Shown: in pieces, positions 1-29,096 of the stretch
Layout: each line of letters opens with the position of its first letter
How positions within the stretch are numbered: the first letter of the stretch is position 1
Origin: a virus
Reading direction: 5' to 3' (one strand)
DNA: 29,096 bases
Virus record (IMG/VR): IMGVR_UViG_3300047481_001519
Location: 1-29,096 of that record
Position numbers and translations under genes: made by a program
The notes under the pieces: generated by a model
What the model saw: only the letters and a program-made list of their open reading frames with translations
What the model was told of the DNA's origin: nothing
Databases searched by the model: none

Positions 1-810
1 AGAGCTTGCGATTGTATTAATAGTGCCAAATGACTGCTTGTTAACAATAACTGTGCCACTGAGCACACCACCTGTCTTATCATACTTGTTATCTAGAGAG
101 CTTAATGCGGCGTTACCACTGGATAAAGCAGTTGTACCTACAACTAACGCTGCGTTACCAGAAGCCTGCGCCGTTAGTGCCGCACTAATACCCGCATTAC
201 CTGAAGCTAAAGCAGTAGTCCCGACAACTAACGCGGCGTTACCACTAGCTTGTGCGCTAGTCGCAGTATTATCAACTATGTAAAAAGGTCCGCCCATAGC
301 ATTATGGGCAGTACATTGATAATAGAGGACGCTAGGGGCATCAAACTGGACATTCCAAATTAATGTTCCGTTCTGAACATCGTTATTCGTAATTCCAGCG
401 TTATATTGAGTTCCGACAGAACCGTTAGGCGTAGTTTGCACCCTAAAAGGGTGTGCATTCATAGTGTTTGTAAATTTATACTGCTGCCCACGGACCAAAT
501 AAATTAAGGGATCGTTCTCCCCTCCACTAAACCCAGGACCAGTAAATGTATAATCGTTAGTACCGTTTGCACCAAGAACCCACTCAGATGTGTATATTGC
601 TTTATCTAAGGCAGCATTACCAGAAGCAAGCGCTGTTACCCCTACGCTAATACCAGCGTTACCACTAATTTGAGCTGAACCGTCAATTCCTAATTTATCG
701 CCAACATAAATAAGCCCACTCGGGGCGGCTGCAAGTTGAACCGTAGTATCACCAGCAGGTAGCTCTGAGAAGAGCCCGCTAATAATAACCAGTGGTTTAC
801 GAGCGGCCAT
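1..810 (-). CDS. Fibre-like structural protein with an embedded cupredoxin domain (3' end outside window)
   Basis: The frame is open from an ATG at 810 to the window edge (270 codons), so the C-terminus is missing. The N-terminus carries 14-residue repeats of the type GNAALxxGxTALAS (residues 50-63, 64-70, then 190-231). Between them, at about residues 77-180, sits a plastocyanin/amicyanin-like domain with a YTFTGPGF entry strand, a NAHPF motif (H120) and CTAHNAM (C166, H169, M172). Together these give the full His/Cys/His/Met ligand set of a type 1 copper site with amicyanin-like C-x2-H-x2-M spacing. I recall similar domains in structural proteins of cyanophages. The repeats suggest a trimeric fibre shaft. 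Copper binding is inferred from the ligands only. It is the last minus-strand gene seen and is followed upstream by a promoter-like element. Confidence 0.75.
   Translation of the reverse strand, partial: MAARKPLVIISGLFSELPAGDTTVQLAAAPSGLIYVGDKLGIDGSAQISGNAGISVGVTALASGNAALDKAIYTSEWVLGANGTNDYTFTGPGFSGGENDPLIYLVRGQQYKFTNTMNAHPFRVQTTPNGSVGTQYNAGITNNDVQNGTLIWNVQFDAPSVLYYQCTAHNAMGGPFYIVDNTATSAQASGNAALVVGTTALASGNAGISAALTAQASGNAALVVGTTALSSGNAALSSLDNKYDKTGGVLSGTVIVNKQSFGTINTIASS
118..243 (-). repeat. Three in-frame 42-nt repeats (14-aa units)
   Basis: Three consecutive 14-codon units encode residues 190-231 of the fibre-like protein, each beginning Gly-Asn-Ala and ending Ala/Ser-Ser. Units 1 and 3 (GNAALVVGTTAL) are nearly identical and unit 2 is diverged (GNAGISAALTAQ). 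Two more units lie before the cupredoxin domain. Fourteen residues equals two heptads, which suits a coiled-coil or fibre shaft. Confidence 0.7.
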
Positions 811-830
811 GGTTCTACAATTCTAAATTC

Positions 831-841
831 AGTATAGCGAC
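831..841 (-). promoter_or_regulatory. Promoter-like element GTCGCTATACT
   Basis: On the minus strand this 11-mer holds a -10-like TATACT placed 20 nt before the ATG at 810. The identical 11-mer stands on the plus strand at 28624-28634, again 26 nt before a start codon. No good -35 box is visible here. Confidence 0.35.
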
Positions 842-842
842 G

Positions 843-1349
843 CTAAGTTAAAAGAGTCGGAGGTAAAATCTCAACTTCAATTTCTGTTGTGCTGAATGCT
901 TTACCTAAACCAACTAAAGCTTGATATTGATCAGTACCAGAAGCAGTAATTGAACCGGAAGCTGTCGCGTAACGAGTTAGCTGGCCAGTATATTTCGACA
1001 AAAAGTAATACTCGCCGGGTACGAGTGAAGATTCAGCCGTAATATTTGCTGCAGATACGACTGCTATATCATCTACGTTCACAGCCACGCCGGAGGTAAC
1101 TCCTGCATCACCTGCCGTAATTCCGATAGCACCATAGTTAAAAGGTGCAATTCCACTCAAAGCGCTAGCTGGAAAAACTAAAGCTCCACTTACGTAAACA
1201 ACTTCACCTTGAATTAAATTCGAACCCGCTGTAAAGTTTTGTGTTGTGGGTAGCGAAGTTGTGACTCCGACACCGTTTATCAGAAAAACTTCGACTCCGG
1301 CAGGAGAAAACGACGTATATTTACGATTAAAAATGGACCTATCGGCCAT
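843..1349 (-). CDS. Probable virion protein, beta-rich, 168 aa
   Basis: The function is not recognised. The start is the ATG at 1349 (MADRSIFNRK). The protein is rich in Ser/Thr/Gly/Val with alternating hydrophobic residues, as in beta-structured phage decoration or fibre-associated proteins. It ends in a strand pattern, GLGKAFSTTEIEVEILPP, that resembles the end of its neighbour at 1400-1789 (LGRAVSSSGINIEIGRPV), so the two may share a fold or be diverged paralogues. It lies among fibre-like genes in the same direction, so a surface or tail-tip role is likely but inferred. Confidence 0.6.
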   Translation of the reverse strand: MADRSIFNRKYTSFSPAGVEVFLINGVGVTTSLPTTQNFTAGSNLIQGEVVYVSGALVFPASALSGIAPFNYGAIGITAGDAGVTSGVAVNVDDIAVVSAANITAESSLVPGEYYFLSKYTGQLTRYATASGSITASGTDQYQALVGLGKAFSTTEIEVEILPPTLLT

Positions 1350-1368
1350 GGCCCTTTAAATAAGTACT

Positions 1369-1377
1369 TCTAGTTTA
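1369..1377 (-). promoter_or_regulatory. Shared upstream motif TAAACTAGA (copy 1)
   Basis: The 9-mer TAAACTAGA (minus strand) ends 20 nt before the ATG of the 168-aa gene. Identical copies stand before the genes starting at 2728 and 22703. TAAACT resembles a -10 box, but no convincing -35 is seen. Confidence 0.3.
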
Positions 1378-1399
1378 ATCATACCACTGAGGTAAAGTA

Positions 1400-1789
1400 T
1401 TAAAGTGGTACGGTAACAAAAACAGGACGACCAATTTCAATATTTATACCGGAACTAGAAACAGCTCGACCAAGAGGGACAAGATACGCGGAAGAAAGAG
1501 CAGAAGCATTAAGTTCTGTTTGAAACGCAGTATACGAGGGTTGAATAGTCCCAGATGTTATGGACAGATAAGGAATATCTCCTGCTGTTTGACCTGAAAA
1601 AATATACTGGATACTGTCTTTGTCTACGCGAACAAGTCCTTGTGCAGACGCAGAATCCAGTGCGACACCGATACATTTAGCGTTACTTAGAGTTGCAGCA
1701 GAAGAGGGATAAATAGTTCCGCTTGACCCTACAGTTACGGGCTGGCCTGCAGTTATAGATGTTAGAGCCCTAAAACTTACAAGCGCCAT
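1400..1789 (-). CDS. Probable virion protein, beta-rich, 129 aa
   Basis: The function is not recognised. The protein starts at the ATG at 1789 and opens with VSFRALTSITAGQPVTVGSSGTI, an 'abundant-strand' pattern like that of small capsid-decoration or head-fibre domains. Its C-terminus parallels that of the 168-aa neighbour. No membrane segment or signal peptide is present. Its place between fibre-like genes makes a minor virion component the best guess. Confidence 0.6.
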   Translation of the reverse strand: MALVSFRALTSITAGQPVTVGSSGTIYPSSAATLSNAKCIGVALDSASAQGLVRVDKDSIQYIFSGQTAGDIPYLSITSGTIQPSYTAFQTELNASALSSAYLVPLGRAVSSSGINIEIGRPVFVTVPL

Positions 1790-1813
1790 GTTAAAAGCAT
1801 ATCTAAGTAAAGT

Positions 1814-1936
1814 TTAGCCTTTACCTTGACCACGTGATTTTTTACGTCCGTGGTTCGGTTTAGAGTGAAGTCCATTACCTTGCTTAGTCCGCTTAGGCTT
1901 GGAGTCGATTTTATTAGTGGGGGACTTGGCTGACAT
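1814..1936 (-). CDS. Small basic conserved phage protein, 40 aa
   Basis: This short gene runs from the ATG at 1936 to the TAA at 1814. The peptide begins MSAKSPTNKIDSKPKRTK and continues QGNGLHSKPNHGRKKSRGQG, so nearly every third residue is Lys or Arg. I recognise the QGNG..SKP..GRKK.RGQGK pattern as a recurring tiny phage protein of unknown function, often encoded next to tail genes. It may bind nucleic acid or a negatively charged partner, but that is inference from charge only. Confidence 0.65.
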   Translation of the reverse strand: MSAKSPTNKIDSKPKRTKQGNGLHSKPNHGRKKSRGQGKG

Positions 1937-1963
1937 AAAAAAGTGGTTTAGGAAATGATACTA

Positions 1964-2728
1964 TTAAACCCAGGACGTGCCATCCCAGACTTTTAGAACA
2001 CTTGTACCGCTGTCGTACCAAAGATTACCTTGCTGACTAGGTGCCGGAGCAGCAGCACCATAAGCGGCGTTTCTAACAGAACCAGTTTCGTACCAACCAG
2101 AACTTGTGGCGTCGTAGATAAAGAGATTGCCTAGTAGCTGGTTGAACCACAGGGTGCCGTCCCTTGGGGGCGAATTTAAACCAGCGCCGGATGGAGGTAG
2201 TTCTGACTTGACCGCAATTGCTTCAGAGTTGGTTTGGTACCAACCGTCGGCAGATACGCCAGTTCCACTTGCATAAATAAATAGACGCCCCTCATTGGTA
2301 TCGAACCAAAGCGCACCTGGATTATACCCTGAACCAGGTGACCCAGAAATGACTGTGGGACTGGTAACTAGGCCAGAAACGCTGACACGACTACCGCTGT
2401 AAACGACATTTGTACTACCTTCGCCAACAACGCCAATATTAATAAGAGAGGAGCCACCGCTAGTAGTTATATAAACACCAGATCCGCCCACGATGCCAGA
2501 AACTACAGCCGAAGCTTGAGTTGAAATACCTGAAATTGTGAGATTTAAATCTTCTAGGACTTGAACGACCCCGTCAAAGTTAGCGGCATAACCGCTGGGG
2601 TCCATCATAAAACTTACAGTTCCCACACCGCTGACCGTGTAAATAATATCTGTTACAACGTCAATTATACCCCGAAAATTCGCTTCATGAAGGGCCTTTC
2701 TGGAAGGGTAGTGGATACACGCCGCCAT
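1964..2728 (-). CDS. Fibre-like protein with three LWF/GWY repeats, 254 aa
   Basis: The start is the ATG at 2728. The N-terminal 100 residues are Gly/Ser/Val-rich beta sequence. The C-terminal half contains three copies of a repeat with the pattern G-x-LWFD-x4-LFIY-x(8-12)-GWY, at about residues 138-166, 189-215 and 234-254 (GALWFDTNEGRLFIY, GTLWFNQLLGNLFIY, GNLWYDSGTSVLKVW). The same LWxD/W motif also occurs in the 234-aa protein at 10212-10916 (GELWTDATAGNPYLKVW). Such repeats are common in tail fibre and adhesin proteins of cyanophages. The receptor is unknown. Confidence 0.65.
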   Translation of the reverse strand: MAACIHYPSRKALHEANFRGIIDVVTDIIYTVSGVGTVSFMMDPSGYAANFDGVVQVLEDLNLTISGISTQASAVVSGIVGGSGVYITTSGGSSLINIGVVGEGSTNVVYSGSRVSVSGLVTSPTVISGSPGSGYNPGALWFDTNEGRLFIYASGTGVSADGWYQTNSEAIAVKSELPPSGAGLNSPPRDGTLWFNQLLGNLFIYDATSSGWYETGSVRNAAYGAAAPAPSQQGNLWYDSGTSVLKVWDGTSWV

Positions 2729-2749
2729 CGTATATTTACCCGAGAATAC

Positions 2750-2758
2750 TCTAGTTTA
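2750..2758 (-). promoter_or_regulatory. Shared upstream motif TAAACTAGA (copy 2)
   Basis: An identical 9-mer to those at 1369 and 22730, here 22 nt before the ATG at 2728. It lies in the short gap between the 254-aa gene and the 54-aa gene. Confidence 0.3.
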
Positions 2759-2784
2759 GACACTACCTTCGTATTCTAAAGATT

Positions 2785-2949
2785 TTACCTCTTCTTGAGA
2801 CTATATAAATCAACCGGATGTTTAAAACCTTCTTCAGCAATCATCCAAGCTGGAATATTTAAAATTTCAGCTTGACGTTTGCACTCTTCCCAAAAAGATA
2901 AATCAGGAGCTGCTTGCTTTTCTAAAACAGCAGAAGGCACTACGACCAT
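2785..2949 (-). CDS. Small hypothetical protein, 54 aa
   Basis: This short gene runs from the ATG at 2949 to the TAA at 2785. The peptide starts MVVVPSAVLEKQAAPDLSFW and has an amphipathic middle (EECKRQAEILNIPAWMIAEEG) before a basic end (SLKKR). Composition and codon use match the neighbouring genes, unlike the plus-strand frame that overlaps it. It is the first minus-strand gene of the fibre group, next to the divergent regulatory gap. Function is unknown. Confidence 0.55.
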   Translation of the reverse strand: MVVVPSAVLEKQAAPDLSFWEECKRQAEILNIPAWMIAEEGFKHPVDLYSLKKR

Positions 2950-3295
2950 GGTTTGCTCTAGAAATGAAGTGGATAACTACATACTAACAGGGAATGTAAA
3001 GATATGTCAAATATTTGGCAGGCCACGGTTGATTTTGAGTCATACTAAAATCAAAAAACCTTGCTGGAACTGGAAATTAGTCTTGAATTGCGCTTTAAAT
3101 GAAATCTTTAAATATATTTAAAAATTAAATTAGTAAAACTACTTCTAAATGCGACTTTGCCCGCCCGCAAGTAAAAAGTCTTTAAATAAACGTATCACCT
3201 AGCAATTTCCGACTCGAAACGAAATAGTAAAAAAGAAGTTTAAATTCTATGTCGAACCCAGAAACACTATGCTATGGTGAGGCACATACCTCACT
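2950..3295. promoter_or_regulatory. Divergent AT-rich intergenic region
   Basis: This 346-nt gap separates the left fibre genes (minus) from the regulator genes (plus). It contains a perfect 16-bp palindrome TTTAAATATATTTAAA at 3107-3122, further CTTTAAAT-type words near 3093, 3182 and 3239, and a hairpin GTGAGG-CACATA-CCTCAC at 3277-3294 that ends just before the GTG/ATG starts of the first plus-strand gene. The hairpin could act as an operator or block initiation in the mRNA. I could not place -35/-10 boxes with confidence, and no convincing gene is seen in the gap. Confidence 0.35.
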
Positions 3296-3994
3296 GTGAG
3301 CATGATCTACCTGGATTCTTACGTTGCCGTCTTTGGGCTGATTGTCCGCACTCCGCCGGACCCGCCAGAAGGGCCAGTCTTAAAAGAATACGATTTAGAC
3401 TCATTTAGAGTCGTTGAGCAGGCCAAAACAGCCACGCTGCACTGCAAATGCAGCCGTAGCGACCCCTTTACTCTCTCCCTTGCGGATCTGTCGCGGATCC
3501 ACCCTGTAAGGGGCTTCTATGCTTGCCCAACGTGCTTACAAGAGCTTCATTCGGCTCGTACGGTCGCTCAAAAAGTTGCTGTCTGGTTACGACAGAACAA
3601 CCCATCCATAACACCCTTAAAGCACCTATTTCTCCCCAATAACTTGACCCGCTTTATGGATCCAGAATCCAGATTGGCTACGAGACCGCGCCGGTTTATT
3701 TACAGCAGCTATTACGATGTCGATTTAAGTTCTAAAGAAAACATTATTTCTACTTGTGACGAGCCTCATTGTGTAAACCCATTACATTGTCAGATTGCTA
3801 ACAGCCCTGCTACTAAAATTACATCCCAAATGGTGGAGGACACCGCAAAATGGATACAAAAAGGTATATCAAACAAAACACTTCAAGAACTCATAGAGAT
3901 AAAGTACAGAGTCTCTTTAAGTATGCGCAGCATAAACAACATAAAGCGATCAGCGATCTTGTTAACCGAAACGCAGACTTGTTGTACGTGCTAG
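3296..3994 (+). CDS. Zinc-binding protein with degenerate HNH-like motif and HTH-like C-terminus
   Basis: The frame opens at GTG 3296 (ATG at 3302 is an alternative start two codons in). Two Cys pairs in the N-terminal half (HCKC near residue 50 and CPTC near 78) suggest a zinc ribbon. Around residues 150-165 the sequence STCDEPHCVNPLHCQ matches the C-x4-C-V-N-P-x-H signature of the HNH_3-type zinc fold, but the first catalytic His is absent. The last 60 residues (KITSQMVEDTAKWIQKG, then SLSMRSINNIKRS) look like a helix-turn-helix. A regulator derived from an HNH protein is my best reading, and nuclease activity is doubtful. It is the first of six consecutive plus-strand genes. Confidence 0.55.
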   Translation: MSMIYLDSYVAVFGLIVRTPPDPPEGPVLKEYDLDSFRVVEQAKTATLHCKCSRSDPFTLSLADLSRIHPVRGFYACPTCLQELHSARTVAQKVAVWLRQNNPSITPLKHLFLPNNLTRFMDPESRLATRPRRFIYSSYYDVDLSSKENIISTCDEPHCVNPLHCQIANSPATKITSQMVEDTAKWIQKGISNKTLQELIEIKYRVSLSMRSINNIKRSAILLTETQTCCTC

Positions 3995-4200
3995 TGTACC
4001 AGCGGGTAATGTCCGCTAATGAACTTATTCAATTCTTAGGGTTCCCAAAAGCTAGAGTTTTTAGAGGTCTCAAAGAACTTAAAAATTGCAATCTTGTAAT
4101 TCAGGTAAACTTTGAAAACCATACGCTCTATGCCATAAACGGCCATTATCTTAACTTTATCAAAACCCTACTTCGATACGATGAGCTATCCGGAATCTAA
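3850..4200 (+). CDS. Winged-helix DNA-binding protein, 116 aa
   Basis: The C-terminal two thirds resemble a MarR-type winged helix: a helix NADLLYVLVYQRV, a turn and recognition helix ANELIQFLGFPKARVFRGLKEL, then a beta wing CNLVIQVNFENHTLYAING. The start at 3850 is supported by a GGAGG at 3835-3839 with a 10-nt spacer, although it lies 145 nt inside the preceding gene in another frame. A later ATG at 4009 would cut the first helix of the fold. It probably regulates transcription of this island or another phage promoter; the operator is unknown. Confidence 0.6.
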   Translation: MDTKRYIKQNTSRTHRDKVQSLFKYAQHKQHKAISDLVNRNADLLYVLVYQRVMSANELIQFLGFPKARVFRGLKELKNCNLVIQVNFENHTLYAINGHYLNFIKTLLRYDELSGI

Positions 4201-4597
4201 GCCTTGCCTCTGGAATGAAAAATACGTCATAGAGAACTTGCCTTCTTGGTTGTACTCTGACAATCAAGAACCAAATTCGGCGATGGAGTGTAAAGCTAAA
4301 ATATCAGCTTTGCAATATACCATTCAAGACATTGAATTACAGATTGAGATACGTGAACTTGAATTAAAAAATGGTCTTAGTCGCCACGGATCGGCTTTTG
4401 AGTTTGAAAAGTGGAAAGCACAAGCACTAAGAGCCAAACAAACGCACACCTACTTGCTGAATGCGTACAGCTACTGGCTGCTGCTAAACGAAAAAGATAC
4501 TTCGATTCTTAATACTTCTGAAATACTCAGAAAACTGATAAAACTTTTAATAGAAGAACCCAAGGATTTTACCGCGCAACTAGAGGAACTGCTGTAA
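4181..4597 (+). CDS. Hypothetical coiled-coil protein, 138 aa
   Basis: The gene starts inside the end of the winged-helix gene (20-nt overlap), suggesting translational coupling. Residues 35-65 (AMECKAKISALQYTIQDIEL onward) form a charged heptad pattern typical of a coiled coil, followed by a second helical stretch. The C-terminus (LRKLIKLLIEEP) is also helical and acidic-basic. No enzymatic motif is seen. The operon position suggests a partner of the neighbouring regulators, but function is unknown. Confidence 0.55.
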   Translation: MSYPESKPCLWNEKYVIENLPSWLYSDNQEPNSAMECKAKISALQYTIQDIELQIEIRELELKNGLSRHGSAFEFEKWKAQALRAKQTHTYLLNAYSYWLLLNEKDTSILNTSEILRKLIKLLIEEPKDFTAQLEELL

Positions 4598-4643
4598 ACT
4601 ATGACTGCCGGTTATTGAAAGAAGGGTCTTTAACTGGTAACGT

Positions 4644-4724
4644 GGAGGCGCTAGGACTTTTCACCCTTTCGGCCTAGCAGTAATCGATCTCTTGTGCCTG
4701 GTACCAGGTGCTAGAGCGACCTCC
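4644..4724 (+). ncRNA. Candidate structured RNA (three-way junction) or 5' leader
   Basis: In the 145-nt gap between two plus-strand genes, three helices can be drawn. P1 pairs GGAGGCG (4644-4650) with CG-A-CCTCC (4717-4724) with one bulged A. P2 pairs GCTAGG (4650-4655) with CCTAGC (4673-4678), with an extra CC/GG inside. P3 pairs CTCT (4689-4692) with AGAG (4713-4716) and GTGCCTG (4694-4700) with CAGGTGC (4705-4711) around a GTAC loop. It is not a tRNA, because it lacks a T-loop and D-arm. It ends 18 nt before the ATG at 4743, so it may be a cis-regulatory leader, or an independent small RNA. No known riboswitch consensus was recognised. Confidence 0.45.
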
Positions 4725-4742
4725 CATTTATTTTAAAAAATC

Positions 4743-5087
4743 ATGTACGGATTTAAAGAAACACTAACGGCTTCACTACCAATCAAAGAACTTCTTGAAA
4801 TTTTTCGGAGCATTGACACTTCTTTACAAGTGCTATCAAACACAAAATCTGGAAATGTAACCACGGCATTTATTAATAAAAAAGCTATAGCTGAACGAAT
4901 GGGTGTTAACCCTGTAACAATAGATAAGCTGATTCACCAAGGTATTACTTCAAAAGGAAAATCTGGCTTAGTTGAAGGAAGACATTATTGTAAAATAGAT
5001 CCGACGGAAAACAATACCAGTAACTTTCTATACGACTCTGCTAAAGTCCTAGCAGACGCTTGGAAATCTTTCCAAAACTATGGTTAA
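4743..5087 (+). CDS. HTH DNA-binding protein, 114 aa
   Basis: Residues 44-70 (FINKKAIAERMGVNPVTIDK, then LIHQGI) form a helix-turn-helix of the excisionase/MerR-like kind, with the recognition helix VNPVTIDKLIHQ followed by a short wing (GLVEGRHYCKID). The N-terminal 40 residues are helical. It follows the structured leader at 4644-4724 and overlaps the next gene by 8 nt. It probably acts as a transcriptional regulator or accessory DNA-bending protein. No integrase is present in the window to make it an excisionase partner. Confidence 0.55.
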   Translation: MYGFKETLTASLPIKELLEIFRSIDTSLQVLSNTKSGNVTTAFINKKAIAERMGVNPVTIDKLIHQGITSKGKSGLVEGRHYCKIDPTENNTSNFLYDSAKVLADAWKSFQNYG

Positions 5088-5496
5088 CCTCGGAGAAAAA
5101 GCAAAAAAACTAGCTGCCTCTTTGTTCGGAGTCAACGAAGTTAAGAATCGTATTGCAAAAAATACGATGAAGCTCTTGGTAAACGACATTGCGACCCTTA
5201 ACTCACAGTTTGCTGAGGCAAAAGGAGAAGGAGCTTTGTTTTTTAACCCAAGTAAGCCAAATCAAAGTCAATACTTGACTCTTAAAGAGATTCAGAATGA
5301 TATCTCACTAGCTGAGGAAGTATATGATGTTTCCACAGCAGAATTTTTAAAAAAACTGATGAACATGGTTCAAAAAGAAGACGTGAAGAAAAGTCCAGTT
5401 GTAGTAATGGTCGATTACACAGGTCTATCCGCTCATAGGTTAGATTTAGAAAGTCTTGATGAACGCATCGATACTTTAATAAATGCCGTTAGCTGA
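5080..5496 (+). CDS. Hypothetical protein, 138 aa
   Basis: Not recognised. The start codon overlaps the previous gene (8 nt) and the stop overlaps the next (14 nt), which places it in one translation unit with both. It is highly charged and helical (EKAKKLAASLFGVNEVKNRI), with a short hydrophobic strand KSPVVVMVDY near residue 107 that could be a buried beta strand. No zinc or catalytic motif is visible. Confidence 0.5.
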   Translation: MVNLGEKAKKLAASLFGVNEVKNRIAKNTMKLLVNDIATLNSQFAEAKGEGALFFNPSKPNQSQYLTLKEIQNDISLAEEVYDVSTAEFLKKLMNMVQKEDVKKSPVVVMVDYTGLSAHRLDLESLDERIDTLINAVS

Positions 5497-6061
5497 CAGG
5501 GATTTTGTTTCACCTCCAGAAATAATTGGTGTAACTACCTCTTTTTTTGACGGTCAAATAGAGTTAGACCCTGCCTCTAGCGATACAGCTAACCAATTGG
5601 TGTGCGCAAACAAGTATTTTACGCACGACCATAACGGACTAAAGCAAACCTGGAAAGCAAAAAACATATATCTTTATCCGCCTAGAGATTTTTTATTTAG
5701 CAGCGAACAACCAACAGATACAAATGTATTCTTTAAAAAAAGAAGGTTTGTTAAGTCTGCTCAAAGAATCTGGTTAGAAGAATGTTTAAAAAAATACAGA
5801 AAAAACGAATTTGACGAAGCTATTGTTTTTTTAACCTCCACGGAGGTTGCGTTGCTTGTTACGCAGCGTTTAGATATAGATATGCCTATGTGTATTTTAA
5901 ATAAAAGACCAGAACTTTATATAGATGCACCTGGACTACCTAAATTACTAAATACAAAATGTTTTGGTTTTATATTTTATTTTCCACGCTTGATAAACCC
6001 TAAAAACAGAATTACAGAGTTTATTGATTTGTATAGTGATCTTGGCCGTGTATATTGTTAA
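5483..6061 (+). CDS. Dam-like phage adenine methyltransferase homologue, catalytic motif degenerate
   Basis: The N-terminus matches the phage N6-adenine methyltransferase family (PF05869 type). It has a S-P-P-E entry at residues 10-13, the AdoMet-loop-like ELDPASSDTANQLVCANKYF at 27-46, then NGLKQTW at 51-57. In active members this is followed by NPPY/F or NPPG; here the motif reads LYPPRDF (residues 64-70), so the catalytic Asn is Tyr. The rest (EAIVFLTSTEVALLVTQR) fits the family's C-terminal half. Activity is therefore uncertain. It could be a pseudoenzyme that binds AdoMet or DNA. Its 3' end overlaps the convergent minus-strand gene by 41 nt. Confidence 0.6.
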   Translation: MPLADRDFVSPPEIIGVTTSFFDGQIELDPASSDTANQLVCANKYFTHDHNGLKQTWKAKNIYLYPPRDFLFSSEQPTDTNVFFKKRRFVKSAQRIWLEECLKKYRKNEFDEAIVFLTSTEVALLVTQRLDIDMPMCILNKRPELYIDAPGLPKLLNTKCFGFIFYFPRLINPKNRITEFIDLYSDLGRVYC

Positions 6062-6326
6062 AGTTTTCTTTGGTACTAAAAGAATCATCGGGGCCGTAAC
6101 GGTCACCTACACCAAAACCTAACCCTACAGGACCACTCAAAGAAGCATATCTTAGATTTTTACGCTTTAAATCTCTTTTTTCTTCTGTTTCAGAAGTTTG
6201 CCAGATTTTTCCCGCAATTCGTAAAGGTAAATACTTATCTAACCTTTTTCCATATTTCTGTAAAGGTTTTACACCAGCATATTCAACTCGGCTTTCATGT
6301 AAGGAAGGTCGAATGTGGTTAAACAT
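6021..6326 (-). CDS. Hypothetical virion-associated protein, 101 aa
   Basis: Not recognised. I chose the ATG at 6326, which overlaps the upstream stop by 8 nt (ATGTTTAA), rather than the upstream ATG at 6359, which would overlap by 41 nt without a clear ribosome-binding site. The sequence is basic in the middle (KYGKRLDKYLPLRIAGKIW) and ends in a Gly-rich turn (GPVGLGFGVGDRYGPDD). It is the last gene of the virion-protein run 8410-6021 and its 3' end overlaps the convergent methyltransferase-like gene. Confidence 0.5.
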   Translation of the reverse strand: MFNHIRPSLHESRVEYAGVKPLQKYGKRLDKYLPLRIAGKIWQTSETEEKRDLKRKNLRYASLSGPVGLGFGVGDRYGPDDSFSTKENFNNIHGQDHYTNQ

Positions 6327-7035
6327 TGTACTTGTAGAGTCCTTGCATGGACCCAACATCTGACCGCTGAGTTGGAGGCGCAGCAGCCATTCTCATAAAG
6401 TAAGGGTTATATAAATTTGAAAAAGCTTGACTTCCTTGAACACTTTGGAATGCTTGAATAGGAGCAGACAAAGTTCCATATAAACGAGAAGCGCCACGCT
6501 CACTTGTCCCGGCAATTAAACCTGTTCCCGCTGCCGTTGTCCCTCTTAGACTACCAACATTAGAACTAGCTAAGTTTGCTAAATTCTGTGTAGCCGCTTT
6601 AGTTGTATCGACAGCTGCTCTTGCATAACCGGAAGCTTGTGACCCCACTCTTTGAGAGGAAGCTTCTGCTGCTTTAGCAACAGCAGAGTTAACTTTACCC
6701 ATATCGTACATTACTTTTGTTCCGTAATCCTTCATCTGGCCGCCAATGGCGCCCATAGCATTTCTATAAGAAGGAGAGGATAAAAGTTTAGGATCAAAAT
6801 TCTTTATAGAAGCTTCGTGTTTTGCAATAGCAGCATCTATTGTAGATTTAAAATAATCTCTAAACTTTTTAGATAAATCTGAAGTTTTAGTGCCGGTTAG
6901 GGTATCTATTGAACCAAGAACACCTGCTTGTTTAGATGTGTAATCTTGCTCTCGACCTTCTGCTGCACTTTTAGTTGCAGCTTGCGCATTCATTGCCTGA
7001 ATAGCGCCCAGATTTATAGCAAGTCCGTCAGCCAT
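6319..7035 (-). CDS. Probable internal or tail virion protein, Ala-rich, 238 aa
   Basis: The start ATG at 7035 overlaps the upstream stop by 8 nt; an upstream in-frame TTG extension is unlikely. The protein is rich in Ala, Ser and Gln and predicted helical over residues 1-190 (for example AINLGAIQAMNAQAATKSAA), with a Gly/Thr-rich segment (GTTAAGTGLIAG) before a Tyr/Phe-rich end. Small helical Ala-rich proteins beside a lysozyme-like virion protein are often ejected or internal core proteins, which is an inference from position and composition. Confidence 0.55.
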   Translation of the reverse strand: MADGLAINLGAIQAMNAQAATKSAAEGREQDYTSKQAGVLGSIDTLTGTKTSDLSKKFRDYFKSTIDAAIAKHEASIKNFDPKLLSSPSYRNAMGAIGGQMKDYGTKVMYDMGKVNSAVAKAAEASSQRVGSQASGYARAAVDTTKAATQNLANLASSNVGSLRGTTAAGTGLIAGTSERGASRLYGTLSAPIQAFQSVQGSQAFSNLYNPYFMRMAAAPPTQRSDVGSMQGLYKYNV

Positions 7036-8410
7036 ACTCGAAAACAGGAAGACCTTTCCTAATTGTATCAAGAATATGATCTTTAATCTTAATAACCTCT
7101 GCATCTGCTGAAGTAGAACCCTTATTAAAGAAATCCATAGAGATGTGAGCCCCAGTAGTGGATCCAGTTCGCCCTTGAGTTCCTATATACGTGCCTGGAT
7201 TTATTACATCTCCTGGCTTAAGATTCTGGTTTAATTCATCAAAATGCGCAATTAATGTATCTGCTACTTTTCCTTGAGGTGTTTTAAACCTAAGCTCGAC
7301 ATAATTTCCGTAACCACGTGTGGTGGCTCCTTTCTCTAAATTAAACTCTCTGGGATCTTTAACTACTTTTAAAACTTCTGCTTGAAAAGGAGCTACAAAT
7401 TTTGCTCCTCTTTTGCCTCCCTCAATAACAAAATCCATACCTTTCCCTCCAGTATCGTTCGGATTTGTTATAGAAACCCCTGTATAGGCAACCCCTTGTG
7501 ACGGTTTTGCTGCAGTTTCAATATTTTTACCTGCGTTTTGAGCAAGATTACCTTGTCGCATGTTATTAACAAGTTGTTCCAAGTCAGAAGCAGCTTGGTT
7601 GTATCCTTGCTCTGCTTTTGCAACATTTAAATAACTGTTAACTAAATCAATAGGATCCTTCATAGGCGTTGTTTTGACCATAGCACTCATAGCTTGAGAT
7701 CTATATATTTCTGCGGCGTCTTGATCACGAGGGTCTTCACTGTCTTCTAACTCGGAGGCTAGTTGCAGTAAAGAAAAAGCCTGTAAATACTCATTTGGAG
7801 CGTCCGTTTTTACAGCCGTAGAAGCAATTAAATTTTTAGAGATTGTTTCATTTAACGCTTCATTAAAGTCAAAAGGTTTAACTTTAAAAGGAGTTGTCTC
7901 TGCATTTGCATTTGTTTGCTGATTAGGTACTTCGGCTTTAGCACCAAAACTAGGTAGATCTCCTAGAACACGTCTAGCGTTCTCATAAAGATCGCCACCT
8001 TGCCGAAAACGTTTTGCTGCACTAGAAACAGAAGTACCAAAAGAATCTTTCTTACTTAACGAAACATTAGGATTACCTCCTAAAACTGTTGCGTAAGCAC
8101 GTTCAATCCCCATACCTGGCTTATACCCTCTGTCCAAAAGAAATTGAACAGCACTCGGCATCTGTTCCGCACGAGTATATTTACCAATACGAGAGGGATT
8201 TAAGTATTTTGCTCTTTCCCCCGGTCCGAATTGGATCATCCCATAGTATTTTCCTCCCTCACCACCCCAAATATTGGGGTCCATATTGGTTCCTGACTCT
8301 AAGGAAAGAAACCCTCCTAATTCGTATGGATTAAGTTTTAATTTTTGTGCAGCCTCAAATATCGCTGCACGATCAGCCGGAGGTAAAGATCCAATGCGAG
8401 GGTTTGGCAT
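7028..8410 (-). CDS. Virion protein with lysozyme-like N-terminus and degenerate M23-like C-terminus, 460 aa
   Basis: I start at the ATG 8410; the longer frame would need a TTG. Residues 30-70 (FLSLESG, then GGEGGKYYGMIQFG) match phage lysozyme/transglycosylase-like domains, with E38 as the likely catalytic acid. Residues 150-305 are charged and helical. Residues 308-460 follow the M23 endopeptidase fold: GKGMDF (D326), a core ending IAHF (H389), and GAHISMDF (H422). In active M23 enzymes a His precedes D326 by four residues and the last motif is HxH. Here those two zinc ligands are G322 and S424, so this half is probably non-catalytic. A virion-associated wall-penetration protein is the likely role. 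Confidence 0.7.
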   Translation of the reverse strand: MPNPRIGSLPPADRAAIFEAAQKLKLNPYELGGFLSLESGTNMDPNIWGGEGGKYYGMIQFGPGERAKYLNPSRIGKYTRAEQMPSAVQFLLDRGYKPGMGIERAYATVLGGNPNVSLSKKDSFGTSVSSAAKRFRQGGDLYENARRVLGDLPSFGAKAEVPNQQTNANAETTPFKVKPFDFNEALNETISKNLIASTAVKTDAPNEYLQAFSLLQLASELEDSEDPRDQDAAEIYRSQAMSAMVKTTPMKDPIDLVNSYLNVAKAEQGYNQAASDLEQLVNNMRQGNLAQNAGKNIETAAKPSQGVAYTGVSITNPNDTGGKGMDFVIEGGKRGAKFVAPFQAEVLKVVKDPREFNLEKGATTRGYGNYVELRFKTPQGKVADTLIAHFDELNQNLKPGDVINPGTYIGTQGRTGSTTGAHISMDFFNKGSTSADAEVIKIKDHILDTIRKGLPVFEYG

Positions 8411-8676
8411 AATTATCAGAGTTTTATCTAACCCAGTTTGATTCGGCCTTGAGACCTGGTGCAAATACGGCTTGGACAGACGTAATTAAGCTAAAAGTAA
8501 CCGCAAGGTGGCGAACAAAGCTAGGGCAAAGAGTCATCAAATTAAAGCAACAACACTGGCTCCCGCAAATCAAAAGATTTTTGTCCAGTTGGCTTGGGCT
8601 TACATGAGGAGCAACGCCAAGAATAAATTTAACCTCGATATTACTTTAGCTAAACAAACAATAAGTATAAAAAGTA

Positions 8677-8931
8677 TTAATTTTCGACTGAAGTTACATC
8701 GTCATCAAACAAATCTATATTCGTATCCACAGCAATTCCAGCGTCTTCCATTACAGAAAGATAAGCCCGCTCACGGCAAATAAGTCGATAAACCATATTC
8801 CAAAAAAACTGATCTCTTTCTCTGTTCTTAAGGGAATGAGCTTTATTGCGGATACGAGTCAGCGTAAATTCGTCCTCAAGCGTCAAGCCGCAGTGGACTC
8901 TTTTTTGTCCTTCAGCACAGTCTCCATTCAT
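8677..8931 (-). CDS. nblA: NblA-like phycobilisome degradation protein, 84 aa
   Basis: Residues 16-62 align without gaps to what I recall of cyanobacterial NblA. The shared positions are L16-T-L18-E19-x2-F22 at the start of helix 1, F42 in helix 2, and R53-E54-x2-Y57 near its end. NblA is a small helical adaptor that brings Clp protease to phycobilisomes, and freshwater and marine cyanophages are known to carry it. This version has a 15-residue N-terminal and an acidic C-terminal extension (DLFDDD), and lacks the Lys found near the end of helix 2 in the cellular protein. It sits alone between structural genes, as auxiliary metabolic genes often do. The call rests on this manual alignment. Confidence 0.55.
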   Translation of the reverse strand: MNGDCAEGQKRVHCGLTLEDEFTLTRIRNKAHSLKNRERDQFFWNMVYRLICRERAYLSVMEDAGIAVDTNIDLFDDDVTSVEN

Positions 8932-9002
8932 CGGCCTGCTACAGATGCCTCAATTGTAGCTAAATCCAAACCTTTTCGAATTTCAGAAACCCGAAAATTA
9001 AG

Positions 9003-9272
9003 CTACCAGTTTCGGCAGCTCCAAAAACCCGCTGTTAGTTTGCTCTTGGGCTCATCACAGTTATGACGCGCACGAAAATTACGCCTCCGCTCAGGATCGT
9101 CACGCTTAATTTCCATATTTGCGTCTCCAAATCTAACTAAGCGAACTTGATCGCCCTCTTTAGCTGCCACGGAGAACTTTTTTCCTCCCTGTTTATCCCG
9201 TTTCGGTTTGTTATACCCTTGAAAGATTTCTCCTGCCAGTCGAATTGTCATCTGAGCTGAATATCTCTTCAA
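9003..9272 (-). CDS. Conserved phage protein with RRRNFRARHNC...FWSCRNW signature, 89 aa
   Basis: The C-terminal half (FGDANMEIKRDDPERRRNFR, then ARHNC and FWSC-x-NW) is a signature I recognise in many short proteins of tailed phages of diverse hosts. The conserved Cys and His residues suggest a bound metal. The function is not established to my knowledge; it is usually encoded among head genes. The N-terminal 20 residues are basic. The ATG at 9272 is the likely start, facing the divergent HTH gene at 9406. Confidence 0.65.
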   Translation of the reverse strand: MKRYSAQMTIRLAGEIFQGYNKPKRDKQGGKKFSVAAKEGDQVRLVRFGDANMEIKRDDPERRRNFRARHNCDEPKSKLTAGFWSCRNW

Positions 9273-9405
9273 ATTATAGAAAACCTAAAGGCAATCAAAA
9301 AAATTCACAAACATTAAATTCGTCTAAGGGTCAAAAACTTGTGTTGCGCACAGAGCTAACTAGGCTAACATAAGCTCGTCTGATTCTTTCTTGCATACAA
9401 GCTGT

Positions 9406-9672
9406 ATGGACGCCAAAACTTTGTTGACCATTGCGGAGACTGCGAAATTACTTAACTGTAGTTCGGGCTTTGTTCGTAAACGTATTGCTCTGTCAGAATC
9501 CAATCAGAATGGAGGCTGGCCTAAGTCCGTGTACATAAATCTACAGCCGAACGGAGCTAAATCTCTGTACCGCGTCAACAAAGAAGCACTAGAGTCCTTT
9601 CTCCAAGACTCTAAAGAGGAAGCTACAGTAGAAGAATCCGGTCTAGAAGCCTGTTCTTTAGCTTCTTTCTGA
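9406..9672 (+). CDS. Excisionase-like HTH protein, 88 aa
   Basis: The ATG at 9406 is preferred over a TTG at 9391. Residues 1-65 have the MerR/excisionase helix-turn-helix layout: LLTIAETAKLLNCSSGFVRK, then a wing with GGWPKSVYIN and a final helix NKEALESFL. The C-terminus is acidic. It is followed one base after its stop by the Dps-like gene, so both are probably co-transcribed from a promoter in the 133-nt divergent gap (a weak TTGCGC/TAACAT pair lies at 9344-9371). It may regulate that pair. Confidence 0.6.
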   Translation: MDAKTLLTIAETAKLLNCSSGFVRKRIALSESNQNGGWPKSVYINLQPNGAKSLYRVNKEALESFLQDSKEEATVEESGLEACSLASF

Positions 9673-9673
9673 T

Positions 9674-10219
9674 ATGACTTACTCGGATTCCTTCACCCAA
9701 ACACAAATGCAGCCCACGATCGCAATGGAGTCCGAGCAAGAGTCGATTCAGCCCGAAATCGAGCAGCCAAAGACAACAGTACAAGGCATGGTCGAAATTT
9801 TAATTGACTATGCCTCGTATTTACACCAGCTTTACGCCCAGTCTCACTTAATTCACTTAAATATTGAAGGACCTCTATTTTTTCCAATCCATGATTTTTT
9901 AAAAGAACAGTACGAAGCTCACATCGTACAGTTCGACAAAACCTCAGAGTTTGTTAGAACATTGGATTACTTAATGCCTATGTGCCATCGCGGACTAACA
10001 CAGGCACATAAAGGGTTTAAACATGTTAAAGATTACGACACCCGTAATATGCTCACTACTTACTTAAAAAATTTAGAAGACGCTGGAATGACAGCAAAAG
10101 ATGTACTGGAATATGCCCGAGATCTTGGAGCAATTGACGTTGAAAACTATATGGCGGAACTTGCGGGAGACATGTTTAAAGCAGCGTGGATGCTTAAATC
10201 GACACTGAGGTCTAAGTAA
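9674..10219 (+). CDS. Dps-like ferritin, 181 aa
   Basis: Residues 37-180 form the four-helix pattern of Dps. The segment HLNIEGPLFFPIHDFLKEQY matches the family's HWNVxGxxFxxLH stretch. H61, H73, D88 and E92 have exactly the spacing of the E. coli Dps ferroxidase residues H51, H63, D78 and E82; the Trp and the second Asp of that site are Leu and Lys here. Dps oxidises and stores iron as a 12-mer and protects DNA from peroxide. The N-terminal 35 residues are a Gln/Glu-rich tail, unlike the basic DNA-binding tails of some Dps proteins. It overlaps the convergent fibre gene by 8 nt. A protective role during infection or in the virion is inferred. Confidence 0.65.
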   Translation: MTYSDSFTQTQMQPTIAMESEQESIQPEIEQPKTTVQGMVEILIDYASYLHQLYAQSHLIHLNIEGPLFFPIHDFLKEQYEAHIVQFDKTSEFVRTLDYLMPMCHRGLTQAHKGFKHVKDYDTRNMLTTYLKNLEDAGMTAKDVLEYARDLGAIDVENYMAELAGDMFKAAWMLKSTLRSK

Positions 10220-10916
10220 AGGCCCAACCATTAAGAGCGCGAACAAACAAGCCACTAGGTGTGGTCCCAGAACTTTGCACTTGATAAATAAGAGTACCAG
10301 ACGAATAACTGGTGGGGCTAGGTAGTCCGCTAAGTAATACTAAAACCGAAGGTGTTCCTGCAGAAGTGACCACGCCACTAGCAAGTATTGCTCCACTAGC
10401 TAAAAGCGCAGTGTTTGCTGTAATAGAACCACTAGCAAGTATTGCTCCACTAGCTAAAAGCGCAGTGTTTGCTGTAATAGAACCACTAGCAAGTATTGCT
10501 CCACTAGCTAAAAGCGCAGTGTTTGCTGTAGTAGCGAGAGTTGTTATTGCACCACTGGCAATTATGCAAGAGTTAGCCTGGGTAGCAAAAGCCGCTGTAT
10601 CCGAAAAACCAGCATATATTTTTGTCCATGCTGAGCCCGTCCATACTTTTAAGTAAGGATTGCCTGCTGTAGCGTCTGTCCACAGTTCTCCGATTGAGTT
10701 TCCCGCTAACCCTACAGGCACCGCATTAGGTGCTGTAGTTCCATAAGGGGTAGGTCCGATTTTAACTATGTTTCCCGCAGAGTCCTCAAAGTAAACTCCT
10801 GGATCAGCAGCACCAAAGTTTATGGATAGCTCACCATTAACAAGAATGTTTCCACTAGGTCTATCTGAAGCATTACCAGATCTTTTAGATAAGATCGTAA
10901 CCGGCGTTGAAGTCAT
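10212..10916 (-). CDS. Fibre-like protein with 18-aa tandem repeats, 234 aa
   Basis: The start is the ATG at 10916, with a GGAGG inside the last codons of the upstream gene and a one-base gap between the genes. The N-terminal part (SGNILVNGELSINFGAADPG, then VYFEDSAGNIVKIG) resembles tail-fibre N-terminal domains seen in cyanophages, followed by an LWxD repeat (GELWTDATAGNPYLKVW). Residues 130-180 consist of three perfect 18-residue repeats containing TANTALLASGAILASGSI. The C-terminal 45 residues form a small beta domain ending NGWAFT. A tail fibre or spike is likely, and its attachment partner is unknown. Confidence 0.65.
   Translation of the reverse strand: MTSTPVTILSKRSGNASDRPSGNILVNGELSINFGAADPGVYFEDSAGNIVKIGPTPYGTTAPNAVPVGLAGNSIGELWTDATAGNPYLKVWTGSAWTKIYAGFSDTAAFATQANSCIIASGAITTLATTANTALLASGAILASGSITANTALLASGAILASGSITANTALLASGAILASGVVTSAGTPSVLVLLSGLPSPTSYSSGTLIYQVQSSGTTPSGLFVRALNGWAFT
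10381..10534 (-). repeat. 54-bp perfect tandem repeat, about 2.9 copies
   Basis: Copies begin at 10381, 10435 and 10489. The first two are identical base for base and the third diverges only near its end. Each encodes 18 residues of the fibre-like protein. The lack of synonymous differences suggests recent expansion or ongoing copy-number change. The repeat also keeps the opposite strand open, which creates a spurious frame there. Confidence 0.85.
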
Positions 10917-10917
10917 T

Positions 10918-12456
10918 TTAATAAGTTCCTCCGTTTATAAATGAGGGGGGAGAACTAGGAGGTACTAGATTACCATTATTATACTGACCTCCGTCTATGC
11001 TGTTCGGAGAGCTGGTAACAATAACTCCATTAGCATATGTTCCTCCGTCGTAAGTTTCCTGAGGTAAAGTACCAGGATTTAATGGGTTAAAATCGTCAAT
11101 TGTAAATAATTCAAAATTTGTATCTTGTAGTTCGGTAAGATCGTCTAATTGACCAAAGTTTAACGTTTTGGCAATCATGTTATATTTATCAGAATAAAGT
11201 AAATGCTTAGGTAGCCCACTTAAGGAAGGACTATAACGTTGCCACCAAATAAGATCTTCTTCTCGCTTTAAATAACTCATTTGTTTTTTTAAATCAATCT
11301 CAAATTTTTCACGGTAATACTCGTTCATTGGTTCATCATTTGGTTGGGGTAACCGAAACGATGTAACATCCGACAGATTAAATCTTCTTTGCATATCCCA
11401 GAAAGAAGCGTATATGTGTTTACACCATTTAGGCTGAAAATAAAATAAAAACGGATCCGAGTAAATAGCTGTGTCTGAATACACAGGAGCGGTATAAATT
11501 TTATTTAAATAAATAAAACCAAAAGTTCTCACATAACCAGGGTAATCAGCTGAAGATGCTTGTCGAGTAGGAGCATCTGGGCCAGCATCAAAAAAACCAG
11601 GATCTATGTTAAGTACTTTTGTATAAGGGTATCGTTGTTTCAAGGAAAGGTTATAAAAATTAAATCCTTCCCTATTTAAAAAATCTTGACACGAACACTG
11701 AACTCGTATCTCAGTGGTTAAGAATTCACCAACGGCAGGAGGCCCAGTGGCAGGAACAACAATTGTATTGGCATCTACCACAGACCAACTTGCGTCGTCT
11801 GAGAACGAAAGAAATAAAGTGTTAAAGTCTGGATTTATACTCGGAGTAGTTACTATTCCGTTAAAACCTACTGCTACTACTGTGTAGTTGTTGTATCCAA
11901 ACTCTTTTTCGCTACCATCCGCTCTAAATCTATTGGATAATACCTCTCCAGCAAAATAAGAAATAGGAGAACCAAATCTTTGACTTAAAACAACGGCATA
12001 AGTCGTATCGTTATATTGAGTTACAGATTGAATTGAGATACCAAAGTCCAAAAAGTTAAAAGTATCCCGTGGGCGAATACCCACCATGTGCATTCTGGTA
12101 TCGGCACGGCGCGTTGGATATACAAAGAATAGACCGGGTATGTAACCTCCTACACCAGCAGTGCCTGAGACGTAATATTTAAAAGATGAATAAACTAGAC
12201 CGCTGTACGCACCTTGTGCATACATACTAAGTTCGTAGCCACGGCGCCAACGAACCCAAAGGGAAGCATAATCATAGTCGCTTAAAATACTAAAATCTTT
12301 TGTACCAACTGCAGGTCTGAACCTACGTTCAAAAGGTAATGGGTTTATAAGTTGAGCTTTATTGTCAGCACCAGCAATGTTTGAAATAGATTCAAAAGAG
12401 CCAAGTGACTTTTGGTTCTTAAAGGAAAAACTGTCAGAACCTTTTTTGCGAGACAC
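10918..12456 (-). CDS. Large virion protein with SWIM-like CxC...CxH motif, 512 aa
   Basis: The start is GTG at 12456. The protein is rich in aromatic residues (YDYASLWVRWRRGYELSMY) and beta strands, as expected for a tail or adaptor component. It carries C254-S-C256-Q-D-F and, 89 residues later, W-C345-K-H347, which is the CxC...CxH ligand pattern of SWIM zinc sites, here with a long insert. The last 45 residues contain three short Gly/Tyr repeats (DGGTYANG, DGGQYNNG, NGGTY). No family was recognised for the whole chain. It heads the cluster 12456-10212 and is probably a tail protein. Confidence 0.6.
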   Translation of the reverse strand: MSRKKGSDSFSFKNQKSLGSFESISNIAGADNKAQLINPLPFERRFRPAVGTKDFSILSDYDYASLWVRWRRGYELSMYAQGAYSGLVYSSFKYYVSGTAGVGGYIPGLFFVYPTRRADTRMHMVGIRPRDTFNFLDFGISIQSVTQYNDTTYAVVLSQRFGSPISYFAGEVLSNRFRADGSEKEFGYNNYTVVAVGFNGIVTTPSINPDFNTLFLSFSDDASWSVVDANTIVVPATGPPAVGEFLTTEIRVQCSCQDFLNREGFNFYNLSLKQRYPYTKVLNIDPGFFDAGPDAPTRQASSADYPGYVRTFGFIYLNKIYTAPVYSDTAIYSDPFLFYFQPKWCKHIYASFWDMQRRFNLSDVTSFRLPQPNDEPMNEYYREKFEIDLKKQMSYLKREEDLIWWQRYSPSLSGLPKHLLYSDKYNMIAKTLNFGQLDDLTELQDTNFELFTIDDFNPLNPGTLPQETYDGGTYANGVIVTSSPNSIDGGQYNNGNLVPPSSPPSFINGGTY

Positions 12457-12459
12457 GGA

Positions 12460-13014
12460 TCAATAGAACCCACCTTGCGCAAAGACAGTGATACCAGAGG
12501 GGCTTAGACCACCAGAAACTGCAGCGGGGCCATTACCTATGTAACCGACACAGAGAATGTATCCTTTTTCAAGATAAAGTCCTTCACCTTTGCCTACTTC
12601 AATAGGGCGAAGAAGAGTTGTATCACCAACACCAGGTACGGGAGCGTTTATAGCAGGTAACTCGATTCTTTGAATATTTCCTTCAGTAGCTCCGCTGAGT
12701 CCAACTTCAACCTTGGATAGCATTAAAGCCGTGGAAGTGGAAGGCGCAGATTGATTTGGAGCATAAACGTAAAAAATTAATTCACAAGTTCGAACACCGC
12801 CTGCATTTGGATAACCTTCATTACTGACTAGAAAAATATCTTCAACTAAAGCAGCGTCTTCTGTAGGTAAATCACCCACACGAACAAGTTGAACTAGATT
12901 CGCAAACGAAGGGTTTGTAGGATCTACAGTTGATGTACCACTATTGATTTTAGCTCCTCTTAAAAAAGGGCGATCAATAAGGCAAGGTTGCTTGTTTGTG
13001 GAAGTAGAAGCCAT
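12460..13014 (-). CDS. Probable virion protein, 184 aa
   Basis: Not recognised. The ATG at 13014 has a GGAG about 8 nt upstream. The sequence is beta-rich with many Gly, Pro and Val residues (GEGLYLEKGYILCVGYIGNG) and lacks long helices, like small tail or baseplate proteins. It ends in GGFY, similar to the Gly/Tyr ends of the downstream 512-aa protein. The gene is three bases from that gene, so the two are probably coupled. Confidence 0.55.
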   Translation of the reverse strand: MASTSTNKQPCLIDRPFLRGAKINSGTSTVDPTNPSFANLVQLVRVGDLPTEDAALVEDIFLVSNEGYPNAGGVRTCELIFYVYAPNQSAPSTSTALMLSKVEVGLSGATEGNIQRIELPAINAPVPGVGDTTLLRPIEVGKGEGLYLEKGYILCVGYIGNGPAAVSGGLSPSGITVFAQGGFY

Positions 13015-13073
13015 TTAAAACTCCGAATGCCCTGCACAACTATTGGGTTTGGTTAAAGTCTAGCGCGTATTCT

Positions 13074-13511
13074 TTAGGCTATAGATGAGCCAGTAGAAGC
13101 TGAACTTAAGTAGTCGCCCATGTTCTTGTTGAACAACCCGGCAATAACAGCAGCCAATCCAGCAGTATTTGATTTAGGGTTATTCAAATAATCAGTTAAG
13201 AGGTCCCCACTCATACGTTGCCTTGATTTTGCTAGTAACTCTTTAGAGTAACCAGTTGGGCTACCCTTAGAAGCTCCGATAACGTCTCCGGCAACTCCAA
13301 GACCCATACCTATAGCCGAAAGCCAATCAAAATCCTTAGGTTTGTTTTTATCAATATTATATTTAGACGTATCGACTCCAATTCCTTTACCGAACGCTAA
13401 ATCGACATCTGAAGGACTAGACCCATAAAAACTTGGCGAAGACGCAACCCCAAAGGTTGCTGACTCAATCGGTTGAAAACCGCCAGAAAAATCAAAATCA
13501 TTAAAGGGCAT
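13074..13511 (-). CDS. Probable small virion protein, 145 aa
   Basis: Not recognised. The ATG at 13511 is preceded by CAGGAGAG. The first 45 residues are Phe/Ser/Gly-rich and look disordered. Residues 62-85 (DWLSAIGMGLGVAGDVIGAS) form a Gly/Ala-rich hydrophobic helix that could cross a membrane or insert in a channel, and the C-terminus again has a hydrophobic AGLAAVIAGLF stretch. A protein ejected with the DNA is possible. The evidence is composition and position only. Confidence 0.5.
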   Translation of the reverse strand: MPFNDFDFSGGFQPIESATFGVASSPSFYGSSPSDVDLAFGKGIGVDTSKYNIDKNKPKDFDWLSAIGMGLGVAGDVIGASKGSPTGYSKELLAKSRQRMSGDLLTDYLNNPKSNTAGLAAVIAGLFNKNMGDYLSSASTGSSIA

Positions 13512-13526
13512 GACTACTCTCCTGGT

Positions 13527-15227
13527 TTAATTGCCGAGTAAGGAAGGATCCATTGACATTTTACCTAATTTAAGCTCCATAGCCCTTTTTAACATCTCGT
13601 CTGAAATCTGAGCCGTTGCTTCCGCACGTTCAGGTGCTTGATCTATAAATTGTTCGGCTGTTTGCAAAGTTGGTTGAACAAGAGGTTGAGTAGCGTCGGC
13701 TAACTCAGTAGCTTCTTGACTTCCAGAAACATAAGCGTTAGCGTTAAAGTGACTGTTAGCCACAGCATTTCGAGCCAAGTTAGCTCCCATAGGGGAGTTA
13801 ACCATTGTTCCTTCTACGTTACTTGCCGATTGTTGATTTACTGGGTCACTAGACGATAACTCTCTAGGAGAAGGAAAATCAGAGCGATTATTTAAATTTT
13901 GTTCTAACTGTTTGTTATAAACAGCAAGAGCAAGTCCTGGATTTGACTCCGCCCACACGGCTAAATCGCGAGTAGCAGGATCTTGCGGTGAGTAACCTAA
14001 ATTTTTCAAGATTTCAGGCAATAAAACTTTACCTGCAGCTTGTTGTGCTTGCATAGTCAGCACATAATCGCGTTGCTCATTTGTTATTCCTTTGGGAGCG
14101 CCTTGTTTGGCATATTGCTGTTTTTGTTCGTTAACAGCTTGCTCTCGTGCTCCGCTAAGCATTAGTTTTGGCGTACCCATTAAAGGATTACCTGCCATAA
14201 AACTTGGAGAATCCGACATTGCTTGAGCGGAAGCCACGCTGTTAAGTACGCTTTCTAGATCCGCTGCTTTTAGCCCAGAGGTAAGAGAACCTAAATCGCG
14301 AGTTTGTACACCACCCGTGGCGGTAGCTAGATCCATCGCTGTTGGACTAAGACGATTAGCGTCATCTACAAAAAATTTAGTGAAAGCAGCGGATGCGGGT
14401 GTCATGGTGTTACCTGTTGCTTGGGGAAGAGAAACTCGATCAGGTCTGTTATTACCGGGAGGGGTGTATTGAGGAAGAGGATCTCGATCGGGTACGTTAT
14501 TAGCGAGAAGATTATTTCGGGGAAGAGGAGTTTGATTAGGTATGGATTGTTGTTGACTACCTGGTAAATAACGCCCACTTTGTAAAAGTTCTTGAGCACC
14601 AATTCTTCCCCTCATATCGGCTTCTGACGCATAACCTAAATTTCTATAATTAGGTTCTGGAGTTGAACGCTCTGCAAGAGCAGCTAAACCTGCTGCTCCT
14701 CCACCACGAACAACAGCAGCGGTTCTGATCAAGTCCATTATAGAAGGAGAAGATCCTCCTCCTGTAAGTGCAGGTGGAAGACTAGGTGCTCTAAACCTTT
14801 CGGATCCGATTAAAGACCTTTGAGACCCTGCCACACCCACAGGTGTGCGAGTGCTTTCTGGCATAACCCGAAACGAGCCTATTTCTCCAGCAGGGGCTTC
14901 AGGAAATGAAAAGTAGTTTGCAGGCAGAGTAGATAAAGGTCGTGACCCAGGAACACTCAAACGTGGACCAGTACGCTCAAGTGATGGATTAAAAGAAGAA
15001 GGAGTCGCTCTGATATCAAAAAGACCTAGCTGACCTGGTGAAACAGGATTAGGACGAAAAGAAGGGGGAATCGGTGTCCGACCTTGATTTACAGGTACTG
15101 GATCCGTACTTATAAAAGGCTTCCTGCTTCCAGAAAAATTCTGCGCATTTCCACTTCTAGTTAAGAGAGAACCTTGCTTAATTCCTTGCGAAAAAAGTTC
15201 TACAGCTCTGCGTAAGTTAGGTTCCAC
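13527..15227 (-). CDS. Large Pro/Gln-rich virion protein, possibly internal, 566 aa
   Basis: The start is GTG at 15227. The N-terminal 260 residues are rich in Pro, Arg, Ser and Asn with short diverged repeats (PLPRNNLLANNVPDRDPLPQ and following) and look disordered. Residues 270-560 are helical and Ala/Gln-rich (SGLKAADLESVLNSVASAQA). No enzyme motif was found. Long low-complexity plus helical proteins in this part of a phage genome are often internal or ejection proteins. The tape-measure role is less likely because there is no long continuous helix. Confidence 0.5.
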   Translation of the reverse strand: MEPNLRRAVELFSQGIKQGSLLTRSGNAQNFSGSRKPFISTDPVPVNQGRTPIPPSFRPNPVSPGQLGLFDIRATPSSFNPSLERTGPRLSVPGSRPLSTLPANYFSFPEAPAGEIGSFRVMPESTRTPVGVAGSQRSLIGSERFRAPSLPPALTGGGSSPSIMDLIRTAAVVRGGGAAGLAALAERSTPEPNYRNLGYASEADMRGRIGAQELLQSGRYLPGSQQQSIPNQTPLPRNNLLANNVPDRDPLPQYTPPGNNRPDRVSLPQATGNTMTPASAAFTKFFVDDANRLSPTAMDLATATGGVQTRDLGSLTSGLKAADLESVLNSVASAQAMSDSPSFMAGNPLMGTPKLMLSGAREQAVNEQKQQYAKQGAPKGITNEQRDYVLTMQAQQAAGKVLLPEILKNLGYSPQDPATRDLAVWAESNPGLALAVYNKQLEQNLNNRSDFPSPRELSSSDPVNQQSASNVEGTMVNSPMGANLARNAVANSHFNANAYVSGSQEATELADATQPLVQPTLQTAEQFIDQAPERAEATAQISDEMLKRAMELKLGKMSMDPSLLGN

Positions 15228-15263
15228 GTAAAAGCGGGGCTACTTCTTGTTTAAATATAGCGC

Positions 15264-15884
15264 TCACCTCCATTTAGTGTAAAAGTAAATCCTGTCGGCC
15301 CTTGCTGTATCAGGAGGACCGGGTATAGCTTGAATAAACTCTCCGCCACTACGTTCATAGCGGTAACGAGCTGTAACTGGGTCTTTATAGTTAGGAACAT
15401 AAAGCATATGGGCTAAACGATCACACTCAAATTGGTAATTCTCTCTCCAGATTCTTGAGGTCTCCCTTTTATCTTGGATATTAATCGAACGACTAACATC
15501 ACCGAAAATTGTTTCTTGACGGCTGGTTGCTCGTCCAGTAGCCAGCTCAGTTAAGCGCTCGGCTTCTTCACAACGTTCAATTTGACCAACAATTTTGTCG
15601 TAATAGAACTCAGAAGGAATACTACTTGTAGCTTCTAAAAGTCGAGCGTAGTCACCGGCAGGCACTGTGGCAATATTGTATCCAAGGTGATATGCACAGC
15701 GACTAAAGTTAAAATCATCAAGTCTATAACCAAATGTCTGAGCAGGGTTACGGGTAAGTTGATTAACCGCAGCATAAATTATTTCTCTCTTAGTCGCATC
15801 GGTGGTTGTTGCTTGAAAAACAACACCTTGTTGCGCTAAATAGCTTTGAATCTGCTCAAGTTCTTGTTGAGAGAATTGAGACAC
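15264..15884 (-). CDS. Probable head-tail or tail adaptor protein, 206 aa
   Basis: Not firmly recognised. The start is GTG at 15884. The N-terminus is helical (SQFSQQELEQIQSYLAQQGV), the middle contains a Tyr-rich helical segment (FSRCAYHLGYNIATV), and the C-terminus becomes beta-like with RYRYERSGGEF. The length and the position, directly after the helix-hairpin-helix protein and before the virion-protein series, would suit a connector or neck protein, but I saw no decisive motif. Confidence 0.45.
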   Translation of the reverse strand: MSQFSQQELEQIQSYLAQQGVVFQATTTDATKREIIYAAVNQLTRNPAQTFGYRLDDFNFSRCAYHLGYNIATVPAGDYARLLEATSSIPSEFYYDKIVGQIERCEEAERLTELATGRATSRQETIFGDVSRSINIQDKRETSRIWRENYQFECDRLAHMLYVPNYKDPVTARYRYERSGGEFIQAIPGPPDTARADRIYFYTKWR

Positions 15885-15940
15885 TTTATTTAAGCACTAG
15901 ATAAACTTATTCTACCCGATTTACAAAATAAAAATTTAAA

Positions 15941-16378
15941 TTATTCTACGTAGACGACACCAGCAGCAAGAACCTCGTCCCAATCAACACGAGTGATGGC
16001 TTTTAGCTGTTCTAACTTTGTAAAACGCTCTCCGGGCATAGATTGTTGTAACTCTTTAATTTCCACAGCGGTTTTTATTCCTACTCCTTTAAGAACCTGC
16101 GTTAACCGCTCGGGAGTGGCACCATTTATGTTGATTCGGTTCTCAAAAGGGATTTCTGGCTGAATAATTTGACGGCCACGGCGTTTTAAGGCGGGTTTTG
16201 CGTCCTTTTTGTCTTCGCTACCTTCTACAATCTCAATTTGGCCTTTATGAGCGAAAAATACCTTTCCTGTCGTGGTTGAGCGGACCATTTTGTACTCACC
16301 TTCGTCGTGCTCACTCAAAATTTCAACTTTAACTCCACTTGGTTTGTACAAAACGTCTTGAACTGAGATAGCGGTCAT
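15941..16378 (-). CDS. Helix-hairpin-helix protein, 145 aa
   Basis: The ATG at 16378 is preferred over a TTG at 16420. Residues 1-50 form a small beta domain (KPSGVKVEILSEHDEGEYKM). Residues 55-75 are a basic linker (KKDAKPALKRRGRQ). Residues 82-136 show the paired helix-hairpin-helix seen in ComEA-type DNA-binding domains: ININGATPERLTQVLKGVGI, then a second helix pair ending AITRVDWDEVL. It probably binds DNA without sequence specificity, perhaps at the head-tail joint, which is inferred from its place just after the capsid genes. A terminator separates it from them. Confidence 0.6.
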   Translation of the reverse strand: MTAISVQDVLYKPSGVKVEILSEHDEGEYKMVRSTTTGKVFFAHKGQIEIVEGSEDKKDAKPALKRRGRQIIQPEIPFENRININGATPERLTQVLKGVGIKTAVEIKELQQSMPGERFTKLEQLKAITRVDWDEVLAAGVVYVE

Positions 16379-16451
16379 TATGTAAGCAGTGTCTACGAAT
16401 AGTTTACTAACAAATTTCAATTTCAGTTGTCATATTGCCATGCATAAAAAA

Positions 16452-16469
16452 ACCCCTCCGAAGAGGGGT
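16452..16469 (-). terminator. Rho-independent terminator after the capsid-gene pair
   Basis: A perfect 7-bp stem ACCCCTC/GAGGGGT with a four-base loop is followed, on the minus strand, by a run of seven T. It lies 22 nt after the stop of the 290-aa gene and should end transcripts of the capsid pair, separating its high expression from the tail genes. Confidence 0.85.
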
Positions 16470-16491
16470 CTTGTGTTTACCTTTAACTAGA

Positions 16492-17364
16492 TCAGGAAGG
16501 AACAGTAGAGGTGTAAACGTTGGACTCAATGAGACCAGCAGGCTGAAGAGCCAGATCATCGCGATCGGGAGCTTCATCTGACAAGAACCAACACACTTCA
16601 CAGATACCCAGAGCTTTGTTTTTGCCCCGAAGTTGTCCGTTAGTAGCGCGAGGATCGAACACACCGGATGCTTGTGCAAGACCAGAAGCGGCAGCACCGC
16701 CGAGGTTAGCCACAGCAAACAATTTGTACTGAGTTTCGGAACCAGTCCGGTACAAATTGTTGGTGTTAAACACGTTATTCGTGTTGTATGAACCGTTTTC
16801 AATCCGGCTGCTGCTACCAGCGAGGGTAACGAAGAATCCGGAAGCAGAAGGTGTCGTGTTGAGGCCAACACCCACAGCAGGGCCGAGGCCCAATGTAGGA
16901 GTGGCAACACCACCACCAACACCGCTGCTGATAACGTCGCCGCCGTCAACACGGAGAGACAAACGATAAACATAAGCACCAGAAGGCACTTTGATACCGT
17001 CAGTAATATCAGCGCGAACATCTTTGTAAGCATCCGGTGAAGGAATGATTACATTGGCGTTCAAGAAGGGACTGTTAGCTCCGTTTAGACCAGAGCTGTA
17101 AGCCTGAGTGTAATACTCCAGTTGGCTAGTGGTGCCCAAAGCTTGGAACGACAAGTCGACGTAACCAATAGCTTGTTGAGCTACCCAACCTGGAGTAAAT
17201 ACCACACCGACGGGACCACCAACAGGTTGGTTGGAGTAGGTGGTTTCCGTGTCGTTCGCATTACGGAACTGGAACGTCTTTTCGTCGTGCCAGTAACGTA
17301 GAACGTTTGTATAGTTTCCAGGATAGATTTTGGAAACTTGAAGCTGGTTAGCGTTAGTTGTCAT
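16492..17364 (-). CDS. Abundant structural protein next to the major capsid protein, 290 aa
   Basis: The ATG at 17364 has a strong GAGGAGG Shine-Dalgarno that abuts the stop codon of the capsid gene, 9 nt from the start, which predicts high expression. The sequence is beta-rich with Gly/Ser/Asn loops (SGVGGGVATPTLGLGPAVGV) and no membrane segment. Position and terminator suggest capsid decoration, head fibre or major tail protein; I cannot separate these. Codon choice is GC-richer than in neighbouring genes, as in the capsid gene. Long alternative frames inside it are shadows. Confidence 0.6.
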   Translation of the reverse strand: MTTNANQLQVSKIYPGNYTNVLRYWHDEKTFQFRNANDTETTYSNQPVGGPVGVVFTPGWVAQQAIGYVDLSFQALGTTSQLEYYTQAYSSGLNGANSPFLNANVIIPSPDAYKDVRADITDGIKVPSGAYVYRLSLRVDGGDVISSGVGGGVATPTLGLGPAVGVGLNTTPSASGFFVTLAGSSSRIENGSYNTNNVFNTNNLYRTGSETQYKLFAVANLGGAAASGLAQASGVFDPRATNGQLRGKNKALGICEVCWFLSDEAPDRDDLALQPAGLIESNVYTSTVPS

Positions 17365-17378
17365 TTTTAGTTACCTCC

Positions 17379-18494
17379 TCAAACGTTGAACGAGTAGGCA
17401 ACAGTAACGAAGTCAGCGTTTAGAAGCTCGAAACCTGCGTACAGGCTCCAGATCATCATGATGAAACGGCTGAAATCGTCGTTGTTGTTAAGCAGCACTT
17501 GAGCATTGTTACCGCCGATACCGACGCCAACACTCTGAGGGCCGAAGAACATACCGATAGCACTGTCGTACGTAGTCGAAGTACCACCGATAGTTGCCGT
17601 GGCGGTTTGGGAAGGCATGTTGGTGGATTCGAAGAATCGCACACCTTCAAACACAAAACCGGTAGGCATGATGGGTTCGCCAGCCACGAAGGAGGCTTGC
17701 CCAAAACCCTGACCCATGTAGATAGCAGCGTTAGGCTGCATAGCAGACATGAGTGGGTTGATCTGACCGTTGCCGGGGTAGCGAGCCACTTCGCGGAAAT
17801 CGCTGTTCTGACGCAGGTGCATCAGGAACGTGGGGTCGCAAACGCAACGATAGAAACCGTCTTGGTAGGTGGGGGTGTTCCGCTTACGCAGAGACTTCAC
17901 CACGCGGAGAAGGTCATCCTTAACGTCAAACTTGGCTTGCTCTGAGTTGGTGTAGGTTAAAGAACCAACAGCCAAATTCCCGGGGTAGTAGTAACCACCT
18001 TGGGTATCAGAAGATTGACCTTTAGATACAGCTTTCAGGAGTTCATTAATGAACACCCGATCGCGCCAACGACGATAGTCGTCTAGCAGGGTCAAAGAAC
18101 CAATTGATTGGTGGAAAGCAGTAAGATTACCGGTATCTAACAGCAAACGCTGAGCGGTAATTAGTGTCTCACGTGCAATCTTAAATGTACTAGCTTGTGT
18201 AGGATCACTAGGGTCGGCAGGACCGGTATACTCCCGGAGTGTCACCAACACTTTGTCCTTCACGATATTGCGGCTGCTAGCAGTACCGATGGTCTGCTCT
18301 GCAGTACGCTCACGTGACTCTTTGCTTCCAGGGTTTCCCCAGAATCTGTAACGATCAAGCTGCACAGTCTGTCCTGGTTGCTTACTGAAGTCATGAACAA
18401 CTACAGGTTCCGCAGCCATCTCTACAACGTACGCAGGATGCGGACGATAGAGCTCAGCACCGAGCAGCTTCGGAAAATCATTGTCGACGAACAA
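17379..18494 (-). CDS. Probable major capsid protein, 371 aa
   Basis: The gene starts at TTG 18494 with a perfect GGAGG eight bases upstream; no in-frame ATG fits better. The order terminase, portal, scaffold-like, this gene is the standard head module. The sequence has the features of capsid proteins: an N-terminal arm (residues 1-50), a mixed segment with RYRFWGNPGSKESRERTAEQ, a helix IARETLITAQRLLLDTG, and many beta strands late. I did not recognise a specific capsid family; some features recall N4 gp56-like proteins. The GC-rich codon choice and strong ribosome-binding site fit an abundant product. Confidence 0.65.
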   Translation of the reverse strand: MFVDNDFPKLLGAELYRPHPAYVVEMAAEPVVVHDFSKQPGQTVQLDRYRFWGNPGSKESRERTAEQTIGTASSRNIVKDKVLVTLREYTGPADPSDPTQASTFKIARETLITAQRLLLDTGNLTAFHQSIGSLTLLDDYRRWRDRVFINELLKAVSKGQSSDTQGGYYYPGNLAVGSLTYTNSEQAKFDVKDDLLRVVKSLRKRNTPTYQDGFYRCVCDPTFLMHLRQNSDFREVARYPGNGQINPLMSAMQPNAAIYMGQGFGQASFVAGEPIMPTGFVFEGVRFFESTNMPSQTATATIGGTSTTYDSAIGMFFGPQSVGVGIGGNNAQVLLNNNDDFSRFIMMIWSLYAGFELLNADFVTVAYSFNV

Positions 18495-18507
18495 AGCGCC
18501 AACCTCC

Positions 18508-18606
18508 GAAAAACTACTCTTTTATTTTAAGTAATTTACATAGAGTTGGTATATTGTTTGTCGCATTAATAGCGTTATTTACTTTTTTTGTTTACCTTAA
18601 ATAAAT
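18508..18606 (-). promoter_or_regulatory. AT-rich leader upstream of the capsid gene
   Basis: This 99-nt gap is the longest non-coding stretch in the head module and precedes the best ribosome-binding site. On the minus strand it holds GCGACA and TATGTA separated by 16 nt, a poor match to -35/-10. A promoter for the capsid pair is likely from context, but the boxes are uncertain. Confidence 0.3.
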
Positions 18607-19422
18607 CTATATATTCTTCTGATTGCTTACATTTACAGAAGGACTAAACCGATGAGGTAACGCACGAATGCCTTCTCCCGTAATTCCATAAATAGACCCG
18701 AGATTAAAAGCGTAACGTGAAGACCTACCGCGATAGATGTAACGAGTTGGAGCTCCCATTAAACCGGGAACTTGAGCGTAAATAGTTTCAGTCAAAGTCT
18801 GACAATATACGGGAGGATTGTACCGCCATTCCGCTCTTGTTACTTCTGTAGCACCAGGTGTCGCTGTGGTAGTTAAAAGGGTACCCATTTGACGTGGGTG
18901 AGCCACGCCGCCGCCAGTGGTTCCTTCAGCTGACGTATTTCCCTCAGGAGTATTGTATGGGTCGTAAGATTGACTAGAAGGAGCGTCTCCGAAGTAATAA
19001 GTGTATGCGCCCGTATCACGAATACCAAAAGGAGGATTATAAGTTGTTGAAACTTTGGCGTTAGCTATTTTTTGAGTTGTAAATCCTCTAAAACCGTTGT
19101 AAACACTCAGTTCTCCGCTTGGAGAATAATAAGTAAAGTTATAATCCGACCAATAACCAGAAACTGCAACAGGTACTGCCCTCCAACTATCGACTACGTA
19201 GGCACCTGAGTTAGGAGGACCTATAACGGGGCGTCCATAATCAGCGCCAAAATCGTTAACGCCATACCATGACACTTGATTTCCTAGCGAATCGACGTAA
19301 CCGCTGGAAACGACTAGGTATTTTTGAGCTAAAGCCAGATCATCGCCAGCACGATAGGGTCCAGACTGTTGCTGATGCAGTCCAGTGTCGTACTTATAGT
19401 TAACAAGTGAAATGTAACCCAC
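18607..19422 (-). CDS. Probable virion protein, Tyr/Gly-rich, 271 aa
   Basis: Not recognised. The start is GTG at 19422. The protein is rich in Tyr, Gly, Ser and Pro (SGYWSDYNFTYYSPSGELSV) with predicted beta strands and no long helices or hydrophobic segment, so it looks like a surface or connector protein. It lies between the scaffold group and the capsid gene, an unusual place for a fibre, which makes a head-decoration or head-completion role possible. Confidence 0.5.
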   Translation of the reverse strand: MGYISLVNYKYDTGLHQQQSGPYRAGDDLALAQKYLVVSSGYVDSLGNQVSWYGVNDFGADYGRPVIGPPNSGAYVVDSWRAVPVAVSGYWSDYNFTYYSPSGELSVYNGFRGFTTQKIANAKVSTTYNPPFGIRDTGAYTYYFGDAPSSQSYDPYNTPEGNTSAEGTTGGGVAHPRQMGTLLTTTATPGATEVTRAEWRYNPPVYCQTLTETIYAQVPGLMGAPTRYIYRGRSSRYAFNLGSIYGITGEGIRALPHRFSPSVNVSNQKNI

Positions 19423-19464
19423 GGAAAACTCAACAGAGGGCTACTTTAAGTATACCTAGTTAAA

Positions 19465-19647
19465 TTATTCGGCTGGAGGTTGCCTTTTAGAATCCACTGT
19501 GACGATATCTAAAGCAATTTTTTCCATATCCGACTTGTACTCCTCTTTAACAGAGGCAAGTTCTTTTTTTAGCTCGTCTAACTGAGCTAAAAGTGCTGAA
19601 TTGTCTGAAGACTCGCGACGACGAGTGTGTCCGATGGGAAGAACCAT
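19465..19647 (-). CDS. Small coiled-coil protein, 60 aa
   Basis: The ATG at 19647 lies three bases beyond the stop of the 57-aa gene. Residues 17-48 (NSALLAQLDELKKELASVKE onward) form clear heptads with Leu at a/d positions, so the protein is probably a dimeric or trimeric coiled coil. The N-terminus is basic (HTRRRESS). Function is unknown; small coiled-coil proteins near capsid genes may aid assembly. Confidence 0.6.
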   Translation of the reverse strand: MVLPIGHTRRRESSDNSALLAQLDELKKELASVKEEYKSDMEKIALDIVTVDSKRQPPAE

Positions 19648-19649
19648 GG

Positions 19650-19823
19650 TTAATCTCTTTTACTATTAGTGTACTGCTGAGCTTTTCTTTTAGCACTAAC
19701 CCTTTCGGGTAAATCCCCGCGAGTTTTTTCTTCATACTCACTGACTGTTGCGTCAGGGATCTCCCCACGCTCAGCCATTGCGTAAAATTTACGTCTTTGA
19801 GCCTCTGATTTAAAAGGAGCCAT
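19650..19823 (-). CDS. Conserved small phage protein (FKSEAQRRKF type), 57 aa
   Basis: This short gene runs from the ATG at 19823 to the TAA at 19650. The peptide begins MAPFKSEAQRRKFYAMAERG, followed by an acidic Y-E-E-K-T segment and LPERV. I recognise the F-x-S-x-A-Q-R-R-x-F-Y-A-M opening and LPERV ending from many phage genomes; function is unknown. The ATG follows only 2 nt after the T-run of a terminator, so there is no ordinary leader. The only G-rich stretch in ribosome-binding position is the GGGGG of the terminator stem. Confidence 0.7.
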   Translation of the reverse strand: MAPFKSEAQRRKFYAMAERGEIPDATVSEYEEKTRGDLPERVSAKRKAQQYTNSKRD

Positions 19824-19825
19824 AG

Positions 19826-19846
19826 AAAAACCCCCGTTTCCGGGGG
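19826..19846 (-). terminator. Terminator between scaffold-like gene and small genes
   Basis: A perfect CCCCCG/CGGGGG stem with a GAAA loop is followed by five T on the minus strand. It lies 22 nt after the stop of the scaffold-like gene and directly before the ATG at 19823. It should lower transcription of downstream genes unless antitermination occurs. Confidence 0.8.
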
Positions 19847-19868
19847 AATTTTAGTATTAAAACGTAAA

Positions 19869-20786
19869 TTAAGCGGCGTCTAAGAACAAGAGCTTCTGAC
19901 GGAAAGCGTCAGGGCTCATTTGACTCAGGTAACGCCAAGCTTGCTCGGGATTCTGATTCATGGTCTGGGCGAAACCATTCCACTGAGTGTCAGGATCGTT
20001 GCGAACTACGCCTGCAGAAGCAGGAACAGCAGGCATGTCATAACGAGGTTGATAAGCTGCTTGCTGAGCAGGATAACCAGAGTTATCTGCATCTACTGGA
20101 TACACTTCGGTGAAGAACCGGTTGGTGTAATCAGCTAGTTGATCAGGATCAGTAAGAATATGCTCCATTGCAGCGCCACGTGTGGCGATGGCGTTCATAT
20201 TTTCGTTCTGAGCAATCAGAGCGTCTTCGAGGGTAACAGCATACTGATTAAGGATGCCGGGGGCCTCGATGCCGAAGTGATTAACGACTTGAGCGCTTGC
20301 GGGGCTTAGCTGGGGGGCTTGGCTGCGCCCCGTAGAAGCCTGAGAGGAAGCCTGGGTCGTAGAGACGTTGTTGGAGTAAGTCGGGGCTGCCGTAGGCGCT
20401 TGGTACGCCCATGGTTGGGCCTGTAAAGGCTGACTGTACTGTGGAATAGCCTGTTGCGTCGTCGCGTACTGTGGAGACGGTGCTGTTTGGCTGGGGAGTG
20501 GTGACATCCTGGACACCACCCGCTCCAGGCTGCCCATTGCTGCTTCCCACGGATTGTTCGGGGAGTAAGCGGACGGAGACTGGTTGTACTGGTTGCTGGT
20601 AGAAAGGACCGAACCCTGTGTTGCCTGCGACGGCATTTGGGCTGTAGGTACCGAAGCTACCGCCGGGGTACTGGTTTGCGCCACCCACTGCGGGTAAGCG
20701 GTTGAGCCCTGGTCCATTGCTGGCGCCGCCGAGGGGGCTGCTGCCGCTACCGGGCTCGGGATCGAAGCTTGGATCTGCTGGCTCAT
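19869..20786 (-). CDS. Probable scaffolding or head-assembly protein, 305 aa
   Basis: The position between portal and capsid and the composition suggest a scaffold. Residues 1-165 are Pro/Ala/Gln/Ser-rich and disordered (PSPVAAAAPSAAPAMDQGST), and residues 168-305 contain helices (LNQYAVTLEDALIAQNENMN) ending in the short helix DAFRQKLLFLDAA. The first 168 codons overlap the 3' end of the portal gene in the +1 frame (506 nt). The part beyond the portal stop is certainly coding. The exact start is less certain because the ATG at 20786 has only a weak ribosome-binding site; later ATGs (20717 and beyond) would shorten but not remove the overlap. A terminator follows. Confidence 0.6.
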   Translation of the reverse strand: MSQQIQASIPSPVAAAAPSAAPAMDQGSTAYPQWVAQTSTPAVASVPTAQMPSQATQGSVLSTSNQYNQSPSAYSPNNPWEAAMGSLERVVSRMSPLPSQTAPSPQYATTQQAIPQYSQPLQAQPWAYQAPTAAPTYSNNVSTTQASSQASTGRSQAPQLSPASAQVVNHFGIEAPGILNQYAVTLEDALIAQNENMNAIATRGAAMEHILTDPDQLADYTNRFFTEVYPVDADNSGYPAQQAAYQPRYDMPAVPASAGVVRNDPDTQWNGFAQTMNQNPEQAWRYLSQMSPDAFRQKLLFLDAA

Positions 20787-22515
20787 AGCTACCCGAGTAG
20801 GTTAGTTCTTGCGCGAGGTGGTCAAACGTCCTGTATAACAGGGGCGTTATGTTTAATCTAGGGTCAGCCCCTAAGGGTTGATCCGGGGCGAGAGGATGTG
20901 GCGTTTGCAACATCTGTGATAATAATACTAAAAATTGTTGCATTGCGCTTTGAGTTTGTTGGATCATCCTGAAAGGAAATCCTTTTAACATTTCTTCTCG
21001 CTCAGTATCCGTCTTATCCGGGAATAAATAACGTAAAGCTTCGACACTATCGACCCCTAATTCTTGCAAATTTCGGACAACAATAGACTTTTGGTTTATG
21101 TCGTAGGCCGTGTCCTCATAGACATCGCCTTGGAAGCGGTACGCAACAGTACGATCTCCATCTGGAGGTAAACCAAAAACACCACGTGGGACTGCAGAAG
21201 CTGAAAGCGCTTCTTGCATCATCTGTTTTAGTTTTTGGTCAAACTTTTGCTGTTCTACTTCAAAGCGAATTGTCTCTTCAGATGAATCATCGGCAGCAGG
21301 TTTAGGCTTTTTGAGCTTAACAACAGCGGCAAAACTATCTTTAAAAGTTTCTTCTTGGTGGTAAAGAATCATCTCCAACAACTTACAGAACCCGTACACC
21401 AAGAAACTTTTATTTTTTCTTAGTGCTGTAGCTTGAGCGCGACCCATCAAACCCTTAATTTCTGTGGCAGTGGCACCAGCAGAAACTGAAATTTCATCAA
21501 CACCGCCTAATGCTGTCCGAATTTCTTCACGCAGCATTAAAGCCCATCGGTTCATGTCCCCGTTAACAGGGTCTGGTGTCATGTAACCAACACGATCCGA
21601 AGGCTCGACGTTGGCAATAATTCGAGGGACTCTCAGCCCGCCCATCAAACCACTGGAACCAAAGGGCTCGCTTACTCGTGTCGAGGGGGTATCGCGACCA
21701 GCAAATCCACTTTGACTACTAATTGTTGGACGGAAAGTGCGATCAGAGTCGCTAGCTTCGACAAGATCACTACGAGGACGCGAACTAATAAGTGTCGGAT
21801 TACCAAAAAATTCAATATTTTTAGCAATGTTTGTATTTAAGGTGTCATGAAGAACAATTTGTTCCATAAAAGGATCAAATTCGCCTTCACCAGAAGTGCC
21901 GCTGCTGTCTGGTTTGTTAAGAACCTCAACAGCAGGTATAAAGCCCAGTGTATTTTCCCGTGTATTCTTTGAAGTAACGAGTCCTCCTGGTTCCAGGTCA
22001 AAACTTAACTCTGTATTAGACTCAAATTCAGATATACGTTCTTCCGTAATAGAAATTCGAACATAGCGTTCGTTTAAACCTGCTGTGTCAGAAGGTAAAC
22101 CAATGTTAGAACTACGAATTTTATATTTGTAGATTATTACAACTTCATCTAAGTTTCCGTTTACATCGTGGTAAACACGGTATTGATCTTTAGAGAAAAA
22201 GTATATTTGATACTTTAATTTAGGATCAGGCCGAAAATAAAATAAACCACATCCGTCGATTAAAAAATTACGAATAATCGAAGGAAAACGTATATCGATT
22301 TTATTTAAAGTAATCAAGCTATCTAAAAATTTAGATCTAGCTTTATAAGTGTCTTGTTCGCAATAAAAAGTCAAGCCCTTCTTAATCATCAACAGCGTCA
22401 TTTGCTGGATGTGACTAAGAACGACTAAAGTAGACGCCTGCTTGGATCTATCTTGAGTCCGCGAAGCCTCAAGAATTTCTTGAAAGCGTTGACGGACTCC
22501 GATCTGGTCGGCCAT
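20281..22515 (-). CDS. Portal protein, 744 aa
   Basis: The portal forms the 12-mer ring through which DNA enters the head. The call rests on size, position after the terminase group, and sequence pattern: a helical N-terminus, a wing region with ISITEERISEFESNTELSF, a stretch typical of portal clip/stem regions (EEIRTALGGVDEISVSAGAT then ATEIKGLMGRAQATALRKNK), and a helical crown region near 560-600 (RMIQQTQSAMQQFLVLLSQM). Residues 577-744 are a Gly/Pro/Ser-rich extension ending in KPRKRSSR that most portals lack. It is encoded over the start of the next gene in another frame. Confidence 0.75.
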   Translation of the reverse strand: MADQIGVRQRFQEILEASRTQDRSKQASTLVVLSHIQQMTLLMIKKGLTFYCEQDTYKARSKFLDSLITLNKIDIRFPSIIRNFLIDGCGLFYFRPDPKLKYQIYFFSKDQYRVYHDVNGNLDEVVIIYKYKIRSSNIGLPSDTAGLNERYVRISITEERISEFESNTELSFDLEPGGLVTSKNTRENTLGFIPAVEVLNKPDSSGTSGEGEFDPFMEQIVLHDTLNTNIAKNIEFFGNPTLISSRPRSDLVEASDSDRTFRPTISSQSGFAGRDTPSTRVSEPFGSSGLMGGLRVPRIIANVEPSDRVGYMTPDPVNGDMNRWALMLREEIRTALGGVDEISVSAGATATEIKGLMGRAQATALRKNKSFLVYGFCKLLEMILYHQEETFKDSFAAVVKLKKPKPAADDSSEETIRFEVEQQKFDQKLKQMMQEALSASAVPRGVFGLPPDGDRTVAYRFQGDVYEDTAYDINQKSIVVRNLQELGVDSVEALRYLFPDKTDTEREEMLKGFPFRMIQQTQSAMQQFLVLLSQMLQTPHPLAPDQPLGADPRLNITPLLYRTFDHLAQELTYSGSYEPADPSFDPEPGSGSSPLGGASNGPGLNRLPAVGGANQYPGGSFGTYSPNAVAGNTGFGPFYQQPVQPVSVRLLPEQSVGSSNGQPGAGGVQDVTTPQPNSTVSTVRDDATGYSTVQSAFTGPTMGVPSAYGSPDLLQQRLYDPGFLSGFYGAQPSPPAKPRKRSSR

Positions 22516-22550
22516 TCTGTTAACTACACAACGAAGTTAAAAAATTAAAC

Positions 22551-22703
22551 TTAAGCTTTTTTACCTGCAGCTTTAACTTTTTTAGCTTTCCTCAGAGCTT
22601 CCTTACGCTTCTCCATTTTTTCTTCTTTATCTCCGTGTTTACCCTCGTGCTTTGCCTTATTGGCAAAGTGCTCACGGAGTTGTTCGGGCATCTGGTTAGC
22701 CAT
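22551..22703 (-). CDS. Small Lys-rich phage protein, 50 aa
   Basis: This short gene runs from the ATG at 22703, which overlaps the upstream glycosyltransferase stop by 8 nt, to the TAA at 22551. The peptide begins MANQMPEQLREHFANKAKHE and ends in a Lys/Ala tail (LRKAKKVKAAGKKA). Tiny proteins with a P-x-x-L-x-x-x-F start and a basic tail are common just before phage portal genes; function is unknown. Confidence 0.65.
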   Translation of the reverse strand: MANQMPEQLREHFANKAKHEGKHGDKEEKMEKRKEALRKAKKVKAAGKKA

Positions 22704-23538
22704 CGGGAAGCAGATAATTTCTTACTCTATCTAGTTTAAACAACTCTGGCGGTAATAGGTCATGTGGGTACGCTTGTAAAATATGATCTTTTCGACCTAA
22801 AGGATCTGTACTTCCCGGTAAAGCTTTATAAGAATCTAAAAAGTCTAACATTTCTTGGCTGTAGGCAGGAGCATGTGCGTTAGGGATATCGTCGTAGCAA
22901 TGAGAAAACGATGTGAGTTTTCGTTTCATCCGAGCTGAGTCACCCATCCAAGAAAAATGCCAACCGCAATCGCAATCCCCCACAACAAGGCCATTGTCCT
23001 TCATTCGGATTTGCGAAGGTGTTTCTTCTAGGTGATCGTATAAAACCACGGTGCCGCAAGTCCAGTTATTTGGGGGTTTGGAAGGATCACCTTTCGGATC
23101 AATAACTCTAAGATCTGCCCTCCCGTAAAACATAGGCATCGACAGACGTACACACCGGTCTGGATTCGCTTTGGCAATTTCGACAGCTTGTAAAACCGCC
23201 TCCGGCTTCGGTATTTCATCGACATCACTAAAGAAAAAGACGGAATCTGGTGGAGTTAAACGCATCCCCACACCGAGAGCGTCGCGTTGTGCATATTCCC
23301 GTACCCATGGATTAGGAGCTACTTCTTTAGAAGGCAACTCAACGTGAAGAACTTGTATTTTTTCTTCAGGTAAACCTAGTTCTCGAATCGTATCAAGACA
23401 AGTAAAGGGTTTTGGGTCCCCTTTAAACGTCAAATTTCCATCCGTAATGATAAAGCCGTCAACAATATCCTTTAAAAGATTTACCCTTAGTTCAAGGAGT
23501 TCTTTTTCGTCAAAATATAAAAAACAATCGTAGAGCAC
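22696..23538 (-). CDS. GT17-type glycosyltransferase, 280 aa
   Basis: The start is GTG at 23538. The opening YDCFLYFDEKELLELRVNLL and the later VDGFIITDGNLTFKGDPKP match the N-terminal signature of glycosyltransferase family 17 (N-acetylglucosaminyltransferase-like). The metal/nucleotide-sugar motif is SDVDEIP at 104-110. Cys and His residues near GDCDCGWHFSW are also typical of the family. It probably transfers a sugar to a phage protein, to DNA or to a host glycan; the acceptor is unknown. It lies between small head genes and the portal group, 8 nt overlapping the next gene. Confidence 0.7.
   Translation of the reverse strand: MLYDCFLYFDEKELLELRVNLLKDIVDGFIITDGNLTFKGDPKPFTCLDTIRELGLPEEKIQVLHVELPSKEVAPNPWVREYAQRDALGVGMRLTPPDSVFFFSDVDEIPKPEAVLQAVEIAKANPDRCVRLSMPMFYGRADLRVIDPKGDPSKPPNNWTCGTVVLYDHLEETPSQIRMKDNGLVVGDCDCGWHFSWMGDSARMKRKLTSFSHCYDDIPNAHAPAYSQEMLDFLDSYKALPGSTDPLGRKDHILQAYPHDLLPPELFKLDRVRNYLLPDG
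22730..22738 (-). promoter_or_regulatory. Shared upstream motif TAAACTAGA (copy 3)
   Basis: The same 9-mer as at 1369 and 2750, here inside the 3' end of the glycosyltransferase gene and 27 nt before the ATG at 22703. Confidence 0.25.
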
Positions 23539-23557
23539 GACCTTTAGGCGAGTGTCA

Positions 23558-23869
23558 CTATGATGCTAGCACTGAGTTGGTCGGATTACCATTCCCTGCT
23601 CGCGCTGTAAGAGAGCTTTGTGTTGGTCCTTTCTGAGTTGCCTTATTGATCGCAGACTGAATCAGCCTGTTTTTTACGTCTTCCATAAACGTTTTGGAAC
23701 TATGCATCGGTGAATCAGGATCGTAAGCTTCTTTTCGTGTAGGAAAAAAATCGTGCCTCATTGGTTGATCTACGCTGCGTTGATACTGAGTTTGTTGACC
23801 TGCGGCAGATTCCTGCTTTGCAAAAGCATCCGAGAAAAAATCCCTAGCTTGATTAAAAGGATTAGACAT
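23558..23869 (-). CDS. Hypothetical protein, 103 aa
   Basis: Not recognised. The start is the ATG at 23869, one base after the upstream stop codon. The sequence is polar, Gln/Ser/Asn-rich and probably largely disordered (AFAKQESAAGQQTQYQRSVD), with one helix near residues 62-80 (TFMEDVKNRLIQSAINKATQ). It belongs to a string of five tightly packed small genes between the terminase and portal regions. Confidence 0.5.
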   Translation of the reverse strand: MSNPFNQARDFFSDAFAKQESAAGQQTQYQRSVDQPMRHDFFPTRKEAYDPDSPMHSSKTFMEDVKNRLIQSAINKATQKGPTQSSLTARAGNGNPTNSVLAS

Positions 23870-23871
23870 AA

Positions 23872-24087
23872 TTAGCTTGCCTTTCTCTTAATATACTCAG
23901 AAGCTCTCCGACGAGCCTCACGAGCTTTTTCTGTATTAGGAACGTGGGTATTGACGGGTTTATTACCAGCCGTTTGTTTTTTCTTTTTTTCGTCCGTCTC
24001 ACGTCTTTCGGCAGGGCTCATTTGTGCCCACGCTGAACGAGGTAAATAACGTTCTGTGCGCCCGTGCTCGCGAGCTAAATCAGGCAT
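23872..24087 (-). CDS. Small basic phage protein, 71 aa
   Basis: The start is the ATG at 24087, overlapping the upstream stop by 8 nt. The protein contains a segment LPRSAWAQMSPAERRETDEK and a later VPNTEKAREARRRAS, a pattern (P-R-S-A, S-P-A-E-R, V-P-N-T) that I recall from small conserved phage proteins of unknown function. It is strongly basic and helical. Confidence 0.55.
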   Translation of the reverse strand: MPDLAREHGRTERYLPRSAWAQMSPAERRETDEKKKKQTAGNKPVNTHVPNTEKAREARRRASEYIKRKAS

Positions 24088-24310
24088 TTCTTGTTGCCTC
24101 GTCTCTTACCTTTTCTTGAATTGCTCTATAAAGTAAATCTTCTGTTGTAGATGCAATGATTTTAGCTAAGGTTGGATCTAACGAACCAGAACTAAACATA
24201 GACCTACTTTTAGTAAGTCCTTTAAGCATATCATCAGACGTAGGTAAGTTACGCTCTCGATAGCTTTTACCCGATCCAGTTAAGGCATCGACAAGTGATG
24301 AAGGGGTCAT
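24080..24310 (-). CDS. Hypothetical protein, 76 aa
   Basis: Not recognised. The ATG at 24310 overlaps the upstream gene by 4 nt. A Ser/Thr/Gly-rich first half is followed by a helix (LDPTLAKIIASTTEDLLYRA). It is coupled with its neighbours by short overlaps. The GSGKS near residue 12 looks like part of a P-loop, but no fold around it supports an NTPase in so short a protein. Confidence 0.5.
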   Translation of the reverse strand: MTPSSLVDALTGSGKSYRERNLPTSDDMLKGLTKSRSMFSSGSLDPTLAKIIASTTEDLLYRAIQEKVRDEATRNA

Positions 24311-24540
24311 TGTTTTTCTCGGTTGGATTCGTATTCTTCTTTAGTCTGCCAATCTTCTTTACCCCATTGGCGTAGACGATTGCTTTCGGATTTTTTTCCT
24401 TCGTAGGAACCGCCAGCATCTTTATAATACTTCACAGCAAGCTGCATGGCACGAGCACTGTGCCCTCCCATTTTTTTACGGGCTCGTGCTTTTGCTTGTG
24501 CCCATTTTTCAGGGTCACGTTTTTTAGCAATGTCTGCCAT
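24307..24540 (-). CDS. Conserved phage protein, DUF5872-like, 77 aa
   Basis: The pattern DPEKWAQAKARARKKMGGHS, ARAMQLAVKYYKDAGG and LRQWGKEDW matches a family of short proteins (DUF5872-type) common in phages and some bacteria. It is basic and helical with a Gly-Gly-Ser turn. Function is not established. The start at 24540 shares one base with the upstream gene's stop codon. Confidence 0.65.
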   Translation of the reverse strand: MADIAKKRDPEKWAQAKARARKKMGGHSARAMQLAVKYYKDAGGSYEGKKSESNRLRQWGKEDWQTKEEYESNREKQ

Positions 24541-24824
24541 TAGTAAAGAATGTAAATGTTGTCTACAGTACTTACTCCGCTAATCGCTGTCACAGATATT
24601 GGTAAAAATACATCTGTTCTTATGTGATCAAAACTTAGGAATGAACCAGGAGAGTCAGCCAGTTGAACAACAAGAGTTTTGTCTGCATTTTTATTTGAGG
24701 TTTCTACATAAACTCCTCTACATGCAGGAAAAACTGAACTGACACCGGCAGTAGTTGCAAACCCACTGGCGTAAGGCAATGCAGCTGAAAAACCGTAACG
24801 ACTCCCAAAAGCCCTAACGTCCAT
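24540..24824 (-). CDS. Probable small virion protein, 94 aa
   Basis: Not firmly recognised. The ATG at 24824 lies two bases after the upstream stop. The sequence is beta-rich with small residues (FSAALPYASGFATTAGVSSV) and a regular run of strands ending VSTVDNIYILY. Similar short beta proteins occur as spike-base or head-decoration subunits, so a structural role is likely but inferred. Confidence 0.5.
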   Translation of the reverse strand: MDVRAFGSRYGFSAALPYASGFATTAGVSSVFPACRGVYVETSNKNADKTLVVQLADSPGSFLSFDHIRTDVFLPISVTAISGVSTVDNIYILY

Positions 24825-24826
24825 AA

Positions 24827-25063
24827 TTACTCAAGTGTTTCTATAAGTTTAGCCAAATAAACCGCAGCTTTCTGTAAATCCTCTTTTCCATTTTTTTCCT
24901 CCCACCGCCACAGGTATTTAAAAATACAACATTCTAAATAGCCTTGAAATTTACTAAGGCCGACAGATGCTAGCTGCGCGTCATAGCACTCCATACCATT
25001 TCGGACATAATAATCTGGGTTAGTATTGTCCTTTGGCGGGGTTAAACCAGTAGATTGTTCCAT
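24827..25063 (-). CDS. DUF3310-type protein, 78 aa
   Basis: The conserved pattern PDYYVRNGMECYDAQLA, then a helix containing FQGYLECCIFKYLWRWEEKN, and GKEDLQKAAVYLAKLIE matches DUF3310, a short family frequent in phages and sometimes described as related to nucleotide-kinase accessory domains. Biochemical function is not known to me. Its ATG at 25063 is overlapped by the candidate 53-aa gene upstream. Confidence 0.75.
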   Translation of the reverse strand: MEQSTGLTPPKDNTNPDYYVRNGMECYDAQLASVGLSKFQGYLECCIFKYLWRWEEKNGKEDLQKAAVYLAKLIETLE

Positions 25064-25181
25064 TTTTTGATTCTATGTACTTCCGCAACGCATAAGCTTC
25101 TAATTTTGGTAAAACTTCACACTTATGTTTTTTGTTCAAAACGTAGCAGATCGATACAAAACGGGCACCGCCATGTAACAC
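25020..25181 (-). CDS. Candidate small protein, 53 aa
   Basis: In the only sizeable gap (122 nt) of this gene string a frame runs from GTG 25181 to TAA 25020, overlapping the start of the DUF3310 gene. The peptide contains SICYVLNKKHKCEVLPKLEA followed by RKYIESKNGTIYWFN, which reads like a small beta-alpha protein. No ATG and no clear ribosome-binding site are present, so the start is uncertain. The plus-strand frame over the same bases looks less like protein. Confidence 0.35.
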   Translation of the reverse strand: MLHGGARFVSICYVLNKKHKCEVLPKLEAYALRKYIESKNGTIYWFNPAKGQY

Positions 25182-25185
25182 TGTT

Positions 25186-26058
25186 TTATATGGTTAACAT
25201 ACTTTCACAGCATATCAATAGGTCAGGATCACATAATAAATTTTTTGTGTATTTGTCGTCGTCATGACAAATCAGCCCACACGGGAGGATCTCGTAATGG
25301 TCTTTAACCTTACGTACAGGAACGCAACGCCTGTGCTCAAAACCAAAAGGAGGGTTTTCAAAAGCTAAACCCATCGAGCTCCGGTCAGCTATAGGCCAAT
25401 TTCTAATCCCAACTTTCTCATAACTTTTTTGAGGATCATAACTATCGGAACGAATATAGTAATCTCCATCTTCTTGGTTTAGGATCATAGCTCCGTAATA
25501 AGGATTAGCTAAAGCAACGAAAAAACTAACAGAGTGGTCTACAACTAAAACATTGGGAACTTTGTAGCCCTGAGTGGACCAGACATTAGGGGTTTCTTTA
25601 GTAAGGGAATATCTGTAATAGTTATCAAAAGGAATTTTTTTATTATATTTTTTTTCGTATCTAACAAACCCAGGTTCAAGTTCGTACTTAGCTAAGACTG
25701 GTTTCCACTTCAAATAGTATTTAAAATTGTCATAAGTCATTAACATATCATTTTCTGTATAGATATAGTAATCTGCTTTTTTGTTTAAAATTGCCAAAGC
25801 TAAATCTGTCTTGTGAGCCCAAGTTAAAAACCAACCTTCGTACCCAGGAGAAGCAACTTTAACTTGTATATTTAACTTACTAAACTCGCTTAGAAGGGTT
25901 TCTAAAATCTCTACGTCGTCTTGAGAGCCATAATCTATGTAAATATTTGTTTCAAAAGTAAAAGGAAACTCCATATAACCACGCAGGAGATTGACCAGAC
26001 AGTCAATGCGCTCTAAGGGTTTATGCGCCGTGATGGCAACCCAGATCTTCTTGGACAT
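25186..26058 (-). CDS. GT-A type glycosyltransferase-like protein, 290 aa
   Basis: The ATG at 26058 has a TGGGG stretch before it; a TTG at 26067 is less likely. The N-terminus (KKIWVAITAHKPLERIDCLV) and a central DYYIYTENDML (END at 102-104) resemble the nucleotide-sugar-binding fold with a DxD-like acidic motif. Later residues are aromatic and Cys-rich toward the C-terminus (LLCDPDLLICCESML). The donor and acceptor are unknown. It lies 16 nt downstream of terL and is one of three sugar-transfer genes in this part. Confidence 0.6.
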   Translation of the reverse strand: MSKKIWVAITAHKPLERIDCLVNLLRGYMEFPFTFETNIYIDYGSQDDVEILETLLSEFSKLNIQVKVASPGYEGWFLTWAHKTDLALAILNKKADYYIYTENDMLMTYDNFKYYLKWKPVLAKYELEPGFVRYEKKYNKKIPFDNYYRYSLTKETPNVWSTQGYKVPNVLVVDHSVSFFVALANPYYGAMILNQEDGDYYIRSDSYDPQKSYEKVGIRNWPIADRSSMGLAFENPPFGFEHRRCVPVRKVKDHYEILPCGLICHDDDKYTKNLLCDPDLLICCESMLTI

Positions 26059-26074
26059 AAACCCCAAAATCCTC

Positions 26075-28606
26075 TTAGTACTCTATTGAATAATTGCCTC
26101 GCCTTTGTAAATAAGTTATTAAATGCGTGTATGCGTCTAACAGGTCGTCGTGCGACGTTGCCCCCACATTGATAATCTGATCAAACAACGCATCAAATTT
26201 TCTATATCTGTTAAACACAATTTTTTTATTTTCTAGCAAACCTAGCGTCCCTCTAAAACGAGCTATTTTATCTCCTCTAAAACCGTTAACTTCATGAATA
26301 TGTAAATTACTCAACCCCCGCTCATTTAACAAAACTCTTCTAAGGTCCGCCGCTAAACTCGCTTGGTAAGCAACTGACTCAACTACCAGCGTAACCGTAG
26401 AATAAGTCGGAAAATACGTATCGTTTTGAAAAGATAAGATTCCCCATTCAAGTAGCATATCGCATAGCAAATCTATTTTTTCTAGATTTCCAATAGACCG
26501 ACATTGGTGAGAATCAATAATGAAGTATTTGTCTTTAAGCCTTCCGCCTAAAACAAAAGCTGTATAGTCGCTGGTTTCATTTCTACTTGCGGATAAATCA
26601 ATACCGATAGCCAGCGAATCAAATTCAGTTTCAACTTCAGCTCGAACAAGCAAGTCTGGAGAAACAATTAAATCCGTGGTTAACACCGGTTGTTGCTGGT
26701 ACTGGAAAGCAAATGCCACAGGGTCAAGTTCTTTCTGACCGAGTAAGTACTGAACACTCCACTGCTCAGGCCAATAACTTACGGGGTTGCCTTGATTGTC
26801 GTAAGTGACAGCTTCTTGTGTCACTTGTTTCCAATTTTTTTCCGGCGAAAACATTGTTTTATGTATATCTAACGGGTGAAAACGTGTACCTAAACAAATA
26901 GCTCTACCCCCTTCAAAAATAATTGGTGCGATAACAGATGACCAGTTGTTGTTCATTTCATCTCTAATAGCAGGGTTTCGTATATCCGCGCTGCTTTTGA
27001 TGGGGTCGTCGATGAAACAGTTGCTTACAACAAATCCATTCGCAATAAAATTATGATCTGGATGGTCTATTTCAAGGTCATAGACAATGTGCGTTCCTCC
27101 GCTAATTTTTTCAACTCCGGAAACGGTGAGGGTCTCCCAGCTTTGTCTGTAATCTGATGGTGAGCCACATGACACTGACGGCAAATCGTTATAAGATTGC
27201 AAAGAATGTTGTTTGACCGGTCGTGATCTATGTGATGAACACACAGGTTTGTTCGCACTGTCCCGTCTTTTGTAGATAACTTCTTCTCCTTCGTATTGCA
27301 ACCGACACAGATGAAACTGTCCCGATTTAAAACTATCTTCCTCAGTTTTTTGAAGTCTCCTATATAACCCCCATGCTGGTAATTTGGGTTGTCCACACCG
27401 GTCATTTTTTTGGAATGATTTAAATCTGCACACTGGCGAGAACAAAACTGTGTCGTATGCGATGTTGGGCGAAACCTTTTGTTGCAATACAGACACACCT
27501 GAGGTTTTAAAATTTGCTTCGCCTGCCCCGCACAAGTCCGAGAACAACACAGAATCTTTTGATCGGTGCTTAATCTCTGAGCTAAACGGGAAGACATAAC
27601 CGTGAATATCTCCTGACAGCAGGGGCATTGAATCTCTACTTGAAATTTTCCTAGTTTTTGCCAACAAGTTGTACAGATTCTTTGTGTGCGTTGTTTTTCC
27701 TGACCGCAACTTAAACAAACTTTTAGTTGATTCGCAGGCGGATACTCCGATAAGGGTTTGCCCTGTACTAATATCTCCCGCCCATTCGTACCCTTGGTCT
27801 GTCGTAAGGAAAGGATGCTCGGGAGTTGCGGAAATATAACGGTTATCTGTTGTTCTAATTCGAACAATTTTTGAGGAACAACGCCGTGTAGCTGCTGCCA
27901 CGTCGCTCCAATCAATTTGATGTGTTTTTGAGTTTCTGACAGCAATTTGGAAGCGTCCTGGGTCTGCATATATTTTTTTAATTGGCTGTTCGCCTTGATC
28001 TGTCAAGATTAGTGTATCGCCCGTAAGACACAAATGTGCGCGTTTTGAGGTAATTGATCCTCTAAGACCTGCAGCACGTAGTGTGAATTCTTCGTCACCT
28101 ACTCTAGGGATACCTGCGTATTCAAAATCAATAGACCAACCAACGTCACTTTGCATACCTGGTTTAAGCCTGCAATTAGGAAATATTTTTTTAAACTCAA
28201 CTGAGTCAACAATTTGTTTGATGATTCGACTTTTAGGAATAGCAGTAGCAATGTTGTAAGAAATATAAATAATTTGAAGGGGCATCTTTGCTGCTGTATG
28301 ACGCCCGATACACCACGCAGTGAACATATTGAGCACTGTGCTTTTCGCTGATCCTCTGGGACTTAATATATCAAGGTTTGACCCTGCTATATCTAATAAG
28401 TACTTATTGCTTTCGTTTGTTATCAAGTGTGTATACCACTCCAACATATGTCTTGCTGGAGGTTTATCTAAAAGAGTACAAAACGTCTGAAAGTCACCCG
28501 CTGCTTTGGTGTAAATAGAATTCTCTCTTGTGCTCGAATCTTCAACAGCGCGAACAGCATTTAACTGAGCCCGGCGACGATAAGCAAAAGTTTCCCGGCT
28601 AGGCAT
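26075..28606 (-). CDS. terL: Terminase large subunit interrupted by an intein (843-aa precursor, 506-aa mature)
   Basis: TerL cuts and pumps DNA into the prohead. Visible motifs are Walker A SPRGSAKST at 82-90, Walker B RAHL-CFIDDP (D533, D534) split by the intein, and the RuvC-like nuclease acids GIDLSAS (D670), VVESVAY (E743) and HDDLLDA (D820/D821/D824). Removing residues 193-529 joins HL to CFIDD and gives a normal 506-aa terminase. Without splicing, the ATPase strand is broken and the enzyme should be inactive. The start is the ATG at 28606, back to back with the plus-strand glycosyltransferase gene (54-nt gap). Confidence 0.9.
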   Translation of the reverse strand: MPSRETFAYRRRAQLNAVRAVEDSSTRENSIYTKAAGDFQTFCTLLDKPPARHMLEWYTHLITNESNKYLLDIAGSNLDILSPRGSAKSTVLNMFTAWCIGRHTAAKMPLQIIYISYNIATAIPKSRIIKQIVDSVEFKKIFPNCRLKPGMQSDVGWSIDFEYAGIPRVGDEEFTLRAAGLRGSITSKRAHLCLTGDTLILTDQGEQPIKKIYADPGRFQIAVRNSKTHQIDWSDVAAATRRCSSKIVRIRTTDNRYISATPEHPFLTTDQGYEWAGDISTGQTLIGVSACESTKSLFKLRSGKTTHTKNLYNLLAKTRKISSRDSMPLLSGDIHGYVFPFSSEIKHRSKDSVLFSDLCGAGEANFKTSGVSVLQQKVSPNIAYDTVLFSPVCRFKSFQKNDRCGQPKLPAWGLYRRLQKTEEDSFKSGQFHLCRLQYEGEEVIYKRRDSANKPVCSSHRSRPVKQHSLQSYNDLPSVSCGSPSDYRQSWETLTVSGVEKISGGTHIVYDLEIDHPDHNFIANGFVVSNCFIDDPIKSSADIRNPAIRDEMNNNWSSVIAPIIFEGGRAICLGTRFHPLDIHKTMFSPEKNWKQVTQEAVTYDNQGNPVSYWPEQWSVQYLLGQKELDPVAFAFQYQQQPVLTTDLIVSPDLLVRAEVETEFDSLAIGIDLSASRNETSDYTAFVLGGRLKDKYFIIDSHQCRSIGNLEKIDLLCDMLLEWGILSFQNDTYFPTYSTVTLVVESVAYQASLAADLRRVLLNERGLSNLHIHEVNGFRGDKIARFRGTLGLLENKKIVFNRYRKFDALFDQIINVGATSHDDLLDAYTHLITYLQRRGNYSIEY
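27020..28030 (-). other. Intein in terL Walker B site (337 aa)
   Basis: The intein is CLTGDTLILTDQGEQPIKK... to ...NFIANGFVVSN, followed by Cys as the first C-extein residue. Block A has C1; block B is ATPEHPF (T69, H72); block F is VYDLEIDHPDHNF; block G ends VVSN with the terminal Asn and +1 Cys. The usual penultimate His is Ser336. The Hint splicing domain occupies about residues 1-100 and 298-337. The roughly 190 residues between are Ser/Lys/Cys-rich, with no LAGLIDADG or HNH motif in this frame. They coincide with the HNH protein read in the +1 frame. Confidence 0.9.
27067..27969 (-). CDS. HNH homing endonuclease nested out of frame in the intein, 300 aa
   Basis: The frame lies wholly inside the intein coding region, +1 relative to terL. 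Residues 83-272 read as a real protein: zinc pairs CLSC/CTTC (85-102), CPCC...CCSRTC (115-146) and CLYCNKRF...CSRQC (159-180), a GVDNPNYQHGG motif (191-201), then the HNH core CVGC...LCVHHIDHD, NNILCNL, CRQCHVAHH (221-271). The catalytic residues are probably H246, N258 and H267 or H271. Residues 1-80 overlap the intein splicing domain and look like a shadow, so translation may start later. No ATG, GTG or TTG exists between residues 36 and 124, and ATG 27969 has no strong ribosome-binding site. Its likely role is to cut intein-less terL and drive homing. Confidence 0.75.
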   Translation of the reverse strand: MQTQDASKLLSETQKHIKLIGATWQQLHGVVPQKLFELEQQITVIFPQLPSILSLRQTKGTNGREILVQGKPLSEYPPANQLKVCLSCGQEKQRTQRICTTCWQKLGKFQVEIQCPCCQEIFTVMSSRLAQRLSTDQKILCCSRTCAGQAKQILKPQVCLYCNKRFRPTSHTTQFCSRQCADLNHSKKMTGVDNPNYQHGGYIGDFKKLRKIVLNRDSFICVGCNTKEKKLSTKDGTVRTNLCVHHIDHDRSNNILCNLITICRQCHVAHHQITDKAGRPSPFPELKKLAEERTLSMTLK

Positions 28607-28623
28607 GTCAGTAAGCTGGCAAT

Positions 28624-28634
28624 GTCGCTATACT
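28624..28634 (+). promoter_or_regulatory. Promoter-like element GTCGCTATACT
   Basis: TATACT (28629-28634) fits a -10 box, with ATGTCA (28605-28610) as a four-of-six -35 match at 18 nt. The start codon at 28661 follows 26 nt later. The 11-mer is identical to one on the minus strand at 831-841 before the fibre gene. Confidence 0.4.
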
Positions 28635-28660
28635 AATCGTACTTCAAGTTTACCGTAAAA

Positions 28661-29096
28661 GTGGCAAAAGTACTCTGGTACGGAGATGCATGTTCTAACA
28701 CTGGATTTGGTCGTGTAACAACTAGCGTACTAGAACACTTACAGAAAGAACATGAAGTAGAGGTTATAGGAATCAACTATAATGGAGATCCTCATGATCT
28801 TCCCTATAAAATTTATCCAGCATCAAACTTAGCTTGTCCGGATCGTTTTGGTATTCCACGGTTGCCGGAGTTAATCGACAAGATTAAACCTGATATTTTT
28901 ATCTGTTTAAATGACGTTTGGATTGTAAATCAAGTATGGGAACGCATTCAATTCCTGAAAGATAAATATAAATTTAAGTTTATTGCTTATTTTCCTATCG
29001 ACAGCGAAGCTTATTACCCCGAAATGTTGCGGAATATTCCGCATTGGGACTTAGCCATAACATTTACAGTTAACTGTGCTCATAGAATTCTTAAAC
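28661..29096 (+). CDS. GT-B (family 4-like) glycosyltransferase, N-terminal part
   Basis: The frame is open from GTG 28661 to the window edge (145 codons). The N-terminus KVLWYGDACSNTGFGRVTTS followed by VLEHLQKEHEVEVIGINYNG is the first Rossmann half of GT-B glycosyltransferases, with the Gly-rich acceptor loop NTGFGR. The later KPDIFICLNDVWIVNQ and FKFIAYFPIDSEAYY continue the alternating strand-helix order. The donor-binding C-terminal half lies outside the window. It is transcribed away from terL from the promoter-like element at 28624. Confidence 0.7.
   Translation, partial: MAKVLWYGDACSNTGFGRVTTSVLEHLQKEHEVEVIGINYNGDPHDLPYKIYPASNLACPDRFGIPRLPELIDKIKPDIFICLNDVWIVNQVWERIQFLKDKYKFKFIAYFPIDSEAYYPEMLRNIPHWDLAITFTVNCAHRILK

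Follow-up and report, generated by a model that had tools for sequence, protein, structure and literature searches.

Comparison of related viral sequences indicates that the end of the portal gene in the DNA studied here, at 20281–20786, is a true dual-coding region in which both frames are coding, the second frame belonging to an open reading frame, ORF X (hereafter X), that lies out of frame on the same strand. Our explanation as a whole is a dual-coding overlap that is conserved among relatives, an X that is started internally and an X that is most likely the scaffold; the disorder and the helices of the two products are predicted, and the scaffold role is one that we infer. We give this explanation a probability of roughly 0.72. 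The window, that is, the whole stretch analysed, is 29,096 nt long, and its features that bear on the overlap are as follows.

26075–28606, minus strand: terminase large subunit gene, interrupted by an intein; head-gene context
20281–22515, minus strand: portal gene, 744 aa, assigned from PHROG profile matches and Foldseek
20788–22515, minus strand: portal residues 1–576, the folded core predicted by AlphaFold2, with its last predicted helix at residues 557–572
20281–20786, minus strand: 506-nt overlap, encoding portal residues 577–744 and X residues 1–168
20784–20786, minus strand: X start codon, ATG, flanked by the portal codons TCG and TAT in 81 of 81 lineage A loci
19869–20786, minus strand: ORF X, scaffold-like, 305 aa, in the +1 frame relative to portal and conserved across all lineages
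19869–20280, minus strand: X residues 169–305, the conserved helical C-terminal part, which starts at the portal stop
17379–18494, minus strand: major capsid protein (MCP) gene, downstream of X (PHROG_1357, E = 7e-23)

Overlap and selection on both frames

The original prediction described a 506-nt overlap in which portal residues 577–744 and the first 168 residues of a scaffold-like protein are read from the same DNA. Its length and residue ranges proved exact: the two genes lie on the same strand, X is in the +1 frame and neither frame contains a stop. The two segments also differ in composition as proposed, the portal tail of lineage A (defined below) being 43% Gly/Pro/Ser and the overlap part of its X 61% Pro/Ala/Gln/Ser. 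Fewer stops are expected in the portal tail given its GC content of 62%. When its codons were reshuffled synonymously, an open X frame survived in 0.9–3.3% of trials with only the window sequence, and in 0–0.5% of trials with two of three relatives tested. Because reshuffling of one sequence is only suggestive, it is the comparison across relatives that decides on the X frame.

Scans of viral and genome contigs yielded 551 loci, 366 of which have distinct DNA with a complete portal end. They form five lineages, A (window-like), B (S-EIV1-like), C, D and E, which together make up a widespread family of cyanophage-like viruses, with portal identity between lineages as low as ~40%. In 365 of the 366 distinct relatives, the +1 frame is free of stops over at least 400 nt ahead of the portal stop and continues beyond it; a separate count gave 319 of 319. 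Median overlap lengths, counted from the first start codon, are 506 nt in A, 602 nt in B, 491 nt in both C and D, and 527 nt in E. Only L471 departs from this pattern: an indel lies near the edge of its overlap, on the inner side, and beyond it a normal portal tail and a normal X both resume in shifted frames, which suggests an assembly error or a recent mutation. The original prediction had named a portal stop near residue 577 in relatives as evidence against itself; none of the relatives has one. The scans of viral and genome contigs found no relatives lacking the overlap that could serve as an outgroup, plasmid records yielded no match, and among phage records only Synechococcus phage S-EIV1 matched, for portal, X and MCP alike. 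Judged from this distribution, the overlap is ancient, spanning five lineages and very divergent viruses.

Synonymous-site conservation in both frames across relatives had been proposed as a check, and synonymous variation is indeed suppressed in the overlap for portal and X. Where the amino acid is unchanged, the portal synonymous difference falls at the X start, in A (41 sequences) from 0.605 to 0.223 and in B (45 sequences) from 0.524 to 0.146, and the X synonymous difference climbs past the portal stop from 0.249 to 0.547 in A and from 0.245 to 0.448 in B. Portal third-position divergence in A drops from 0.31 to 0.05. With changes counted by their effect in both frames, the ratios were 0.22 and 0.38 for portal (dNN/dSN) and 0.20 and 0.22 for X (dNN/dNS), with all 95% intervals below 0.6. 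Both products, X residues 1–168 included, are under purifying selection (ratios <0.4 in both frames).

An open frame that arose by chance was also considered; it is ruled out by the codon reshuffling, the synonymous suppression and the conservation in 365 of 366 relatives taken together.

The suppression is confined to the overlap, except for portal in B and E, where it also covers ~96 codons upstream of the X start. Over these ~290 nt (portal codons about −96 to 0), synonymous variation in B and E is 0.11–0.41 versus 0.5–0.6; the depression is much weaker in A and D. No conserved additional reading frame was found in the depressed ~290 nt. In B, D and E, the last 150 nt before the X start show a consensus RNA structure signal, though a weak one (z about −3 versus simple shuffles).

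As to which frame was overprinted on the other, codon usage in the portal frame is slightly closer to that of the non-overlap parts of both genes in B–E, not in A, and so leans slightly towards the portal frame as the older one in B–E. Codon usage is not decisive here; between-lineage conservation is slightly higher for X (0.305) than for portal (0.269).

Predicted products and the role of X

The portal gene, placed between the terminase large subunit gene and the capsid genes, matches a PHROG head and packaging profile (PHROG_20475, E = 7e-161) and the PHROG_64 portal profile (E = 4e-7). Its identity as a portal was borne out by agreement of the fold with solved portal structures: the best Foldseek matches were portal proteins, among them those of PhiV-1, 80alpha/SaPI1, T7 (gp8), SU10 and the cyanophages P-SCSP1u and Pan3, with E = 1e-9 and a probability of 1.00 for the top matches. 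The portal core ends at about residue 572, and AlphaFold2 predicts disorder from residue 573 on; X starts at portal residue 577, just past the end of the core. The PHROG_64 profile has 547 positions, about the length of the portal core alone, which suggests that the tail is a lineage-specific addition.

X is predicted to be disordered to about residue 160 save for a helix at residues 79–91, NPWEAAMGSLERV (AlphaFold2, a model of low overall confidence, mean pLDDT 43). This helix corresponds to the NPWEAA motif, the part of the overlap best conserved across lineages. Further helices are predicted at residues 162–225, with a short helical C-terminus at 265–300 (pLDDT about 65–80, in a model whose overall mean is 43). 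Consistent with the original prediction, then, the portal tail and the overlap part of X are both predicted to be largely disordered. In A and C and in most loci of D and E, the HFGxEAP domain, a conserved domain of X, starts 1–4 codons after the portal stop; in B the stop lies 11–33 codons beyond the start of that domain. In these models the overlap is essentially disordered sequence over disordered sequence, with the folded parts outside it, and the overlap would be tolerated because both overlapped segments are disordered and the folded parts lie on either side. With hundreds of portal/X sequences at hand, the proposal that overlapping genes can evolve more readily when their products are disordered can be put to the test.

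Among loci of A, B, D and E that have enough downstream DNA, 102 of 103 carry X upstream of the MCP gene; in lineage C, the MCP was not matched in the three loci examined. Given its place between portal and MCP and its predicted architecture, a scaffolding protein is the best reading, and X is likely to be the capsid scaffolding protein. Sequence searches of families and of the PDB found no relative of X in PHROGs, Pfam or PDB. X has the gene position of a tailed-phage scaffold and no detectable similarity in sequence to any known family of scaffolds; it is position and predicted architecture that speak for the scaffold role.

It is possible, though rather unlikely, that the dual coding is real and X is instead an internal virion protein, a decoration or assembly-chaperone protein or a packaging accessory. 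The lack of a family match leaves room for such a role, and in lineage A one of three more small genes between X and the MCP gene (57, 60 and 271 aa) could share the scaffolding job. These small genes, however, have no matches in B, D or E, whereas every lineage tested has X between portal and MCP, and the size of X, its predicted disorder and its predicted helical C-terminus suit a scaffold.

In our explanation, ribosomes translating portal continue 168 residues beyond the folded core, and each portal subunit gains a Gly/Pro/Ser-rich tail predicted to be disordered, with a basic end. Separate ribosomes initiate in the +1 frame at a start of their own within the portal gene, yielding an X with a Pro/Ala/Gln-rich N-terminal half, predicted to be mostly disordered, and a conserved C-terminal half, predicted to be helical, that is encoded past the portal stop. 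X would most likely act as the scaffold, for which a gene between portal and MCP and a partly disordered, partly helical product are to be expected. The portal C-terminus, which lies within the overlap, is basic and predicted to be disordered. Portal C-termini generally face the capsid interior, so the tail would sit where the scaffold is, and a contact between the two is plausible. That the portal tail and the scaffold N-terminus bind each other in the procapsid, with the portal nucleating scaffold assembly, is a more doubtful proposal; if true, shared coding would tie together the evolution of the two partners and the stoichiometry of their translation.

A glycosyltransferase family 17 gene (22696–23538, minus strand; Pfam E = 7e-16) sits between terminase and portal in A and had no matches in the other lineages, and a ferritin-like (Dps-type) gene (9674–10219, plus strand; Pfam E = 4e-11) is on the strand opposite the head genes. 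The terminase intein, missing from many relatives, wholly contains a 300-aa ORF in a different frame (27067–27969, minus strand). This ORF is Cys-rich, has weak HNH_3 and zinc-ribbon matches, and is conserved, with its relative frame unchanged, in L052 (64%), L096 (60%), S-EIV1 (L081, 57%), L331 (44%) and L305 (36%); it looks like a homing endonuclease gene that is dual-coded with its own intein. Two intein copies (L013 and L018) match the nested ORF at its ends only (residues 2–75 and 211–299), as if the middle had been deleted.

The internal start of X

The first start codon of X is invariant within four lineages, being ATG in every A, B and E locus and GTG in every D locus; lineage C has 75 ATG and 4 GTG. 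In B, D and E it is preceded by a Shine–Dalgarno sequence that is formed by portal Lys-Glu codons and is invariant or nearly so, the start signals reading AAAAGGAGATGAGTT-ATG in B, AAGGAGTTAAGTTACA-GTG in D and AAAGAGGTAACCT-ATG in E. The portal Lys-Glu codons of lineage B are AAG-GAG in 81 of 81 loci; elsewhere AAG accounts for 34% of Lys and GAG for 33% of Glu. In A, the start sits four codons further down than in B, D and E. No clear Shine–Dalgarno was seen at the X start in A, the window's own lineage, and the motif is mostly absent there in C. Sequence comparison places the start of X translation inside the portal gene.

We consider it very improbable that X is made as a portal–X fusion by +1 ribosomal frameshifting. 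The +1 frame of X and its overlap of some 500 nt with the portal end mean that a shift at any point of the overlap would produce a fusion, and A and C are without a strong Shine–Dalgarno. Yet the start codon is at the same place in every lineage, the Shine–Dalgarno is invariant in B, D and E, and the X frame has a stop 6–18 nt upstream of the start in A and B, which argues against a fusion as the main route; a frameshift site would need no start codon, Shine–Dalgarno or upstream stop, so all three count against this explanation.

A real X that begins after the portal stop, as in the S-EIV1 annotation (AHV82225.1, 134 aa), with an upstream frame kept open merely by a GC-rich tail (62% GC) in which stops are less frequent, can be dismissed almost entirely: synonymous variation is suppressed in both frames within the overlap, X residues 1–168 are under purifying selection, the internal start and its Shine–Dalgarno are invariant, and after the portal stop, where the original prediction said that a start would tell against it, there is no conserved Shine–Dalgarno-led start, post-stop starts being preceded by Shine–Dalgarno-like sequences in only 13 of 366 relatives.

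Known overlapping genes and annotation of the isolate

In phage lambda, the scaffold Nu3 is nested in the protease gene C and has an internal in-frame start; similar internal starts of scaffolds are known. Portal/X resembles C/Nu3 in that a scaffold-type protein starts inside another head gene by internal initiation; it differs in that Nu3 is in frame and shares sequence with its host protein, whereas X, in the +1 frame, is not an in-frame nested scaffold of the Nu3 type and has no sequence in common with portal. The Rz/Rz1 spanin genes of lambda-like phages overlap on the same strand in the +1 frame, with an internal Shine–Dalgarno. Like portal and X, they are two functional phage genes overlapping out of frame on one strand, but they are short, fully nested lysis genes, whereas portal and X are head-morphogenesis genes with a 500–640-nt terminal overlap of segments predicted to be disordered.

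Terminal overlaps have been described, and disorder in the overlapping products has been proposed to relieve constraint, in a review that deals mainly with eukaryotic viruses under 30 kb (PMC8227390). Portal/X shares the terminal type of overlap and the predicted disorder with those small viruses, but belongs to a tailed dsDNA phage with relatives of about 80 kb. No report of an out-of-frame overlap between portal and scaffold was found in the literature searched, most subscription journals lying outside its scope, and among the head-morphogenesis genes of tailed phages, long overlaps of this out-of-frame kind seem to be rare.

S-EIV1 (KJ410740; host Synechococcus sp. PCCC-A2c) is the only isolate found. 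It has the same genes in the same frame relation, a 554-nt overlap and a strong Shine–Dalgarno ahead of an internal ATG at about position 59287; its portal is about 41–42% and its X about 34% identical to those of the window. In its record, X appears only as the 134-aa coding sequence (CDS) after the portal stop and portal is labelled hypothetical, so that the dual use of this DNA was overlooked in annotating the only cultured relative. Annotation truncates overlapping genes: X is 134 aa long in the only isolate's record and is missing from the family libraries searched. At another locus of the same record, the MCP gene of S-EIV1 (KJ410740.1, 60859–61986) is intact and 68% identical to window positions 17379–18494, and an antisense CDS (60784–61545) and a truncated CDS (61540–62010) are annotated there instead.
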